A DNA stretch of 64,000 bases from Gluconacetobacter azotocaptans (GTDB lineage Bacteria > Pseudomonadota > Alphaproteobacteria > Acetobacterales > Acetobacteraceae), in contig NZ_JABEQF010000011.1 of NCBI RefSeq assembly GCF_014174355.1, positions 1 to 64,000 of the forward strand, in the 5' to 3' direction. The notes under the pieces were generated by a model that was not told the DNA's origin, made no database searches, and worked only from the letters and a program-made list of their open reading frames with translations. Positions 1 through 64,000 of the stretch are shown here, piece by piece (positions within the stretch are counted from its first letter, which is position 1; each line of letters opens with the position of its first letter). A program made the position numbers and the translations under genes.

Positions 1-153
1 GGAAGCGGGGGCCGCCGACGCGGGGGCGCGGGGCGCGGCGGGGGCGGCCATGGCGGGCGCGATGCCCGACACCGCGATCAGCCCGGCCAGAATCCACCGT
101 CGCGCCGGGGACGTCCCGGTCCGGCCGTGTCCGGCACTGAAGGCTTCCGTCAT
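1..153 (-). CDS. Exported protein, N-terminal part only
   Basis: The reading frame starts at an ATG at 153 on the minus strand and runs off the left edge, so only 51 codons are visible. The product has a basic N-region (PARRW), a hydrophobic stretch (ILAGLIAVSGIAPAMA) and a likely cleavage after AMA, followed by an Ala/Pro-rich start of the mature chain. This is a typical Sec signal peptide. No family can be named from so little mature sequence. It is divergent from the exported protein that starts at 350. Confidence 0.5.
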   Translation of the reverse strand, partial: MTEAFSAGHGRTGTSPARRWILAGLIAVSGIAPAMAAPAAPRAPASAAPAS

Positions 154-349
154 GATCCCGATCCGTGGCTGTTGCAGGCGATGCATGTTCCGTTGCCTAG
201 CGGATCGGCGGGGGCGTGACCAGTCCCGCGACCGCAAACATACAAGATCGCCGATGAACGGCGCGCCCGCCTGTGCCATACTCGCCCACGCCCCGGCGGA
301 CATGGATCGGCCGGGTGATGCCGGGACGCCCATCCGGAAAGGCAGAACC

Positions 350-742
350 ATGACATCAGAATACAGGATGAAGCGGCACGGGACGATGGCCCTGGCCCTT
401 CTGGCCGCCCTGCCGCTGCTGGCCCGCACCGCGCCGGCCCGCGCGGCGGCCCCGCCGGCCGCCCCGCATTCGGCTTACCCCGACGGAACCGGGGATTCGC
501 TGATCGATCGGCTGAACGCGGCGCAACTGTCCCCCAATTATCGCGGGCAGATCTATTATCCCGGCCAGCCGATCCCGTCGGCGCAGCCGATGGATGTCCA
601 GCAACTGCCGCCCGACGTGCCGCAGGTCGTCCCGCCGCCCCCGGTCGGCGAACGCGCGCCCCAGCCGTCGATGCGCCCGCCGGGCATGGGTACCACCCTG
701 CCGCCGCCGGTACCCGCCTGCGCCGCCACGTCCTCCTGCTGA
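350..742 (+). CDS. Small proline-rich exported protein, unknown function
   Basis: A 130-residue product. The ATG at 350 is chosen because GGAAAGG lies about 8 nt upstream and because it places a signal peptide (basic MKRH, hydrophobic LALLAALPLLA, cleavage near ARA) at the N-terminus. The open frame continues upstream but that part looks non-coding. The mature part has a short folded-looking stretch (SLIDRLNAAQLSPNYRGQIYYPGQ) and then a Pro/Gln-rich low-complexity tail ending in two cysteines. Periplasmic or surface location is inferred. I do not recognise the family. Confidence 0.6.
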   Translation: MTSEYRMKRHGTMALALLAALPLLARTAPARAAAPPAAPHSAYPDGTGDSLIDRLNAAQLSPNYRGQIYYPGQPIPSAQPMDVQQLPPDVPQVVPPPPVGERAPQPSMRPPGMGTTLPPPVPACAATSSC

Positions 743-774
743 AAATCGGTTCGGAAACGCTGTTTTAGGGCGCT

Positions 775-805
775 CCGGCATGCCGAAAGCACCACGGCAT
801 GCCGG
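775..805. terminator. Inverted repeat, possible transcription terminator
   Basis: Perfect 11-bp inverted repeat CCGGCATGCCG / CGGCATGCCGG with a 9-nt loop, 33 bp after the stop of the gene ending at 742. It lies between that gene and the convergent gene ending at 904. There is no clear T-tract, so it may act as a bidirectional factor-independent terminator or only as an mRNA end hairpin. Confidence 0.4.
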
Positions 806-903
806 TTCGTCATAATTTAGTTACATTTCAAACCTATGGTCACGATGTGACGTCGGTGCGTGATGCAAAATGTTCCCGGCGTCACGCCTCTTTGCCTGTC
901 GCC

Positions 904-1374
904 TTACAGCCGCCACAGCAGCGGCGTGTGCGACAGGAAGATCAGTCCCAGCCCCGACACGAACAGCGTCTTCAGCGCCAGCGGCCCGCCGGCCGACACC
1001 AGCGCGTCCAGCGTCAGCATCTGCATGCAGGGATCGACCGGCCCCTGTCGTCCGTCCGGGGCAGCCGCCCCGGGTGCGGCAATGCGCGCGCGCCAGTCCT
1101 GGCGTTGCCGCGCCTGCTCGCCCTGCGAAATCCTGGCGCGGCTGTAGAGAAGGCCGACAAAGCGATCCAGATCCTCGACCCGGTACATCAGGTCGCGCCC
1201 ATGGCGCACCGCCGGGCGGGGGCCCGCGCCCAGCAGGCCCAGCACCCGCAGCCGCCGGGCCGGCACGCCCAGATAGGCCGCAGCCTCGCGCAGAGGCAGC
1301 ATGCGCCGCAAGGGGAAAGGGTGGACAGTCGCCGCACCGTCGCTGGCGCCGTCCAAGGGCGACCGGCCGTTCAT
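904..1374 (-). CDS. Helix-turn-helix (MerR/excisionase-like) DNA-binding protein
   Basis: A 156-residue protein. Residues about 24-73 (LPLREAAAYLGVPARRLRVL...LMYRVEDLDRFV) have the winged-helix layout of MerR/excisionase-type domains: a helix-turn-helix that begins with the LREAAAYLGV pattern, then a short wing and a closing helix. The C-terminal half carries a hydrophobic stretch (LALKTLFVSGLGLIFLS) that could be a membrane segment, which is odd for a plain regulator. The start at 1374 has GGGGAA just upstream. Its target is unknown. Confidence 0.55.
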   Translation of the reverse strand: MNGRSPLDGASDGAATVHPFPLRRMLPLREAAAYLGVPARRLRVLGLLGAGPRPAVRHGRDLMYRVEDLDRFVGLLYSRARISQGEQARQRQDWRARIAAPGAAAPDGRQGPVDPCMQMLTLDALVSAGGPLALKTLFVSGLGLIFLSHTPLLWRL

Positions 1375-1492
1375 TTCCCCGATGGTGTTGTGGATCGGCT
1401 TTTGCTGTCAATGACAACCTGCACAGCCCGCCCCGGCGATTTTCTATAACCCCTATGCGCCGTGCTGGAGGCGGCCACCTCTGAGCAGGCTT

Positions 1493-1873
1493 TCAGCGAC
1501 AGACGTGGCGGTGGCCGTCGGCGCCGATAAAGGTGCTGGTCAACGGGTCGAAGCACGCACTGGCGACGCAGCTGTTCCCCGATACCAGGGGGGCAGGGTT
1601 CACCCTGGCCCCGGCGGCAACGGCCTCGCGCGCCGCCGCGCCGCAGAGCGGGGTGTTCAGCGGGGCGGACGGATCGTTGACCAGTTGCGCCTCGTTCGCC
1701 GGGGGCGGGGCCTCGACCACCGTGCCGGGCGCGAATTGCAGCGGCGGCCGGCGGGCGACGGGGGCCTGCGCCACCGGCCGCGTCGCCGGTTGCGGCGCGC
1801 AGGCCGCCAGCCCCGAAAGCATCAGCGCCGCGACCGCAAGGCGCGCGACGGAGGGCCGGGGACGATCGTTCAT
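1493..1873 (-). CDS. Small lipoprotein, unknown function
   Basis: 126 residues with a lipoprotein signal: a hydrophobic stretch ending in the lipobox LSGLAAC, with lipidated Cys about residue 25. The mature part is Pro/Ala-rich at first and then has a C-terminal block with four cysteines (LCGAA, NSCVASACFDP, HVCR), suggesting disulfides in the periplasm. AGGAAG lies 6 nt upstream of the ATG and supports the start. Family not recognised. Confidence 0.6.
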   Translation of the reverse strand: MNDRPRPSVARLAVAALMLSGLAACAPQPATRPVAQAPVARRPPLQFAPGTVVEAPPPANEAQLVNDPSAPLNTPLCGAAAREAVAAGARVNPAPLVSGNSCVASACFDPLTSTFIGADGHRHVCR

Positions 1874-2018
1874 GACATCTTCCTGTCAAAGCTGTGCACC
1901 AGACATGCCCGCCGGCACCCCGGCGCGACGATGCCGCATCCCCCCACTGTCGCGCGACACTCCGCATTTGCAAACAGCCCTTTCGCGTCGTCCCACCTAT
2001 GGCCCCGGCCGAGGGGTA

Positions 2019-2915
2019 TCAGATCTGCCTGGGGTAATAGTTTCTGTAGGTACGGCCTATGCTGGGAATCGCCTCCCTGACGATGCTCTTGATCCCGAGC
2101 GCCTTGCCGTTCCGGCGGAAGTTGAAATTCTCGACCAGGCGCCGCATGACGTCTTCCGGATAGGTCGCCGCGAAATACCCCAGCGCGTTGCACGCGGCGA
2201 GGCGTTCGTGAAGGAACGACCCCTTCGGGGGCGCCACGTTCTTCCAGTACCCCATCCTGACCAGGATGTTGTTGATGAGATGAACCGTGATGGCGGTCCT
2301 GCATGTTTCCGAACATTCATCCCTGAATTCCGGCAACAGCAGCTTATGGATATCGCCATGTGCGATAGGGCAGAACATGGCCTGCGGGGACAGGCGCGGC
2401 CGGTTCCTTTCATCGCGCAGCAGTCGCGTCAGCAGCAGGGGCCCGGTCTCGCCCCATTTCAGGTTCCTCCCCACCCGCTGCATCGCTTCGTGGGCCAGGC
2501 CTTTCAGCAAGGCCGCGTCGCCGGTGTAGAACACCGCGCCGTTGACGCCGGATTCGTCGAGAGGGAAAATATCCCGTGCCCGGAATGGCGTGTTGTCGGA
2601 CAGCAGCAGCACATCCAGATCGATCCAGACCAGATCGCGCGTCGCAACCATGCGATAGCGAAAGAGATCGGAAAAACGGCCGGGATCGGGCTTGCCGTTA
2701 TACAGGAAGCGGGATTCCAGATCGCGCGAGACGATGGCGTTCGCGTCGTCCACCCGCACCCCGTCGGGCACATTCGAAATCCGTTCAAAGGAGAACAGCG
2801 TTACGTCATATCCCCTGGAGGAAAATGACGCGAGGCAGGCCTGTTCCATGGCCGAAAGCGTCGTGCCATGCCAGAATGTTCCAAAGCCGCGCCCTGGAAA
2901 GCGAGTTCGATCCAT
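2019..2915 (-). CDS. Putative glycosyltransferase (DXD, sugar-binding type)
   Basis: 298 residues. The N-terminus GFGTFWHGTTLSAMEQACLASF resembles the start of glycosyltransferases with the DXD sugar-binding region (Gly_transf_sug/GT32-like, capsular polysaccharide type), and the expected motif is present as WIDLDVLLL. The ATG at 2915 is preferred because AGAGG lies 7 nt before it; the frame remains open upstream to 3011. It probably transfers a sugar from a nucleotide sugar during surface polysaccharide or LPS decoration, but the substrate cannot be read from the sequence. Repeats occupy the DNA between it and xseA. Confidence 0.65.
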   Translation of the reverse strand: MDRTRFPGRGFGTFWHGTTLSAMEQACLASFSSRGYDVTLFSFERISNVPDGVRVDDANAIVSRDLESRFLYNGKPDPGRFSDLFRYRMVATRDLVWIDLDVLLLSDNTPFRARDIFPLDESGVNGAVFYTGDAALLKGLAHEAMQRVGRNLKWGETGPLLLTRLLRDERNRPRLSPQAMFCPIAHGDIHKLLLPEFRDECSETCRTAITVHLINNILVRMGYWKNVAPPKGSFLHERLAACNALGYFAATYPEDVMRRLVENFNFRRNGKALGIKSIVREAIPSIGRTYRNYYPRQI

Positions 2916-2992
2916 TCCAGAGCCTCTTTGCGTTTTCCCCGCGAGAGAACGTCCCCTGGTCAAAACGGTTCCCGCGCGGGCGTGAAGGAAGG

Positions 2993-3057
2993 TCGGGCGC
3001 TGCCCGAACACGCCAGGGCCTGAGCCCCTGGACCCCGATCAGGAATAAACGATCGGG
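2993..3057 (+). repeat. Small double-hairpin intergenic repeat, copy 1, with an extra hairpin
   Basis: Contains TCGGGC-GCT-GCCCGA (2993-3007), then CCAGGG/CCCTGG (3013-3031), then a third dyad CCCGATC/GATCGGG (3034-3057). The first two hairpins follow the layout of the other copies in this window (12320, 51095 and the inverted 3061 and 12545). Lies in front of the glycosyltransferase gene. Could act as a terminator or a REP-like element. Confidence 0.6.
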
Positions 3058-3060
3058 CTT

Positions 3061-3102
3061 CCAAAGGGCGCCGCCCTTTGGCGGGTTTCAGGGCAGCGCC
3101 CT
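3061..3102 (-). repeat. Small double-hairpin intergenic repeat, copy 2 (inverted)
   Basis: CCAAAGGG/CCCTTTGG (3061-3081), a GCGGGTTTC spacer, and AGGGC-AGC-GCCCT (3090-3102). Read on the minus strand it matches the copies at 12320-12362 and 51095-51138: first a GGGC/GCCC hairpin, then an ACCCGCC spacer, then a CCAAAGG/CCTTTGG hairpin. It sits 8 bp from the large structured element at 3111. Confidence 0.7.
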
Positions 3103-3110
3103 GAGGTTCA

Positions 3111-3271
3111 GAGCCGGTTTGAAATGTGGGCTGGCAAGCGAGAGCGGAACGCAGTGAAGCGCCCGGCGTGTGGTTTCGAACACCGAAGCGGAGCGGCCTT
3201 ATCGGCCGTGAGCATCGGAGCGCAGAAAATGCGCGTCGGATCGCCGCCAGCGCGCATTTGCAAACCGGCTC
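3111..3271. repeat. 161-nt structured intergenic element, copy A
   Basis: The outer arms 3111-3135 and 3246-3271 form a long stem with one bulge, one wobble and one mismatch. Inside are hairpins CGGCC-TTATC-GGCCG (3194-3208) and GCGCA-GAAAA-TGCGC (3220-3234). The core (around CCCGGCGTGTG, GCGGAGCGGCC, GCGCGTCGGATCGCC) matches the element at 12377-12538, but the arms differ while still pairing. It ends one base before the xseA stop codon. Predicted ORFs through it look spurious. Confidence 0.75.
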
Positions 3272-4732
3272 TCAGATGTCCAGCAGCCCCTGGGCGGCCT
3301 CGGCCGGCTTTTCGATCTTCGCCATCGCCTCGCCGTCGGCGAAGGTCAGCACGACGCGGTGGCCGGGCCGCAGATCGGCCGCCCGCGTCACCGGCACGCC
3401 CGCCGGATTGCGCACCAGCACGTAGCCGCGTTCCAGCACCGCCATCGGCGACAGCGAGTCCATATGACCCGACAGCCCGGCCAGGCGGGTGGCGCGTTCG
3501 CGCAGCAGGGCGGCCAGCGGCGCGGGGGACAGGCGGGCGCGATCGGCCCGGGCGCGCCGGTCGCGCAGCACATGCCGCAACCCGGACTGCAGATGGCTGG
3601 CGGCCAGCATCAGGCGCGTCCGCCGGTCGCCGATCAACACCGCCGGGGGAGGCATGCGGCGTTCCACCGCCACCAGCGCCGCCCGCCGGCGATCGACCAG
3701 CGCCGGCAGCGCAAGGTCCAGCCGATAGCCCCGGTCATCCAGCCGCATCCGCGCGGTGCCCAGCAGCGACGGCAGGTCGGGCAGCCGCCCCGCCGCGCGG
3801 TCCAGCCGCAGGCGCAGCATCTGCGTGCAGCGCGCCAGGCCGCTGGTCAGCCGCGCGGCGCGATGCGCCAGGTCGGCTACCAGTTCGGTCCGTGCCGGCG
3901 CGGCCAGTTCTGCCGCCGCCGTGGGCGTGGGGGCGCGCCGGTCGGACACGAAGTCGATCAGCGTGGTGTCGGTCTCGTGCCCCACGGCGGAAATCAGCGG
4001 AATCGTGCAGGCCGCCGCCGCGCGTAGAACGGCCTCATCGTTGAAGGCCATCAGATCTTCCAGCGACCCGCCGCCGCGCGCGACGATCAGCACGTCGGGG
4101 CGGGGGATGCCGCCCCGCCCGTCGATGGCATCGAACCCCGCGATTGCCGCCGCGACCTGCGCCGCCGCCGCCTCGCCTTGCACGGCCACCGGCCAGATCA
4201 GCAGCCGGCGCGGGAAGCGCCGCGCGATGGTGGTGCGGATGTCGTGCAGCACCGCCCCCTGGGCCGAGGTCACGACACCGATCACATCGGGCAGGAACGG
4301 CAGGACCCGCTTGCGCGCGGCGTCGAACAGCCCTTCCTCGGCCAGTTTCAGGCGCAGCCGTTCGATGCGCGCCAGCAGCGCGCCCTCGCCCGCGTATTCC
4401 AGCCGGTCGATGATGAGCTGGTAGGACGAACGCTCGCCGTAGGACGAGATCTTGCCGGTGGCGATGACCTCGACGCCGTTTTCCGGCTTCAGCCCCAGGC
4501 GCGACACCGACCCGCGCCAGACGACGGACGAGATCTTGCCGCCTTCGTCCTTCAGCGAGAAATAGAGATGCCCGGACGGGTAGCGCTTGAATTCCGTGAT
4601 TTCGCCCCGCACGCGGATGCGGCCGAACGTGCCTTCCAGCGTGCGGCGGATGGCCCCCGAAATCTCGGAGACCGAATATTCGGGCACGTTGCCCGCCCCG
4701 GCGGTGCCGGAATCGCGAAGTGGTTCGTCCAT
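3272..4732 (-). CDS. xseA: Exodeoxyribonuclease VII large subunit
   Basis: 486 residues, normal for XseA. The N-terminal OB-fold is clear (YSVSEISGAIRRTLE...IRVRGEITEFKRYPSGHLYFSLKDE), followed by the catalytic region with VTSAQGAVLHDI, RRFPRRLLIWPVAVQG, VLIVARGGGSLEDLMAFNDE and ISAVGHETD...SDRRAPTPTAAAE, all family hallmarks. With XseB (not in this window) it degrades single-stranded DNA in repair. The start at 4732 is chosen because the family N-terminus begins there; the much longer open frame upstream is the shadow of divergent purD. A structured repeat abuts its stop codon. Confidence 0.93.
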   Translation of the reverse strand: MDEPLRDSGTAGAGNVPEYSVSEISGAIRRTLEGTFGRIRVRGEITEFKRYPSGHLYFSLKDEGGKISSVVWRGSVSRLGLKPENGVEVIATGKISSYGERSSYQLIIDRLEYAGEGALLARIERLRLKLAEEGLFDAARKRVLPFLPDVIGVVTSAQGAVLHDIRTTIARRFPRRLLIWPVAVQGEAAAAQVAAAIAGFDAIDGRGGIPRPDVLIVARGGGSLEDLMAFNDEAVLRAAAACTIPLISAVGHETDTTLIDFVSDRRAPTPTAAAELAAPARTELVADLAHRAARLTSGLARCTQMLRLRLDRAAGRLPDLPSLLGTARMRLDDRGYRLDLALPALVDRRRAALVAVERRMPPPAVLIGDRRTRLMLAASHLQSGLRHVLRDRRARADRARLSPAPLAALLRERATRLAGLSGHMDSLSPMAVLERGYVLVRNPAGVPVTRAADLRPGHRVVLTFADGEAMAKIEKPAEAAQGLLDI

Positions 4733-4802
4733 CGCCGCAGGGTATGATAGAGACGGCCCGCCCGGAAGGCCGGGCGTGCAGATGGAACAGGGAAACGGAT
4801 TG

Positions 4803-6083
4803 ATGCGGGTGCTGCTGGTCGGATCGGGCGGACGGGAACATGCGATGGCGGCCGCGATCGCGCGCTCACCGCTGCTGGAAGCCCTGTTCATCGCCCCCGG
4901 CAACCCCGGCACGGCGGCCTTGGGCACCAACGTCGCCATTGCCGCCGACGACGTCGCCGGGCTGGTCGCCCTGGCGCGCGCCGAGCGCATCGACCTGGTG
5001 GTGCCCGGCCCCGAGGCCCCGCTGGTCGCCGGCCTGGCCGATGCCTGCGACGAGGCCGGCATCGCCTGCGCCGGCCCGACCCGCGCCGCCGCCGAACTGG
5101 AAGGCAGCAAGAGCTTCACCAAGGACGTCTGCGACGCCGCGCGCATCCCCACCGCGCGGTGGGAGCGGTTCGACAGCATGGCTCCGGCGCTGGAGTTCGT
5201 GCGCCGGCGCGGCGCGCCGATCGTCATCAAGGCCGACGGGCTGGCCGCCGGCAAGGGCGTGGTCGTCGCCATGACCGAGGCCGAGGCCGAGGACGCGATC
5301 CGCGCGATGATGGACGACGCCAGCCTGGGCGACGCCGGCCGGTCGGTGGTGATCGAGGAATGCCTGGTGGGCGACGAGGTGTCGCTGTTCGCGTTCTGCG
5401 CCGGGGAAACCGCCGTGCTGATCGGCGCGGCACAGGACCACAAGCGCATCGGCGAGGGCGACACCGGCCCCAACACCGGCGGCATGGGCGCGGTCTCGCC
5501 CCCCACCGGCTTCGATCGCGCGCGGCAGGAAGCGGCGCTGGATGTGCTGGTCCGCCCCATGCTGGACGAGATGGTCCGGCGCGGCACCCCCTTTCGCGGC
5601 GTGATCTTCGCCGGCCTGATGCTGACCGACGACGGGCCGAAGCTGATCGAATATAACGTGCGTTTCGGCGACCCCGAGGCCCAGGCCCTGCTGATCCGGC
5701 TGGAATCCGACCTGCTGCCCGCCCTGGCCTCGGTCGCCGACGGCACGCTGGATACGACGGACATCCGCTTTTCCGACGACCATTCCATCAGCATCGTGCT
5801 GGCCGCGCGCGGCTACCCCGGCAAACCCGTGGCGGGCGGCGTCATCGACGGCATCGCCGAGGCCAACCACCTGCCCGGCGTGCATGTCTTCCACGCCGGC
5901 ACCCGTCAGGACGCCGAAGGCCGCATCATCGCCGCCGGTGGCCGGGTGCTGACGGTCTGCGCCACGGGCACGACGCTGGCCGAGGCCCGCAGCCGGGCCT
6001 ACCACGGCGTGGCCGCCATCCGCTGGGACGACGCGATCTGGCGCCGTGATATCGGCGAGCGGGCGTTGCGGGGGGAGTCATAA
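4803..6083 (+). CDS. purD: Phosphoribosylamine-glycine ligase (GARS)
   Basis: 426 residues, full length. It begins with MRVLLVGSGGREHAMA, the PurD nucleotide-binding start, continues with PGPEAPLVAGLAD and the ATP-grasp domain (VIKADGLAAGKGVVVA, EECLVGDEVSLFAF, NTGGMGAVSP, YNVRFGDPEAQ), and ends with the GARS C-domain. It joins phosphoribosylamine and glycine with ATP in step two of purine synthesis in the cytoplasm. GGAACAGGG upstream supports the ATG at 4803. It is divergent from xseA, with 70 bp between the starts. Confidence 0.95.
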   Translation: MRVLLVGSGGREHAMAAAIARSPLLEALFIAPGNPGTAALGTNVAIAADDVAGLVALARAERIDLVVPGPEAPLVAGLADACDEAGIACAGPTRAAAELEGSKSFTKDVCDAARIPTARWERFDSMAPALEFVRRRGAPIVIKADGLAAGKGVVVAMTEAEAEDAIRAMMDDASLGDAGRSVVIEECLVGDEVSLFAFCAGETAVLIGAAQDHKRIGEGDTGPNTGGMGAVSPPTGFDRARQEAALDVLVRPMLDEMVRRGTPFRGVIFAGLMLTDDGPKLIEYNVRFGDPEAQALLIRLESDLLPALASVADGTLDTTDIRFSDDHSISIVLAARGYPGKPVAGGVIDGIAEANHLPGVHVFHAGTRQDAEGRIIAAGGRVLTVCATGTTLAEARSRAYHGVAAIRWDDAIWRRDIGERALRGES

Positions 6084-6322
6084 AGCCCCCTCCCCCGGCC
6101 GGCCGTCGCGGGTGATAGGACGGATGGCCGGGAGCGGACCAGCAGCTTTGGGCATAGATATGCGAAAAGCTGACATCGGCCGGAGTGGTACATATTACGC
6201 TTTCGCCTCAAGTAGGCTATCAAATCGTAACTATGTCACCTTCTGAAAGCAGATACCGAGCGCATAGAGACCAAAATATGATCATGGAACGGAAATGCGA
6301 TGCTCTGGGTCTTGCATGCCAG

Positions 6323-8026
6323 TTAGTTACGCCCAAGGGTATTAATAGGCCAAGTTCTAACAGCCAAATCGGCTAGATGAGCTTGACGATTTTCGATTTC
6401 TTCTGGGCCCCATTTTTTGTATTCAGCAACGCCTTTTGTTATTACGAATGGGCTCTTGGAAAAGGCGAGACGTTTAGATGTAAAATCTGCATTACCTGCT
6501 GATGAATTGAGCCTCGCATTAAGAAGTACTAAATTGCCCAGTCTTGTCGTATAGCTTGCCGCGTCTTCGAAAGACTCAATGTCGAAGCTTTCAGGCTTAA
6601 TTGGCAACACGTGTTCCAGATTAACAGCTTTCGTGTCTTCATTCGGAACTTGTTCGGGAAGGCCAGAATTATCAGCAGATCGCTCGAGGGCCATAAGATA
6701 GTACCTTGCCAGCTTTGTCTTGGAAACATGACACTTCGCGAAAGCATCTCTGAAATCTCTATCATTTGCAACATGTGGCGCCATGCGTTGCACTAAAGCT
6801 TCTGCTGTCCTAATTCCGATTTTTGTATGAATATTATGAGCGAGCGATGCATAGATAGACTCAAGGCGACCCACTCGACCGCTATCTGCAATAAACATCC
6901 TTACTATCCACGAGACAAATAACTTAAATGATCTATCCGCCTCATGCTTGCTGAAATGATGCGTCACCGCTAGCATCAGGTGACGAATTTGGGTTACCCC
7001 CAACAGGTTGAGAGTTGCAACGGATCTGCGAATGCTTTCAGGATAGCTCTCCCACTTAAAATGATGTGGAGTAAGCATTGCAACATAGTCATTAGAAAAA
7101 CTGTTAATGGTCTCTAAAAATGTAACAGCTTTTATAGGTGATTCTGTCAGCGGCTTTATTCTTTCGAACACCTGACGCTCTCTTGTTAGGCCATTGATTA
7201 AAGTACTCACCAACCTAAGGTAATCAATTGCCGTATCTTCCTTGTCGACTGTCTCCAAAGATCTAATCATTGATGCCCATTTGGCTTTCGCCTCATCAAG
7301 TCTATTCCCTGCCTGACCAAAAAGATAATTTTTAACGAGATCTGCCTGTGAAACACGAAGGCCTCTATCGTTTAAAGTTTCAAACATAACATATGCATTG
7401 ACGTCGTCAGATACTGTAAGAACAATCAAATTCGCATGCTCTCTCAAATATGAGAGCCAGTCTTTCAAATGTTTTTTTCTTGTCTCCACAGTCATTGTTT
7501 TGGTTTCACTTTCCAGGAACCGACGCAAAATGGTGGCAGCATTTTTTATCCGCACATTGGAATGAGTGCCTACCGCAGGTTTGGCTTTTCTCTTAACATC
7601 TGAAGGCCTAGGAAGAATGCAGTTTTGGTAAAACTCGTGATCTCTTACGTTGAGGTGAAATTTAGGAGTGTCTTCTTCTGTATCCAAGTCTAAGCCGAAT
7701 AAATAAGTTTCCTCTATCCCATGCGCCAGTCTCACTTCGTCCATTGCCAGCAACATATCTCTTATGACGGCGATCAATATGGTTGTAGTTGCGAGTCTCT
7801 GCTGCCTATCGACAACTTCAAGATAACCATCTTTTGTTTTCGTCAGAACAACCGTTCCAAGAAAATAGGATTCTTTACTCTCTGACAATGCGTCACTGAT
7901 ATCGCTACAAAGAGCCTCTACATGCTCATCATCCCATGCATATTCACGTTGGTTTGCTGGAACACGCAATCTTCCAGCAGAAATCAACTCACCAATACCT
8001 TTATACGTAAAGTCTATAGCGCTCAT
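6323..8026 (-). CDS. DUF262/DUF1524 protein, GmrSD-like type IV restriction candidate
   Basis: 567 residues. The N-terminal DUF262 part shows VPANQREYAWDDEHVEAL and VVDRQQRLATT (about residues 22-81). The C-terminal DUF1524 HNH part shows NLEHVLPIKP (about 469-478) and LGNLVLLNARLNSSAGN. Fused GmrS-GmrD enzymes use the first domain for NTP-dependent recognition and the second to cut modified phage DNA. The usual DGQQR signature reads DRQQR here, so activity may differ. The gene is clearly AT-richer than its neighbours and sits alone between purD and a TonB receptor, as expected of a transferred defence gene. AAGGAAG upstream supports the start. Confidence 0.8.
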   Translation of the reverse strand: MSAIDFTYKGIGELISAGRLRVPANQREYAWDDEHVEALCSDISDALSESKESYFLGTVVLTKTKDGYLEVVDRQQRLATTTILIAVIRDMLLAMDEVRLAHGIEETYLFGLDLDTEEDTPKFHLNVRDHEFYQNCILPRPSDVKRKAKPAVGTHSNVRIKNAATILRRFLESETKTMTVETRKKHLKDWLSYLREHANLIVLTVSDDVNAYVMFETLNDRGLRVSQADLVKNYLFGQAGNRLDEAKAKWASMIRSLETVDKEDTAIDYLRLVSTLINGLTRERQVFERIKPLTESPIKAVTFLETINSFSNDYVAMLTPHHFKWESYPESIRRSVATLNLLGVTQIRHLMLAVTHHFSKHEADRSFKLFVSWIVRMFIADSGRVGRLESIYASLAHNIHTKIGIRTAEALVQRMAPHVANDRDFRDAFAKCHVSKTKLARYYLMALERSADNSGLPEQVPNEDTKAVNLEHVLPIKPESFDIESFEDAASYTTRLGNLVLLNARLNSSAGNADFTSKRLAFSKSPFVITKGVAEYKKWGPEEIENRQAHLADLAVRTWPINTLGRN

Positions 8027-8047
8027 CCGCTTCTTCCTTAGATTAAT

Positions 8048-8126
8048 TCATTTCCAATTAATGGAATGAACGAAAAGATTTTAGCATGATACCTTTTCAC
8101 TTTTTGTCGGGGTCACAAAGTGAAAA
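8048..8126. promoter_or_regulatory. Two dyads upstream of the GmrSD-like gene, candidate operator sites
   Basis: A perfect 10-bp inverted repeat TTTTCACTTT (8094-8103) / AAAGTGAAAA (8117-8126) lies about 68 bp upstream of the GmrSD-like start. Closer in, TTCATTTCCA / TGGAATGAA (8048-8071) forms an imperfect dyad. They are positioned for control of the minus-strand gene at 8026. They could instead be a terminator remnant. No regulator gene is adjacent. Confidence 0.35.
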
Positions 8127-8573
8127 AATATATTTCCACAACATATGGGGATTAGCAGGCTTGGATAGCGAAGCGGCTGATTGGAAATTCGACCGTCTAC
8201 CTTTTGTTATTGCAGTATCTCCACTAATACCAATCCAGTGTTAGCTAATTTCAGGCTCTCGACCCAATGTCCATTTGGCAATTTCGGCCGTATTGCGGAC
8301 AGTCTCGTTTCCCCGCGCGGCCCGATGTCCGCTTCCGAGACATGGACTGTCCTGCCTGAATGACGGGATGGGGTGCATAGCGGCTGACAGTGGTTATTGC
8401 GGGATGTCGCTATTGGGATCGGAAGCCGAGCCGTTGACCGTCCGAATGGGGTCGAAATTACACGGTCCTGTTGACATCATCCGAAGGCGAGGAAGGCGGT
8501 GACGAGGAAAATCATGGCGCATTCGAAGTGGGGCTCCTCCGATAGCACCGATCGCACCGCCCCCCTTCCCCCC
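8127..8573. other. Intergenic stretch, no recognisable gene
   Basis: About 450 bp between the AT-rich defence gene and the TonB receptor stop codon. Only short open frames without family features are present. A minus-strand tail ending near 8503 (FECAMIFLVTAFLAFG then stop) has the look of the end of a decayed gene, possibly a transposase, but I cannot confirm this. This is probably the scarred edge of an insertion. Confidence 0.4.
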
Positions 8574-10712
8574 TCAGAACGCAGCGGACAGGCTGAGATT
8601 GAACGAACGCCCCAGGCCGGGCAGTGGTCCCAGGAGGCCGGTGGCGCGGTAGTCGCCCAGGGACAGGCCGCCCAGTGGCAGATCGTATTTCTGGTTGGTC
8701 ACGTTCTCGATGCTGGCGTCGAGCGTGAGGTTGCGCCAGCGGTAGGTGCCGCCCAGGCCCAGCAGCGCGTAGCCGGGCGTGCGCGGTTCGTTGCGTAGCC
8801 AGTCTACCGTGCTTTTGGCTTTCACCAGCGTGACCTCCACATGGCCGGTCCAGTTCCGCCAGGTCTCGTGCAGGCTGATTGCGCCGTTGGCGGGCATCTG
8901 GTGGTACAGGCCGGAATGCGTCACCAGGTCCTGGCCGCGCACCCAGTTGAGGTTGGCGTGAAGCTCGCCGGTCCCAAAGGCGTCGGATTTCCACAGGCGG
9001 ACGAAGGCGGAGCTGTTGATGCCGTAGCTCTGGGCGTCGTGATTGGCGAATTGCAGTTTCGACAGGCCGCTGGCGAGTGCGCCGATCCGCACCACGTTGA
9101 TGTAATGGTGCGTGTAGGTGTAATAGGGCTGCACCTTCACCTGCCAGGCGTTGTCCACCGGGTCGTGCCAGGTGATCGTGGTGCTGGCGGTATTGGCGAC
9201 TTCCGGCGTCAGGTTCAGGTTGCCGACATAGCCGTTGCCGTCGCCGAACCAGCCGATCATCGTGGTGGCCATGTTGCCCATGCCCCAGGCATAGCGTTCG
9301 TACAGGTTCGGCGAGCGCGTCTTGCGGGCATAGCCGCCGTCGATCATCAGGCTATCCAGCGGATGCCAGTGCAGCAGCGCCGTGACGTCGAAATTGGTAT
9401 CGGTCCGCCCGCGCGACGCCGCGTTGAAGCGGCGGGCCGCCATGGCGTCGCTCATGCTCATCATGCCCGTCCAGGAATAGGGCGCGACCGGGCCGGCATT
9501 CATCATCACCAGGTCGCTGCGCAGGCCGAGTTCGGTCGAAAAGCGCGGCAGCCACTGCGCCTTCCATTCGACGTAATGGCCCAGCCGGTCGCGGTGGCCG
9601 TCGTTGATGTTATGGAACGTGCCCGGCCCCATCATCATGCTGCCCTGCAGGGGCGGCCACCAGTCGTTCACCCCGTTATGGTCGAACGAACTGCCCAGGC
9701 CCAGCGTATGGCGCGGGCCCAGCGGAATGGTCGCCTTGATGGAATAGGCGGCCGTCCGCGTATCGGTGTTCATGGGCATGCCGGTGGTGGGGCTGTGGCC
9801 GCCCTTGTCGGACAGCATGTTCATGGCGTGGTCGACCCGCTGCCAGAAGCCCCGGGCCTCCAGCGTGCCCCAGTTGAAATCGCCCGTGTACTTGCCGTTG
9901 ACGAAGGTGGACCGGTTGTTGGTCATGTCCATGTACTGGTTGGCGAATCCTTCGTAGGGGATGTCCTGCTGCCCGAACGTCAGCGCCAGTTGATGGTTGG
10001 CCTTTCGGACGCCCAGCGTCACGGCATGGTTGAAGCTGAGATAGTTGGTCGACAGCACGCGCTGGCCGCCGCCGCCCGCGTGATAGTCGTCGGCATGGCT
10101 GTACGAGCCGGTGTAGCGCAGGCTCAGCCAGTCGTTGGCGACGGTGACGGAGCCGGAAGCGCCGGAGCCCCCGCCATTGCTGCGATAGTCGCCGCGCGCA
10201 TGGCCGGTGACGAGGATTTTGGAATTGCGGGCGAAGATCGGGTCCTTGCGATCGACCTCGATGGTGCCGCCGGTGCTGTCGCCGCCCTGGCTGACCGAGG
10301 TGATGCCCGCGATCGCGACGGCGGTGGAAACCGCGTCGGGGTCGATATAGGACATGGCGGGATTCATGTGGTTGGGACAGGCGGAGGCGATCCGCATGCC
10401 GTCCACGAACGTCGCGACGCGATCGTCCGCCATGCCGTTGAGCACGGGCAATGCCGAGACGCCGCCGGCCGAATAGGTGCTGAACCCGAGGCTGTGCCGG
10501 AACAGGCCGGTGGTGTCGTGGCCGGTCGTGAGGGTGCGACGCAGGCCGTTGACCGTGATCACTTCCTGGTCGGCGGCGTCGATGGCCGGTGCAATGGCCC
10601 GCGTGACGGGGTCCTGGGCCCGGGCGGGCGCGACAGGCGCCAGCAGCGTGGCGGAGCAGCCGCAGGCAAGCAGCCCGGCGCGGGACGCGCGCCGGACACG
10701 AATGAATGTCAT
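8574..10712 (-). CDS. TonB-dependent copper receptor, OprC-like
   Basis: 712 residues. A signal peptide (cleavage near APARA, residue 32) is followed by a plug domain with TFVDGMRI and a 22-strand-type barrel ending in the aromatic LSLSAAF. The plug holds ACPNHMNPAM, placing C112 and M116 in the CxxxM spacing, and the barrel holds DHAMNM with H295 and M297 in the HxM spacing. In Pseudomonas OprC these two pairs bind copper. The protein is Met/His-rich in its loops (MMMGPGTFHN, MMSMSDAM). It probably imports copper across the outer membrane. It is the last gene of a long same-strand array, 83 bp after a DUF2946 gene. The start at 10712 is set by the signal peptide. Confidence 0.85.
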   Translation of the reverse strand: MTFIRVRRASRAGLLACGCSATLLAPVAPARAQDPVTRAIAPAIDAADQEVITVNGLRRTLTTGHDTTGLFRHSLGFSTYSAGGVSALPVLNGMADDRVATFVDGMRIASACPNHMNPAMSYIDPDAVSTAVAIAGITSVSQGGDSTGGTIEVDRKDPIFARNSKILVTGHARGDYRSNGGGSGASGSVTVANDWLSLRYTGSYSHADDYHAGGGGQRVLSTNYLSFNHAVTLGVRKANHQLALTFGQQDIPYEGFANQYMDMTNNRSTFVNGKYTGDFNWGTLEARGFWQRVDHAMNMLSDKGGHSPTTGMPMNTDTRTAAYSIKATIPLGPRHTLGLGSSFDHNGVNDWWPPLQGSMMMGPGTFHNINDGHRDRLGHYVEWKAQWLPRFSTELGLRSDLVMMNAGPVAPYSWTGMMSMSDAMAARRFNAASRGRTDTNFDVTALLHWHPLDSLMIDGGYARKTRSPNLYERYAWGMGNMATTMIGWFGDGNGYVGNLNLTPEVANTASTTITWHDPVDNAWQVKVQPYYTYTHHYINVVRIGALASGLSKLQFANHDAQSYGINSSAFVRLWKSDAFGTGELHANLNWVRGQDLVTHSGLYHQMPANGAISLHETWRNWTGHVEVTLVKAKSTVDWLRNEPRTPGYALLGLGGTYRWRNLTLDASIENVTNQKYDLPLGGLSLGDYRATGLLGPLPGLGRSFNLSLSAAF

Positions 10713-10795
10713 GACGAAAGAACCTTCAGCGGAACGAAGACAGCCGCCGCCCCGCCCCTTCCGGTGGTCCGGAAAAGGCGCGGTCGCGCGGCGCT

Positions 10796-11266
10796 TTATG
10801 CGTTTCGGCTGAAGGCGGGCGGCCCCGTGGGGGGCGGAAGGACGACCGGGCGCGCGCAGGGCGGGGCGCGCGGCATGTGCGCGCCGTACAGCAGCCGCCG
10901 CCAGCCGGTGACGGTCAGCACGATGGCGGGGGCCGCGCCCAGCACGACCATCGGGAGATGCAGCAGCGGGCACAACGGGCAATACCCGTCGTCATGGTGA
11001 TGCGTGTGATGACCGTCGGCCATGCCCGCCATGTCGGACATGTCCATGCCGGGCATGGCCGCCGAAGCATCGGCCGGGCCGATCGACAGACCGGTCAGGC
11101 GTTCGAACGTCGCGCGCGGCGTCTCGTCAGGGCGGGCCTGCCCTTGCAGCACAAGCTGGCCCACCAGACCCGCCAGGACGCAGACGACCAGCAGCCAGCG
11201 CGGAAGGCTGGCCGGCGGAAGGCTCCGACATCCGGGATGGGTCGCGCGCAGGGGCCTGCCTTTCAC
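10796..11266 (-). CDS. DUF2946 family membrane protein, Met/His-rich
   Basis: About 156 residues if the GTG at 11266 is used; another GTG at 11359 would overlap the end of oppF. A first membrane segment (LPRWLLVVCVLAGLVGQLVLQ) is followed by a metal-binding-looking loop MPGMDMSDMAGMADGHHTHHHDD, then the CPLCP motif typical of DUF2946, and a second hydrophobic stretch (MVVLGAAPAIVLTVTG). The Met, His and Cys residues suggest copper handling on the periplasmic side, which fits its position directly before the OprC-like receptor. The function of the family is not established. Confidence 0.7.
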   Translation of the reverse strand: MKGRPLRATHPGCRSLPPASLPRWLLVVCVLAGLVGQLVLQGQARPDETPRATFERLTGLSIGPADASAAMPGMDMSDMAGMADGHHTHHHDDGYCPLCPLLHLPMVVLGAAPAIVLTVTGWRRLLYGAHMPRAPPCARPVVLPPPTGPPAFSRNA

Positions 11267-11331
11267 GTCGCCGCTGATGCGGGCAAAAAAAACGGAACGC
11301 GCCGACCTTGTAAACCCCAAGGCGGAATGCC

Positions 11332-12309
11332 TCAGCCGCCCGCCAGCGGGAAATGGCACGCCACCTGCCGGCCGTCGCCCGGGTCACGCAGGGCCGGCGG
11401 GTCGGTGCGGCAGCGGTCCTGCGCGATGGGGCAGCGGGTGTGGAAGCGGCACCCCGGCGGTGGCGCGATCGGGCTGGGGACGTCGCCGCGCAGCGGGGGC
11501 GCGCGGTCGCCGTCGGGCAGCACCACCGGTTCGGGCACGGCGGCGATCAGGGCGGCGGTGTAGGGGTGCGCCGGGCGGTGCAGCACGGTATCGGCGTCGC
11601 CCAGTTCGACGATGGCGCCCAGATACATCACCGCGACGCGGGTCGAGATCTGGCGCACCACCGCCAGATCGTGGGCGACGAACACGTAGGTCAGGCCCAG
11701 CCGGTCGCGCAGGTCCATGAACAGGTTGACGATCTGCGCCTGGATCGACACGTCCAGCGCCGAGACCGGTTCGTCGGCCACCACCAGCCGGGGCGACAGC
11801 GCCAGGGCGCGGGCGATGTTGATCCGCTGCCGCTGGCCGCCGGAAAATTCGTGCGGGTAGCGCGCCAGCGCCGCCTGCGGCAGGCCCACCAGGGCCATCA
11901 GTTCGGCCAGCCGCGCCGCGATATCGGCCGCCGTCCGCCGCCGCCCCTGCCCGTCGCGATGCACGCGCAGCGGCTCGGCGATCAAATCGCCGATGCGCCG
12001 GCGCGGGTTCAGCGAGGCGTAGGAATCCTGGAACACCATCTGCATTCCCTGCCGCAGCGGGCGCAGCGTGCGTTCGGACAGGGCGGTGATGTCGGTGCCG
12101 TCGAAGACCACGCGGCCCGCCGTGGGCCGGGCCAGGCGCAGCAGGCAGCGCCCCAGCGTCGATTTGCCGCAGCCGGATTCGCCCACCAGCCCCAGCACCT
12201 CGCCCGGCCGGACGGCCAGCGACACCCCGTCCAGCGCGCGCAGCACCTGCCCCCGGCCGACGCGGTACTCCATGCGCAGGGACTGGGCCTCGATCAGCGG
12301 TGCGGTCAT
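11332..12309 (-). CDS. oppF: Oligopeptide/dipeptide ABC transporter ATPase (OppF/DppF type)
   Basis: 325 residues. Walker A GESGCGKST, Q-loop MVFQDSYASLNPRRRI, signature SGGQRQRINIARALAL, Walker B LVVADEPVSALDVS, and the C-terminal oligopeptide-ATPase region with GCRFHTRCPIAQDRC, which in this family can bind an iron-sulfur cluster. It energises the OppBC channel with OppD. AAGGAG lies 6 nt before the ATG at 12309. A 290-bp gap with a structured repeat separates it from oppD, the only large gap in an otherwise tightly packed operon, so its expression may be set apart from the upstream genes. Confidence 0.9.
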   Translation of the reverse strand: MTAPLIEAQSLRMEYRVGRGQVLRALDGVSLAVRPGEVLGLVGESGCGKSTLGRCLLRLARPTAGRVVFDGTDITALSERTLRPLRQGMQMVFQDSYASLNPRRRIGDLIAEPLRVHRDGQGRRRTAADIAARLAELMALVGLPQAALARYPHEFSGGQRQRINIARALALSPRLVVADEPVSALDVSIQAQIVNLFMDLRDRLGLTYVFVAHDLAVVRQISTRVAVMYLGAIVELGDADTVLHRPAHPYTAALIAAVPEPVVLPDGDRAPPLRGDVPSPIAPPPGCRFHTRCPIAQDRCRTDPPALRDPGDGRQVACHFPLAGG

Positions 12310-12319
12310 CGCGTTCTCC

Positions 12320-12362
12320 TTGGGGCGCTGCCCCAAACCCCGCCAAAGGCAGTCGCCTTTGG
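12320..12362 (+). repeat. Small double-hairpin intergenic repeat, copy 3
   Basis: TTGGGGC-GCT-GCCCCAA (12320-12336), an ACCCCGCC spacer, then CCAAAGGC-AGTC-GCCTTTGG (12343-12362). Same design as 51095-51138 and the inverted 3061-3102. It lies inside the opp operon between oppD and oppF. Confidence 0.75.
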
Positions 12363-12376
12363 AAACCAGTTGTTGG

Positions 12377-12538
12377 GAGGCTGTTTCACAAGGCGGTCTG
12401 CCGAGCGAGAGTGCCGCGAAGCGGCACGCCCGGCGTGTGTTTCCGAGCACTGGAGCGGAGCGGCCTTGATGGCCGTGAGCACCAGCGCGCAGGAAACGCG
12501 CGTCGGATCGCCGGCAGACCGCCTTGTGAAACAGCCTC
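12377..12538. repeat. 162-nt structured intergenic element, copy B
   Basis: Perfect 27-bp terminal inverted repeats (12377-12403 and 12512-12538) enclose hairpins GTGCCGC-GAA-GCGGCAC (12411-12427), CGGCC-TTGAT-GGCCG (12461-12475) and GCGCG/CGCGC (12485-12501). The core matches the element at 3111-3271, while both outer arms have changed together so that pairing is kept. It sits in the oppD-oppF gap. Confidence 0.8.
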
Positions 12539-12544
12539 TGGGGT

Positions 12545-12585
12545 CAAGGAGCCTGCGGCCCCTTGCGGGTGCGGGCAGAGCCCGC
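12545..12585 (-). repeat. Small double-hairpin intergenic repeat, copy 4 (inverted, diverged)
   Basis: CAAGG/CCTTG hairpin followed by GCGGGC-AGA-GCCCGC (12571-12585). Read on the minus strand it keeps the order GGGC/GCCC hairpin, CACCCGC spacer, AAGG/CCTT hairpin. Together with copy 3 it brackets the large element at 12377-12538. Confidence 0.6.
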
Positions 12586-12598
12586 GTTCTTTTCCCGA

Positions 12599-13606
12599 TC
12601 ATACGGTCACGCACCGCGCCGGCAGGTCGCGCCCTTCGGCGGGCAGCACGCAGGCGATGTCCTGCACCCCGCGCGGCAGCAGCGGCGGACGCACGGCGCA
12701 GGCGTCGTGCGCGTAGGCGCAGCGCGGGGTGAAGGGACAGCCGGCCGGGCGGTCGGCGGGGGCTGGGGGGCTGCCGGGGATGGAGGGCAGGCGCGCCGGC
12801 CGCGCGCCATGCAGCGGCGGGATCGAATCCAGCAGGGCGGCGGTATAGGGGTGGCCCGGCCGGGCAAACACCGCGCCGGTCGGCCCGCGTTCGGCGATGG
12901 TGCCGGAATACAGCACCATGGTGCGGTCGCAGGTTTCGGCCACCACCCCCATGTCGTGGGTGATCAGCAGCACGGACGACCCGTATTCCCGCCGCAGGCG
13001 GCGCAGCAGGTCCAGGATCTGCGCCTGCACGGTCACGTCCAGCGCCGTCGTCGGTTCGTCGGCGATCAGCAGCGAGGGGTTGCAGGACAGCGCCATGGCG
13101 ATCATCGCGCGCTGGCGCAGGCCGCCCGAAAGCTGGTGCGGATAGCGGTCGGCGACGCGCGCGGGGTCGGGCACGCCCATGTCGCCCAGCAGGCGGATGG
13201 TGCGGGCGCGGGCGTCCTTGCGCGTGACCCGGCCGTGGGCGCGGATCTGCTCGTCGATCTGCCAGCCCACCGTGTAGACCGGGGTGAAGGCGGTCATCGG
13301 ATCTTGGAAGATCATCGCGATTTCGCGGCCGCGCAGGGTGCGGAAGGCGCGCTGCGGCAGGCCGACCAGTTCGCGGCCCTTGAAGCGCGCCGAGCCGGTG
13401 ATGCGCGCACCCGGCGCGTCGATCAGGCCCATCAGCGCCAGCGCCGTCATGCTCTTGCCCGACCCGGACTCGCCGACGATGCCCAGGATTTCCCGCGCGC
13501 CCAGCGTGAACGAAACGGAATCGATGATGTTCACCATCCGCCCGCCGACGGGCAGCGCGATCGTCAGGTCCCGGACCGCCAGCAGCGGGGTTGCGTCAGC
13601 GTCCAT
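12599..13606 (-). CDS. oppD: Oligopeptide/dipeptide ABC transporter ATPase (OppD/DppD type)
   Basis: 335 residues. Walker [25 protein letters not shown], signature [14 protein letters not shown], Walker [16 protein letters not shown]-loop [10 protein letters not shown], and the family C-terminal [15 protein letters not shown]. The ATG at 13606 shares its A with the oppB stop codon (TGATG), so translation is coupled. It works with OppF to drive peptide import through OppB/OppC. Confidence 0.9.
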
Positions 13607-14583
13607 CAGGCCCGTCCATCCCGCACCCGGGGGTCCAGCAGCAGATACAGCATGTCGACCACGGCATTGGCGATGACGACGAACACCGCCGAATACATTA
13701 CCGTCGCCATGATCAGCGGCAGGTCCAGATTGCCCAGCGCCTGGTAGGTCAGGCGCCCCACGCCCTGCAGGCCGAACACGACCTCGGTCAGCAGCGCGCC
13801 GCCGCCGACTAGCTGCGCGAAATCCAGCCCGAACAGCGACACGAAGGTGATCATGGAGGTGCGCAGCCCATGGAACAGCAGCACCCGCGCGGGCGACAGG
13901 CCCTTGGCGCGGGCGGTGCGCATGAAATCCTCGCCCCGGACGGCCACCAGGTCGGCGCGCAGCACGCGGCTGTAGATGCCGACGAACAGCACCGCCAGCG
14001 TGATCCACGGGATGACCAGCGCCCGGAACCAGCCCAGCGGGTCCTGCGTGAAGGGCACATAGCCCAGCCCCGGCACCCAACTGAACAGCCAACTGTCGTG
14101 ATAGCGGCTCTGCGTCAGCAGGTTGGCGACCTGGCCCAGCCAGAAGACGGGGATGGAAATGCCCACCAGCCCCAGCATCATCAGCCCCCGGTCCACCCAT
14201 GTGCCGCGCAGCGCCGCCGCCAGCGTGCCCATCGCCACCGCGGCCAGCACCCAGATGGCCGCCGCCCCGGTGACCAGCGACACCGTGACCGGGGCCGCCT
14301 GGAAGACCTCGGGCACCACCTTTTCCCCGCGATTGACGTAGGACGTCAGGTCCCGCGTCACGAACAGCTTTTCCATCATCCGGACGTACTGCACCGGCAA
14401 CGGCCGGTCGAAGCCATATTCGACCCGCACCCGCGCGATGGTCTGGGGCGAGGCGTTGCGCCCGGCGATGCGCGCCGTGGGGTCGGCCCCCGGGGTGGCG
14501 AAGAACACCAGGAACACCAGCACCGAAATGCCGAAAAGCACGAACAGCGTCTGCCCCAGCCGCCGCAGGATCGCCATCGCCAT
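13606..14583 (-). CDS. oppB: Oligopeptide ABC transporter permease (OppB/DppB type)
   Basis: 325 residues. Begins MAMAILRRLGQTLFVLFGISVLVFLVFFATPGDP-like (here PGADPTARIAG), the standard N-terminus of OppB/DppB. Six membrane segments follow, with the EAA-type loop VRGEDFMRTARAKGLSPARVLLFHGLR. It forms half of the membrane channel. The start overlaps the oppC stop and the stop overlaps the oppD start by one base each. The very long open frame upstream on this strand is the shadow of oppC and a binding protein in another frame. Confidence 0.9.
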   Translation of the reverse strand: MAMAILRRLGQTLFVLFGISVLVFLVFFATPGADPTARIAGRNASPQTIARVRVEYGFDRPLPVQYVRMMEKLFVTRDLTSYVNRGEKVVPEVFQAAPVTVSLVTGAAAIWVLAAVAMGTLAAALRGTWVDRGLMMLGLVGISIPVFWLGQVANLLTQSRYHDSWLFSWVPGLGYVPFTQDPLGWFRALVIPWITLAVLFVGIYSRVLRADLVAVRGEDFMRTARAKGLSPARVLLFHGLRTSMITFVSLFGLDFAQLVGGGALLTEVVFGLQGVGRLTYQALGNLDLPLIMATVMYSAVFVVIANAVVDMLYLLLDPRVRDGRA

Positions 14584-15626
14584 CAGCCGCGCCCCCGGTC
14601 GCCGTCGCGCACGTCCAGCGCGTCGCGCATGCCGTCGCCCAGGATGTTCAGCGCCAGCACCACCACGATGATGGCGAGGCCGGGGGCCACGGCCACCATG
14701 GGGCGGGTGTAGATCAGCCCCTCGCCGTCCTGGATGATGGTGCCCCACGACGCGGCGGGCGCCTGCACGCCGATCGACAGGAACGACAGCGCCGATTCCG
14801 CCATCAGCGCCAGCGCCGTCATCAGCGGCGCCAGCACCACCAGCGTGCCGGTGACGTTGGGCAGGATGTCGCGCAGCACGATGCGATGGCCCGGCACCCC
14901 CAGCCCGCGCGCGGCGGTGACGAATTCCGACCGGCGCAGCGCCATCACCCGCCCGCGCACCGGCCGCGCCGCATAGGGCACATAGACCAGCGCGATGATG
15001 CAGATGGGGATCAGCAGATTGTCGCTGGCCACCGTGAACGGCCCGATGCGCAGCCCCTGGCTGACGGTGACGATCGACAGCGAGATGGCGAACAGATAGA
15101 CCGGCACCGCCCACATGATGTCCATCATCCGCGACAGCACGGCATCCACCACGCCGCCGGCATAGCCGGCCACGATGCCCACGCCCGCCGCCACCACGAT
15201 GCACAGCGCCGCCGCGCTGAAGGCGATCAGCAGCGAATTGCGCCCGCCGTACAGCAGCCGCGCCGCCACGTCGCGCCCCTGGCTGTCGGCCCCCAGCGGA
15301 TAGGCCGGAACACGCCAGGTCGGCCCGATGGGCGACAGGCCCAGGTGCAGCGGGTTGTCGTTGGGCTGCATGATGTCGAGCTGCCGGCCGTCCAGCATCA
15401 CCGTCCCCGCGACGTTCGAGGTGAAGGGGTCGGTATGGGCCACGTCGCGGGCATAAACCGGCGCCAGCAGGCAGGCCACGCCGACCAGCGCCAGCACCGC
15501 CAGCGACGCCATGGCGCCCCGATTGCGCAGCAGCACGCGGCCGGCCGTCCGCCACGGGCCGGCCGAGGCGCGCCCGGCCGCGGCCGAAGAGGGGGCGGCA
15601 GGCGAAGAGGGGAACGCGGTCGTCAT
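14583..15626 (-). CDS. oppC: Oligopeptide ABC transporter permease (OppC/DppC type)
   Basis: 347 residues. An Ala/Ser-rich N-terminus precedes a first membrane helix (GAMASLAVLALVGVACLLAPVYA), the periplasmic insertion typical of OppC with PLGADSQGRDVAARLLYGGRNSLLIAF, and the transport domain with FVTAARGLGVPGHRIVLRDILPN. The ATG at 15626 sits 4 nt after GGAGG; a GTG directly upstream is too close to the ribosome site. The other half-channel of the peptide importer. Confidence 0.9.
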   Translation of the reverse strand: MTTAFPSSPAAPSSAAAGRASAGPWRTAGRVLLRNRGAMASLAVLALVGVACLLAPVYARDVAHTDPFTSNVAGTVMLDGRQLDIMQPNDNPLHLGLSPIGPTWRVPAYPLGADSQGRDVAARLLYGGRNSLLIAFSAAALCIVVAAGVGIVAGYAGGVVDAVLSRMMDIMWAVPVYLFAISLSIVTVSQGLRIGPFTVASDNLLIPICIIALVYVPYAARPVRGRVMALRRSEFVTAARGLGVPGHRIVLRDILPNVTGTLVVLAPLMTALALMAESALSFLSIGVQAPAASWGTIIQDGEGLIYTRPMVAVAPGLAIIVVVLALNILGDGMRDALDVRDGDRGRG

Positions 15627-15635
15627 CACGCCTCC

Positions 15636-17333
15636 TTAGCGGACCCAGAGCTGGGCGATGAGCAGAAGATAGTACGGGCTGACCGCCACATGGCCCACCC
15701 GCGCGGACACGACATCCACCCGCCGGGTCTGGACCAGCGGCACCACCGGGGCCTGCGCCATCACATCGCGGCCGACCTGCCGCCACAGGGCGTCGGCCCG
15801 CGCCGGATCGGTCATCTGGGCCAGCGACGCCGCGCGCATCGCGCCGTCCAGCGCGGGGTCGCACAGGCCGGACATGTTCAGCGAATTGTCCGACCCAGGA
15901 TGGAAGCTGTCGCAGGCGAACAGCGTGTGCAGGTAGCTGGCGGGCGCGGGATAGTCGGATTCCCAGCCGGTAAAGCCGATCTGCACGTCGTTGGCGGTGT
16001 TCTGGAGGTACGAAAATTCCACCGTGGGCGTGATCGCCCGCGTGGTGGCGCGATAGCCCAGCGCCGTCAGCACGTCGCGCACCTCGCCCGCGATGGCGAT
16101 GGCGACCGGCGCGGTCTGGGTCACGATGGACACCGCCTGCCCCGCCGTGCCGCTGGCGCGCACCAGCGCGCGGGCGCGGTCCATGTCCGGCCCCTGCCAG
16201 GACGGCGCCGGATGCTCGGCCGAGGCGCCGCGTCCGTAGGCGCAGGCCGGGTCGTATCCCATCAGGCCGCGCGGCAGCATGCCGCATGACGGCAGCGCCA
16301 GCGCCGGGCCGCCTTCGTGGATCACCACGGCGTGCCGGTCGATGGCGTCGTTCAGCGCCCGGCGCACCGCCGGATTGTCGAAGGGCGGCCGCCGGACGTT
16401 CAGTTCCATGTAATAGACCACCTGCATGTCCGAGATGTGCACGCGCGCGGTGTAGCGGTCGCCCAGTTCGCCCAGCCGGTCGCCGGGCGGCGTGTCCAGC
16501 ATCCAGTCGTACTGGCCATTTTCCACTGCCGTAACCTCGGCCTCGGCATCCAGGCCGAAATCGTACTCGATGCGGTCGGGATAGCCGTCGGGCTGCGCCA
16601 CCGGGTTCCAGGCGTGGAAGTAGGGGTTACGTTCCATCCGCAGCCCGCGGTCGGGATCGTAGGAAGTGATGCGGTACGGCCCGGTGCCCGGCGGGGCAAT
16701 GTTGCCGGTATCGGCGCCGGGCGTATCGGCCGGGACGATCGCGGCCTGGGGAAAGGCCAACTGGTACAGGAAATCCGGATCGGGCCGCGCCAGATGGAAG
16801 GTGACGGTGCCCGCCGCCGCATCGGCCACCACGCCGCCGGCCAGGGTGCAGTCCGCGCCCCCCTTCAGGCAGGGGCCGGCGCCGACCAGATCGCCGAAAT
16901 AGGGGCCGGCGGCCGGGCTGTTGACGCGAAAGATGCGGCGCATCGTCGCCGCCACGTCGGCGGCCGCCAGCTCCTGCCCGTTGGAAAAGCGCACGCCGCG
17001 CCGCAGGCGAAACACATAGGTCAGGCCGCCGTCGCGGATGTCGGGTGGCCCGTCGGCTAGGTCGGGGATCGGCTGGTCGCCGTCGCCGGGGCGGACGGGG
17101 CCGCTTTTGGGAAAGGCCATCAGCCCGTCGTAGACCGGGGCTTCCAGTTGCAGGTTTTCATGTTCGTAGGCGATCTGCGGGTCCAGCGACCCGCCCGATA
17201 CCGTCGCGGTCAGGCGCAGGGTACCGCCGCGATGGCCGGGATCGGCCGCCCCGGCCGGGCAGGCCGCCGCCATCCACGCGGCCCCGGCGCAGGCGAGGCC
17301 GGCCCATCGGCGCGCCCTCATGCCGCCCGGCAT
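15636..17333 (-). CDS. Extracellular solute-binding protein family 5 (peptide type), copy 1
   Basis: 565 residues. Signal peptide (GLACAGAAWMAAACPAGAA) and a mature SBP_bac_5 domain: GGTLRLTATVSGGSLDPQ, YDGLM, VFRLRRGVRFSNGQELAAADVAATMRRI, TGPYRITSYDPDRGLRMERNPYF, and VRRALNDAIDRHAVV. It captures a peptide-like or metallophore-like ligand in the periplasm and hands it to OppBC. It is followed by oppC after 9 bp. It is clearly paralogous to the next gene upstream. M5 (17321) is an alternative start. Confidence 0.88.
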   Translation of the reverse strand: MPGGMRARRWAGLACAGAAWMAAACPAGAADPGHRGGTLRLTATVSGGSLDPQIAYEHENLQLEAPVYDGLMAFPKSGPVRPGDGDQPIPDLADGPPDIRDGGLTYVFRLRRGVRFSNGQELAAADVAATMRRIFRVNSPAAGPYFGDLVGAGPCLKGGADCTLAGGVVADAAAGTVTFHLARPDPDFLYQLAFPQAAIVPADTPGADTGNIAPPGTGPYRITSYDPDRGLRMERNPYFHAWNPVAQPDGYPDRIEYDFGLDAEAEVTAVENGQYDWMLDTPPGDRLGELGDRYTARVHISDMQVVYYMELNVRRPPFDNPAVRRALNDAIDRHAVVIHEGGPALALPSCGMLPRGLMGYDPACAYGRGASAEHPAPSWQGPDMDRARALVRASGTAGQAVSIVTQTAPVAIAIAGEVRDVLTALGYRATTRAITPTVEFSYLQNTANDVQIGFTGWESDYPAPASYLHTLFACDSFHPGSDNSLNMSGLCDPALDGAMRAASLAQMTDPARADALWRQVGRDVMAQAPVVPLVQTRRVDVVSARVGHVAVSPYYLLLIAQLWVR

Positions 17334-17343
17334 CCCGCCCCGG

Positions 17344-19086
17344 TCACTGCACCCATACGCGCGAAAAGCACAGGTGATAGAGGTTGGTGTAGAAATAATG
17401 CCCCAGCCGGCGCGACACTAGGTCGATGTAGTTCATCCGGATCATCGGCACGTCGGGGCTGTCGCGGTCGATCGCGCGGTTGGCCTGCGCCCACAGGTCG
17501 GCCGCCTGCGCCGGATCGGTCGCGGCCTTGGCGCGGTCCATCAGCGCCTGGGCCGCGCGGTCGCAATAGCCGGCGATATTGATGGAATTGTCCGAACCGG
17601 GATGGAAATTCTCGCACCCCAGCAGATCGTCCAGGAAGTTCGACGCCGACGGGTAATCGGCGAACCAGTCGGAAATGCTGATCTGGACCTTGTTGGCGGT
17701 GTTCTGGATGTAGCCGAGCTGCACGGAGTGGGCCAGCGGCTTGACGCTGGCGTCATAGCCGATGGCCTGCAGCATGTTGCGCAGATAGACACCCATGCTC
17801 ATGTCCACGGCGGTGTTCTGCACCACCAGGGTCACATGCTGCCCGCGCGTGCCGCTCTGCGCCACCAGGGCGCGGGCGCGGTCCAGGTCCGGGGCCTGCC
17901 ATGTGGCGGCCCGATGGTCGGGGTCGGCCCCGCGCGTATAGGAACAGCCGTCGATCGCCCCCGGGATGCCGTTCGGCACCATGGTGCACAGCGGGGCCGC
18001 GACCCCCGTGCCGCCATACAGGATGACCATCGCCCGCCGGTCCATCGCGTAGTTCACCGCCTGCCGGGCCAGCCTGTTGTCGAAGGGCGGCAGGTTGACG
18101 TTCATCGGGGCGTAATACATGCCGAACAGCGGACGGACATGGACCTGCGCGGCATAGCGCGACCCCAGCTCGCCCAGCCGGTCCAGCGGCTTGTTGTCGA
18201 ACATCCAGTCGTACTGGCCGTTTTCGATCGCCGTCACCTCGGCCTCGTCCGGCAGGCCGAAATCGTAGGTGATATGATCGGCGTAGCCGTCGGGCTGGGC
18301 GTCGGCGCTCCAGACCCGGAAATACGGATTGCGCTCCAGCTTTGCGCCCCGGTCGGGGTCGTACGAGGCGAAGCGGTACGGCCCTGTGGTGGGGGCCGGC
18401 ACATTGCCCAGATCGTGGTCCGGCAGGTCGGCCGGCAGGATCGACGCATGGGGGAAGGCCAGCTTCTGCAGGAATTCGGCGTCGGGATCGCGCAGGTGGA
18501 ACACCACGGCGCGGGTCGCCGGATCGACCTCCAGCCCGCCTCGCAGGGTGCAGTGCGCCGGGTCGCGCAGGCAGGTGTCGGCGCCGACGATATTGCCGTA
18601 GAACGACCCCGCTGTGGGGCTGCCGACGCGGAAGATGCGGCGCATCGACGCCGCCACGTCGGCCACCGTGACCGCCCGCCCATCGGAAAAGCGCAGGCCC
18701 TGCCGCAGGACGAAGCGCCAGGTGCGCCCCCCGTCGACGGGCTGCGGCACCGCTTCCGCCAGGTCGGCGACGACTGCGTTGCCGTCCGGCCCCTCGGCCT
18801 TGGGGAAGGTCACCAGCCCGTCGTACAGCACCGCGAACAGTTGCGCGTATTGCGAGGTGTAATTCAGTTGCGGGTCGAGCGTCCCGCCCGACGACGACGC
18901 CGTCAGCCGCAGGGTGCCGCCCCGATGCGGGCTACCCAAAGTCTGCCCGTTATCGGCTGGCCCGCTATCGGTGTGCCGGGCATCGGCGGCCGCGCCCCCG
19001 CGATCCTGCGCCCCGGCCGGCGCCGCGCCTCCGGCCGCCGCCAGCAGCAGCCCGGCGGCCAGGGCGCGCGACGGCCAGGCCCCCAT
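17344..19086 (-). CDS. Extracellular solute-binding protein family 5 (peptide type), copy 2
   Basis: 580 residues with a signal peptide ending PAGAQ. It shares block after block with its neighbour at 15636: RGGTLRLTASSSGGTLDPQLN, FVLRQGLRFSDGRAVTVADVAASMRRIFRVGSPTAG, TGPYRFASYDPDRGAKLERNPYF, FHPGSDNSINIAGYCD. The two are a tandem duplication that has diverged, so they may bind different ligands for the same permease. The start ATG directly follows the TGA of the Sco-like gene with no gap, so translation is likely coupled. Confidence 0.88.
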   Translation of the reverse strand: MGAWPSRALAAGLLLAAAGGAAPAGAQDRGGAAADARHTDSGPADNGQTLGSPHRGGTLRLTASSSGGTLDPQLNYTSQYAQLFAVLYDGLVTFPKAEGPDGNAVVADLAEAVPQPVDGGRTWRFVLRQGLRFSDGRAVTVADVAASMRRIFRVGSPTAGSFYGNIVGADTCLRDPAHCTLRGGLEVDPATRAVVFHLRDPDAEFLQKLAFPHASILPADLPDHDLGNVPAPTTGPYRFASYDPDRGAKLERNPYFRVWSADAQPDGYADHITYDFGLPDEAEVTAIENGQYDWMFDNKPLDRLGELGSRYAAQVHVRPLFGMYYAPMNVNLPPFDNRLARQAVNYAMDRRAMVILYGGTGVAAPLCTMVPNGIPGAIDGCSYTRGADPDHRAATWQAPDLDRARALVAQSGTRGQHVTLVVQNTAVDMSMGVYLRNMLQAIGYDASVKPLAHSVQLGYIQNTANKVQISISDWFADYPSASNFLDDLLGCENFHPGSDNSINIAGYCDRAAQALMDRAKAATDPAQAADLWAQANRAIDRDSPDVPMIRMNYIDLVSRRLGHYFYTNLYHLCFSRVWVQ

Positions 19087-19698
19087 TCAGTGCGCCGCCA
19101 TCAGGCCGTTCAGGCGGGCCGCGATGTCGTCGGCCGACGCCGTGGCATCGATGGTGCCGGAATAACGGCCTTCGGGCGACATGATGACGATGCGCGGCGA
19201 CGGTTCCATGCTGTAGTCGCCGTCCTTGCCCTCGTGCCGGACGTAGGGCGCGTGATATTCGCGCGCCACCGCCTGGATCATGTTGGGCGCGCCGGTCAGC
19301 GCGAAGATGCGCGGGCCGAAGCGCAGGGTATAGGCCCGCAGAAGCTCGGCCGTGTCGCGCATCGGGTCCAGCGTGATGAACAGCGGCGCCACCATGCGCG
19401 CGCGCGGGCCCAGCCGGTCCATCGCGCCGGCCATGGCCGTCAGCGTGGCGGCGCATTGCGTGTCGGGGCAGCGGGTGTAGCCGAAATAGACCAGCATCCA
19501 CCGGCCCTGGAAATCGGTGTCCGACACCGCGCCGTCGGCGGCGCTGACCAGGCGGAACGACCCGCCGACCTCGTTGCCGTTGCTGGACAGGACCGGGCCG
19601 ATCCGGTCCGCGATCCGGTATGCACCGTACCCTGCGATAATGGTCGCCACGACGATGATCAGGATGACCGTCAGCCTGCGTTTGTCCCGTTGCTGCAT
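19087..19698 (-). CDS. Sco1/SenC family thioredoxin-fold protein lacking canonical copper ligands
   Basis: 203 residues. One N-terminal membrane anchor (LTVILIIVVATIIAGYGAY) and a periplasmic Sco fold: GRWMLVYFGYTRCPD, PLFITLDPMRDT, FALTGAPNMIQAVAREY, IVIMSPEGRYSGTI. Sco proteins bind copper through CPxxC and a later His. Here the cysteines read CPDTQC, one residue further apart, and the expected His site reads YSMEPSPR, without His. Copper delivery in the usual way is therefore doubtful; a redox role is possible. The ATG shares one base with the polA stop. Confidence 0.8.
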   Translation of the reverse strand: MQQRDKRRLTVILIIVVATIIAGYGAYRIADRIGPVLSSNGNEVGGSFRLVSAADGAVSDTDFQGRWMLVYFGYTRCPDTQCAATLTAMAGAMDRLGPRARMVAPLFITLDPMRDTAELLRAYTLRFGPRIFALTGAPNMIQAVAREYHAPYVRHEGKDGDYSMEPSPRIVIMSPEGRYSGTIDATASADDIAARLNGLMAAH

Positions 19699-22529
19699 CA
19701 ATGCGCGTCCGCCCAGTTCGATCCGGTCCCGGTTTCCACCACCAGCGGCACCGAAAGGGACGCGGCGGATTCCATGACCTGTTTCACGAGGGCCGACAGC
19801 GCATCCGCGTCGCGCGCCTGCACCTCGAACAGAAGTTCGTCATGGACCTGAAGCAGAAGCGATCCGTCAAGCCCGGCATCGGCCAGCGCCGCCGGCAGGC
19901 GCACCATCGCGCGCTTGATGATGTCCGCCGCCCCGCCCTGCAGCGGCGCGTTGATGGCCTGCCGTTCGGCATAGGCACGGCGGGCGGCGTTGCGGTCGTC
20001 GATGCCCGGCACCCAGCAGCGCCGGCCGAACGGGGTGGTGACGTAGCCCTGCGCCTTCGCCTCGGCGCGCATGCGGTCCATGTAATCGCGGATGCCGGGA
20101 TAGCGGGCGAAATAGGCATCGATATACGACCGCGCCTCGCCCGGAGAAATGCCGAGCTGCCGCCCCAGCCCGAAGGCGCTGATGCCGTAGATGATGCCGA
20201 AATTGATCGCCTTCGCCCGGCGGCGGGTCAGCGGGTCCATGCCCGCGATGGGAATGCCGAAGACCTCGGACGCGGTGCGGGCGTGGATGTCCTGGCCCAG
20301 CGCGAAGGCCTCGCGCAGCGGCGCGATGTCCGCGACATGCGCCAGCAGCCGCAGTTCGATCTGCGAATAATCGGCCGACAGCAGCACATGGCCGGGTGCT
20401 GCCACGAAGGCCCGGCGGATGCGCCCGCCTTCCTCGGTGCGGATGGGGATGTTCTGCAGGTTCGGCTCGTTGGACGACAGGCGGCCGGTCGAGGTGATGG
20501 CCATCTGGAACGAGGTATGCACCCGCCCGCTGCGCGGGTCCGCCTGGCCGACCAGCGCATCGGCATAGGTCGATTTCAGCTTGGCCAGCTGCCGCCAGGC
20601 CAGGATGCGGCCCGGCAGGTCGTGCCCCTTGTCCGACAGGTCCTGCAACACCGATGAATCGGTGCCCCATGCGCCGGATTTCATGCGCTTGCCGCCGGGC
20701 AGGCTCATCTCGTCGAACAGGATCTCGCCCAGCTGCTTGGGCGAGCCGACGTTGAACGACCGGCCCGCCAGCACATGGATCTCGGCCTCCATGCCCGCCA
20801 TGCGCTCGGCGAAATCGGCCGACATGCGGCGCAGTTCGGCGACGTCGATGGCGATCCCGGCCCGTTCCATGTCGGCCAGCACCGCCACCAGCGGCCGTTC
20901 CAGCTCCTCATACACCGCCAGCGAGCGGTGGATGCGCAGCAGCGGGCGCAGCGTCAGCCACAGCCGCAGGGTCACGTCCGCGTCCTCGGCGGCGTATTCG
21001 GTGGCGCGTTTGACATCCACCCGCGCGAAGGGGATGCGGTTGCGGCCGGTGCCCGTCACGTCGTCATAGGTAATGGGGGTGTGGCCCAGGTACAGGCGCG
21101 ACAATTCGTCCATGCCCTGGCCGTGGCGGCCGGCGAACTGCGCGTAGGAAATCAGCATCGTGTCGTCGATCGGGGCCGGCTGCGGCGCGCCCGCGCGCGT
21201 CAGCACCAGCAGGTCGAACTTCGCGTTCTGGAAGATTTTCAGCACCGCCGGGTCGGCCAGCAGCGGCCCCATGACCGCCAGCACCAGCCCGACCTCCAGT
21301 TGCGGGCCGACCGGATCGGCTTTCGGACCGGTCTCCGCCTCGCCTTCCAGGGGCAGAAGCTGGGGCTCGGCCTCGGGTTCCGCCTCATGCCGCAGGGGGA
21401 TGTAGCACGCCCGGCCCGGCCCGACGGCCAGCGACAGGCCGATCAGCCCGGCGTGCAGCGGGTCCAGCCCGTCGGTTTCGGTATCCACGGCGCAGACCCC
21501 GGCGCGGCGTGCCTCGGCCACCCAGGCCTCCAGCGCGTCGGTGGTCGTCACCGTCACATAGGGGCCGTAGGGCACCTGGTCGGGGGCCACCGGCGCGACG
21601 TCCGGCGCAGCACCCGGGGCTGGGGCCGTGACCGACGGGGCGACGCCGATGGCGGCGGCCGAGCCCTTGAGGCCCATCCGGTGCAGCAGCGAGCGGAAGC
21701 CCATCACGGCCAGCCATTCGCCCAGCTTTTCCTCGTCGGGCTCGCGGCAGATCAGCTCGTCCAGCGGCATGGGGCACGGCGCGTCCTCGCGCAGCGTCAC
21801 CAGCGTGCGCGACAGGCGGGCCTTGTCGGCGTACTCGATCAGATTGTCGCGCCGCTTGGACGCTTTCATGGCCGGCGCGGCCGCCAGGATGCTGTCCAGC
21901 GAGCCGTATTCGGCGACCAGCGCCGAGGCCGTCTTCGGCCCGATGCCCGGCACGCCGGGCACGTTGTCCACCGAATCGCCGATCAGGGCCTGTACGTCGA
22001 TCACCTTGTCGGGGGTGACGCCGAACTTGGCCTCGACCTCGCGCGGGCCGATGGGCTTCTGGCGAATCGGGTCCATCATGTCGACGCCGGGGCGGATCAG
22101 CTGCATCAGGTCCTTGTCGGACGACACGATGGTGCAGGTGCCCCCGGCCTCGGTCACGCGGCGGGCATAGGCGGCGATCAGGTCGTCGGCCTCCCATCCC
22201 GCCTCTTCGATCCCCGGCACGCCGAAGGCCGCCGTGGCGTCGCGGACCAGGGCGAACTGCGGCCGCAGTTCCTCGGGCGGTTCGGGCCGGTGGGCCTTGT
22301 ACTGGTCGTAGATCTGGTTGCGGAAGGTCAGCCGCCCGGCGTCGAAGATCACGGCCAGATGGGTGCCCGCATGGTCGCGCAGCAGGCGCGCCAGCATGTT
22401 GGTGAAGCCGAACACCGCGTTGACCGGTGTTCCGTCCGGGGCGGACATCGGCGGCAGGGCATGGAAGGCACGGAAGATGAACCCCGATCCGTCGACCAGG
22501 ATCAGGTGAATCGGGGCGTCGCTGGACAT
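19698..22529 (-). CDS. polA: DNA polymerase I
   Basis: 943 residues with three domains. The 5' nuclease region begins LILVDGSGFIFRAFHALPP. The 3'-5' exonuclease has DTETDGL (about residue 347) and YAAEDADVTLRL, so proofreading residues are present. The polymerase region has SADYSQIELRLLAHV (about 718), RRAKAINFGIIYGISAFGL and LLQVHDELLFEV (about 896). Replicates lagging-strand gaps and repairs DNA. It is 10 bp downstream of a small zinc-finger gene and overlaps the Sco-like gene, so a housekeeping gene heads a transport array. Confidence 0.96.
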   Translation of the reverse strand: MSSDAPIHLILVDGSGFIFRAFHALPPMSAPDGTPVNAVFGFTNMLARLLRDHAGTHLAVIFDAGRLTFRNQIYDQYKAHRPEPPEELRPQFALVRDATAAFGVPGIEEAGWEADDLIAAYARRVTEAGGTCTIVSSDKDLMQLIRPGVDMMDPIRQKPIGPREVEAKFGVTPDKVIDVQALIGDSVDNVPGVPGIGPKTASALVAEYGSLDSILAAAPAMKASKRRDNLIEYADKARLSRTLVTLREDAPCPMPLDELICREPDEEKLGEWLAVMGFRSLLHRMGLKGSAAAIGVAPSVTAPAPGAAPDVAPVAPDQVPYGPYVTVTTTDALEAWVAEARRAGVCAVDTETDGLDPLHAGLIGLSLAVGPGRACYIPLRHEAEPEAEPQLLPLEGEAETGPKADPVGPQLEVGLVLAVMGPLLADPAVLKIFQNAKFDLLVLTRAGAPQPAPIDDTMLISYAQFAGRHGQGMDELSRLYLGHTPITYDDVTGTGRNRIPFARVDVKRATEYAAEDADVTLRLWLTLRPLLRIHRSLAVYEELERPLVAVLADMERAGIAIDVAELRRMSADFAERMAGMEAEIHVLAGRSFNVGSPKQLGEILFDEMSLPGGKRMKSGAWGTDSSVLQDLSDKGHDLPGRILAWRQLAKLKSTYADALVGQADPRSGRVHTSFQMAITSTGRLSSNEPNLQNIPIRTEEGGRIRRAFVAAPGHVLLSADYSQIELRLLAHVADIAPLREAFALGQDIHARTASEVFGIPIAGMDPLTRRRAKAINFGIIYGISAFGLGRQLGISPGEARSYIDAYFARYPGIRDYMDRMRAEAKAQGYVTTPFGRRCWVPGIDDRNAARRAYAERQAINAPLQGGAADIIKRAMVRLPAALADAGLDGSLLLQVHDELLFEVQARDADALSALVKQVMESAASLSVPLVVETGTGSNWADAH

Positions 22530-22539
22530 GATATCGCGA

Positions 22540-22755
22540 TCAGTGCGCGCTCTCGTCCCCCGCGTCGGGATTCAGCACGAACAGGCGCGAGCAATAGGGG
22601 CAGAACGTCTGATGGTCGGCGATGCGCAGCCACACGCGCGGATGGCCCAGCGCGCCCATCCCGCCGTCGCAGGACAGGGTGCGGGACTGGACGATGATCG
22701 TCTCGACATGCCCCAGGCGGGGTCGCGGCGTCGGATTGAGCGTCTGGGCCTGCAT
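22540..22755 (-). CDS. Small zinc-finger protein (zf-CHCC, NDUFS6-like)
   Basis: 71 residues. The pattern C-x8-H-P-x-V-W-L...C-P-Y-C (SCDGGMGALGHPRVWL...TFCPYC) is the zf-CHCC zinc site also found in the mitochondrial complex I accessory subunit NDUFS6. Short alphaproteobacterial proteins of this kind are common but their role is unsettled. The gene is 10 bp upstream of polA on the same strand, so the two are probably co-transcribed. Confidence 0.8.
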   Translation of the reverse strand: MQAQTLNPTPRPRLGHVETIIVQSRTLSCDGGMGALGHPRVWLRIADHQTFCPYCSRLFVLNPDAGDESAH

Positions 22756-22828
22756 GATGTTCGTTCCGCCTTGGTCTGTTGTCGTGGGGTCTGTAGTCAG
22801 GGAGGTCTGTGGTCAGGGGTGACGGGGG

Positions 22829-23914
22829 ATGATACGCAGGATTGCCGTGCTTTCAAACCTCCGCCTCTCACGCCTGCTTTATCTGGCCCTGCTGGCCCCG
22901 CTGGCCGGCGGGTGCGCCCTGCGCGACATGCCCATCCCGCGCCCGCCGCCGGCCCATGCGGCCGACGGGGCGCTGGTGCCGCCCGACGGCAGCATGGCCC
23001 TGTCCGACGGCGTGCGGGTGCCCTATCGCATCTGGCCGGCCCGTGGGGCGGAGCGCGCGGTGATCCTGGCTCTGCACGGCTTTGACGACAGCCGCGACGC
23101 CTGGGAATTTCCCGCCCCCGTTCTGGCGGGGCGCGGGATCACGCTGTACGCGCCCGACCTGCGCGGGTTCGGCGGCATGCCCGACCGCGGCGGCTGGGCC
23201 GGCGCCGACCGGCTGGTCCGCGACGTGGCGGACGAGGCCCGTATCATCGCCCGCCGCCATCCCGGCGTGCCGCTGTACCTGATGGGCGAGAGCATGGGCG
23301 GCGCGGTGCTGACCTGCCTGATGGCCGGGCCGGACGCGCCGCCGGTCGCCGGCACCATCCTGCTGGCGCCGGCGGTGTGGAAACTGGGGCCGGGGGCCGA
23401 GGCGCTGCTGCGCCTGATGGCGGCGGGCGTGCCGGGCTGGCGCCTGACGGGGCACGAACTGCCGGTGCATGTCGTGGCCGGCGACGATCTGGCGGCGATG
23501 CGGCGCCTGTATTACGACCCGCTGACCCTGCGCGCGACGCGGATGCAGGCGCTGTCGGGCCTGGCGGCACTGATGCATCGGGCGGCGGACGACGCGCCGC
23601 ACATGCGCGGGCCGGTGCTGGTGGTCTACGGCGGGCGGGACCAGCTGATTCCGCCATCGGCCATGGCCGATCTGTGGCGGCGCCTGCCCGCATCCACCCG
23701 CCGGGACTACATCCCCGGGGGCTACCATCTGCTGATGCGCGGCCGCACGCGGCAGGCGGTGATCGACGATGTGACGCAGTGGATCGCGGCCCCCGACCGC
23801 TTCCTGCCTTCGGGCGGCGACGCCGCCGCCGCCGCCTGGTCCGCGCTGCCGCACGACGGCAGCGACACCCCCCCGCCGTTGCCCGCGGCCCTGGACGGGC
23901 TGGCGGCCAAATAA
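22829..23914 (+). CDS. Alpha/beta hydrolase lipoprotein (monoacylglycerol lipase-like)
   Basis: 361 residues. A lipoprotein signal ends in LAPLAGGC (Cys about residue 29). The hydrolase domain shows the oxyanion region LALHGFDDSRDAWE, the nucleophile elbow GESMGG, the acid in VVYGGRDQLIP and the catalytic His in GGYHLLMRG. This matches the Hydrolase_4/lysophospholipase group. It likely cleaves ester bonds of lipids at the membrane surface. GGGG runs just upstream of the ATG give a rough ribosome site. Divergent from the zinc-finger/polA unit. Confidence 0.82.
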   Translation: MIRRIAVLSNLRLSRLLYLALLAPLAGGCALRDMPIPRPPPAHAADGALVPPDGSMALSDGVRVPYRIWPARGAERAVILALHGFDDSRDAWEFPAPVLAGRGITLYAPDLRGFGGMPDRGGWAGADRLVRDVADEARIIARRHPGVPLYLMGESMGGAVLTCLMAGPDAPPVAGTILLAPAVWKLGPGAEALLRLMAAGVPGWRLTGHELPVHVVAGDDLAAMRRLYYDPLTLRATRMQALSGLAALMHRAADDAPHMRGPVLVVYGGRDQLIPPSAMADLWRRLPASTRRDYIPGGYHLLMRGRTRQAVIDDVTQWIAAPDRFLPSGGDAAAAAWSALPHDGSDTPPPLPAALDGLAAK

Positions 23915-23967
23915 ATGCATGATCGGGACTGGCGCGTCCTATGGGTTCGAGGTATGGAGGCGTCACT

Positions 23968-24044
23968 GGACTCGTAGCTCAGCTGGATAGAGCGTCGCCC
24001 TCCGAAGGCGAAGGTCGAAGGTTCGAATCCTTTCGAGTCCGCCA
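23968..24044 (+). tRNA. tRNA-Arg (anticodon CCG)
   Basis: 77 nt including encoded CCA. Acceptor stem GGACTCG/CGAGTCC, D-arm GCTCAGCTGGATAGAGC, anticodon stem-loop TCGCC-CTCCGAA-GGCGA with anticodon CCG (reads CGG), and T-arm loop GTTCGAATCC. Its 3' end (TTTCGAGTCCGCCATT) is repeated with one mismatch at 27642-27657, marking it as a likely integration site. Confidence 0.95.
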
Positions 24045-24046
24045 TT
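24031..24046 (+). repeat. Candidate attachment site at the tRNA-Arg 3' end
   Basis: TTTCGAGTCCGCCATT at the tRNA 3' end recurs at 27642-27657 as TTTCTAGTCCGCCATT (15 of 16 identical). Direct repeats of a tRNA end are typical of integrase-mediated insertion. An integrase tail lies 54 bp beyond the second copy. Confidence 0.45.
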
Positions 24047-24068
24047 TCCATAAAAATTGATAAATAAA

Positions 24069-24087
24069 ATCAATCTCTTAGATTGAT
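24069..24087. terminator. Hairpin after tRNA-Arg
   Basis: Perfect 8-bp stem ATCAATCT-CTT-AGATTGAT between the tRNA and the convergent recombinase gene. It could end transcription of either one; no clear T-run follows. Confidence 0.4.
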
Positions 24088-24111
24088 CGCGCCGCTGCCT
24101 GCGGACAATCG

Positions 24112-24675
24112 TCAGGCCGCGACCTTCCCCAAACACCGATAGACGGACGTCCGGCCGATCCCCAGCCGCTTGGCAATCTCGGTGGGGCTGCCCCCCTCGG
24201 CCGCCAGCTTCTGGACCTCTTCGGCCTGCGACCGCGCGGTGGACTTCCGCTCCAGATAGCGCCCCTCAGCCTTGGCCTTGGCGATTCCTTCCCGTTGCCG
24301 CTCCAGCATCAGGTCGCGCTCGAACTCGGCCACCGCCGCGAGCATCGACAGCATCAGCTTGCTGGTCGGACTTCTGGTATCCAGCGTCTGGCCGCCCATC
24401 GAGAGGATGACCAGTTCGCACCCCTTGGCCTTGATCCGCCCCACGAACGCCAGCAGGTCGGCCGTCGATCGCGCCAGGCGATCGGGCTTGCACACCACCA
24501 GCGCGTCGCCCCGGCGCAGATAGTCGATGGCTGCTTCCAGCTCCGGCCTAACGGTGACGGTGCCCGACACCTGTTCCGTGAACACCCGATCGCAACCCTG
24601 CGCCTCAAGGTCCCGCACCTGGGCGGCGAGGCCAGCCGCTTGGTCCGTCGTGCTGGTCCGCGCATAGCCGAGGCG
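24112..24675 (-). pseudogene. Serine recombinase (resolvase/invertase), 5'-truncated
   Basis: The frame encodes a resolvase catalytic domain: RLGYARTSTTDQAAGLAAQ with the nucleophilic Ser, DRVFTEQVSG, VVCKPDRLARS, KLMLSMLAAVAEFERDL and a C-terminal HTH (GSPTEIAKRLGIGRTSVYRCLG). The family N-terminus (Met just before RLGYAR) is missing. At about 24675 the sequence runs directly into the opposite strand of a hicB relic. The frame stays open to 24927, so a read-through product is possible, but those residues are just antisense hicB. I infer that its start was lost at a deletion or insertion junction. Confidence 0.7.
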
Positions 24676-24906
24676 TTCGGCGTTGTGGTTCCGGATCTTC
24701 CGGGATGCTTCTCTGCTGGCGACACGTTCGACGAAGCGGTGAGCAATGCTTCCGAAGCCATTGCTCTGTGGGTCGAGGATGCCATCGATAACGGCCAGCC
24801 TGTGCCGCGCCCGTCGTCGCTCGATGGCCTGCGCGCCAGCCCAGAATGGTCCGGACCGGAATGGATCTGGGGCTTTGCCGGTGTCGATCCCGCGTTGTTC
24901 GACGGT
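24676..24906 (+). pseudogene. HicB-type antitoxin relic
   Basis: The plus-strand frame encodes FGVVVPDLPGCFSAGDTFDE, then AVSNASEAIALWVEDAIDNGQPVPRPSSLDGLR and VDPALFDG, which is the core of a HicB antitoxin. The N-terminal beta strand before FGVVVPD and the normal C-terminal DNA-binding part are missing; after 24906 the frame (open to 25047) no longer resembles HicB. No hicA toxin gene is seen. This is a remnant trimmed at both ends, sharing its left junction with the truncated recombinase. Confidence 0.65.
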
Positions 24907-25127
24907 ACCGCCTTCCTTGCTCCCCATGGAGGTGAAGGCGCGCCCCTATCGACTTCCGGAGAGCAAGCGGCCCCAAATGGCTGGGGATGGATTCTCCTAA
25001 GCACGAATCCGTTCCAGTTTCGTGCCACTCTCCTAACACAAAACTGACCAAACCTTAGCTTGAATCATGACTTAAAGATGTGGCCAATATAATGGCAGGA
25101 TGCACACAGATTACTGATAAGTGATAT

Positions 25128-25820
25128 ATGGTCGACCTGATAGCCATGGCCGAGCGCCTGGAATCCGCTCACAGCCGTTCGACCCTGCTGCGGTCCTACC
25201 TAAAATCCCTCAAAGAGGTTGGTGATTTTTATTTTGCGTTCGGACGCTTTGACCGGTCCCAGAATCAGCCTCACGAAATTATCCATGTGAGTTATCCGGA
25301 CGACTGGATCGAATACTATACGGATCAAAAATATATTACCGAAGACCCAACAATCACAAAGGTGGCCCAAACTCACACCCCATACTGCTGGAACGAGTTG
25401 CGCGACCTTTTGCCGTCTCAGCGAAATATCTTTTCCGGACTGTCGACCTATGGAGTCCGGGACGGCTACACGATACCGCTCCATTCCCCTGACGGCATGG
25501 TCTTCGTAGCCTCCTTTGCCTGCCGCGCCTCCGTTACCCGGATTGACAGGGTGATACTGACCACCCTGACCACCCAGTTTTATTTTCGATATCAGGCTCT
25601 GACTCTATCGCCGTCCCCGTCCGTCGTGCTCTCAGACCGGGAGAAGGAATGTCTTCGCTGGGCAGCCCGTGGGAAGAGTTCTTGGGAAACCGGAATGATC
25701 ATCGGAATTTCCGAAAACACCGTTAATTTCCACATTAAAAATGCACTGAGCAAGCTGCGATGCAGCAGTCGCATTGTGGGCGTTGTGCGAGCAATCTGCT
25801 TAGGTCTGATCGTTCCGTAA
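25128..25820 (+). CDS. LuxR-type quorum-sensing transcription factor
   Basis: 230 residues. An N-terminal autoinducer-binding domain with the conserved YPDDWIEYY...YITEDPTI and CWNEL patterns (the Trp, Tyr, Asp and Trp that line the acyl-homoserine lactone pocket) is joined to a C-terminal LuxR HTH (LSDREKECLRWAARGKSSWETGMIIGISENTVNFHIKNALSKL). It senses an N-acyl-homoserine lactone made by the adjacent LuxI protein. GC content is lower than in neighbouring chromosomal genes. A lux-box dyad begins immediately after its stop codon. GinR in acetic acid bacteria is the nearest named relative that I know of. Confidence 0.9.
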   Translation: MVDLIAMAERLESAHSRSTLLRSYLKSLKEVGDFYFAFGRFDRSQNQPHEIIHVSYPDDWIEYYTDQKYITEDPTITKVAQTHTPYCWNELRDLLPSQRNIFSGLSTYGVRDGYTIPLHSPDGMVFVASFACRASVTRIDRVILTTLTTQFYFRYQALTLSPSPSVVLSDREKECLRWAARGKSSWETGMIIGISENTVNFHIKNALSKLRCSSRIVGVVRAICLGLIVP

Positions 25821-25840
25821 CCCTACTAGATCTAGTAGCT
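25821..25840. promoter_or_regulatory. Lux box upstream of luxI
   Basis: A perfect 16-bp palindrome CTACTAGATCTAGTAG (25823-25838) within the NNCT-N12-AGNN layout of LuxR-family binding sites. It lies directly after the luxR stop and 55 bp before the luxI ATG, the right place for autoinduction of luxI. Confidence 0.65.
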
Positions 25841-25894
25841 GACTCATTGGTTAAAAACAAATACTCCACAATAGTCATCTGGTGGAGTTATATA

Positions 25895-26524
25895 ATGATT
25901 GACCTGCTGACCCTAGAAACTTCACATCATTATGGATCGGCATTGGCCGAACAGTATCGTTTCAGATACAGGCACTTTATTCTTAGGGAACGATGGGATG
26001 TTCCCAACTATAATGGCATGGAATACGATCAATTCGACACGCCCGCTGCGGCCTACCTGGTCTGGAGAGACACCGACGGGGCGGTGCGGGGAATGGTCCG
26101 GCTTCTCCCGACGACGCGCCCCTACATGACCGAGAGCCTGTGGCCGGAGTTGCTCCCGGATGCCGGAGCGCCTCGTAGCCCCTCCATTTGGGAAAACACC
26201 CGTTTCGGGGTGGACCGGGATCTCCCTCCAACCGTAAGGCAGCGGGTCACGGCCGAGTTGATTCTGGCGTCCATGGAATTTGCGCTCAACCGCGGTGTCC
26301 AGTCCTTCCTTCTTATCTCCCCGCGCGCGATATTGGCACGCACGCTGCCTCGAGCCGGCCTGTTCCCCGCGGTGCAAAAAAATACGACGCTCCCGTCTGG
26401 GCATGTCGTCTCATCCGCGTACGTCCACGTTACAGCAGAAGCCCTTGAGGCGGTCCGAAACAAAATTGGTGTGAGCTATGCAGTGCTACGCCATCATGGA
26501 AGCGAACGCCTCCGTGCCGCGTAA
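25895..26524 (+). CDS. N-acyl-homoserine lactone synthase (LuxI family)
   Basis: 209 residues, standard size. Invariant LuxI features are present: RYRHFILRERWDVP (Arg, Phe, Trp), EYDQFDT (acidic pair), GMVRLLPTTRPYM and SIWENTRFGVD. It makes an acyl-homoserine lactone from S-adenosylmethionine and an acyl-ACP. The ATG at 25895 is chosen because GGTGGAG lies 8 nt upstream and because the family start fits. It is preceded by a lux box and followed by an overlapping small gene, as in the ginI-ginA arrangement of acetic acid bacteria. Confidence 0.92.
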   Translation: MIDLLTLETSHHYGSALAEQYRFRYRHFILRERWDVPNYNGMEYDQFDTPAAAYLVWRDTDGAVRGMVRLLPTTRPYMTESLWPELLPDAGAPRSPSIWENTRFGVDRDLPPTVRQRVTAELILASMEFALNRGVQSFLLISPRAILARTLPRAGLFPAVQKNTTLPSGHVVSSAYVHVTAEALEAVRNKIGVSYAVLRHHGSERLRAA

Positions 26525-26720
26525 TCTCCACCCTCGCCCCGTGCGACTATGCTGCTGGCGTGTCGAAAAGGCGCGGCAGATTGCGACGGCCCTGGGTTAT
26601 CTTCACCGCGAAGCAAAAAGCGCTGGACTCTCCGACTTTGCGGTCGAGACGATCGCGCGGGCAGAAGAAGCCACCGCCGGCGAGCGGCACGATTCGTCCT
26701 GCGAGGCAGTCACAAACTAA
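26478..26720 (+). CDS. Small protein overlapping the luxI end, GinA-like by position
   Basis: 80 residues, starting 47 bp inside luxI in another frame. In Komagataeibacter (Gluconacetobacter) intermedius the luxI-type gene ginI is followed by ginA, a small protein that mediates quorum control of acid production. Position and size fit, but I cannot confirm sequence similarity. The C-terminal half (EKARQIATALGYLHREAKSAGLSDFAVETIARAEEATAG) looks helical. A later ATG at 26496 is a possible start. Confidence 0.5.
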   Translation: MQCYAIMEANASVPRNLHPRPVRLCCWRVEKARQIATALGYLHREAKSAGLSDFAVETIARAEEATAGERHDSSCEAVTN

Positions 26721-26843
26721 TATGCCTTTATGTCATCAGACCAGATTCTTGTTTTTAACAATAAAATAGGCGAATAATTAACGATATGATAAAATAATTA
26801 CGTTCATCTACCTTCAAACAGTTGGTTAGAAAAGGAGAACGTA

Positions 26844-27068
26844 ATGGGGCAGCTGTTTGATAATGTTTTCCCCAACGGTCACAAATATAGAGAGATACCG
26901 TGGGAAATAACAAACAATCCACTTGTCATTGTGGAGATAGTTGAAACCGCTCGACGGGTAATGCCAGAGGCCATCGATGTTATCGCCGGATTGGTACATC
27001 GTCTGGATAGTCGAGAGATTGCTCTGCAGCATATTTGTTCGCCAGGCCCGAACCAATCTCATCCCTAG
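26844..27068 (+). CDS. Hypothetical 74-residue protein
   Basis: An excellent ribosome site (AAGGAG, 7 nt before ATG) in an AT-rich stretch supports a real gene. The product has a helical middle (NPLVIVEIVETARRVMPEAIDVIAGLVHRLDSREIALQHIC) with no signal peptide or membrane segment. Family not recognised. It follows the luxR-luxI group by about 120 bp and may belong to it or to the mobile segment. Confidence 0.55.
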   Translation: MGQLFDNVFPNGHKYREIPWEITNNPLVIVEIVETARRVMPEAIDVIAGLVHRLDSREIALQHICSPGPNQSHP

Positions 27069-27152
27069 AGTCTAAGCGCCGCCGCCTTCTTTCCTGAACT
27101 CCGGCGGTGGCGCAGCTCTGACGCTTGCACGCCAATCCGATCCTTCAGCACA

Positions 27153-27407
27153 TCACGTTATCACCACCTGATAGACCGGCGCCGGACCGCCCTCGATCTC
27201 GGTGACCTGCTTTGCCTTGCCATAGGCACGGTCCAGGATCTCCTTTCCCGCCGACACCTGCACCTCATGCGATTCCCCGTTCAGGGCCAGCCATGCCAGG
27301 CGCTCGAGCACCTCCGGACCATACTGCCCGGCCATGGCCCGCACGTCGGCCGTCACTTTGTTCGGGACTCCCTTCGTCCGTCCGCCGGTCTTGCGTCCTT
27401 CAGCCAT
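27153..27407 (-). CDS. Phage-type small protein (GGRxKGxPNK family)
   Basis: 84 residues: RKTGGRTKGVPNKVTADVRAMA at the N-terminus and GKEILDRAYGKAKQ near the C-terminus. This pattern is common in small proteins encoded near terminase genes in prophages. The basic N-terminus suggests nucleic-acid contact. No other packaging gene is present, so it is probably a leftover of a decayed prophage between the quorum genes and the integrase tail. Confidence 0.55.
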   Translation of the reverse strand: MAEGRKTGGRTKGVPNKVTADVRAMAGQYGPEVLERLAWLALNGESHEVQVSAGKEILDRAYGKAKQVTEIEGGPAPVYQVVIT

Positions 27408-27710
27408 GATCTACTTTCGTCTACTTTCCCCGGGAAAACCCGCGTTTTTGGTCTATTTTTGGTCTATCCGTGCTGTTTGCTCGAAACTCGGAAGCCTGCC
27501 TTGAGCGCCGATCCGAACCGGCTGCCAATAGCCGGCTCCCAGACGTCACCCCTCTTCTACAATCCATATCGTCCATACCGCCCCATTGACCCGACTCGTC
27601 GCTTGCTGGCCCGATGTGTTCTCAAAGGAGGCGTCGGATGCTTTCTAGTCCGCCATTCCTCGGGAAATTCGGCAGAAATCCGCCAATTATGACGCAGGTT
27701 AGACACTGCA
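27408..27710. other. Non-coding remnant with second att-like repeat
   Basis: About 300 bp without a recognisable gene. It contains a near repeat TTTTTGGTCTATTTTTGGTCTA (27445-27466) and the copy of the tRNA-Arg 3' end at 27642-27657. Probably the scarred end of the mobile segment. Confidence 0.45.
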
Positions 27711-27893
27711 TCAGTCCGAGTTAGACAATTCCCCCAGCCTTGACATGGCAGACTCGGCCAGCATTCGTGGCTCGACCACTTTGGTGTATCGACTGATCTC
27801 CACCAGCGTTTTGTTGCCCGTGATCGCCGCGATCTGGTGCGTCGAGCACCCGGCTTCGGCAAGCCTTCGGGCCGCCGCCTTTCGCAGACCCAT
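27711..27893 (-). pseudogene. Tyrosine integrase, C-terminal fragment
   Basis: 60 residues with the end of a phage-type integrase: GLRKAAARRLAEAGCSTHQIAAITGNKTLVEISRYTK, including the catalytic Arg and Tyr. The expected His before GLRK reads Met and the GH of ITGHKT reads GN, and everything upstream is gone. A 16-bp palindrome TGATTTGATCAAATCA (27902-27917) marks the break. It probably catalysed insertion at tRNA-Arg before decaying. Confidence 0.7.
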
Positions 27894-27972
27894 GGCCGCG
27901 TGATTTGATCAAATCAGTCTCCGCCAATCCCGGCGTGGCTCAGTCTCCAATGGTAGATCACGTAAGAATGTG

Positions 27973-29586
27973 TCACCAGTTAGGCTGACGCAAAATCGGC
28001 GCGGAGCCGGCAGGGGTCGGCAGATGGATTTTGTCGGTCGTCTGCGGAGACCGGACCGGTATCAATGTGCCCCAATTGGTACGTCTCGCCATCTCTTCTT
28101 GCATGGCTGCCGGTATGATAGGTTTACCCTCGCGCACCTCCCAGCCTCCACCCAGAGCCTTATAAAGAGCGACCAGGTAAGTAGCGACAGAGGCCCTCGT
28201 ATCCGCCAGCTTGTTTTGCGCTTGCAACAAAACGCGTTGAGAATCAATGACTCGCTGAAAACTATCAGAACCTTCACGATAACGAATCAATGCCAGGTCC
28301 ACTGAGCGTTGAGCGGCGTCGACGGACCTCTGCGAACTTCTTGTACTGTCCTGTGCCTTAAGAAAACCGACAAGTGCGTCTTCTGCCTCCCGCGCCGCTC
28401 TGATTACGGTGTCCTGGTAGGTGACAATGGCGCGCTGAAAACGTGCATCCTGTGCACGAACGTCATTTGCGATACGGCCGTAGTTCAGAATCGACCATCT
28501 GAATCCTGGCCCTGCGGTAAAGAACAGGCTGTGAGGGGCGAAGAAGTTGGCCATATCACTGCTTTGCACCCCAACTTCCCCGAAGAGAAAGAATCTGGGA
28601 TAGAGATCCGCCTTGGACACTCCGATACGCGCGCTCTCCGCGGCAGCGTTCAGTTCAGCGGCGCGGATATCCGGACGTCGTCGTAGCAGTTCCGCCGGTA
28701 TGCCGATCGCCACTTTTGTGGACGCGATCGGGATTTGTTGGGGACCGTAAAGCAAGGAGTCGACGCCGCCCGGCGGCTTCCCGAGCAAGGCGCTCAGAGC
28801 ATTTTTGGTCTGCTGGAGACTGGACTGGAACCGAGGAATGTCAGCAAGGGTGCTTTCCAGCAGGGTTCGTGCCTGATTGACGTCGAGTTCCGAGGTGGCG
28901 CCGTTACGGAAACGAGACAGCGCGATGTCCAGTCCCTCTCCTTGGACCCTAGCGTTTTCGACAGCTATACGAATGTACACCTCAAAGGTCCGCATGGCAG
29001 TGTAGGTGCGGGCCACTTCAGCAGTAAGTGAAACAAGAGCGTCATCATAGTCGGCTTCCGTTGCGAGCATGTGCGCGCTGGCGGCCTCGACGTTGCGTCG
29101 GAAGCGGCCCCAGAAATCCAGTTCCCAAGCAGCATCAAAACCCAGATTAAAATTTGCAAAGGAATGTCTGAGATTTTCCTGGTTGGCGAACTGAGAGCTG
29201 AGTAGGTTCTGCTGTGCAGTGCCGAAGCCCTCTTGCGTCTGCGGATATTGATATCCTATCGCGACGCCTAATTGCGCCCGGGCCTCCATGATTCTCAGAC
29301 CGGCAATTTGTACCGGGAGGTTCTGTTCCGACGCGATCTGAACCAGCCGATCGAGCACCGGATCGTCGAACGCCCTCCACCAGTGACTCATGACCTCATT
29401 CGTGGCCATGACCCGTGGATCGTTGCCCTCGATCCATTGATCCTGAACTTTTGCCTTTGGCTGAACGAAGTCGGGGCCGACCGCGCATCCGCTCAATATC
29501 AGCACCATGGATATGGTTGGAGACCAACCCATGATCGCTAAAGATCTGTAGCGGAAAAAGCGCTGTGTGTTTCGATGATTGCCCAT
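27973..29586 (-). CDS. Outer-membrane efflux lipoprotein (NodT/OprM type)
   Basis: 537 residues. The lipobox LILSGC is followed by AVGPDFVQPKAKVQDQW, the usual start of NodT/OprM-family channels. Two repeats of long helices and barrel strands follow (NLGFDAAWELDFWGRFRRNVEAASA, LRRRPDIRAAELNAAAESARIGVSKADLYPRF). It provides the outer-membrane duct for the exporter encoded upstream. The ATG at 29586 is preferred to 29628 because GAGG precedes it and it begins the signal peptide. Last gene of the four-gene operon; base composition is lower in GC than core genes. Confidence 0.85.
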   Translation of the reverse strand: MGNHRNTQRFFRYRSLAIMGWSPTISMVLILSGCAVGPDFVQPKAKVQDQWIEGNDPRVMATNEVMSHWWRAFDDPVLDRLVQIASEQNLPVQIAGLRIMEARAQLGVAIGYQYPQTQEGFGTAQQNLLSSQFANQENLRHSFANFNLGFDAAWELDFWGRFRRNVEAASAHMLATEADYDDALVSLTAEVARTYTAMRTFEVYIRIAVENARVQGEGLDIALSRFRNGATSELDVNQARTLLESTLADIPRFQSSLQQTKNALSALLGKPPGGVDSLLYGPQQIPIASTKVAIGIPAELLRRRPDIRAAELNAAAESARIGVSKADLYPRFFLFGEVGVQSSDMANFFAPHSLFFTAGPGFRWSILNYGRIANDVRAQDARFQRAIVTYQDTVIRAAREAEDALVGFLKAQDSTRSSQRSVDAAQRSVDLALIRYREGSDSFQRVIDSQRVLLQAQNKLADTRASVATYLVALYKALGGGWEVREGKPIIPAAMQEEMARRTNWGTLIPVRSPQTTDKIHLPTPAGSAPILRQPNW

Positions 29587-29641
29587 TGCCGCGCCTCGTT
29601 GTCCGTTGTTTGGCACTGACCTGCTCATCGGCTAAGCGGTC

Positions 29642-30766
29642 CTACTTCGTGACCGCAATTGATTTTCGGAAGAGCGCCAAGCTGTAAATGAAAAAAGCCA
29701 GCCCGACTACACTCACCATTGCAAATTGGGGCCAAACAGCGTCGAGCCCGCCACCGCGATAGATGATCTTCTGGGAAAAGCTGACAAAATGGCGCGAAGG
29801 CAGGAAGAAGGTCATGTACTGGAGCCAGACTGGCTGACTCTCAACGGGAGTCGATCCGCCGGAGAGGAGTTGCAGCATGACGTTCACAAAAATGATCAAG
29901 AGTGCAAACTGCGCCATCGAGCGTGAGATAGTGCCGAGGAATATGCCCAGCGCAGTGGCGAAAAAGAGGTAGAGCAAGACGCCGGAAAACCACAGTGACA
30001 CCGACCCGGAAAATGGGGCGTGCAGCACTTTCATGACGATAAAATAGAGAGAGAGAGCGGTCGCGACGAGAATGACGCAACTGTTGGCCCATACCTTTGC
30101 CATTGCGATTTCGAAAGCGGTCAGCGGCATTACGAGCAAGTGCTCCAGAGTTCCATGTTCACGTTCGCGGATCACTGCGGCCCCCGTCAAAACGACCGTG
30201 AGCAGAGTGATTTGATTGATAATTCCGACGACGCTCGCAAACCACGAGGTCTCCCCGTTTGGGTTGAACAGCCTACGAATAATCAGATTTATGGACGGTT
30301 GCGCCGAATCATCAGTGCGTCTGAAAAAACTCGAAATGCGCTCATTAATGATATTCTTAATGTAGCCGCCGCCGATAGCGGCTTGCTGCATGGCGGTTGC
30401 GTCAATGTTCAGCTGGATGTCGGGATGGCGACCCGCGCGCAGATCGGCTTCGAACTGCGGCGGAATCACGACCACGAACATGAACCGGCCTTCATCCATT
30501 GCGGTTTCGACATCCGTCACGGCGATTGGCTCCGGCGTCTGGAAGCGGGGCAGATAGAAGGCTTCCGCCAGTTGCCTGGACAAAGCGGAATTGTCTTCGT
30601 CAGCGAAGGCGATCGACGCGTTATTGACCTCGCTGGACGAGCCAGTGGCCTGAGCGTAGATCGCGCCGGTAAACGAATAGACGACGAAAATGAGCATGAC
30701 CAGGTCACTGCTGACGCTACGAAGTTCTTTAAGACCGAGCCAGAAAATATTGAGGAGCGAGGTCAC
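29642..30766 (-). CDS. ABC-2 type exporter permease (YbhS/YbhR-like)
   Basis: 374 residues. One N-terminal membrane helix, a large periplasmic part (SSEVNNASIAFADEDNSALSRQLAEAF, GRFMFVVVIPPQFEADLRAGRHPDIQL), then five C-terminal helices with REREHGTLEHLLVMPLTAFEIAMAKVWAN, the ABC-2 hallmark. The GTG at 30766 is chosen because AGGAGA lies 7 nt upstream and it starts 2 bp after the stop of the preceding gene. It forms the membrane channel with the permease half of the fused ATPase protein. Confidence 0.87.
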   Translation of the reverse strand: MTSLLNIFWLGLKELRSVSSDLVMLIFVVYSFTGAIYAQATGSSSEVNNASIAFADEDNSALSRQLAEAFYLPRFQTPEPIAVTDVETAMDEGRFMFVVVIPPQFEADLRAGRHPDIQLNIDATAMQQAAIGGGYIKNIINERISSFFRRTDDSAQPSINLIIRRLFNPNGETSWFASVVGIINQITLLTVVLTGAAVIREREHGTLEHLLVMPLTAFEIAMAKVWANSCVILVATALSLYFIVMKVLHAPFSGSVSLWFSGVLLYLFFATALGIFLGTISRSMAQFALLIIFVNVMLQLLSGGSTPVESQPVWLQYMTFFLPSRHFVSFSQKIIYRGGGLDAVWPQFAMVSVVGLAFFIYSLALFRKSIAVTK

Positions 30767-30768
30767 CT

Positions 30769-33549
30769 CTATCTCTCCTGCTTGCTTAGAGCGAGGGCGC
30801 TCACGGTCCAAAGAACGGGAATGCTGCAAGCGAGGAACGTCAGGTCCGGCGCGAGGAGATTCGCGTGAAGTCCCTTGGTGAAGACGCCTTTGCTTGCGTG
30901 CATGTAGTAGGTGGTGGGCCAGATCGAACCCACGAATCTTGCCCGACCTGCAAGCGTTGAGACCGGCTGCAGAAAGCCGGAGAACTGGATGGTCGGTAAA
31001 AGCGTAACAATTGTCGTTACGAAGACGGCGGCAACCTGACTGCTCGTGAAGGTCGAAATGACCATGCCGATGCCCGTTGTCACGGTGACGTAAAGGAGCG
31101 TGCAGAGCGTCAGCATCAGGAAGCTGCCCTTTAGCGGGACGTCAAAAACCAGGAGCGCCATCGTCACGAGAACGAAATAGTTCATCATGCCGATCGCGAT
31201 ATAAGGCAGCTGCTTGCCTATCAGATATTCCAGCCGGCCTGTCGGCGTGACGTAGAAATTGATCATGGAACCGAGCTCCTTCTCGCGCACGATACTGACC
31301 GCCATAAGAATTGCCGGAAGGAGGATCAGCAGGATGGGGGGGATGCTCGGAACCATCGCGTAGACACTTTCAAACGTCGGATTATACATGTAGCGATCTT
31401 GAAAATTGGCGGTGTATTTTTGTGGCTTGATCCCAATCCCATTGTTGGGATCAAGCAGCATCGCGTCCTGGACACTTTGAACATATTGCGCGACCGTCTC
31501 GCCACGGAACGTATCGGCGCCGTCCACCTCTGCCAGAATTTCCGGTCTCGATCCCTTCCTGATATCGCGACCGAAATTCGGGGGTATCTCCAGGACCAGA
31601 GAGATTTTGTCCGACTGCATTCTTGAGAGTGCGTCTTCGACGGAGCGAACGTGTGCCTGCTGCGCGAAGTACCGCGGTGCGCCCGCGAATTGTTCCAGAT
31701 AGGAGCGGCTCTCCAACGTCTGGTCGAGGTCGAAGGTCGCGTAGCGCACATGTTCCACGTCAGTCGTGATGCCAAATCCGAAGACAAGCATCAGCAAGGC
31801 TGAACCGACGAAGGCGAAGGCAAGCCGAACCGGATCGCGCAGGATCTGCATGGTTTCATTGATGGTGTAAGCCAGAAGTCGGCTAAGGCGCAGTGAAAGA
31901 CCGGAACGCACTGCATGTTGCGAGGCGTCGGTGCCTGCGCGCAAGTCCGCGTCCTCCTTTGTCTGGCCATCGGTCGTGGTCTCTCCGATCGCGTCTTCCA
32001 TGTAGCCGATGAAGGCTTCCTCCAGCGTGGCAGCGCCGCGCGCTTCGATCAACTTCTTCGGGACATCGGCGGCGAGCACCTTGCCGGCATGCATCAGCGA
32101 GATTCTGTCGCAGCGCATAGCTTCATTCATAAAATGAGTCGTTACGAAAATCGTAACGCCTTGGTTGCGCGAAAGGTCGATCAGCAACTCCCAGAAGTTG
32201 TCGCGCGCAACTGGATCGACCCCTGAGGTCGGTTCGTCCAGGATCAGCAGCGCTGGACCGTGCAACACCGCGACGGCCAGAGACAGGCGTTGACGCAGGC
32301 CCATCGGCAGGTCGCTGGCCAACGCGTCGAGATAGGGGCCAAGCCCGAATTTTTCGACAAGCTCCTTGATGCGTGTCTCCGCCTTGTTCGGCGGAATATG
32401 ATAGAGGCGCGCATCAAGAACGAGGTTTTGGCGGACAGTGAGCTCACCATAGAGTGAGAAGGCCTGCGTCATGTAGCCGATGTTCTTGCGTACCTCGATG
32501 CTGCCGGCGTCGACAGGCTGACCGAATAGCTTCGCGCTTCCTTCGGTTGGCGGCAGCAGTCCCGTCAGCATTTTCATGGTGGTGGACTTGCCACACCCGT
32601 TTGAGCCAAGAAAACCGAAGATTTCTCCCCGCTCGATCGTCAGGGAGACGTGGTCGACGGCGACGAAGTTGCCGAAGCGGCACGTAAGCCCCTTTGCGTC
32701 GATGGCCACCTCGGATTTGCCGGTCGGGCGCGGTGGAATGGTCAGGTCGACGTGACCCGTGCGCTTTTCCTCCGGGAGCAGGGCGATGAAACACCTCTCG
32801 AGATCGGAGGTGCCGGTCCGTTCCATGAGCGCCGCGGGTGTTCCCGTCGCAAGAACCCGCCCGGCATCCATGGCGACGATCCAATCCCATTGTTGGGCCT
32901 CATCCATATAGGCGGTGGAGATAATGACGCTCATGCCGGGCCGACCGGAACGAATTTCCTCAATAAGCGCCCAGAACTGTCGACGCGAGAGTGGATCGAC
33001 GCCGGTGGTCGGTTCATCAAGAATGAGGAGGTCGGGTTCGTGAACCAGGGCGCCGCAGAGGCCGACTTTCTGTTTCATGCCCCCCGACAATTTGCCTGCC
33101 GGACGGTCGGGAAAGGGCGAGAGCCCCGTTGCACGCAGCAGCTCCCTGATACGGGAAAGGCGCTCCCCGGCAGTCAGGCCGAAGAGCCGCGCCATGAAGT
33201 CGACGTTCTCCTGCACGCTCAATTCAAAGTAGAGATTTTTTCCCAAGCCCTGAGGCATATAGGCGATCCGGGGACAGGTCTCGCGACGATGCCTCGCGCC
33301 GGCAATGTCGCCACCCAGGACGATGACTTTCCCCTGCTGGATCTTTTTGGCGCCTGCGATCAGAGCCAGAAGCGTCGATTTTCCGACGCCGTCCGGCCCG
33401 ATGACGCCGACCATACGCCCGCTTGGAATGTCGAGGGAGAGTCCGTCGAGGCCTATTGTCGTGCCGTAGCGGTGAGTGACGCCATGTATCGACGCCACCG
33501 CAGCACGATCGTCTATGGCCATAGACACATGAGACTCGGGAATTGGCAT
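30769..33549 (-). CDS. Fused ABC exporter: two ATPase domains plus ABC-2 permease (RbbA-like)
   Basis: 926 residues. ATPase 1 (about 10-240): GVIGPDGVGKSTLLAL, LSGGMKQKVGLCGALVHEPDLLILDEPTTGVD. ATPase 2 (about 280-510): GFLGSNGCGKSTTMKML, LILDEPTSGVDP. The C-terminal ABC-2 permease starts near LRDPVRLAFAFVGSALLMLVFGFG and ends with six helices. The layout is that of RbbA/YhiH and YbhFSR-type drug exporters. With HlyD and the NodT channel it would form a complete cell-envelope exporter. The start is uncertain: ATG at 33549 is preferred, with 33522 possible. Confidence 0.85.
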   Translation of the reverse strand: MPIPESHVSMAIDDRAAVASIHGVTHRYGTTIGLDGLSLDIPSGRMVGVIGPDGVGKSTLLALIAGAKKIQQGKVIVLGGDIAGARHRRETCPRIAYMPQGLGKNLYFELSVQENVDFMARLFGLTAGERLSRIRELLRATGLSPFPDRPAGKLSGGMKQKVGLCGALVHEPDLLILDEPTTGVDPLSRRQFWALIEEIRSGRPGMSVIISTAYMDEAQQWDWIVAMDAGRVLATGTPAALMERTGTSDLERCFIALLPEEKRTGHVDLTIPPRPTGKSEVAIDAKGLTCRFGNFVAVDHVSLTIERGEIFGFLGSNGCGKSTTMKMLTGLLPPTEGSAKLFGQPVDAGSIEVRKNIGYMTQAFSLYGELTVRQNLVLDARLYHIPPNKAETRIKELVEKFGLGPYLDALASDLPMGLRQRLSLAVAVLHGPALLILDEPTSGVDPVARDNFWELLIDLSRNQGVTIFVTTHFMNEAMRCDRISLMHAGKVLAADVPKKLIEARGAATLEEAFIGYMEDAIGETTTDGQTKEDADLRAGTDASQHAVRSGLSLRLSRLLAYTINETMQILRDPVRLAFAFVGSALLMLVFGFGITTDVEHVRYATFDLDQTLESRSYLEQFAGAPRYFAQQAHVRSVEDALSRMQSDKISLVLEIPPNFGRDIRKGSRPEILAEVDGADTFRGETVAQYVQSVQDAMLLDPNNGIGIKPQKYTANFQDRYMYNPTFESVYAMVPSIPPILLILLPAILMAVSIVREKELGSMINFYVTPTGRLEYLIGKQLPYIAIGMMNYFVLVTMALLVFDVPLKGSFLMLTLCTLLYVTVTTGIGMVISTFTSSQVAAVFVTTIVTLLPTIQFSGFLQPVSTLAGRARFVGSIWPTTYYMHASKGVFTKGLHANLLAPDLTFLACSIPVLWTVSALALSKQER

Positions 33550-33701
33550 GGGTACGTTCTCTGGCGTGTTGGGACAGGCGTTTCGCTGGCGTGCCGGCTC
33601 ATTGATGTTCTTCCTCCAGGCTGTGCAGGCCATGGAGTCACTTTGAGGCATGCTCCGCGTCCGGCGGTTCGGGGTTCGCCCTATTCCGCGCTTCGTCCTG
33701 G

Positions 33702-34679
33702 TTACAGGGCGTTTTGCATTGAAGTCGGCCAGGACGCGGCGTCATCCGCCTTCACGTAACCAACGCCTCGAACGCCGGTTTTAATGATATCTATGTAGGT
33801 CTCGACTGTCTTTTCGGGGACGCGAAGCTTCACGCGGAACATGAGTTTTTCTCGCTCACTCCGCGTCTCGACCTGTTTGGGCGTAAACTCCGCCTCCGGC
33901 GACACGAAACTGACATACCCTTTGATTGGGCGGTCGGGTCGGACGTCGAGAAGAATACGCGCCTCCGCTCCGATTTTTAGCCGTGCAGCCTGCTCGGCAG
34001 GAAGAAATATCTCCATGTAGACGTCATTCAGATTCACCAACGTCAGTGCCTTTCCGCCCGGCCCCAAAACCTCGCCGACTTCGACCAGTCGATAGAGCAC
34101 CCGTCCCAGAATAGGAGACTTCAGGGTCGCATCGTCGATTCGGGTCTGGACCGTCGCCACTTTTGCCTCGGCGACCCTTACCTCCTGCCCAAGCGTGCGG
34201 AGCATGGCCTGGTTTTCCTGAAGGCCGGCTGAGGTTGTTTGTAGCGCCGCGTTACGGACATCGAGTTCGCGCTGCGAGCCAGCGCGTTCGGCGACGAGGG
34301 CGCTGCTGCGTCTGACCTCGATCTTGGCGAGTCTGATTTCACTTTCCGTTTTAACGATAGCAGCCTGTGCGACGGCCACTTTTTCCTGCGTGGCAGCGAC
34401 GTTTAATTTCGCCTCTTCCAGCTCTGCCTGCAACGTGGCGGTATCCAGTAGAACCAGCACCTCTCCAGGTTTGACAAGATCCCCCTCATCAACACGGAGT
34501 TCCTGCACCCGGAGCGGCTCCTTGGCGACGACATCGACGAGCTTCGCCTCGATGCGCCCGTTACCTGATGCGATCCCCTGCGGCAGGGCGGATTGCAACT
34601 GCTGCCAATATTGGTAGCCGAAGTAGCTTACGCCCAGAACGACGGCCGCCAAGATCCACGCGATTGTTTTCTTTGACAT
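33702..34679 (-). CDS. HlyD-family periplasmic adaptor (YbhG-like)
   Basis: 325 residues. An N-terminal membrane anchor (TIAWILAAVVLGVSYFGY), lipoyl/barrel-sandwich halves (VDVVAKEPLRVQELRVDEGDLVKPGEVLVLLD and DDATLKSPILGRVLYRLVEVGEVLGPGGKALTLVN) around a long coiled-coil hairpin (about residues 75-165), and a beta-barrel end. It links the inner-membrane exporter to the outer-membrane channel. First gene of the operon; start 34679 fits the anchor and GGGAG upstream. Confidence 0.87.
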   Translation of the reverse strand: MSKKTIAWILAAVVLGVSYFGYQYWQQLQSALPQGIASGNGRIEAKLVDVVAKEPLRVQELRVDEGDLVKPGEVLVLLDTATLQAELEEAKLNVAATQEKVAVAQAAIVKTESEIRLAKIEVRRSSALVAERAGSQRELDVRNAALQTTSAGLQENQAMLRTLGQEVRVAEAKVATVQTRIDDATLKSPILGRVLYRLVEVGEVLGPGGKALTLVNLNDVYMEIFLPAEQAARLKIGAEARILLDVRPDRPIKGYVSFVSPEAEFTPKQVETRSEREKLMFRVKLRVPEKTVETYIDIIKTGVRGVGYVKADDAASWPTSMQNAL

Positions 34680-34973
34680 CAGCGCCGTTCTCCCAGGAAC
34701 GATCTTCTCGGCATGAGAGGCTGGATGCCGTAAGCCGTGTCGCCACATGTGCGACCGCACCGGACTTCGGCTTCGCGGTGTAAAGTTCATATCCGCCGGT
34801 AAGTTTCCAACGACCCGTCACAATCTTGCGTACATTATATCTGTGCGAGTCATGACGGCTTCGTGTTCCTGCCATGAGGTGTCCCGGTCGGGATTGCGTT
34901 TGGTTTCGGCTCTACCGCCACGGTAAGCTGCCCCGTCACCATCAGACTGAAATCCTCTCAGGAGGAGGAGAAA
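34680..34973. promoter_or_regulatory. Divergent promoter region between exporter operon and ppk2
   Basis: About 290 bp between the two divergent starts. No gene fits. It must carry the promoters for both units, but I see no clear operator. An AGGAGGAGGAG ribosome site lies just before the ppk2 ATG. Confidence 0.4.
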
Positions 34974-35819
34974 ATGGGAAAATCCAGTTCGAAGAAGGAG
35001 TCGGCATCGGAAAACGCAAATGAGCCGATCGCCTCTCCTGGCACCGAGAAGCTGCGGCGGAAGGAATACGAACGGGAGTTGGAGCGGCTCCAAGTCGAAC
35101 TCGTGCAGCTTCAGGATTGGGTCCGTCGTGAAAAGAAAAAGATTTGCATCGTCTTCGAAGGTCGCGACGGAGCTGGCAAAGGTGGCGTAATCAAAGCAAT
35201 CACGGAGCGGGTGAGTCCGCGCACGTTCCGCGTTGTCGCGCTACCCGCGCCAACTGAACGAGAAAAATCCCAGATGTATGTGCAAAGGTATTTGCCACAT
35301 TTTCCCGCTGCGTCGGAGATCGTTATTTTTGACCGCAGCTGGTATAATAGAGCGGGTGTCGAGCGCGTTATGGGTTTTTGCACCGAGAGGGAACTGGAGG
35401 TCTTTTTTTCCGGCGCGCCATGGGTCGAGAAGGCGATGGTCGATTCCGGGATTATTGTTCTGAAATACTGGCTTGAGGTCAGTCCGGAAGAACAAACCAG
35501 GCGTCTCGAGTCCCGAATTACCGATGGTCGCAAGCTCTGGAAGCTATCTGAAATGGACCTCAAATCCTATGCGCGTTGGGATGAGTATTCGCGAGCCCGA
35601 GATGACATGTTTCTAAAGACAGATACGTCCTGGGCACCTTGGTACGTCGCAAGATCCGACGACAAGAAGCGTGCGCGCCTCAATATAATCACCCACATGT
35701 TGGGAAAGATACCCTACGAAAAAATGCCTACCCGGGAGATAGAACTCCCAAAGCGTCGCGAGACGAGCGATTATGTGGCGGCTGATTACACATCCAAGGT
35801 GATTCCTCAACTGTTTTAG
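34974..35819 (+). CDS. ppk2: Polyphosphate kinase 2 (class I)
   Basis: 281 residues. Walker A in CIVFEGRDGAGKGGVIKAI, Walker B and lid in VIFDRSWYNRAGVERVMGF, and the C-terminal KLWKLSEMDLKSYARWDEYSRARDDMF and APWYVARSDDKKRARLN blocks identify PPK2. It uses polyphosphate to phosphorylate nucleoside diphosphates (reverse reaction possible) in the cytoplasm. A strong AGGAGGAGGAG precedes the ATG. It is divergent from the exporter operon; both have lower GC than the core genes and were probably acquired together. Confidence 0.92.
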   Translation: MGKSSSKKESASENANEPIASPGTEKLRRKEYERELERLQVELVQLQDWVRREKKKICIVFEGRDGAGKGGVIKAITERVSPRTFRVVALPAPTEREKSQMYVQRYLPHFPAASEIVIFDRSWYNRAGVERVMGFCTERELEVFFSGAPWVEKAMVDSGIIVLKYWLEVSPEEQTRRLESRITDGRKLWKLSEMDLKSYARWDEYSRARDDMFLKTDTSWAPWYVARSDDKKRARLNIITHMLGKIPYEKMPTREIELPKRRETSDYVAADYTSKVIPQLF

Positions 35820-35852
35820 CCCCCAATATCGTTCACCTGGCCTGCAGTTTAT

Positions 35853-35890
35853 GCCATTCTGGGGCTTCACGGGAGGGGTGCCAGAATGGC
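35853..35890. terminator. Inverted repeat downstream of ppk2
   Basis: Perfect 10-bp arms GCCATTCTGG (35853-35862) and CCAGAATGGC (35881-35890) with an 18-nt loop, 33 bp after the ppk2 stop. Candidate terminator or the mark of an insertion boundary; no T-run. Confidence 0.35.
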
Positions 35891-36089
35891 CCGAACGGTC
35901 ATGGAATTGCCTTCGACCAGCGCAATCCATGTGGCGTAAAACGCAAGATGTCCCGTTTCCCAATTGGGGCTAAAGGACCTCGCGCCGCGTCCGGCGTGTC
36001 ACAGAGCGATTTCAACGACCTCGGGGCCGGACGAAAACGTCCCATGGTCCTATGGTCGCTTTGACGCCAGCGGGATCGGGACGGATGAC

Positions 36090-36575
36090 ATGCCGAGCGT
36101 AAACCGGAGCCTTGCCGTGCTGCTCGGCGGATTGACGATCGGCCTGTGCGGCTGCGCCGGCCCCGGCGGTCCGGTGTTCGGCGACTGGTACGGCTACCTG
36201 CCCCTGCCCGCGCCACAGGCCCGGGTGGCCGTCGAACTGGTGCTGGACGGGCCGCCCACCGCCCGTCAGGGCGGGTTCCGCCTGCACATGCAGACGATGT
36301 GGATGGTCGGCGCAGCGGACAATGTGTCGGATTATCTGACCGGCACCTGGTCGGCGCACCCCGTGACGATCGACGGCGTGGCCTGCCGGCGCATCGACCT
36401 GTCGGGTCTGGACAGCAGTCGGCATCATGCGATGCTGGTCTCCCACTACATCGAACTTCCCAACGGCGTGCTTGTCCCCGCCACGGCCGACGGCCGGCCG
36501 GACCTTACCCCCGGCGGCCTCGATTATCGCCTGGCGCCGCGCCCGCGCGGCAGCTTCGGCTACGGCCGTGCCTGA
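36090..36575 (+). CDS. Lipoprotein of an unrecognised family (paralogue A)
   Basis: 161 residues. A lipoprotein signal ends at LCGC (Cys about residue 22). Mature motifs PVFGDWYGY, VELVLDGPPTARQGGFRL, YIELPNGVLVPATADGRPDLTP and YRLAPRPRGSFGYGR recur in the protein at 39429-39899, so the two are paralogues. The spacing suggests a small beta-rich fold. GGGACGG before the ATG supports the start. No known family. It is 12 bp from a convergent lipoprotein gene and near a GMC oxidoreductase. Confidence 0.65.
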   Translation: MPSVNRSLAVLLGGLTIGLCGCAGPGGPVFGDWYGYLPLPAPQARVAVELVLDGPPTARQGGFRLHMQTMWMVGAADNVSDYLTGTWSAHPVTIDGVACRRIDLSGLDSSRHHAMLVSHYIELPNGVLVPATADGRPDLTPGGLDYRLAPRPRGSFGYGRA

Positions 36576-36587
36576 TCCGGCCCGGGG

Positions 36588-36863
36588 TCAATGCCGGTGG
36601 TCGTGCCGGTGCCGATCATGCCAGCCGCGCCCACCCTCGTCATGCCAGCCGCCGCGACTATGCCACCCCCGCCACATCCCGCGATCATCATACCAGCCGC
36701 GATGACCGCCGTAGCTGCCGGAGTACCAGCCCGGGTTCCAGCCGACGGGCCGGTAGTCGTAGTCGCCGTCGTATTCCTCGGCGCATCCGCTCGCCGCCAG
36801 CAGGGCCGTGACGACCACTGCATGCCGTAGAAACTGTCTGAAACGGTTTCCCGGACGCAGCAT
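36588..36863 (-). CDS. Small Trp/Gly/His-rich lipoprotein
   Basis: 91 residues. Signal peptide RQFLRHAVVVTALLAASGC gives a lipobox Cys at about residue 27. The mature chain is low-complexity: repeated W-G/R-D units (GWNPGWYSGSYGGHRGWYDDRGMWRGWH) and a His/Arg tail (WHDRHRHDHRH) that may bind metal or polyanions. The ATG at 36863 is chosen because GGGGGAGAG lies 5 nt upstream. Function unknown. Confidence 0.65.
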   Translation of the reverse strand: MLRPGNRFRQFLRHAVVVTALLAASGCAEEYDGDYDYRPVGWNPGWYSGSYGGHRGWYDDRGMWRGWHSRGGWHDEGGRGWHDRHRHDHRH

Positions 36864-37267
36864 AGCACTCTCCCCCAGCATGGTGAACGCCGGCCGGTGC
36901 ATCGGGTTCGCCTCCCGGCGGCGCGCACGCATGGCACATGCATTGACAGGCCGTTTGGCGCCATTCCATGATTTTAAAAATCATTCTCAACAAAAGAACC
37001 TGTACAGATGGTTCATTATAGTCAGGAACCATGACCACGATCGTTCGTTAGGGCAACGTCCATCTGTTATGACATCATAATCATAATCATTCATCTCATA
37101 ACGCCGATGCCAGACCCGCTCGTTTCGTCCCCGTGACCTGATGGTGTGCCCATATGGAGGATACGGTCCAGATGCGTTGGGCCGTCGACGATTATATACT
37201 GATTGTCATTTTCCTTTTTATACGCGGCTGTCTGTGCGGCCCTAAAAATACGGAGCGCGGAAGTCAG
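36864..37267. promoter_or_regulatory. Divergent promoter region with two operator-like motifs
   Basis: About 400 bp between the Trp/His-rich lipoprotein and the GMC oxidoreductase. It is AT-rich. A 17-nt dyad ATGATTTT-A-AAAATCAT lies at 36968-36984. A run CATAATCATAATCATTCATC (37076-37095) resembles the repeated NATAAT/ATTATN units of Fur-type sites. A short open frame from 37154 joins the GMC frame but looks like leader sequence. Confidence 0.4.
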
Positions 37268-38914
37268 ATGCCAGTTATCGAATTGAAAAACAGCAGCAAT
37301 GATGAGTCCGTTTCCCTTATGGAGTGCGACCTGTGTATCATTGGTTCGGGGCCCGCGGGAAGCACGATTGCCCGCGAACTGTCCAATACCGGTCTGAGCA
37401 TTACTTTACTTGAGAGCGGCAATTTTGTGCGGAGCCCCGAGGCTGACATCCTGAACGAGGTCGAGAATGTCGGGCGTGCGCGTATCGTGGACCAGTGGGG
37501 CGTGCGTAACCGGATCGTGGGCGGGACCTCGCACACATGGACGGGCCGCTGCGGCCCCTTCGATGCCATAGATTTTGAAAAGCGTTCCTGGGTGCCGGCC
37601 TCCGGCTGGCCGCTCGACATCGGGCAACTCTCGCCCTATTTCGATCGAAGCGCGCCCTATCTCGGCCTCGCGACCGGTAGTGGATTCAGCGATGATCGGT
37701 TCTGGCATCTTGCGGGGCGCAAACAGCCCAGGTCGCGGCCCGACCCCACGATGCTGCTGCCGTTCTTCTGGCAATATAGCCGTGATGATACGAATCCTTT
37801 TGAATATATGCGGGTCGGCCGCCGCCTTGCCAGCCGGATTGGGCCGAACGTCACCCTTGTCACCGGCGCGACCGTGCTGCGTATCGACCCGGTCGAATCC
37901 GGTCGGGCGGTGCGGTCTGTCGCGTTCGCGTCGCCGGACGGGCGTGAGCGAACGCTGTTCACCCGGAACGTGGTCCTGTGCTGCGGCGGGATCGAGAGCG
38001 CCCGCCTGCTGCTGTTGTCCAATACGGTGACGCCCAACGGCCTTGGCAACGATCACGACCTCGTTGGTCGCTACCTCATGGACCACCCGCGTGGGTCCGT
38101 AGGCACGTTCGATGTGTCGGATTCGGAAACGCTTCGGAAGTGGATTGGGATTTACAAATTTCGTGGCAACCTGTTCCGCTCGGGCCTGCGACTGAGCCCG
38201 GAGGTCCAGAAAGCCGAAGGCCTGCTCAACTGTTCAGCGTGGCTTGGCGAGTCCGTCACGCCGGATGATCCGTGGAATGCCCTCAAGCGCATTCTCCGTG
38301 GCAAGCCGCAGTTTCCGGGGGATGCGTTGGCCATTGCCGCGAACGCGGGGCTGTTTGTCCGTGGCCTCAAGGATTATTTCATCGACCGCAATGGTCTGCC
38401 GCGCAAGCTGAACAGCCTGAACCTCGACTGCATGTGCGAGCAGCGGCCGGATCCCGACAGTCGCGTGACGCTGTCCGAGCGGCTGGACCGCTTTGGCCGC
38501 CGGCTGCCGCGCATCAACTGGCGGATTCATGAGGACGAACCGCGCACCATGCGGACGATGGCGGAAATCGTGGCGCGGCAGTTCGTCCAGATGGGGCTGC
38601 CCGCGTTGAAACTCGCCCCCTGGGTTCGCGATGGGGCAGGCTTTCCACCGGCCTTTGTGGATGTCGCGCACCCCACGGGCACAACCCGGATGTCGGATGA
38701 CCGGACGAAAGGCGTCGTCGATGCACAGTGCCGTGTCCATGGCGTCGAGGGGCTGTACGTCGCCGGCAGTTCGGTCTTCCCGACAGTCGGTCATTGCAAC
38801 CCGACGCAGATGATCGTGGCGCTGGCGCTTCGTCTTGCGGATCACCTGAAGGCCGGGGCGGAGAAAACCCTGACGCCAAGCGTGCTGGCGGGTTCCACAA
38901 CAGAGGCGGCGTGA
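37268..38914 (+). CDS. GMC-family FAD oxidoreductase
   Basis: 548 residues. The FAD-binding N-terminus is LCIIGSGPAGSTIARELSNTGLSITLLESG (about 22-50). GGTSHTWTGRCGPFD and VLCCGGIESARLLLLS follow, and the C-terminal GMC signature carries HPTGTTRMSDD and GSSVFPTVGHCNPTQMIVALALRLADHL, with the catalytic His region. It oxidises an alcohol or sugar; the substrate is unknown. There is no signal peptide at the ATG at 37268, but an upstream frame from 37154 would add a hydrophobic stretch (YILIVIFLFIRGCLCG). A small exported protein follows 54 bp downstream. Confidence 0.85.
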   Translation: MPVIELKNSSNDESVSLMECDLCIIGSGPAGSTIARELSNTGLSITLLESGNFVRSPEADILNEVENVGRARIVDQWGVRNRIVGGTSHTWTGRCGPFDAIDFEKRSWVPASGWPLDIGQLSPYFDRSAPYLGLATGSGFSDDRFWHLAGRKQPRSRPDPTMLLPFFWQYSRDDTNPFEYMRVGRRLASRIGPNVTLVTGATVLRIDPVESGRAVRSVAFASPDGRERTLFTRNVVLCCGGIESARLLLLSNTVTPNGLGNDHDLVGRYLMDHPRGSVGTFDVSDSETLRKWIGIYKFRGNLFRSGLRLSPEVQKAEGLLNCSAWLGESVTPDDPWNALKRILRGKPQFPGDALAIAANAGLFVRGLKDYFIDRNGLPRKLNSLNLDCMCEQRPDPDSRVTLSERLDRFGRRLPRINWRIHEDEPRTMRTMAEIVARQFVQMGLPALKLAPWVRDGAGFPPAFVDVAHPTGTTRMSDDRTKGVVDAQCRVHGVEGLYVAGSSVFPTVGHCNPTQMIVALALRLADHLKAGAEKTLTPSVLAGSTTEAA

Positions 38915-38968
38915 CGACAGTCCCGGTGACGGATGCGACGGGCGACATGGGCCGCAGGATGAAAAACG

Positions 38969-39370
38969 ATGCGCTATCTTTTATTGGCAATATTTCCCGC
39001 AACGGCCCTGGCAATGGCCCTCATGGCGGGCACGGCTTCGGTCATGGCACGGGACAGGGCCTCGCCGGTCCTGCTTTCGGCGCAGGCCGCGATCGACGGC
39101 GCCCCCGGCGCGCGGCTGGCCGGCTATCTTAATTTCTGCATTACCAACGCGCTTGCCGCACATGAGACCACGACGCCGTTGCTGGACAGCCTGATCCGGA
39201 AGACGGGCGCGGTGCCCAGGAACCATTCGGGGAATGTGGACTATGCTTACGGGACGGCGGGGGTGCTCCGTTCCGAAACCGCGAACGTCATGAGGTTCAC
39301 GGATTTCGACATCCCGGAGCGGCGCGGCCTCTGTGACCGGGCCACGAGGAAAGCCGGCGCGACCTCCTGA
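38969..39370 (+). CDS. Small exported protein downstream of the GMC oxidoreductase
   Basis: 133 residues. Signal peptide RYLLLAIFPATALAMALMAGTASVMA with cleavage after VMA. The mature part has a conserved-looking block AGYLNFCITNALAAHETTTPLLDSLIRKTG and two cysteines (NFC, GLC) that could form a disulfide. AGGATG lies upstream of the ATG at 38969. The close spacing suggests co-transcription with the GMC gene. Family not recognised; a partner subunit of the oxidoreductase is only a guess. Confidence 0.6.
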   Translation: MRYLLLAIFPATALAMALMAGTASVMARDRASPVLLSAQAAIDGAPGARLAGYLNFCITNALAAHETTTPLLDSLIRKTGAVPRNHSGNVDYAYGTAGVLRSETANVMRFTDFDIPERRGLCDRATRKAGATS

Positions 39371-39428
39371 CGCAACGTCGCCCGGCGCGGTGCGTTTGGC
39401 CGCCAGCAACCTGTTCGGTGTAACGTAG

Positions 39429-39899
39429 ATGCGTGGCAAATTGTGGCTGCTGGCGGCGGCGCTGTCCCTTGTGGGATGCATGGACCACACACGGCCGATT
39501 TTCGGGGATTGGCATGGCTATCAGAACGGAAACCCCGATGGTTGGGACAGATCCGTGGCGCTGGTCCTGGAGGGACCGCCCGATGCCCGCCATGGCATCT
39601 ACCATCTTCGCGTCCTGCGGCGCCCGTCCGCCCTGTCCTCGCCGAGTGTGGGCATGTCCCATGATGTCCGCTGGCAGGACATCTGGGTGGAACACACGGT
39701 CGCGGCCGGCGGCAATCACTGGACGGTCATCGAACTGCAGTCCGCGCCCAGTTCGGAATATTCCAGCTATATCCTGATGCCGGAGCGCACGCTTGTGCCG
39801 GTGGCCCCTGACGGCGGGACGCCGGATCTGTCGGACGCAGGGCAGAAAGCGCGCCTGACGCCGCGCCCCGTCACCGCCCACGGCTATGGCCGGATTTGA
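39429..39899 (+). CDS. Lipoprotein of an unrecognised family (paralogue B)
   Basis: 156 residues. A lipoprotein signal ends at SLVGC (Cys about residue 17). Motifs PIFGDWHGY, VALVLEGPPDARHGIYHL, SSYILMPERTLVPVAPDGGTPDLSD and RLTPRPVTAHGYGR match the protein at 36090-36575 in order and spacing. It ends 32 bp from the convergent gspK gene. The two paralogues frame the GMC oxidoreductase. Unknown function. Confidence 0.65.
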   Translation: MRGKLWLLAAALSLVGCMDHTRPIFGDWHGYQNGNPDGWDRSVALVLEGPPDARHGIYHLRVLRRPSALSSPSVGMSHDVRWQDIWVEHTVAAGGNHWTVIELQSAPSSEYSSYILMPERTLVPVAPDGGTPDLSDAGQKARLTPRPVTAHGYGRI

Positions 39900-39931
39900 C
39901 GCGAGGCTGGGGTTTCCCCCGCCGTGCGGGC

Positions 39932-40768
39932 TCAGGACCCCAGGGCCACGATATGGACCCTGCCGGCCAGGTCCTGGCCCGCCCGCGCGCCTGGCGACAC
40001 CAGAACCGTGGCCCGGCGTGACGCATGCCCGCCCTGGCCGTCATCCATCGCGACGGTGACAAGAAGGGTCACGGGTTTTCCGCCCTCGGGCGATGGGCGC
40101 ACATGGGGCGCCCCGGCCATGTCCAGCGCCCGGCGGACGGCCGGGTCGGCCACCGCGAGGTCGGGATCGTTCTGCTGCGTCACCGACAGGTACGGCCGCA
40201 CCGCGCGCAAAAGCCCCGGCGTCATGCCCAGCACGAGGCCGATTTCATCCATGCTGCGGAATATGTCGCCCGGGGGTGTATAGGGCCGTCCGGCGGCGAG
40301 ATAGAGCGCCTTGGTCCTGGCGGCGTTCCCCTGCCCGGCGGTGCTTCGCCATTGCACCATGTTGGCGGCGATGTCGTCCGCCTGCTTTTTCTGTGCCCCG
40401 CACACCTGCAGCAGCGCGGCCAGAAGCGCCCGCGAGGCGATGTTGGGATTGACCAGCCCGGCCTCGCTGGCCAGTCGTATGCGCGAGGTCAGGCCCCCCG
40501 CCGTCCGCACGTGCTCGCGCCCGTCGGCGTTCCAGTGCCCGGGCGAGCGGTCGAGGGCGTGAAAGATCCCGACCCAGATTTCGCCATCCGCCGCCGCGCG
40601 CATCTGCGCCGCGCGGCGCATGGCGTAGACGGTGCGCAGCTGCCGGTCGACCGACGTCACGACGACGGACACCAGGAACGACAGCAGCACCAGCGTCCAG
40701 AGCACGATCAGCAGGGCGAAGCCCCCGTCCTGCTCCCCGTCACGCCCCCTGCCGCGCCGGCCCGTCAC
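39932..40768 (-). CDS. gspK: Type II secretion minor pseudopilin GspK
   Basis: 278 residues from a GTG at 40768 that overlaps the lsdD stop (GTGA). The prepilin-type N-terminus GGFALLIVLWTLVLLSFLVSVVVTSV is followed by the GspK body with LASEAGLVNPN, GDIFRSMDEIGLVLGMTPGLLRAVRPYLSV and a C-terminal strand region. GspK caps the pseudopilus with GspI and GspJ in the periplasm. It is the last gene of the lsd secretion operon. In the published operon listing I recall, the genes end at lsdD; this gene continues the unit. Confidence 0.85.
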   Translation of the reverse strand: MTGRRGRGRDGEQDGGFALLIVLWTLVLLSFLVSVVVTSVDRQLRTVYAMRRAAQMRAAADGEIWVGIFHALDRSPGHWNADGREHVRTAGGLTSRIRLASEAGLVNPNIASRALLAALLQVCGAQKKQADDIAANMVQWRSTAGQGNAARTKALYLAAGRPYTPPGDIFRSMDEIGLVLGMTPGLLRAVRPYLSVTQQNDPDLAVADPAVRRALDMAGAPHVRPSPEGGKPVTLLVTVAMDDGQGGHASRRATVLVSPGARAGQDLAGRVHIVALGS

Positions 40769-43122
40769 GGCGACAGGCCGACCCTGTGCCGCAGATGCTG
40801 CTGCGGATCGGCGTTGCCGGTCGCGCCCATCATCTCCAGTTCGTCCGGGACGACCGCGGCGTTGGGGTGGCTGTCGCGCAGGTCTTCCATCAGCGCCACT
40901 GCGTCGCGCTGGTCGTGCATGACATGGGGGGTGATGAGAATCAGCAGTTCCGTCCGCTGGCGATTGTTGTTCTGGTTTCCCGCGAGTACGCCCAGCACCG
41001 GAATGTTCTTGAGCCATGGGATGCCGCTGTTGGTGCGGGTGGAGGTGTCGGTGATCAGCCCCGCCAGCCCCACCGTCTGCCCGTCCTGCACCACCACGCG
41101 CGAGGACACCGTGCGGTCGTTGAAGGTGGGGTTGGTGGTTGCGCTGCTGGTGCTGGAATTGGCCGAGGTCACGGAACTGACTTCCTGCACGACGTCCAGC
41201 GTGACCAGCCCGGCGTCGGTGACATGCGGCGTCACCTGCATGATGACGCCCGTCGGCTGGTAGGTGAACTGGTTGTAGATCGACGTGCCGATGGTGCTGG
41301 ATTGCGATCCGATCTGGATGGGCACCAGTTGCCCGACCTGCAGGCGGGCGGCCTTGTTGTCCTGGACCATGAGCTGCGGCGACGACAGGACGTGCACCGT
41401 GGTCACGTTCTGCAGGGCGTCGATGGCGAACGGCGCGCCGCCGCCGCTGGCGCCCCCGATGATGAAGCCGGGCAGCGTGTGGCTGAAGGCGGCGGTCGCC
41501 AGGGTGCCGGTGGTGATGGTCTGGCTGTTGCCGCTGAGCACCCCGTTGATGCCGCCCGATTTGAAGAAGAACTGCGTGCCGTACTGCAAGGCGTCGTTGA
41601 GCTGGACCTCGGCAATGACGGCGTCGATGCGAACCTGCAAGGGCATGACGTCGATTTTTCGCATCATCTGCTCGACCGCGTCGCTTTCCTGCTCGGTCGC
41701 GTAGATCAGGATGGCGTTGTGCTGTGCGTTGGAGATGATGCGCATCCCCTGGCTGCGGCCTTCGTTGCCGGCGGTGCTGTCCAGCCCGCCCAGCAGGGGA
41801 TTGCTGGATGCCGCCTGCTGGCCCCCGCCCGGCTGCTGGCCGGCGGCCGGGGTCGTACCGCCCTGCTGCCCCCCGCCGAACAGGGAATTCGCGTTTCCCA
41901 GCCCGCCCGTCATGGAATTGTTGCCGCCCAACCCGCCACTGTTCAGGCCGCCGCCGGCCAGCCCCCCGCCGGCCAGGCCGCCGCCCATGGCGTTGGCGCC
42001 GATGCCCCCCTGCTGGCCGGTCTGGGTGGAGGCTTCGGGGGGCATTGCCGTTACGTCGCCCGGCGTGAACGCCTGCTGCAATGTGTAGGCCACGTCGTTG
42101 ACGTTGGAATTCTGCACGTAGAACACATGCCACGACCGCAGGGTGGCGCGCCGGTTGCGTTCGATCAGCGCGAACAGGCGTCGCGCGTCGTCGACATAGC
42201 GCGCGGTGCGGGAGACGACCAGCACGGCATTGACCCGCGCCAGCGGCAGGACCTGGACGATCTGCGCCAGCGCGCCGCCGCTGCCGTGCAGGGCGGTCTG
42301 CAAGGCCGTCGCCATGTCGCGGGCGCTGCCCGATTCCACAGGCAGCAGGGCGTAGGACTGGCTGGCCAGCCAGTCCACGTCGAAGGCGCGGATGACCTCG
42401 ACCAGCGTATTGCGCGCCGAGGGCTCGCCGCTGACCATCACGGCATTCGCGCTTTCGACCGGCGTGACGCGCGCCCCGGCCTGCACGAACGGCTGAAGCG
42501 CCCGGGCCAGGTTTCCGGCGGCGGCATAGCGCAGCGGCACCATGACGCTGCCGCCCAGGGCGTCGCCTTCGGCCAGGCCGGGCGTGCCCGCCCCCTGCGC
42601 GGTGCCCCCTTCGGCCTGCGCCGGCACGATGCGGTACAGGCCGTTGCTGCGGATGAGGGTGGCGTGGACCTGCGACAGGATGAGTTGCAGGGCCGGCATG
42701 ACCTGCCCCGCTGTCAGCGGCGACGCCGTATGCAGCGTCACCTGGCCCCTGACCGCCGGGTCGATCGCGTAATTCACGTGCAGGATGTCCGTCAGGATCT
42801 GCGACACCGCGTCGCGGATGTCGGTATCGGCGAAATTCAGCACGATGGTGCCGACGCCGCCCGCCTGCCCCGACGCCGGAACGCGCGGCACCGCATCGCG
42901 CCCGTAGCTGTACTGGACCGGACCGAGCGCATTCACCGCCCCGATCCGGCCGTTCGTCATGTCGGGTTCGGCGCGGCCCAGCGGCATCGGGCCGGGCAGC
43001 GGCCGCACCTGCGGCGCATGTGCGGGGGCGCACCCCGTGACGGCCAGGCACAGCGCCACCCCCCCCCAGCGCGCATGTCGGCGGCAGGTCGTGCGGGAAG
43101 AGGAATCATCGCGAAAAATCAT
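40765..43122 (-). CDS. lsdD: Type II secretion secretin (GspD)
   Basis: 785 residues. Lipoprotein-like signal (LAVTGCAP), N0-N3 domains (IVLNFADTDIRDAVSQILTDILHVNYAIDPAVRGQVTL), then the secretin core with VHVLSSPQLMVQDNKAARLQVGQLVPI and VSSRVVVQDGQTVGLAGLI and GIPWLKNIPVLGVL. It forms the outer-membrane gate for LsdA export. Between N3 and the core (about 375-445) is a Gly/Gln-rich low-complexity insert with GGGLAGGGLAGGGL repeats. The start overlaps lsdN by 4 bp (ATGA). Confidence 0.93.
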   Translation of the reverse strand: MIFRDDSSSRTTCRRHARWGGVALCLAVTGCAPAHAPQVRPLPGPMPLGRAEPDMTNGRIGAVNALGPVQYSYGRDAVPRVPASGQAGGVGTIVLNFADTDIRDAVSQILTDILHVNYAIDPAVRGQVTLHTASPLTAGQVMPALQLILSQVHATLIRSNGLYRIVPAQAEGGTAQGAGTPGLAEGDALGGSVMVPLRYAAAGNLARALQPFVQAGARVTPVESANAVMVSGEPSARNTLVEVIRAFDVDWLASQSYALLPVESGSARDMATALQTALHGSGGALAQIVQVLPLARVNAVLVVSRTARYVDDARRLFALIERNRRATLRSWHVFYVQNSNVNDVAYTLQQAFTPGDVTAMPPEASTQTGQQGGIGANAMGGGLAGGGLAGGGLNSGGLGGNNSMTGGLGNANSLFGGGQQGGTTPAAGQQPGGGQQAASSNPLLGGLDSTAGNEGRSQGMRIISNAQHNAILIYATEQESDAVEQMMRKIDVMPLQVRIDAVIAEVQLNDALQYGTQFFFKSGGINGVLSGNSQTITTGTLATAAFSHTLPGFIIGGASGGGAPFAIDALQNVTTVHVLSSPQLMVQDNKAARLQVGQLVPIQIGSQSSTIGTSIYNQFTYQPTGVIMQVTPHVTDAGLVTLDVVQEVSSVTSANSSTSSATTNPTFNDRTVSSRVVVQDGQTVGLAGLITDTSTRTNSGIPWLKNIPVLGVLAGNQNNNRQRTELLILITPHVMHDQRDAVALMEDLRDSHPNAAVVPDELEMMGATGNADPQQHLRHRVGLSP

Positions 43123-43628
43123 TGTGTGCCGCCTGGTATCTGGTCTTCGGGCTTCTGGTCGTCGGGTGGGGAAATGCCGGGAGATGGGGCGCCTGCCTTG
43201 CCGTCGGCGCTGCGGTCGCGGTCCGGCCGCAGGGTCTGCGCGCCGCCCGCGCCGGTGACGCGCACGGAATCGATCCCGATCGCGACGATCTGCCAGGGGC
43301 CGACGGTCGCGCCGACATCGACGACCTGCCCCCGTCCCGTGCCCTGCGTCATGAAGATGGCGCGCCGTCGCCCCAGGCTGACGACGATGCCGGCCAGCCG
43401 GGGTACGGAGGCGGACGTGTCCGGCGTGGCCTCGGGGCGACGGGTGCGGCTGAACAGCGGACGCGCCAGGATGGCCGTCTGCCAGTCCGCGATCCGGGCG
43501 GCGTTCGCCAGGCCCTGCGCGGCCGGCGCGGCGGCGTATGCGGAAAAGGGAGGGAGGAGGGCGGCCAATCCGATACCGCAGGCCATGGCGCGGCCCCGAC
43601 GCGACGCGGAGACTGTCATGCGGATCAT
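43119..43628 (-). CDS. lsdN: Type II secretion protein LsdN (GspC/GspN HR-domain type)
   Basis: 169 residues. A hydrophobic N-terminus (GIGLAALLPPFSAYA) precedes RPLFSRTRRP and a compact domain PRLAGIVVSLGRRRAIFMTQGTGRGQVVDVGATVGPWQIVAIGIDSVRVTGAGGAQTLRP, which has the pattern of the GspC homology region that contacts the secretin N0 domain. No separate gspC is present in the operon, so this protein probably takes that role. ATGA overlaps with both neighbours show translational coupling. Confidence 0.75.
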   Translation of the reverse strand: MIRMTVSASRRGRAMACGIGLAALLPPFSAYAAAPAAQGLANAARIADWQTAILARPLFSRTRRPEATPDTSASVPRLAGIVVSLGRRRAIFMTQGTGRGQVVDVGATVGPWQIVAIGIDSVRVTGAGGAQTLRPDRDRSADGKAGAPSPGISPPDDQKPEDQIPGGTQ

Positions 43629-44254
43629 GGCGCGGGTGCGGCCGGCGGGGGCGCGCTGCTGTCGGTCCGGCGGAACGCGTACACGGACATGTCGCATTCC
43701 ATCATCGTGGCCGGCGTGTTCTCGTCTTCGGATTTATGAATATGCAGCGCGTCGATAACGACGGCGGGCGACGAACGTTCCAGCGTGGCGATCAGGCGGA
43801 CCAGGGTGGGGAACGCGGCGCTGACGACGATATGCAGCCCGATCCGCTGGTACGGGCCGATGGTGGCGGCGGGCACGTTCTCGGCGCTGGAGATGCTGGC
43901 CCCCATCGACGAGGCCGTCTGCTGCAGCGTCTCCTCAAGGTTGGCGCTGGCGATGGCGTCCGTCGCGCCGCCGATCAGCAGCGCCGGCCCCGGCGCAGAC
44001 GTGGCGGCGGCGCGGCGCAGGCCCGGCAGCGCGGCCGACAGGGCTTCCATCCGGGCCACCGTGTCGCGCTGGATGCCGAGGCTTTCGGCGCGCTGCGCGT
44101 ACCAGCCCCACAGCGGCGCCACGACCAGCAGCCAGGCCAGCATCACGACCACCGCCGACAGGCCAAGGGCGGCCAGACGGCCCGGCCGTCCTTCGGGCAG
44201 GGCGCGGATCAGGGCATGGCGCGACGGGAGTGTGTGTTTGGGAATAAGCGACAT
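43625..44254 (-). CDS. lsdM: Type II secretion protein GspM
   Basis: 209 residues. A short cytoplasmic part, one membrane helix (LAALGLSAVVVMLAWLLVVAPLWGWY), a coiled-coil stretch and a small periplasmic ferredoxin-like domain (SSAENVPAATIGPYQRIGLHIVVSAAFPTLVRLIATLERSSPAVVIDALHIH) with the T2SSM pattern. It pairs with LsdL to anchor the ATPase LsdE to the inner membrane. ATG at 44254 shares a base with the lsdL stop; a GTG one codon upstream is possible. Confidence 0.8.
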   Translation of the reverse strand: MSLIPKHTLPSRHALIRALPEGRPGRLAALGLSAVVVMLAWLLVVAPLWGWYAQRAESLGIQRDTVARMEALSAALPGLRRAAATSAPGPALLIGGATDAIASANLEETLQQTASSMGASISSAENVPAATIGPYQRIGLHIVVSAAFPTLVRLIATLERSSPAVVIDALHIHKSEDENTPATMMECDMSVYAFRRTDSSAPPPAAPAP

Positions 44255-45300
44255 CACTGTCCGACGCCGGCGTGAATCGAAAAGAGACTGGCATTCTGCC
44301 CCTCCACCCGCGTCACCGGGGCGACGAAGGCGGGGGTGCGGAACAGGGGATCGGTGCTGAGGGCCTGGATCAGCCCCGTCGCGGCCGAGGCCTGGCCGCT
44401 GATGATCAGTTGCCCCTGCCGCAGGATCAGGTCGGTCAGGAAGCTGTCGTCGGGCAGGATGCGGGTGACGGCGGCCAGCACCTCCAGCGGGTCGCCCAGC
44501 CGCCTGCGTTCCCGCGCGATCAGCCCCGCCCCGGCCGAACGGTCCTCAGCCTGGCGGCGCAGCACGCGGGCCTGCTCGGCCTCGGGGCGCAGCAGCACGA
44601 TCCGCGCCGCCAGATGCCCCTGTTCGACCGACTGCCGCCAGAACGCCGCACCCCCCGCCACGGCCGGCAGCAGCGCCGCCGCGACGATCATCGCCATGCG
44701 GGCGCGGGGCAGCCGCCCCTGCCCGGTCGCGGCGTCGCGCATCGGGATACCGGCCCGGCCCGCCGCGTCTTCCAGCCTGTCCGGCCGAAGCCCGACCCGC
44801 GCGAGGGTGGCCAGCGCGGCGGCGATCGCCGCCCGGGGCACGATGGACAGCCGCACATGCAATTGCTTGTGGTCCGGGTCGCGGCGCAGGATGTCGTAGG
44901 CGTACCAGATCCGGTCGGCAGGAAACGGCGTCAGCCGGTCCATCTCGTAGCCCAGCACCGTGTCGAGGCTGCCGCCCGTGGCCGACGGCAGCACGACGTC
45001 GCGCTGCATCGGCAGGCCGGGCGGCAGGCGCAGCACGGTCGAGGCCGGCGCGGCCCCCCCCAATGCGTCGGACAGGGCATGTCGGCAGGCGGCCACATCG
45101 CCGTCGTCCGCCCCGTCTGACAGGCCGCAGCCACCCACAGGCGTGGGCGTGCCCTGCCGGACCACCGACACGGCCAGCCGTGCGTCCTCGATCGCCGCGA
45201 CGACCACCGGCCTGGCCGAAAAGCGTGACAGGCGCCATCGTTCGGGGATCATCCCCCCGATCTGTCGCCGCCACCAGATGAACAGATCGCCGACGATCAT
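44254..45300 (-). CDS. lsdL: Type II secretion protein GspL/PilN-like
   Basis: 348 residues from the ATG at 45300. The cytoplasmic part has an actin-like region (VVLPSATGGSLDTVLGYEMDRLTPFPADRIWYAYDIL), then one membrane helix (ARMAMIVAAALLPAVAGGAAFW), a coiled coil and a PilN-type periplasmic domain (LAAVTRILPDDSFLTDLILRQGQLIISGQA). It bridges the ATPase and LsdM. The frame is open to 45435, but those extra codons read through an A/T-rich hairpin repeat, so I reject that start. Confidence 0.8.
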   Translation of the reverse strand: MIVGDLFIWWRRQIGGMIPERWRLSRFSARPVVVAAIEDARLAVSVVRQGTPTPVGGCGLSDGADDGDVAACRHALSDALGGAAPASTVLRLPPGLPMQRDVVLPSATGGSLDTVLGYEMDRLTPFPADRIWYAYDILRRDPDHKQLHVRLSIVPRAAIAAALATLARVGLRPDRLEDAAGRAGIPMRDAATGQGRLPRARMAMIVAAALLPAVAGGAAFWRQSVEQGHLAARIVLLRPEAEQARVLRRQAEDRSAGAGLIARERRRLGDPLEVLAAVTRILPDDSFLTDLILRQGQLIISGQASAATGLIQALSTDPLFRTPAFVAPVTRVEGQNASLFSIHAGVGQ

Positions 45301-45438
45301 GAGGCGCGCGTTAGGGACGTACTGAGCAAGGACAGGGTTCCGACCGGCTGGCAAAGGGGCACATACAGAATTCGACAGATCTTCGTTCTTTTTTGAAAAA
45401 AAGAACCAAAAAACTTTTAGTCGTTCAGGGTCCATGTG
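45301..45438 (-). repeat. Intra-operon gap with A/T hairpin repeat between lsdJ and lsdL
   Basis: 138 bp with no gene, inside an operon whose other genes overlap. It contains GTTCTTTTTT/AAAAAAGAAC (45385-45406) followed by AAAAAACTTTT. Read as protein it gives KVFWFFFSKKN, a string I have often seen in spurious acetobacterial ORFs, which points to a dispersed repeat. It could attenuate transcription of lsdL-gspK. Confidence 0.6.
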
Positions 45439-46029
45439 CTAGCCCGGCAGGGGCTCCGTCGCCGGTGCGGCAACGATATCCGGCCAGTGGCGCCGATCGT
45501 CATCGGGGAAAAGGATGCGGATCCGCACGAGTTCAGGCAAGCCATTTCCATACCATCCATTTTCCCATTTCCCGTCTGAAAAATAATCGCAGTCGATGCC
45601 CCGCACGCCGTCCAGCAGGATGTCCTGCCGCGTGGGGGGCGAGGGTTCGATCACATGCCGGTAGGGCATCCAGACGACGATCAGCCGGTGACGATCGTCC
45701 ACCGACAGGCGCATATCGGCCAGCGGCGTATCGGCCCCCAGCGCCAGCGGCAACCGCCCGCGCAGGGCGAAGCCGTGGGCGCGGCCGACGAAAACCTGCC
45801 CGTCCCGCGCGCCGCCGCCGTCCGCGTCCTCGACCAGATGGCGCAGGAAGCGATCGACCGCGCCCAGTTCGGCCTGCGCCGCCAGCATGCCGCGCTGGCG
45901 TTCGAAGACCATCGTCGCCGCCTGGAACCCGCGTTCCAGCGCCAGCAGCACCAGCGAGAAGACCACCAGGGAAATCAGGATTTCGACCAGCGTGAAGCCC
46001 TGCTGCCCCCTGTTGCCACCGGCCCTCAT
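45439..46029 (-). CDS. lsdJ: Type II secretion minor pseudopilin GspJ
   Basis: 196 residues. Prepilin cleavage motif QQGFTLVEILISLVVFSLVLLALERGF, then the GspJ beta-body with LGAVDRFLRHLVEDADGG, MRLSVDDRHRLIVVWMPYRH and DYFSDGKWENGWYGNGLPELVRIRILF. Part of the pseudopilus tip with GspI and GspK. It overlaps lsdI by 4 bp (ATGA). Confidence 0.87.
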   Translation of the reverse strand: MRAGGNRGQQGFTLVEILISLVVFSLVLLALERGFQAATMVFERQRGMLAAQAELGAVDRFLRHLVEDADGGGARDGQVFVGRAHGFALRGRLPLALGADTPLADMRLSVDDRHRLIVVWMPYRHVIEPSPPTRQDILLDGVRGIDCDYFSDGKWENGWYGNGLPELVRIRILFPDDDRRHWPDIVAAPATEPLPG

Positions 46030-46442
46030 GGCGCACCCACCCGCGTGCCCAGCCGCCGGGTGCGCAGCACCACCGTCCGATGGCCGCCCGCTGTGGTCGC
46101 GTCGGGCCAGGATTCGGTGACTTCGACCTGATACAGCACCATGGCGGGGCCCTGGTCCGCCACGCCCGACTGGTCGGGCACGATGCGGATCTGCCAGGTG
46201 AAGCCGCTGCCGTCGTCGCCGCCCTGCACCAGCGGGGCGATGCGCAGGCCGTGGCCCACCGCCGCCAGATGCGACTGCGCGCGCGAGATCGCTTCCTCGG
46301 TGCGGTTGGACAGTTGCGTGGCCGCGATGCCGCCGATCATCCCTTCGTAGACCACGCCCAGCGCCAGCATGGCGATGACGAAGGCGATCAGGACCTCGAT
46401 CAGGGTGAAGCCGGCGTCGCGGTCGCGCATGACGGGGCTCAT
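46026..46442 (-). CDS. lsdI: Type II secretion minor pseudopilin GspI
   Basis: 138 residues. Prepilin motif DAGFTLIEVLIAFVIAMLALGVVYEGM with Glu at +5, and a short beta-domain typical of GspI, including ATQLSNRTEEAISRAQSHLAAVG and VTESWPDATTAGGHRTVVLRTRRL. Core of the pseudopilus tip trimer. It overlaps both lsdH and lsdJ by 4 bp. Confidence 0.85.
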   Translation of the reverse strand: MSPVMRDRDAGFTLIEVLIAFVIAMLALGVVYEGMIGGIAATQLSNRTEEAISRAQSHLAAVGHGLRIAPLVQGGDDGSGFTWQIRIVPDQSGVADQGPAMVLYQVEVTESWPDATTAGGHRTVVLRTRRLGTRVGAP

Positions 46443-46861
46443 GGTCCGTCCACGGTGACGGCGCCCGTCAGCCAGTTGGTGCGCAGGGTGACCTGCCGTC
46501 CCTGTTCGACCAGCGCCAGCCGGGCGCCGGAGGCGCTGCCGTCGGGGTAGAAGGTGACGCCCGTGGCGCTGCCGGCGGCCAGCGCCACGCCGCGCGGCAG
46601 GGCCTGGCGGGCGCCGTGCCCTTGCGCGTATTCCATGTGCACCGGGTCGATCGTGACCGTGGTGGCGGCGCCCGAGACAATCGCCTGCATCCGCGCCTGG
46701 CGCAGGGCGAGGGCCAGCGATTGCGCCGCGCCGCGCAGGTCCAGCGTCGTCGAATGCAGCGGTCCGCGCGCGATCAGCATCGTGCCGATCAGACCCAGCA
46801 CCAGCACGACCACGATCATCTCGATCAGGGTGAACCCTGCGTCCGGCGCGCTATTTCGCAA
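46439..46861 (-). CDS. lsdH: Type II secretion minor pseudopilin GspH
   Basis: 140 residues. Prepilin motif DAGFTLIEMIVVVLVLGLIGTML and a GspH/FimT body with SLALALRQARMQAIVSGAATTVTIDP and GVTFYPDGSASGARLALVEQGRQVTLRTNWLTGAV. The start is a TTG at 46861, 11 bp inside lsdF, giving an 8-residue leader (LRNSAPDA, read as Met) before the prepilin cleavage site; no ATG or GTG fits better. Confidence 0.83.
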   Translation of the reverse strand: MRNSAPDAGFTLIEMIVVVLVLGLIGTMLIARGPLHSTTLDLRGAAQSLALALRQARMQAIVSGAATTVTIDPVHMEYAQGHGARQALPRGVALAAGSATGVTFYPDGSASGARLALVEQGRQVTLRTNWLTGAVTVDGP

Positions 46862-48068
46862 GGTCGTTCAGGCTCAGCATGGCCAGCAGCAGCGACGACA
46901 CGATGCCCGCGACCAGCAGGCCCATGACGATGGTGATGGCGGGCACCAGCAGGGCGACCAGGCGCTGGGTGACGACGCGCACCTGGTCTTCGTGAATGTC
47001 GGCGGCCCGCAGCGCCATCGGCCCCAGCCGGGCGGTTTCCTCGCCCAGCCGCAGCAGATGGACGGTGCGGCGGGGAAACAGCCCTGCGGCCTCCAGCGCG
47101 CCGGACAGGCCGCGCCCGCCCTTGGCGCTCTGCGTCGCCGCGTCGATGGCCTGCACGGCCGCCAGGTTGGTGATGGCCCCCCGCACGATCGCCAGCGCCG
47201 CCAGGATGGGCACCCCGTTTTCCAGCAGCGTGCCCAGGATGCGGGCGAAGCGGGCGGCCAGGATTTCGCGCAGCAGCGCGCCGATGCCCGGCAAGGTCAG
47301 CAGCCAGCCATCCACGCGCAGCTTCGCCGCCGGACGCCGCAGGATGGCCCGGCCCGCCACGACCAGCGCCAGCAGGACCAGCGGGATGAGGATGCCGTAG
47401 CGGCCCAGCAGGTCGCCGGCCCCGATCATCAGGCGCGTCGAGGCCGGCAGCACCGCCCCGTTCTGCGCGAACAAGGGGGTGAATTGCGGCAGCACGTCGG
47501 TCAGCAGCAGATAGATCGAGCCGCACGCCGCCAGCGTCAGGATGGCGGGATAGATCATGGCGGACTGCACGGTGGCGGCCAGGGCGCGCTCGCGTTCCTG
47601 CAAGGCCGCCAGCCTGTCCATGGTGGGGGCCAGGTCGCCCCCGGCCTCGGCCGCGCGGACCATGCCGACATACAAGGGCGGAAAGCTGCCGGGATAGCGC
47701 CCCAGGGCGACATGCAGCGCCTGGCCGTCGCGCACCATGGCGCGGACCCCGTCGCACACCGCGCGCACCCGCGCGCTGGGCGCGGTTTCGACCAGAAAGC
47801 GCAAGGCGCGGTCGACATCCTGCCCCGCGCCCAGCATGACGGCCAGTTCGCGCGTGATCGCCGCCAGTTCGCTGCGCCGCAGGTCCTTCCGGCGCAGGCC
47901 CATGCCCGACGGCCACGTCAGCGCGAAGCGCGCCGGGGCGCCGACATGCATGGGGATGTGCCCCTGGCGGCGCAGCGCCGCCACGGCGGCGGCCTCGGTC
48001 TCGACATTCAACGTGCCCCGGACCAGGTTGCCCTGCGCATCGACGGCGGTGAAGCTGAAGTCAGCCAT
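46851..48068 (-). CDS. lsdF: Type II secretion inner-membrane protein GspF
   Basis: 405 residues. Two repeated cytoplasmic helical domains (LRRSELAAITRELAVMLGAGQDVDRALRFL; LLREILAARFARILGTLLENGVPILAALAIV) separated and followed by membrane helices (MIYPAILTLAACGSIYLLLTDVLPQF; LVPAITIVMGLLVAGIVSSLLLAMLSLNDLAK). This is the platform protein around which the pseudopilus is assembled. It follows lsdE by 26 bp. Confidence 0.93.
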   Translation of the reverse strand: MADFSFTAVDAQGNLVRGTLNVETEAAAVAALRRQGHIPMHVGAPARFALTWPSGMGLRRKDLRRSELAAITRELAVMLGAGQDVDRALRFLVETAPSARVRAVCDGVRAMVRDGQALHVALGRYPGSFPPLYVGMVRAAEAGGDLAPTMDRLAALQERERALAATVQSAMIYPAILTLAACGSIYLLLTDVLPQFTPLFAQNGAVLPASTRLMIGAGDLLGRYGILIPLVLLALVVAGRAILRRPAAKLRVDGWLLTLPGIGALLREILAARFARILGTLLENGVPILAALAIVRGAITNLAAVQAIDAATQSAKGGRGLSGALEAAGLFPRRTVHLLRLGEETARLGPMALRAADIHEDQVRVVTQRLVALLVPAITIVMGLLVAGIVSSLLLAMLSLNDLAK

Positions 48069-48094
48069 CGGCCCCGCCCGGCATGGATTTTACA

Positions 48095-49831
48095 TCAGCC
48101 CCGGACACTGCGGGTCACTTCCTCGATGGTGGTTTCCCCGCGCAGCGCCGCCATCAGGCCCGAGGCGAACATCGGCACCATCCCGGCCGCGACGGCCGCG
48201 CGTTCGATCGCCGTATGGTCGCTGCGCGAAAAAATGAGATGTTCGATGGCTTCGTCCGGTTCCAGCAGTTCGGCGATCGCCTGTCGCCCGCTGTATCCGG
48301 TGTTACGGCACTGGGCGCAGCCCACCGGGCGGAACAACGTGACCGGCGCGTCGGGCGACAGCGCCCGCAGGCCCAGGCGCTCGACCAGTTCGGGGGGCGG
48401 GCTGTAGGGCGTCTTGCACCGGTCGCACAGGCGGCGCACCAGCCGCTGCGCGACCACGCCGCGCAGCACGGCCGTCAGCAGGTAATCCTCGACCCCCATG
48501 TCGCGCAGGCGGATGATGGCGGCGGCGGCGGAATTGGTATGCAGCGTCGACAGCACCAGATGCCCGGTCAGCGCGGCCTGCACCGCGATCTGGGCCGTCT
48601 CGATATCGCGGATTTCACCGACCATGATGACGTCGGGGTCCTGGCGCAGGATGGAGCGCAGCAGGGTCGCGAAGGTCAGGCCGATCTGCGGCCGGACCTG
48701 CACCTGGTTGATCCCGGCGAGCTGGTACTCGATGGGGTCCTCGATCGTCACGACCTTGCGCGTCACGGCGTTGAGGTCCGACAGGCCGGTGTAGAGCGTG
48801 GTGGTCTTGCCCGAGCCGGTCGGGCCGGTCACCAGCACGATCCCGTTCGGCAGGGCCAGCAGTTCCCGCAGCCGGGCGACGATGGCGGCCGGCAGGCCCA
48901 GGGTTGCGTAGTCGAACGTCACGCTCGACCGGTCGAGCACGCGCAGCACGACGGTTTCGCCATGCAGCGAGGGGATGGTGGAGACCCGGAAATCGATTTC
49001 ATGCCCGCGCACGGCCAGCTTGATCCGCCCGTCCTGCGGCAGCCGCCGTTCGGCGATGTCGAGGCGGGCCATGATCTTGATGCGCGAGACGATGGCCGGG
49101 ATCAGGTGCGCGGGGGGGCTGTCCATTTCATGCAGCACGCCGTCGTAGCGGTAGCGGACGCGCAGCCGGTCCTCGAAGGGTTCGATATGGATGTCCGACG
49201 CATGGGTCTCGACGGCGCGGCCGATGATCTGGTTGACCAGGCGGATCACCGGGGCCTCGGACGCCAGGTCCTTGAGGCGTTCGGCGTCGTCTTCCAGCGG
49301 CGCGGATTCGTCGTCCGGCAGGGCGGCGGCGTGGTCCTCGCGCGGGTAGAGACGGTCGAACGCGGCGTCCAGTTCGATCGGCAGGGCCACCAGGGGCGAC
49401 ACATGCAGCCCCGTGGCCGCCGCGATCGAGGCCGGCGCGAAGGAATCCAGCGGGTCGCGCAGGGCCAGGGTCACGCCATTCCCGCTCAGGGCCATGGGCA
49501 GGGCGTGGACATCGCGCAGGAAGCGCGCGCCCAGTTGCTCGGCCAGCACGGGCTCCGCCGGGTAGAGGTCCGGAGTGGCCAGCGGGATGCCCAGCAGTTC
49601 GGCGTAGCTCAGCGCCATGTCGCGCTCGGACACCAGGCCCAATTGCAGCAGGATGCGGTCCAGCCGCCCGCCGTTCTGGTCCGCCGCGCGACGTGCGCGT
49701 TCGATGGCGCGGACGTCGCATCGGCCGGTATCGACCAGCAGGCGCGCCAGATCGGCGACCGGGCCGCCCCTGGGGCCGTCCACCTCGATGTCCTGGATGT
49801 TGGGCTCACGCTCCATGGATTGCGGTGCCAT
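48095..49831 (-). CDS. lsdE: Type II secretion ATPase GspE
   Basis: 578 residues. N-terminal T2SSE-N domains, then the ATPase core: Walker A GPTGSGKTTTLYTGL, Asp box TIEDPIEYQLAGINQVQV, Walker B-type MVGEIRDIETAQIAVQAALTGHLVLSTLHTN, and a four-cysteine zinc site (RLCDRCKTPY...GCAQCRNTGYSGR). It powers pseudopilus growth at the inner membrane. The ATG at 49831 has AAAGG directly in front; the next ATG at 49816 has better ribosome spacing and may be used. Confidence 0.93.
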   Translation of the reverse strand: MAPQSMEREPNIQDIEVDGPRGGPVADLARLLVDTGRCDVRAIERARRAADQNGGRLDRILLQLGLVSERDMALSYAELLGIPLATPDLYPAEPVLAEQLGARFLRDVHALPMALSGNGVTLALRDPLDSFAPASIAAATGLHVSPLVALPIELDAAFDRLYPREDHAAALPDDESAPLEDDAERLKDLASEAPVIRLVNQIIGRAVETHASDIHIEPFEDRLRVRYRYDGVLHEMDSPPAHLIPAIVSRIKIMARLDIAERRLPQDGRIKLAVRGHEIDFRVSTIPSLHGETVVLRVLDRSSVTFDYATLGLPAAIVARLRELLALPNGIVLVTGPTGSGKTTTLYTGLSDLNAVTRKVVTIEDPIEYQLAGINQVQVRPQIGLTFATLLRSILRQDPDVIMVGEIRDIETAQIAVQAALTGHLVLSTLHTNSAAAAIIRLRDMGVEDYLLTAVLRGVVAQRLVRRLCDRCKTPYSPPPELVERLGLRALSPDAPVTLFRPVGCAQCRNTGYSGRQAIAELLEPDEAIEHLIFSRSDHTAIERAAVAAGMVPMFASGLMAALRGETTIEEVTRSVRG

Positions 49832-49840
49832 CCTTTGCGG

Positions 49841-50629
49841 TCACAGGGCCAGCCCGGCCGGCCGGGCCTGCCATAGCCATATCCCCCACATCGCCAGCGC
49901 CAGCCCGGGCCCGAACGGCACCGCCAGCCGCCGGTCCAGCCGGCCGCGCCCCGCGATTGCGGCCCCGCACAGCGTCAGCAGCGCCGCCAGCAGGACGATA
50001 TGCGGCAGGGCCTGGAGGCCGAGCCATGCGCCCCCGGCGGCCAGCAGCTTCGCATCCCCCATGCCCAGCCCATCATGACCGCGGACCCGGCGATACAGAA
50101 GGGAAATCGCCCGGAAGGAGCCATACCCCAGCACCGCCGCCCCGCCGTGCCACAGCACGGAGGCGAGGCCCTGCGGCACCGCCATAATCAACCCCGCCGC
50201 GACCAGCGGCAGCGTCAGGATGTCGGGCAGGCGCAGGCACGCCAGGTCGATCGTGCCCAGGGTCAGCAGCCACCATCCGAACACGCATCCGCCCCAGACC
50301 GGGAACGGCGACGCCGGCCCGCCGTTCCACGGAAGGCCGACCGCGCACAGCACGATCGCGGCCACCACGACCGCCAGTACCTCCATGACGAGATGCGACA
50401 CATGAATGACGCCGCCACATGTCCCGCACCGCCCCTTCCGCGCCAGATAGCTGACGATCGGCACCAGATCCCGGGGGCCGAGCACCGCCCGGCAGTGCAC
50501 GCAGGCCGACCGGGCGAACACCACGGGCTGCCCCCCGGGCAGGCGCGACGCCAGCACGCCGAGGAACGAGCCCACGAAAGGTGCGAGCACCAGCGGCAGG
50601 TACGGCGAACGCAACAGGGGTCCCATCAT
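49841..50629 (-). CDS. lsdO: Prepilin peptidase/N-methyltransferase (GspO)
   Basis: 262 residues. An N-terminal membrane helix and cytoplasmic zinc-type loop with CVHC and CGTC, then further helices with the aspartate protease residues in LGTIDLACLRLPDILTLPL and GHDGLGMGDAKLLAAGGAWLG. It cleaves and N-methylates LsdG, H, I, J and GspK. ATG at 50629 shares a base with the lsdG stop (TGATG). Confidence 0.92.
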   Translation of the reverse strand: MMGPLLRSPYLPLVLAPFVGSFLGVLASRLPGGQPVVFARSACVHCRAVLGPRDLVPIVSYLARKGRCGTCGGVIHVSHLVMEVLAVVVAAIVLCAVGLPWNGGPASPFPVWGGCVFGWWLLTLGTIDLACLRLPDILTLPLVAAGLIMAVPQGLASVLWHGGAAVLGYGSFRAISLLYRRVRGHDGLGMGDAKLLAAGGAWLGLQALPHIVLLAALLTLCGAAIAGRGRLDRRLAVPFGPGLALAMWGIWLWQARPAGLAL

Positions 50630-51066
50630 CAGGGATTGCAGATCCGCGTCGCGGCGGCATCGGCGTTGCCGCCATTGGCCCCGGCCGAGCACAGGTCGTA
50701 CTCATGGCCCGCGCGTTCCGACGGGTTGCGGTAGAGGTAGGGGTGATGCCAGGGGTCCTGCGGTTCGCCGCCCTCCTTCACATACGGGCCGTTCCAGTTC
50801 TCGGCGTCCGCCGGGCGGGCGACCAGCGCCTTCAGCCCGTCCTCGGTGCTGGGATAATTTCCGACATCGAGGCGATAGAGATCGAGAATCTGCCCCAGCC
50901 GCTGGATCGATTCCCGCGCCACCGAATTTTTGGCCCCCCCCAGTTGCCGCAGCGCCGCCGGGGCGACCAGGCCGATCAGCAGGCCCAGGATGGCGATCAC
51001 GACCAGAAGTTCGAGCAAGGTGAAACCTTCCTCGCCGGATCGGAAAGACTGTCTGGATTTGGGCAT
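50629..51066 (-). CDS. lsdG: Type II secretion major pseudopilin GspG
   Basis: 145 residues. Prepilin motif EEGFTLLELLVVIAILGLLIGLVAPAAL and the GspG body with LDLYRLDVGNYPSTEDGLKALV, NWNGPYVKEGGEPQDPWHHPYLYRNPSERAGHEYDLCSAGANG, including the calcium-loop region. Main subunit of the pseudopilus piston. The ATG at 51066 is used because upstream codons run through the repeat at 51095. First gene of the secretion operon. Confidence 0.95.
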   Translation of the reverse strand: MPKSRQSFRSGEEGFTLLELLVVIAILGLLIGLVAPAALRQLGGAKNSVARESIQRLGQILDLYRLDVGNYPSTEDGLKALVARPADAENWNGPYVKEGGEPQDPWHHPYLYRNPSERAGHEYDLCSAGANGGNADAAATRICNP

Positions 51067-51094
51067 GTTCAAGCTGAGTCCCTGTGAGAGTGGA

Positions 51095-51138
51095 TCAGGG
51101 CTCTGCCCTGAAACCCGCCAAAGGCCGCCGGCCTTTGG
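51095..51138 (+). repeat. Small double-hairpin intergenic repeat, copy 5
   Basis: TCAGGGC-TCT-GCCCTGA (51095-51111), an AACCCGCC spacer, then CCAAAGGC-CGCCG-GCCTTTGG (51118-51138). It matches copies at 12320-12362 and, inverted, 3061-3102. It stands 29 bp upstream of the lsdG start, so it may affect the secretion operon leader. Confidence 0.75.
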
Positions 51139-51254
51139 AAACCAATCTGTTGATCCATGAGCGGAGTGCATCTGTCATTGCGTCCGCCGGTTGGTACAAT
51201 GTTATAAAACCGCGCGCCCATAGCGGGTCGATCACGGAAAGGCCGGGGCCCGCC

Positions 51255-51668
51255 ATGGGAATCGCATATCTTGGCTGCATGGTGCTGGCCGCGTCGATCT
51301 ATCACCTGCCCCCCCGCATCCTGCCGTCGATCCAGGCCGTGGAGGGCGGGTGGAACGGGCTGGTGCACCATAATGCGAACGGCACGGACGATCTGGGCGT
51401 CATGCAGGTGAATACGCGCTGGGTCTTTCCCATTGCAACATATACGCATGTTCCGCCGCTGCTGGTCTATCGCAACCTCCTGGAAAATCCCTGCTATAAT
51501 ATCAGCGCGGCCGGGGCCGTGCTGCGTACCTACCTCAACGAAACGCATGGCGACCCGATGCGGGCCATCGGAAATTACCATTCCCACACCGCCCCGCTGA
51601 ACGAAGCCTACCAAATGCAGGTGCTGTCCTCGGCCCGCCGGCTGTTCGGCCTGCGTCCCCGCGAGTGA
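51255..51668 (+). CDS. Lytic transglycosylase-like protein (SLT fold)
   Basis: 137 residues. The sequence SIQAVEGGWNG carries the catalytic Glu, followed by NGTDDLGVMQVNTRWV, NLLENPCYNISAAGAVLRTYL and AIGNYHS, the order seen in small SLT/VirB1-type transglycosylases. A hydrophobic N-terminus (MGIAYLGCMVLAASIY) may be an uncleaved signal. It probably opens peptidoglycan so that the secretion machine can cross the wall. It is divergent from lsdG and convergent with lsdB; GGAAAGG lies upstream of the ATG. Confidence 0.8.
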   Translation: MGIAYLGCMVLAASIYHLPPRILPSIQAVEGGWNGLVHHNANGTDDLGVMQVNTRWVFPIATYTHVPPLLVYRNLLENPCYNISAAGAVLRTYLNETHGDPMRAIGNYHSHTAPLNEAYQMQVLSSARRLFGLRPRE

Positions 51669-51681
51669 CGGCCCGCACGGC

Positions 51682-53298
51682 TCATTTCCCCAGCACGGCC
51701 ACGCGCATCGCGCCGAAGGTCGCGCTCCCTCCTTCCACGAACAACGACACCCGATCGCTTCCGGCCGGTGGAAAGACAAGATCGGTCATGCGCAGGACGC
51801 CATCATTGGCGAACACCTCAACCGAATCGCGGTCGATGACCAGATGCAGCGACAGCGTGCCGCCCGGTGCGGCCAGATGGGCGATATGCGCCAGGCTGAA
51901 GCGGGGCGAAAAGCCGACGTTTCCGGAATGCGCGCGGTCCAGCGTCAGGGTCTGATCAATGAAATCGTACCCGATGGACGTCCCGATCGTGCCGTCCGCC
52001 GAGCCGCGCACCACGATGCCGGCGCGCCGGGCGTCGCCCCGGCGGATCGCCAGGTGAATGTCGAGCACGTCGCCGCCGAAGGGTTGCAAGAGGTGGTCCC
52101 CGGCTTTCAGCATCCGATCGGGGTAGGCGTGGACACCGCTTTTCCGGACCATATCGTCATATGCGCGGGGGGGCGCCTGCACCAGGGCAGGACGCCCCTC
52201 GATGGTCTTCAGGGCGACTTCCACCGGCAGGGTCATCTGTCCCCGCCAGGGCGATGTCGGAATGTCCGAGGCATAATCCCAGTTGTTCATCCATCCGATC
52301 AGCAGGGGATTGCCGTCGCCGGTATTGGCGAAACGCGCCATCGCATACTGGTCCGCCCCGTGATCCAGCCAGAGATAGCGTGATGGATCGGACCCCGGCG
52401 CCGGCAGGGCATCGGGCGTGAAAATCGTGCCGTCGAACCGCCCCACAAAATATTCCACGCCCGAGCCGCCGGCGATGCTCCAGGGATTCACGCTGACGAT
52501 CATTACCCATTTCACGTCATGGGGATTTCCGTCCAGCGGAAGAGGAAGCAGCAACGGCATTTCCCACAGCATGCCGGGCTTCCGATAGCCGGACGGCTGG
52601 AAATCGCTGAGAAACGACCAGTGCAGCAGATCGGTGGAACGATAGAGCTTCACCACCTGGGCGTCGCCCACCACCGTCGCCATCACCCAGCACTGGCCGT
52701 CGGGGTACCAGAACACCGACGGATCGCGGAACTGCCGTGATTCCGGCTGCAATGTCAGGACGGGGTTACCCTCATGGGCACGCCATGTGTGGCCGCCATC
52801 GACACTGTAGGAAATCGACTGCGCCTGCGTACCCTCGGGGTGCGCCGGCGTATTGGAATAGACCGAGGTATAGAAGGCGAGCAGCGGAGGGGCCGCCTTG
52901 CTGCCCAGGCCCGACCGGTTGTCACGATCGAGAACCACCGTGCCCGAGAAAATATCCTCGTCCGGACGGGCGGGAATCGCGACGGGTTCCTCGGTCCAGT
53001 GGACCAGATCGGTACTGGTCGCGTGTCCCCAGGACGTATGTCCCCAGACCATGCCGTGGGGATTGTACTGGAAGAACAGATGATAGACCCCGTTCAGCAG
53101 GAACGGGCCGTTCGGATCGTTCGCCCAATGCCGGGCCGGCGAGAAATGCAGGGCCGGCCGCCAGTGCGGCGTGTCCTGTGCCCGCAGCGCGGGCGACGCC
53201 AGCATCAGCAGGGCAAAGGCAAGCGGGCCGGTCCGACGACGCACGATGCCGGAAGGTCGGCGCGGCGATCGGATGAGTGCCTGGAATGGGTTCCACAT
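51682..53298 (-). CDS. lsdB: Exo-levanase, glycoside hydrolase family 32
   Basis: 538 residues. Signal peptide (LAFALLMLASPALRA, cleavage before QDT), then a GH32 five-blade propeller: the nucleophile in HWANDPNGP, the transition-state Asp in QFRDPSVFW and the acid Glu in LWEMPLLLP, followed by a C-terminal beta-sandwich (HLVIDRDSVEVFANDG). It releases fructose from levan and inulin-type chains. It follows lsdA by 70 bp, with a strong hairpin between, as in the lsdA-lsdB pair of G. diazotrophicus. A GTG just before the ATG is an alternative start. Confidence 0.93.
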   Translation of the reverse strand: MWNPFQALIRSPRRPSGIVRRRTGPLAFALLMLASPALRAQDTPHWRPALHFSPARHWANDPNGPFLLNGVYHLFFQYNPHGMVWGHTSWGHATSTDLVHWTEEPVAIPARPDEDIFSGTVVLDRDNRSGLGSKAAPPLLAFYTSVYSNTPAHPEGTQAQSISYSVDGGHTWRAHEGNPVLTLQPESRQFRDPSVFWYPDGQCWVMATVVGDAQVVKLYRSTDLLHWSFLSDFQPSGYRKPGMLWEMPLLLPLPLDGNPHDVKWVMIVSVNPWSIAGGSGVEYFVGRFDGTIFTPDALPAPGSDPSRYLWLDHGADQYAMARFANTGDGNPLLIGWMNNWDYASDIPTSPWRGQMTLPVEVALKTIEGRPALVQAPPRAYDDMVRKSGVHAYPDRMLKAGDHLLQPFGGDVLDIHLAIRRGDARRAGIVVRGSADGTIGTSIGYDFIDQTLTLDRAHSGNVGFSPRFSLAHIAHLAAPGGTLSLHLVIDRDSVEVFANDGVLRMTDLVFPPAGSDRVSLFVEGGSATFGAMRVAVLGK

Positions 53299-53331
53299 CA
53301 CGGGGGATAAATCTGTGGCCGAACGCGGAGT

Positions 53332-53360
53332 GACCAGCCTGCCTTTCGGGCAGGCTGGTC
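53332..53360 (-). terminator. Intercistronic hairpin between lsdA and lsdB
   Basis: Perfect 12-bp stem GACCAGCCTGCC / GGCAGGCTGGTC with a 5-nt loop, 8 bp after the lsdA stop. There is no T-run, so it may stabilise the lsdA mRNA end and reduce lsdB expression rather than stop transcription fully. Confidence 0.6.
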
Positions 53361-53368
53361 AAGCCATG

Positions 53369-55138
53369 TTACTGATTCACGAACTGATTGATCTGCCGTA
53401 CGACCTGGCCGTTGGCGCCGTTGGCATTGGCCGCCTGGGCCAGCAGGCCGGACTGGCCGCCCTGGCCGAACAGATCCTGGATGAAGCCGGCGATATTGAT
53501 ATCCGCACGATTGGCGGGAATATCACCATAGCCACCCAGTCCCCCATTGCCGTAGCGCAGATCGACGACCGACGCGCTCTTGGCGATTTGCAGCCTGACC
53601 GTCGGCGACAGTGCGCCACCCCGACGCCCCTCGACCGTATCGATGAACGATTCCACCAGTCCACCCGGCATGATGTAATGCGAATAGGACTGGAACGCCC
53701 GCGGGTTCTGGTCCGGATTGGGATCGAAATCGGTTCCGGCGGCGGTGTTGAGGTCGGTCGGGTTACCCAGCACCAGCCCGCTGCCGTAGTTCATGGGCTG
53801 GAAGTCGCTGCGGATACCGTTGCCGACGAAGCCGTACACGCCATCCGGACCATCGACGCCGGCCGCATATGTCGTGCGATGGCTGATGGTGAAGACGTAG
53901 TATTTTCCGTCCTTGATATACATCTGCGGCCGCTCGGTCTGGTCATTGACGCAGTTGGACGAAATCAGCGGCGGCAGGAACTTCCACTTCGACAGCGAGC
54001 CGTTTTCGGCAATTGCCAGGCCGATATTGGCCTTCTGGTAATAGGCGCCGGAATCGAGCACTTCCTGCAGGGTTTCGGCATGCGGGTCGTTGGGGCGATA
54101 GCCCAGGTCGGCTTCGGTGCAGTTCGGAGTACCGCGATCGCCGGCGGTATTGCCTTCGAACACCATGTAGTTCACGCCGGGATGCTGCGGATCCTCGAAG
54201 GTGAACGGGTCGCGGAAGCTGTAGAATTCGTTCTGCTGGCCGGTCTGGTAATACGTGCCGTCAGGCCGCAGAAGCGGCGTGTGCGTGCCGAAACCCGTGA
54301 ACCAGACATGGCGGAAATCGGCATGGATCTGGCCCAGCGTCTGGGTGATGACGGCCACCGGCGGCGTGATGTTGCCCGCATTGGCGTTACGATTGAACGC
54401 CAGGTCGGTATAGAACACCGACACGGTATTGCCATGCACGTTCATCAGACGGGCCGAGCCGGACCATTCCGCCTGCTCGGTATAGGTGGTGCCGGCGAAA
54501 ACCTGCGCGCTGGTCCCGTCGGGGAAAAGATGGCCGCCATAGATCCAGCCGCCGTTGACCGGCCGTTGGCTGGCGGGAATGCCCGCGCGCCGGTAGAAGA
54601 AGCCGATGCGGGCATGGACGTGACGATCGTCGAAGGTATAGCCGGCATTCGGGTCGGCCGTGAGTGAGAAGATGACCTCCCACCCATTATAGCTGAACTG
54701 GTCGGCGTGCTTGTCGATCAGCGTCCACGTATCCCATATCCAGACGTCCGGACTGGTCTGCGGGAAATCGGCCGGGATGTTCGGCATCGTCAACTGTGCC
54801 GGCATGGAATTCTGGCCGACCGCGACGCTGGTGCTGGAATGGGCCTTGATCTGCAGCGCATCGGCGCGCGTCCAGCGCGACGTGAAATCCGAAGCGGGGT
54901 CATACGCCTGCTGCGTATGGATGCTGGGCAGGGGAAAACCCGGTACGCCCGACAGCGAACGCCCTGCAAAAAGCTGGGCGCCGTGGGGCATCATGCCCGG
55001 ACGTGGGGCGACGCGCTGGGCTTCCTGCCTGCGCAAGGACTGTGTCTGGGCCGACGCACCCTGCGCCCCCAGAGACATGGCGATAGATCCCGCCAGCACG
55101 ATTTTCAGCGCTGACCTTTTCCGGCGTACGTCCGCCAT
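53369..55138 (-). CDS. lsdA: Levansucrase, glycoside hydrolase family 68
   Basis: 589 residues. Signal peptide with cleavage at GASA|Q31, matching the pyroglutamate start known for LsdA. The GH68 residues are the nucleophile D136 (VWIWDTW), transition-state D310 (YSFRDPF) and acid/base E402 (NDQTERPQ); C340 and C396 correspond to the known disulfide. Each is one higher than in the published G. diazotrophicus numbering. It makes levan and 1-kestose from sucrose outside the cell and is exported by the lsd type II system. A long AT-rich leader of about 580 bp precedes it. Confidence 0.97.
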   Translation of the reverse strand: MADVRRKRSALKIVLAGSIAMSLGAQGASAQTQSLRRQEAQRVAPRPGMMPHGAQLFAGRSLSGVPGFPLPSIHTQQAYDPASDFTSRWTRADALQIKAHSSTSVAVGQNSMPAQLTMPNIPADFPQTSPDVWIWDTWTLIDKHADQFSYNGWEVIFSLTADPNAGYTFDDRHVHARIGFFYRRAGIPASQRPVNGGWIYGGHLFPDGTSAQVFAGTTYTEQAEWSGSARLMNVHGNTVSVFYTDLAFNRNANAGNITPPVAVITQTLGQIHADFRHVWFTGFGTHTPLLRPDGTYYQTGQQNEFYSFRDPFTFEDPQHPGVNYMVFEGNTAGDRGTPNCTEADLGYRPNDPHAETLQEVLDSGAYYQKANIGLAIAENGSLSKWKFLPPLISSNCVNDQTERPQMYIKDGKYYVFTISHRTTYAAGVDGPDGVYGFVGNGIRSDFQPMNYGSGLVLGNPTDLNTAAGTDFDPNPDQNPRAFQSYSHYIMPGGLVESFIDTVEGRRGGALSPTVRLQIAKSASVVDLRYGNGGLGGYGDIPANRADINIAGFIQDLFGQGGQSGLLAQAANANGANGQVVRQINQFVNQ

Positions 55139-55717
55139 GTAACCCTCCTGAAGCAGAGCCGGACATCGCGACCTTGCGTCACAATTGCCCAGCTACCGAT
55201 AAATACGTGATTTATAAAGGATTTTTCCTGTGTGCCTCGCGACCCGAGGCGCAGAAGATCACGAGAAATTTACATTTGTCAATTTTATTTTAATTAAAAT
55301 TTGGTGGCGAAATTGAGGCACGCCCGCGGTATGCGGACGCACGAACGCGTTATATTTTGAATACAGAACGTACAGGTCTTTATTTTTATAAATTGAGCCG
55401 TTCCGGATGCACGTCCGCTGGGCCGGGAATGACCAGAGTTCCACCTGGCATTCCTGCTGGGTTCCACGCCCTTTCAGGATCGTGTCCGTTCACGACCCTG
55501 GCGTGATGGCATCCCACATACCGCATCCTTTGCGGAATAACAAAGCGTATTCTCGATTGCCGCCACTGGAACGGCCTGCCGGCCGGATAGTTTCCCCTGG
55601 CGCGTGCCCCATGATCGACATGCGCCGGAACGCAGGAGGCGCACATGCATGCGTGCCTCATATTTCCTTATTATATAATGGTCTTTTCTATATTCCGATC
55701 CACGTCATAACATCGCC
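55139..55717. promoter_or_regulatory. lsdA upstream region
   Basis: 579 bp between the lsdA start and the end of the LysR gene, with no credible ORF. The part at 55255-55395 is strongly AT-rich, unlike the rest of the neighbourhood. It must hold the lsdA promoter. A CCCTCCTGAAG stretch on the plus strand (55140-55150) gives AGGAGGG as the lsdA ribosome site. I see no clear operator. Confidence 0.5.
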
Positions 55718-56635
55718 TCACAGGCCCGTGTCCCACGGCGGCAGCGGGCCGTAGCATTCGGAAAGATAGTCGATCATGGCCCGGACCTTGAGGGCCACGG
55801 TCGCCGCCGGTGGGTACACCGCATGCAGTTCCGGGCCGTCCATCAGCGGCGCGTCCAGGGACAGCGCGCGCAACTGTCCCGCGCGCAATGCGTCGGCCAC
55901 GATGAAACTGGGCTGGTAGATGATCCCCTGCCCCGCGACCGCGGCTTCGCGCAGCACGTCGCCATTATTGGCGCACAGGGGACCACGGACGGCAATGGCG
56001 CGCTCCCCCTTTGCCCCGAAGCGCCATCGCGCCGGGCCGACGGCGTCGCTGAGCGTGTAGCCGAGGCACGCGTGATGCGCGAGTTCCGCGATCGTCCGGG
56101 GCGTGCCGTGGCGGGCGAGGTAGGACGGGGCGGCGCAGACGACGAAGCGGATGGGGGCCAGCCTGCGGCTGCGGAGGCTGCTGGGCGTCATCTTGCGAAT
56201 GCGCAGGGTCAGGTCCCACCCTTCCTCGACAGGGTCGACCGCCCGGTCGTCCACGCCCAGTTCCACCGACACCAGCGGATAGCGCCGGCTGAATGCCCCA
56301 AGGATGGGCGCGACATGACGAATGGCGAAGGACACCGGCGCGTTCAGGCGCAGCCGCCCGCGCGGCTCGTCCCGTTCGGCCGCGACCTCGTGTTCCATAT
56401 CTTCCAGTTCGGACAACAGCCTCTGGCATCCGTCCAGAAACAGGCGACCGGCATCGGTCAGCGAGAGGCGCCGCGTGCTGCGATGAAACAGCGCAACACC
56501 CAGCCGCGCTTCCAGCGCCGCGACATGCTTGGTGACCATCGTCTGCGACAGGGACAGCGTACGTGCGGCCCCGGCGAAACTGCCCTGCGCCACCACCCGG
56601 ACGAACACCTGCATGCTGGTAATACGGTCGAGCAC
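55718..56635 (-). CDS. LysR-family transcriptional regulator
   Basis: 305 residues. An N-terminal HTH (MQVFVRVVAQGSFAGAARTLSLSQTMVTKHVAALEARLGVALFHRSTRRLSLTDAG) and a LysR substrate domain. Divergent from a DODA-type dioxygenase gene, 106 bp away, a common LysR target layout. A CCCCCA-N21-TGGGGG dyad lies in the shared promoter. The inducer is unknown. Confidence 0.92.
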   Translation of the reverse strand: MLDRITSMQVFVRVVAQGSFAGAARTLSLSQTMVTKHVAALEARLGVALFHRSTRRLSLTDAGRLFLDGCQRLLSELEDMEHEVAAERDEPRGRLRLNAPVSFAIRHVAPILGAFSRRYPLVSVELGVDDRAVDPVEEGWDLTLRIRKMTPSSLRSRRLAPIRFVVCAAPSYLARHGTPRTIAELAHHACLGYTLSDAVGPARWRFGAKGERAIAVRGPLCANNGDVLREAAVAGQGIIYQPSFIVADALRAGQLRALSLDAPLMDGPELHAVYPPAATVALKVRAMIDYLSECYGPLPPWDTGL

Positions 56636-56646
56636 GGTACCTCATA

Positions 56647-56679
56647 CCCCCAGTGTTATCTGACTTTTCAAAATGGGGG
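56647..56679. promoter_or_regulatory. Candidate LysR binding region
   Basis: CCCCCA (56647-56652) and TGGGGG (56674-56679) form a spaced dyad between the divergent LysR and dioxygenase genes, 12 bp from the LysR start. LysR regulators commonly bind such shared promoters. The arms are short, so confidence is low. Confidence 0.3.
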
Positions 56680-56741
56680 ATTATCGTAGCGGGGGTGCGC
56701 GGGCAAATTCGCGTCACGACAACGGCAAGGAGGCAGGCGTC

Positions 56742-57566
56742 ATGGAAATGCGATCCGTCAGCGCGGACAAGCCGGCCGGGCAGCCGGTGCTGTTTCTGCC
56801 CCATGGCGGCGGCCCGTGCTTCTTCATGGACTGGCCGGATACCTGGGACCGCATGGCGGCCTATCTGCGCGGGATCGCGGCGACGCTGCCCCGACGGCCC
56901 GATGCGATTCTGGTCATGTCCGGTCACTGGGAAACCGCCGTGCCGACCGTGACCTCGGGCACGCAGCCACCGCTGATCTATGATTATCACGGGTTTCCGC
57001 CGCACACGTACCAGCTGCGCTATCCGGCGCCCGGTTCGCCCGCGCTGGCGGCGCGGGTGCGCGCGCTGCTGGACGCGGCCGGAATCGTCAATGCCGAGGA
57101 CCCCGACCGGGGTTTCGACCATGGCGTGTTCATCCCGTTCATGCTGGCCTTCGAGGCGGCCGACATCCCGATCGTGGAGCTGTCGTTGAAGGACGATATG
57201 GACGTCGCGGAGGAACTGCGCATCGGGGCGGCCCTGCGCCCCCTGCGCGACGAGAACGTACTGATCGCGGCAACCGGGATGACGTACCACAATCTGCGCC
57301 ATTTCATGGGCAGGAACCCTGCATCCGACGCCATCTCGCGGACGTTCGACGCGTGGCTGGCCGATGCGGTCGAAGCCCCCGCCGCCGCGCGGGACGCGGC
57401 GCTGCTGGGGTGGGCCAGTGCGCCGGGCGCCCGGGTCTGTCACCCGCGCGAGGAACATCTGCTGCCGCTGATGTTCGCCGCCGGTGCCGCCGGCGCCGAC
57501 CGGGGGCGACGCGACTACGGCGACATTGTCATGGGCAAGGCGTTATCGGGCTTCCGCTTCGGTTGA
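56742..57566 (+). CDS. DODA-type (class III extradiol, LigB-like) dioxygenase
   Basis: 274 residues. The metal and catalytic His positions of the LigB/DODA family are present: FLPHGGGPCFF, VMSGHWE, FDHGVFIPFML and GMTYHNLRHF, with HPREEHLLPLMFAAGAA near the end. Members open catechol-type rings with Fe or Zn; the bacterial 4,5-DOPA dioxygenase YgiD is a relative. AAGGAGG lies 8 nt before the ATG at 56742. Probably controlled by the adjacent LysR protein. Confidence 0.87.
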   Translation: MEMRSVSADKPAGQPVLFLPHGGGPCFFMDWPDTWDRMAAYLRGIAATLPRRPDAILVMSGHWETAVPTVTSGTQPPLIYDYHGFPPHTYQLRYPAPGSPALAARVRALLDAAGIVNAEDPDRGFDHGVFIPFMLAFEAADIPIVELSLKDDMDVAEELRIGAALRPLRDENVLIAATGMTYHNLRHFMGRNPASDAISRTFDAWLADAVEAPAAARDAALLGWASAPGARVCHPREEHLLPLMFAAGAAGADRGRRDYGDIVMGKALSGFRFG

Positions 57567-57601
57567 TGCGGTTCCTCTTTCACACCGTCACAGGAAAGAC
57601 C

Positions 57602-58216
57602 ATGCGCATGAAAAAGACTTTTCCGGTCGGGGCCGCCGTCGTCCTGGGCCTGGTCGCGATACTGTCGGGGGCACAGGCCGCCACCCCGCCGCACGACGTG
57701 CAGGCCGGCAGCTACAAGGTCGACGCCGCGCATACGCAGATCATTTTCTCGACACTGCATTTCGGCTTCACCCTTTATTCCGGTATATTCTCGGGCGTTA
57801 CCGGGACATTGCAGCTCGACCCCGCACACCCGACGGCCGCCAGGCTGGACATCACCGTGCCGGTGGACAGCGTCACGACCACCAGCGCCAAGCTGACGGG
57901 CGAACTGAAGGGCACGGACTGGCTCGACGCCGGGACATACCCGACCGCGACCTTTACCTCGACGAACGTGACCCCGACCGGCCTGGGCAGCGCTACGATC
58001 GCGGGCAAGCTGACGCTGCATGGGGTCACGAAGCCGGTCGTGCTGCACGCGCATTATGTCGATGCGGGCGTCAACCCGATGGACAAGGCCTATACGGTCG
58101 GGTTCCAGGGTACCGCCACCATCAGGCGCAGCGATTTCGGGGTGAAGACCTATGTCCCGATGATCGGCGACGAGGTCACGCTGACCATCGCCGGCGCCTT
58201 CGAAAAGCAGGGCTGA
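57602..58216 (+). CDS. YceI-family periplasmic lipid-binding protein
   Basis: 204 residues. Signal peptide AAVVLGLVAILSGAQA, then a YceI lipocalin-like barrel: GSYKVDAAHTQIIFSTLHFGFTLYSGIFSGVTGTLQLDP, LKGTDWLDAGTYPTATFTSTNV, KLTLHGVTKPVVLHAHY and FGVKTYVPMIGDEVTLTI. These proteins bind polyisoprenoids and are often acid- or stress-induced. It starts 35 bp after the dioxygenase gene and may share its transcript. Confidence 0.92.
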   Translation: MRMKKTFPVGAAVVLGLVAILSGAQAATPPHDVQAGSYKVDAAHTQIIFSTLHFGFTLYSGIFSGVTGTLQLDPAHPTAARLDITVPVDSVTTTSAKLTGELKGTDWLDAGTYPTATFTSTNVTPTGLGSATIAGKLTLHGVTKPVVLHAHYVDAGVNPMDKAYTVGFQGTATIRRSDFGVKTYVPMIGDEVTLTIAGAFEKQG

Positions 58217-58500
58217 CCCTTACCCTTGCGACACCGATCACGAGCACGCCAGCGCAGGAAACGGCGGGCTCATTTTTCGTTAAGGACCCATCGCCGAGAC
58301 CGCATGACCGGACCCGCACGCCGGGGGTGTCCGCCCCACGGTTGTACCGGGAATGCAGTCGCGACCGCACCCCCGATCGGTCCGCCGCGCCCATGAACCC
58401 ACCCCGCATATCGTTCCAACCCACGGCAGGCGGTCCACTCTTAAAAAGAAGTCCATAAGCCCGATTTTACTATCGGTCTTCTTCGCGCCATGGAAATAAT

Positions 58501-59139
58501 ATGACACAAATAAGACATGGTATGGTGGAAATGACACGCGCAACCCCGACCCAATATGCCAACCCCGGGCCGCTGGGCCTGATGGGTTTCGGCGTCACCA
58601 CGGTCCTGCTGAACCTGCACAATGCCGGGTGGATTCCCATGGGATCGGCCATCCTGGCCATGGGGCTGGTGTTCGGTGGGCTGGCGCAGATCATGGCCGG
58701 CCTGCTGGAATACCCCAAGGGCAACACGTTCGGCCTGACGGCCTTTACCTCGTACGGCGCGTTCTGGCTGTCGCTGGTCGCGCTGGTCTGCCTGCCGCAG
58801 GTGGGGCTCATGCCGGCATCCACCCCCGCGCTGATGGCGGCGTACCTGTTCATGTGGGGGATCTTCACGCTGATCCTGTTCATCGGCACGTTGTCGGCGT
58901 CCCGCGCGTTGCAGGTGGTGTTCGGCTCTCTGGTCATCCTGTTCATGCTGCTGGCGGCGGCCGAGCGTTCGGGCAATCCGGCGCTGACAGTGATTGCGGG
59001 ATATGAAGGCATATTCTGCGGTTTTTCGGCCATCTATATCGCGATGGCCGAAATCCTGGAATTCCAGTTCGGCCACGCCGTCCTGCCCCTGGGCCTGATG
59101 CGCCGCCCCCGGGCCAGCCAGCCGATCGGCGCGCTGTAG
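58501..59139 (+). CDS. Acetate/succinate transporter (GPR1/FUN34/YaaH, SatP type)
   Basis: 212 residues. Signature [23 protein letters not shown] at the N-terminus, then six membrane segments with [24 protein letters not shown] and [21 protein letters not shown]. Family members move acetate with protons, useful in an acetic acid producer for uptake or tolerance. First ATG is at 58501; 58522 and 58531 are alternatives. Confidence 0.93.
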
Positions 59140-59621
59140 ACGCCGCGGGACGGTCCTTTCGGACCACCGCCGGCACATCTTCGCAACAAGCTGCCTTCAA
59201 TGCCCACGCATCCGCGCGGGCGTTTTTTTTTGCAGGCAGGGCTTCTGCACGCAGAGTTCCATCAACGCGGCCAATCTCACCGGATCGAAGCCATTCTCTG
59301 GCTCTGCCACATCGGCCGGAACCGGATCACCCGCCAGCACACCCAGTCCAAAGCCCAGGAACGAACCGACCAGAAGCAGGATGAGGACGAAAAGGCATTT
59401 TTCACGGCACCCTCATTTTCCGAACGAGGGGGGGTAACGGCGACGTACCCTAGTAGGTAGACGTTTTCTTTACATATTAAGTAATAATGTGCTACGCACC
59501 AAAAAATGCCCATCGACAGGGTCGGAGGGAGAGGCCGTCGATCGGACACGCCCGCACGAAAAGCATACCATTACTTTACATTGAATACTTATTCTATTCT
59601 TCAAAAAACGAAAGAAGAAAA
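59140..59621. other. Intergenic stretch, possible broken small membrane ORF
   Basis: About 480 bp. On the minus strand, 59197-59407 encodes a membrane-helix-like stretch (CLFVLILLLVGSFLGFGLGVLAG) followed by ENGFDPVRLAALMELCVQKPC and a stop, but there is no start codon and a stop lies just upstream in frame. It may be a frameshifted small gene. The 59440-59620 part is AT-rich and probably holds the PAP2 promoter. Confidence 0.4.
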
Positions 59622-60431
59622 ATGAGTACATTTTCCGTAAAGAAGCCAGAATACTCATATATTGATGGACATGGGAAAATAATTATTTTTCCTATGTTTA
59701 TATTTTTACTTATGTCTACCCTCTCCCTGTCCGGGACACACGGCCCGGACTACGCCATCATGCATCTCCTGTCCTTAATCTCCGGTCGATCCGCTTTATT
59801 GGATCACGCCATCTTCGGCCTGACCAAGGACATGTTTTCCAGCGTCATTCTTCTATCCCTTGTCGTCTATGCCTGGTTTGGCACGAACCGGTCCGATCGC
59901 CGCGCGGGAATCCTGGTAGGAACCGTGATGTCGTTTTTCGCCGGAGTCGTGAGTCGTATCCTGCAACTGTCGCTACCGACGCATCTTCGGCCTTTGTATG
60001 ATGCCGATCTTCATTTCAAGTCGCCGTCCGGCCTCGATTCAGGCGCCCTCAACCACTGGTCGTCATTTCCCAGCGACCACGCCGCCGTCGTGTTCGGCCT
60101 GGCATGCACGATATATTACGCCGACATCCGGATCGGCCGGCTGGCATTCGCCCTGGTGACGCTCTTGAGTGCTTCACGCGTTTACCTGGGCGTTCATTTC
60201 CCCTCAGACGTAATTGCAGGCGCTTCGCTCGGCATTGCCGTCGTCATGGCAACGCAGCAGTTTCGGACGTCGAGCATGGTGCGGCAACTGATGGCAAAGG
60301 AAGAAACCAACAGCGCGTTGTTCTATTCCCTCGCGTTCTATTTCTGTTTCGGGGTGGCCACTCTTTTCAACGACTACCGATCGGCGCTTTCCGAATTCGC
60401 GAAACAACTGCATGCCCACATCACCGGTTAG
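59622..60431 (+). CDS. PAP2-superfamily membrane phosphatase
   Basis: 269 residues with about six membrane segments. The phosphatase motifs are LQLSLPTHLRPLYD (motif 1, ending RP), SSFPSDHAAVVFGLA (PSDH) and SRVYLGVHFPSDVIAGASLG (SR...HxxxD). It removes phosphate from a lipid such as undecaprenyl pyrophosphate or phosphatidate on the periplasmic side. The ATG at 59622 is chosen because the upstream codons are AT-rich and unlike the family; the ribosome site (AAAGAAGAAA) is weak. Confidence 0.82.
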   Translation: MSTFSVKKPEYSYIDGHGKIIIFPMFIFLLMSTLSLSGTHGPDYAIMHLLSLISGRSALLDHAIFGLTKDMFSSVILLSLVVYAWFGTNRSDRRAGILVGTVMSFFAGVVSRILQLSLPTHLRPLYDADLHFKSPSGLDSGALNHWSSFPSDHAAVVFGLACTIYYADIRIGRLAFALVTLLSASRVYLGVHFPSDVIAGASLGIAVVMATQQFRTSSMVRQLMAKEETNSALFYSLAFYFCFGVATLFNDYRSALSEFAKQLHAHITG

Positions 60432-60624
60432 AATCCTCCGGAATCCGGTGACGCTCCTTACGATGACCTTCGTGCGGATCTGACGATATGGGCGTCGCCG
60501 GCAGGTGCTTACTTTCGCAGCTTGTTACGTTATAATTACAAAAAAAATAAATCAAGAAAGAGGCTTGGTATTCATCCGGCGTGGCTTTATGCCGTAGCCT
60601 CGTCGGAAACAGCCCCACGCGATC

Positions 60625-61701
60625 ATGAGTCACTTTCCTTATCCGCTTTTCCTGTTGCCATTGGTATTCGTTTTGGGGGGATGCGATCAGATCGGGCCCA
60701 CCCGGCTTGATCGGGATCAGAGCGACTACTCTCGTGCATTGACCAGTTCGGGCAAGCAGCAGACGCTGCTGAACGTCGTGCGCCTGCGCTATGCCGACAC
60801 GCCGGGCTTTCTCGACACCACGCAATTGATCTCGGGCTATCAGCTTCAGCGCAACATCTCCGCCGGGATCGGGACCTATTCCCTGGCCAGCCGGCCCTAT
60901 GGCGGCGTGGGCGTCCAGCTTCAGGAAAGCCCCACCTTCACCTTCCAGCCGGTCACGGGCGATGCCTATGCGCAGAGCTTCCTGCGCCCTCTGCCGCCGG
61001 GCAACCTGCTGCCCCTGGCCATGGGCGGCCTGCCGATCGACGTTCTGTTCCGGCTTGCGGTGCAGTCGATCAACCTGATCAACAACGCGGGCGCGCTGGG
61101 CAGCGATGTCGGGCGCGGATCGCCGGTCTTTTTCGACCTGATCCATGATCTGCGGCTGTTGCAGGTGGCCGGCCTGCTGGGCATTCAACTGGAGCGCGGC
61201 CCGGACGCGACCGGCAAGGACCCCACGGCCGATCGCGTCTTTCTGTCGATCGCCTCGACGGACGACCCGGCCATGGCGCCGGTGGTCCATGAAGTGCGCC
61301 ACATTCTGGGCATGGCCCAGAACGACGAACGTGTGGAAGTCGTCTATGGCGGCGGGCGGCCGCGCCCGGGCCAGATCCGGCTGCTGACCCGCACGATACT
61401 CGGCGTTCTGGGGCAGATCGCCTATCAGATCGACGTGCCGCTGGAAGACATCACCTCGGGTCGCACACGCCCCCGGATCAGCCTGATCGGCCGGGAGACG
61501 AAGCCCATCGTCGTGATCCATGTCACCAAGGAGCGACCGCCGTCCGTCTTTTCGTGGACCACCTATAATCACAAATATTACTGGATCGCCGACGACGATT
61601 ACGACAGCAAGCTGGCCTTTACGATGCTGCAGATTCTTCTGGAACTGTCCAAGACCAGCAAGGGGCCCAGCACGATCGTGACCATCCCCGTCAGCGGATA
61701 G
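60625..61701 (+). CDS. Lipoprotein of unknown function
   Basis: 358 residues. The signal peptide ends in the lipobox VLGGC (Cys about residue 20). The mature protein begins GPTRLDRDQSDYSRALTSSGKQQTLLNVVRLRYADTPGFLDTTQLISGYQLQ, a pattern I recall from a widespread proteobacterial family of uncharacterised lipoproteins, and ends with WTTYNHKYYWIADDDYDSKLAFTMLQILLELSKTS. It is outer-membrane anchored by inference. It stands alone, 193 bp after the PAP2 gene. Confidence 0.72.
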   Translation: MSHFPYPLFLLPLVFVLGGCDQIGPTRLDRDQSDYSRALTSSGKQQTLLNVVRLRYADTPGFLDTTQLISGYQLQRNISAGIGTYSLASRPYGGVGVQLQESPTFTFQPVTGDAYAQSFLRPLPPGNLLPLAMGGLPIDVLFRLAVQSINLINNAGALGSDVGRGSPVFFDLIHDLRLLQVAGLLGIQLERGPDATGKDPTADRVFLSIASTDDPAMAPVVHEVRHILGMAQNDERVEVVYGGGRPRPGQIRLLTRTILGVLGQIAYQIDVPLEDITSGRTRPRISLIGRETKPIVVIHVTKERPPSVFSWTTYNHKYYWIADDDYDSKLAFTMLQILLELSKTSKGPSTIVTIPVSG

Positions 61702-61898
61702 ACGACCGTCCGTCGGGGGTATTCGGCGACGATCGGAAGTTCTCGGAACCTGGTGAACGGAATGTGCACCGCCCGGGCCGGTTTCCGGGGGGCCTCGCGC
61801 ATCCCCGGTCCTTGATGCGTGGTCGCGGCGATCCCACGATCTGCCGAGACGTCCCAACCGTCCCATCGGGACCACCACGCAGGAATGGAAAAAGCGTC

Positions 61899-62672
61899 AT
61901 GTCCGCATTCCATGGCCAGTTCGTCTGGTACGAACTCGCGACCCTCGATGCCCCGGCGGCATCCGCCTTCTACCGCGCCGTCATAGGCTGGAACATGAAG
62001 GATGCCGGGCTGCCCGACCGGGAATACACGATCCTCAGCGCCGGCGAGAGGCCCATCGGCGGCCTGATGGCGCTGTCCCAGGCCGATTGCACGGCCGGCG
62101 CGCAGCCGGGCTGGATCGGCTATGTCGCCGTTGACGACGTCGATGCCATCGCCGCACGCATCGCCGATGCCGGCGGCGCCATCCTGCGCCCGGCCGGCGA
62201 CATCCCCGGTGTCGGGCGCTTCGCGATCGTCGGCGACCCCCAGGGCGCCGTCTTCGCCCTGTTCGGGGCCGGCGACCGCGGGGCGATGCCGCCTGCGGCG
62301 CCCGGCACGCCCGGCACGGTGGGCTGGCACGAACTTCTGGCCCGGGACCGGCAATCGGCCTTCGCCTTCTACGCCGACCTGTTCGGCTGGGCCTTGGGCG
62401 AGGCCGTCGATATGGGCGAAATGGGCATTTATCAGATCTTCACGATCGGCGGCGAGCCGGCGGGCGGCATGATGACGCGGGCGGCGGCGATGCCCGCGCC
62501 GTTCTGGCTGTATTATGTCAATGTGGACGGCATCGATGCGGCCATCGGCCGGGTGCGCGAGGCTGGCGGCCGGGTGGCCAACGGCCCCCATCAGGTGCCG
62601 GACGGAAGCTGGATCGTGCAATGCCTCGATCCGCAGGACTGCATGTTCGCCCTTGTCGCGCCCACGCGGTGA
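61899..62672 (+). CDS. VOC-family protein with two domains (glyoxalase/CFP-30 type)
   Basis: 257 residues with two related halves: HGQFVWYELATLDAPAASAFYRAVIGWNMKD...YVAVDDVDAIAARIADAGGAIL and TVGWHELLARDRQSAFAFYADLFGWALGE...YVNVDGIDAAIGRVREAGGRVANGPH. Both have the betaalphabetabetabeta pattern of the vicinal oxygen chelate fold. Such proteins bind small ligands or metals; the reaction is not predictable. The ATG at 61899 is chosen because the first domain starts there. Confidence 0.85.
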   Translation: MSAFHGQFVWYELATLDAPAASAFYRAVIGWNMKDAGLPDREYTILSAGERPIGGLMALSQADCTAGAQPGWIGYVAVDDVDAIAARIADAGGAILRPAGDIPGVGRFAIVGDPQGAVFALFGAGDRGAMPPAAPGTPGTVGWHELLARDRQSAFAFYADLFGWALGEAVDMGEMGIYQIFTIGGEPAGGMMTRAAAMPAPFWLYYVNVDGIDAAIGRVREAGGRVANGPHQVPDGSWIVQCLDPQDCMFALVAPTR

Positions 62673-62685
62673 TCCTGGCGCCCGA

Positions 62686-63429
62686 TTACGGCTCGTTCCC
62701 CCGCCGGCGGCCCGGCTTGGCCCGGCGGCGGCGGGTGGCGAGCAGGTTCAGGCTCTCGACCATGATCGAAAACCCCATCGCCGTGTAGATGTAGCCGCGC
62801 GGCATATGAAAGCCGAACCCGTCCGCGACCAGGACCATGCCGATCAGCAGCAGGAAGGACAGGGCCAGCATCTTCACCGATGCGTTCCGTTCGATGAACG
62901 CGGTCAGCGGCCCCGACGCCACCAGCATCACGACGATGGCCACGACGATCGCCGCCACCATGATCCGGATGTCCTCGGCGATGCCCACCGCCGTGATCAC
63001 GCTGTCGATCGAAAACACCAGGTCGAACAGGGAAATCTGCACGACGGTCGAGGCGAAACCGGGATGGCCGCGCAGGGCCGCCGCATGATCGCCCTCGCCT
63101 TCCACGCGCAGGTGAATCTCGCGCGTGCCCTTGTACAGCAGGAAGCCGCCGCCGGCGATCAGGATGAAATCGCGCCACGAGAAACCGTGCCCCAGCACCG
63201 ACAGGACCGGCGCCGTCAGATGCACCATCCAGACGATGGACCACAGCAGCAGCAGCCGCGTGGCCAGTGCCAGCACCAGCCCCAGCCTGCGGGCGCTGGC
63301 CTGCCTGTCCGGGGGCAGGCGCCCGGCCTGCAGGGCGATGAAGACCAGATTATCCACGCCCAGCACGATTTCCAGCGCCGCCAGCGTCGCAAAGCTGGCC
63401 CACACGTCCGGATCGAGGAGCCACGCCAT
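62686..63429 (-). CDS. TerC-family membrane protein
   Basis: 247 residues with about seven membrane segments. The family patterns LEIVLGVDNLVFIAL and LFDLVFSIDSVITAVG place paired acidic residues in the membrane, as in TerC/YjbE metal-ion exporters (manganese in several species). The C-terminus is Arg-rich. It starts 2 bp after the stop of a 40-residue gene, suggesting coupling. It is convergent with the VOC gene, with 13 bp between the stops. Confidence 0.9.
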   Translation of the reverse strand: MAWLLDPDVWASFATLAALEIVLGVDNLVFIALQAGRLPPDRQASARRLGLVLALATRLLLLWSIVWMVHLTAPVLSVLGHGFSWRDFILIAGGGFLLYKGTREIHLRVEGEGDHAAALRGHPGFASTVVQISLFDLVFSIDSVITAVGIAEDIRIMVAAIVVAIVVMLVASGPLTAFIERNASVKMLALSFLLLIGMVLVADGFGFHMPRGYIYTAMGFSIMVESLNLLATRRRRAKPGRRRGNEP

Positions 63430-63431
63430 GG

Positions 63432-63554
63432 TCAGGCCGCACCAGCCGGATCGCGACCCCCGTTCCGGCGCGGCGGACGCCCGATCGGAAGTTCGACCCG
63501 GCCTTCCCGTTTACCGCTGTATTCCGGACTCTCGTCGAAATCCTGGCCGCCCAT
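63432..63554 (-). CDS. Small 40-residue protein upstream of terC
   Basis: ATG at 63554 with AAGGAG 8 nt upstream. Product MGGQDFDESPEYSGKREG followed by RVELPIGRPPRRNGGRDPAGAA, hydrophilic and without a membrane segment. Its TGA is 2 bp from the TerC ATG, so it probably aids TerC translation or is a small partner protein. Not recognised. A longer frame upstream to 63671 is unlikely. Confidence 0.55.
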   Translation of the reverse strand: MGGQDFDESPEYSGKREGRVELPIGRPPRRNGGRDPAGAA

Positions 63555-63795
63555 AACCCCGGCTCCTTGCCTCGCCCGTGGCGAGTCCCGTGCGAACGAC
63601 AAGGACATGAGGACGTGGCGCGGCGGCCGCAAGGTCAATGCATGCGAGGGCCAGGAAGACCGCCCGATCACGACTACCGATTATCGGTGCTGAGGGGGAC
63701 GGTCGCGGACGCGCCTGTCCAACCCGCGCCGTAACGTGGACAGCGATCGCGAAAGCCCCGCAAGGCACTGATTTTACTGATGAATTTTGGAGATC

Positions 63796-63881
63796 TGGTG
63801 GAGGGAGTTGGATTCGAACCAACGTAGGCGTACGCCAGCGGATTTACAGTCCGCCCCCTTTAGCCACTCGGGCATCCCTCC
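63796..63881 (-). tRNA. tRNA-Tyr (anticodon GTA)
   Basis: 86 nt on the minus strand including encoded CCA. Acceptor stem GGAGGGA/TCCCTCC, anticodon stem-loop GCGGA-CTGTAAA-TCCGC with anticodon GTA, a long variable arm (TGGCGTACGCCTACG region) as expected of class II tRNA-Tyr, and T-loop GTTCGAATCC. Confidence 0.95.
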
Positions 63882-63984
63882 GTGTGACAGGGTGGTTAGT
63901 TCCATCCGGACGGCGTGTCAATGCCCTTGTCCGCCTTCGCGCACGACGGCGTGACGGGCGGCGCGGTTCGGCCTATATCGGGCC

Positions 63985-64000
63985 ATGCGCAATCGCCCGC
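63985..64000 (+). CDS. Possible start of next gene (five codons)
   Basis: An ATG at 63985 opens MRNRP and runs off the window. A TATAT-like stretch lies just upstream. Too short to identify. Confidence 0.25.

Follow-up and report, generated by a model that had tools for sequence, protein, structure and literature searches.

Two palindromic elements of Gluconacetobacter azotocaptans belong to an interspersed mobile family with co-varying arms and a bias to stop codons

The two palindromic elements described here, copies A and B (Table 1), are members of an interspersed, mobile family. Both lie in a window of 64,000 nt, the whole stretch of Gluconacetobacter azotocaptans DNA that was analysed (GCF_014174355.1, NZ_JABEQF010000011.1, positions 1-64,000). 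The family probably represents a non-autonomous mobile element (MITE) of ~160 bp whose interior structure is conserved; a three-way junction would join the outer arms (P1), a small hairpin at the side (P2) and the long hairpin of the core (P3). The initial annotation had offered a structured RNA or a MITE; target-site duplications, empty sites and partly insertion-sequence-like ends speak for the MITE, and the RNA is retained as an improbable rival. Covariation is the standard proof of functional RNA, and a mobile palindrome exhibits it here in extreme form.

Table 1. Features of the two elements and their surroundings in the window.
Feature	Position	Strand	Basis
Copy A, 161 bp	3111..3271	+ (conserved-core strand)	sequence, repeat search
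Copy A, left outer arm	3111..3135	+	
Copy A, right outer arm	3246..3271	+	
Copy A, conserved core hairpin	3170..3231	+	model R1, E 5.9e-18
Left TCA of the 3-bp target-site duplication	3108..3110	.	single TCA in empty site of G399
Right TCA = TGA stop codon, exonuclease VII large subunit gene	3272..3274	-	empty site, PF02601
Copy B, 162 bp	12377..12538	+	
Copy B, left outer arm, perfect 27-bp stem	12377..12403	+	repeat search
Copy B, right outer arm	12512..12538	+	repeat search
Copy B, side hairpin P2, TGCCGC-GAA-GCGGCA	12412..12426	+	helix 2 of alignment
Copy B, conserved core hairpin	12437..12498	+	model R1, E 2.6e-20
ABC ATPase gene (oligopeptide type), upstream of copy B	12599..14200	-	
ABC ATPase gene (oligopeptide type), downstream of copy B	11332..12309	-	start codon chosen by us

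Both copies were found where they had been placed, and a repeat search matched 3123-3272 with 12390-12539 at 76%. The same search recovered the perfect stem of copy B, and the bulge and mismatch reported for copy A were confirmed: its stem of 25-26 nt contains one bulged C, one G-G mismatch and one U-G wobble (alignment, by eye). An inner hairpin said to change from GCGCA/TGCGC to GCGCG/CGCGC did not hold up as a pairing of the family, as the 3' half of this stretch pairs farther upstream in the 35-copy alignment (columns 61-76 with 124-138). The neighbourhoods are as described earlier. Copy A adjoins the stop of the gene for the exonuclease VII large subunit (xseA; PF02601), and copy B, assigned to an opp operon, is flanked by two ABC ATPase genes, each with the oligopeptide-transporter C-terminal domain PF08352, and lies 60 nt past the stop of the upstream one. 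The short element of ~160 bp is predicted to have no coding capacity, with open reading frames across it being mechanical only. Hairpins are common at high G+C, which would favour chance palindromes or an assembly artefact; this reading carries a negligible probability and is already refuted by the fold energies of the + strand (z = -6.7 for copy A and -14.4 for copy B against 100 dinucleotide shuffles), by the pairing in slid controls given below and by the presence of copies in many independent genomes.

Further copies exist both in the own genome, with 18 matches of at least 118 bases, and throughout the genus, where the number of core matches per genome ranges from 6 to 127 and differs between species (14 genomes). 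Relatives of the core occur in scattered other Alphaproteobacteria, although some distant records from the pattern scan may have little in common beyond the GCGGAGCGGCCTTNNNGGCCGTGAGC hairpin. This motif was fixed by the search pattern, and its invariance in alignment A2 and in most rows of alignment A3 is thus no evidence of conservation. Viral contigs yielded 0 matches.

The mobility of the family is documented by empty sites. In the nearest relative (G399) the site of copy A is cleanly empty, and the 3-bp duplication TCA that borders the copy coincides with the xseA stop codon. The same relative shows an empty site with an exact single TCA for a second copy of the own genome (L006). The latter site is filled by a decayed form in a more distant genome (G406), so that the clean empty site in the nearer G399 may reflect a precise loss. 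The check for target-site duplications was positive, with 3 bp that are exact at two empty sites, and for these two copies the insertion is seen to have duplicated a triplet of the T-N-A type. Duplications were scored in 73 of the 118 arm-paired copies, namely those with a stop-like triplet at most 4 nt from the right end, leaving 45 unscored. Exact 3-bp duplications flank 10 of 29 scored copies with GA...TC ends vs none of the 44 with other ends.

In recent Gluconacetobacter copies the outer ~15 bp would function as the ends used by an IS5-type transposase that insertion sequences elsewhere provide. Insertion sequences of 864-930 bp were delimited at four of 30 PF13340-type transposase loci examined (three in the genus, one in a sister genus); their ends read GAGACTGTTTGGAAAA, GAGCCCGATCCGAAAG, GAGCCCTTTTGGAAAT or GAGCGCCTTTCAAAAC, and their flanks TTA, TTA, TCA or TAA. 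The search for transposase-linked relatives thus gave four insertion sequences with comparable ends in related genomes and none with such ends in the own genome. Of 111 copies, 24 agree with one of these insertion-sequence ends in at least 13 of 20 positions, compared with 13 of 2,000 random pairs; the median over copies is 10 of 20 positions (control 9), and most copies do not exceed chance. Two candidate sources were rejected. The first were the PF13340 insertion sequences of the own genome, where both PF13340 matches have other ends. Near-identical copies at the starts of contigs had pointed to an autonomous element in G541 and G550; the 467-codon frame at one of these loci (L322) stops short of the element, and none of the frames listed at the other (L323) crosses it. 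When the G541 end was searched for as a pattern, 99 places were returned whose pairs are element-sized by eye, with none at insertion-sequence distance except two element copies ~0.5 kb apart on one contig (C77) and combinations with 3-mismatch sites.

As had been claimed, changes in the arms are compensatory, with both partners altered in 43 of 65 pairs. The covariation score of the 35-copy alignment is 0.437, vs 0.145 +/- 0.007 in shuffles (0 of 500), and 97.4% of the cells are paired, compared with 34-42% in slid controls. A total of 332 cells changed on both sides, where cells represent sequences and not events. Shared sites provide a closer view. Ten of them comprise 267 pair columns, of which 17 are compensated and 19 variable without compensation (the totals count columns). 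Eight of the compensated columns contain a transversion, a change without a possible wobble intermediate, and nine transitions only; at one shared site (L007) all four differences are compensated pairs. Self-templated correction of the palindrome fits these columns better than stepwise selection on an RNA. After insertion, template switching during replication may copy a mutation from one arm to the other, and such copying would let the arms drift as matched pairs. Of the earlier alternatives, a selected structure or arms converted together, the shared sites favour conversion, with a part left to folding (see below).

The very strong covariation is also an argument for a functional structured RNA family, transcribed and selected at gene ends, for example to protect 3' ends, to terminate transcription or to act as a small RNA. 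In addition, 16 groups show one gene end occupied in several species, and an intermediate state is visible in three of the 17 compensated columns, which is expected from stepwise change and counts against our explanation. Nevertheless, we regard an RNA family as unlikely given the transversions in the compensated columns, the precise gain or loss of copies and the lack of any Rfam family at gathering score for the elements of the window or the core at 20 class and phylum loci. Rfam detected two tRNAs only in the window, and at the 20 loci only tmRNA (two models) and a cobalamin riboswitch, both beside the core. Applied to repeats of this kind, covariation tests would indicate a structured RNA regardless of whether one is present.

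A second signal offers a means to distinguish self-templated pairing from selection that acts on a single folded strand. Most stem defects are G-U when read in one strand (69 contexts vs 17 A-C), and the + strand is more stable than the - strand in 103 of 104 copies. The core moreover exhibits recurrent purine-rich internal loops and A-A mismatches, which are partly forced by the search pattern. All three observations would suit an RNA family. Transcription of the neighbouring gene was not supported as the cause of the wobble bias, because the bias persists in copies with a right-hand gene off the minus strand (26 vs 2 contexts; the p-values of this comparison treat related copies as independent and overstate the certainty). 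The bias indicates that folding of one strand matters too, and a mobile element whose one strand is kept foldable may pass through a single-stranded step, as DNA or RNA, in its life.

The placement of the element at stop codons is directional, with 60 copies that have a stop on the right only vs eight on the left only. Outside the genus, 20 of 26 loci have an open-frame stop 57-75 nt to the right of the core centre, compared with six of 26 on the left. The right end reads TCAG in 52 of 73 scored copies, compared with CTGA at 211 of 462 background stops. Since 92 of 118 copies have a right-hand gene on the minus strand, the foldable strand is opposite to the mRNA of the adjacent gene in most copies, which again argues against an RNA family. 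For the MITE, an insertion on a stop codon would leave the gene with a stop codon, and copies at such positions would therefore be tolerated and persist. The polarity, the TCAG preference and the wobble bias with right-hand genes off the minus strand could alternatively stem from single-strand movement, in which folded + strand DNA (HUH-type enzyme) or an RNA with reverse transcription is joined at its right end to CTGA or stops. We consider this slightly less probable than the RNA family, since the exact 3-bp and 5-bp duplications and inverted-repeat ends are marks of double-strand cut-and-paste transposases. A symmetric transposase, for its part, predicts neither the stop-codon polarity nor the excess of G-U over A-C nor the class-wide conservation of the core.

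Among known systems, MITEs mobilised by IS5-family elements share with the present family the size, the lack of coding capacity, terminal inverted repeats, a 3-bp duplication, a variable copy number, a mostly intergenic location and shortened forms that retain both ends. The IS5-family insertion sequences in this comparison are those of the IS1031-like group, which make TNA duplications. In contrast to such MITEs, the outer arms described here differ widely among copies yet stay paired, the element contains an asymmetric hairpin that is conserved and a further hairpin at its side, it is placed directionally at stop codons, and the same core occurs with other ends and 5-bp duplications in another lineage.

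Alphaproteobacterial repeats described in two reports comprise RIME, Sm-repeats and A/B/C motifs of rhizobia, CIR of Caulobacter and Bru-RS of Brucella (PMC2573895, PMC10969869). Compared by description only, they resemble the element as palindromic or long intergenic repeats of the same class. Two rhizobial queries matched 36 and 33 plasmid records, with S. meliloti absent among the matches listed. RIME, Sm and ABC repeats are also located on S. meliloti megaplasmids, and this absence is a weak hint against identity with them. According to PMC3733652, REPs are 20-40 bp long with an unpaired tag, fall into GTAG or CGTC super-families and sometimes supply the stop codon to flanking ORFs, and CGTC repeats are missing in Acetobacteraceae. 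They are likewise palindromic, interspersed and in part stop-codon supplying; judged by its size, an element of ~160 bp falls outside the REP/RAYT systems. Template switching makes and keeps RNA hairpins according to PMC8794818, with paired changes by arm-to-arm copying as proposed here, whereas our case concerns a mobile bacterial repeat for which the copying is deduced from the pattern only. The consulted sections of the literature searched, including PMC1273637, PMC2573895, PMC2245857, PMC2873474, PMC10969869, PMC2267715 and PMC3733652, contain no description of the element.

It is conceivable, if rather doubtful, that one folded core spreads across Alphaproteobacteria by swapping its ends, with the core and the folding of one strand remaining constant and determining the side of a stop codon that the element occupies. 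If true, a core that Gluconacetobacter has in common with AT-rich genomes, while its ends and duplication lengths change, would represent a new mode of MITE spreading, testable at sites that are filled or empty among related species. The element would then amount to a mobile chassis that exchanges its ends and has its own single-stranded step, with arms that fit a different transposase in each lineage: duplications measure 3 bp in Gluconacetobacter vs 5 bp in the AT-rich genome that carries the same core with other ends.

The two hairpin elements of the window (copies A and B; see table) are present and related to each other, as the initial annotation had claimed, and belong to a MITE-like, mobile family whose folded core is conserved. 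The fold of each on the core strand is far more stable than that of shuffled sequence (z of -6.7 for copy A and -14.4 for copy B). Their reported surroundings were confirmed: copy A lies directly behind the stop codon of xseA, the gene for the exonuclease VII large subunit, and copy B, placed in the opp operon by the initial annotation, is flanked by two genes for oligopeptide-type ABC ATPases. A second GC-rich palindromic repeat directly adjoins both copies and is also found elsewhere in the window; similar stretches occur at several further sites of the own genome (GCF_014174355.1) and in relatives. The window moreover contains tandem paralogous stretches (identity 70-72%, spacing 1702 bases).

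Features of the window, with positions and strand
Feature	Position	Strand	Remark
Copy A	3111-3271	+	related to copy B
Copy B	12377-12538	+	related to copy A
Second GC-rich palindromic repeat	3029-3104		adjoins copy A
Second GC-rich palindromic repeat	12318-12365		adjoins copy B
Second GC-rich palindromic repeat	51095-51170		
Tandem paralogous stretches	15852-17068 / 17554-18770		

With 40 of 80 candidates scored, at least 45 pieces of the own genome (4.13 Mb, 57 contigs) match copy B. Of these, 18 span 118 or more of the 162 bases of copy B; the others include fragments of single copies and self-matches of the arms. A 62-position covariance model built on the core recovered the expected further copies in related genomes: each of 14 genomes within the genus has 6 to 127 matches (own genome: 23), one sister genus has 38 and another none at E <= 1e-4, and six genomes from a different family, which had been selected for previously known matches, have 8 to 52. 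These counts stem from 150 scored candidates per genome and are thus possibly lower bounds; matches at E <= 1e-4 were obtained for 21 of the 22 genomes chosen. The core was also matched in 23 of 398 genomes of a phylum sample (E <= 1e-3), 20 of the 23 being the own genome or members of its class, and in 20 of 385 genomes of a class sample (E <= 1e-4), with filters that lose weak matches in both cases. A pattern scan returned at least 112 stretches in named genomes. Gluconacetobacter species represent the majority among the matches listed, next to Endobacter medicaginis, an Acidisphaera bin, bins of Acetobacteraceae and Rhodospirillales, and single records labelled Aurantiacibacter, Novosphingobium, Sphingomonadales, Nevskiaceae, Deltaproteobacteria and Proteobacteria; some of these records may share little beyond the searched hairpin. 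Two rhizobial queries retrieved 36 and 33 plasmid records, chiefly of Sphingobium, Shinella, Agrobacterium and Phyllobacterium. On the Shinella plasmids H10, H11, H55 and H56 the annotation places a pyridoxal-dependent decarboxylase feature over the core; the element may thus reach into coding sequence or be annotated as such.

The alignment of 35 copies folds into outer arms, a side hairpin and a core hairpin. Testing for covariation bore out the proposed compensatory arm changes: both sides have changed in 43 of 65 pairs, and the covariation of 0.437 exceeds that of all 500 shuffles (0.145 +/- 0.007). Paired cells amount to 97.4% of 2,260 (34-42% in slid controls), a percentage that is inflated because all rows except copy A had been selected, by score and length limits, for well-paired arms, and because this alignment also served to derive the structure; neither choice explains the double changes. 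Recurrent non-pairs of the core, whose inner hairpin bases were set by the search pattern, include A-A mismatches and GA-type loops. Element-like end pairs 55-91 bp apart (G000:C6:169109-169165, C21:6433-6487 and C2:23458-23548 of the own genome) seem to be shortened versions that lack most of the interior. Head-to-tail neighbours spaced by some 147-171 nt occur at L033, L036, L039, L065, L111, L113 and G406:C8:164571-164871.

The proposed assignment to a MITE family was examined for target-site duplications. The site of copy A is empty in the nearest relative, G399 (flank 97% identical), which has one TCA in place of TCA-element-TCA; for L006 of the own genome the comparison is equally exact. 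The L006 site (G000:C8:35731-35874, with L289 and L358) is filled in the own genome and holds a decayed copy in G406; since G406 is the more distant genome, either a precise loss in G399 or repeated insertion may underlie this pattern. Copy B is common to the own genome and G406 and is missing, imprecisely, from G399. Near-clean 3-bp duplications flank L014, L008 and L015; no clean one was found at L004 and L007. Among the 73 of 118 arm-paired copies that could be scored, namely those whose right end along the core strand has a stop-like triplet, exact 3-bp duplications flank 10 of 29 with GA...TC ends and none of 44 with other ends. IS1031-type elements produce 3-bp TNA duplications. Within the two best-ranked end pairs listed per locus, four of 30 loci with PF13340-type transposases combine GAG... 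ends with TNA duplications, and 26 lack this combination. At least 13 of 20 positions of these four insertion-sequence ends are matched by 24 of 111 copies versus 13 of 2,000 random pairs (medians 10 and 9). A minority of copies clearly resembles such ends; most do not do so beyond chance. The near-identical recent copies of another genome, G541, have the ends GAGGCCATTTCAAAAC and by eye show 5-bp duplications that are exact in L323, L336, L339, L340 and L342 and contain one mismatch in L335 and L337 (L334, L338 and L341 were left out of this scoring). The ends in G550 differ yet again, indicating that one core occurs with different ends.

How the arms stay matched can be traced at ten shared sites, where 231 of 267 pair columns are invariant, 17 compensated and 19 variable without compensation. 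Eight of the 17 compensated columns include a transversion, hence lack a wobble intermediate, and three have an intermediate state in some species. Between the own genome and G406, all four differences at the L007 site are compensated pairs; the site of copy B shows two compensated pairs and four single changes. This pattern is more readily explained by one arm being copied from the other; stepwise change is also possible. The strand bias of the arm defects counts against a pure copying account. On the core strand, in the arms of 114 distinct copies, G-U exceeds A-C by 136 to 17 cells and by 69 to 17 distinct contexts. The ratio is 52 to 15 in columns with a Watson-Crick pair as the commonest state. 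The bias persists where the right-hand gene is not on the minus strand (26 to 2 contexts) and is 86 to 53 across 26 loci from outside the genus, several of which share a genus or a site (L161 excluded for lack of a recognised core; no value given for L147). One strand therefore seems to be kept foldable. We read the arms as held matched mainly by self-templated correction, and a single-stranded step in the life of the element is indicated.

The position of copy A at a stop codon is common in the family. Ends of open frames of at least 100 codons lie within 8 nt of the right end only in 60 of 118 copies, of the left end only in 8, of both in 13 and of neither in 37, compared with 3.8% per side expected from random placement. 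Outside the genus, 20 of 26 loci have such a stop 57-75 nt to the right of the core centre, and 6 have one at that distance to the left (hand count). TCAG occupies the right end of 52 of the 73 scored copies, CTGA being found at 211 of 462 other stops. At L013 and L084 this TCAG does not coincide with the stop of any called gene, and by eye L002 and L035 likewise have TCAG without one, so part of the polarity may reflect target preference instead of gene function. Core relatives at L089 and L143 adjoin, by eye, apparent tRNA genes on the opposite strand.
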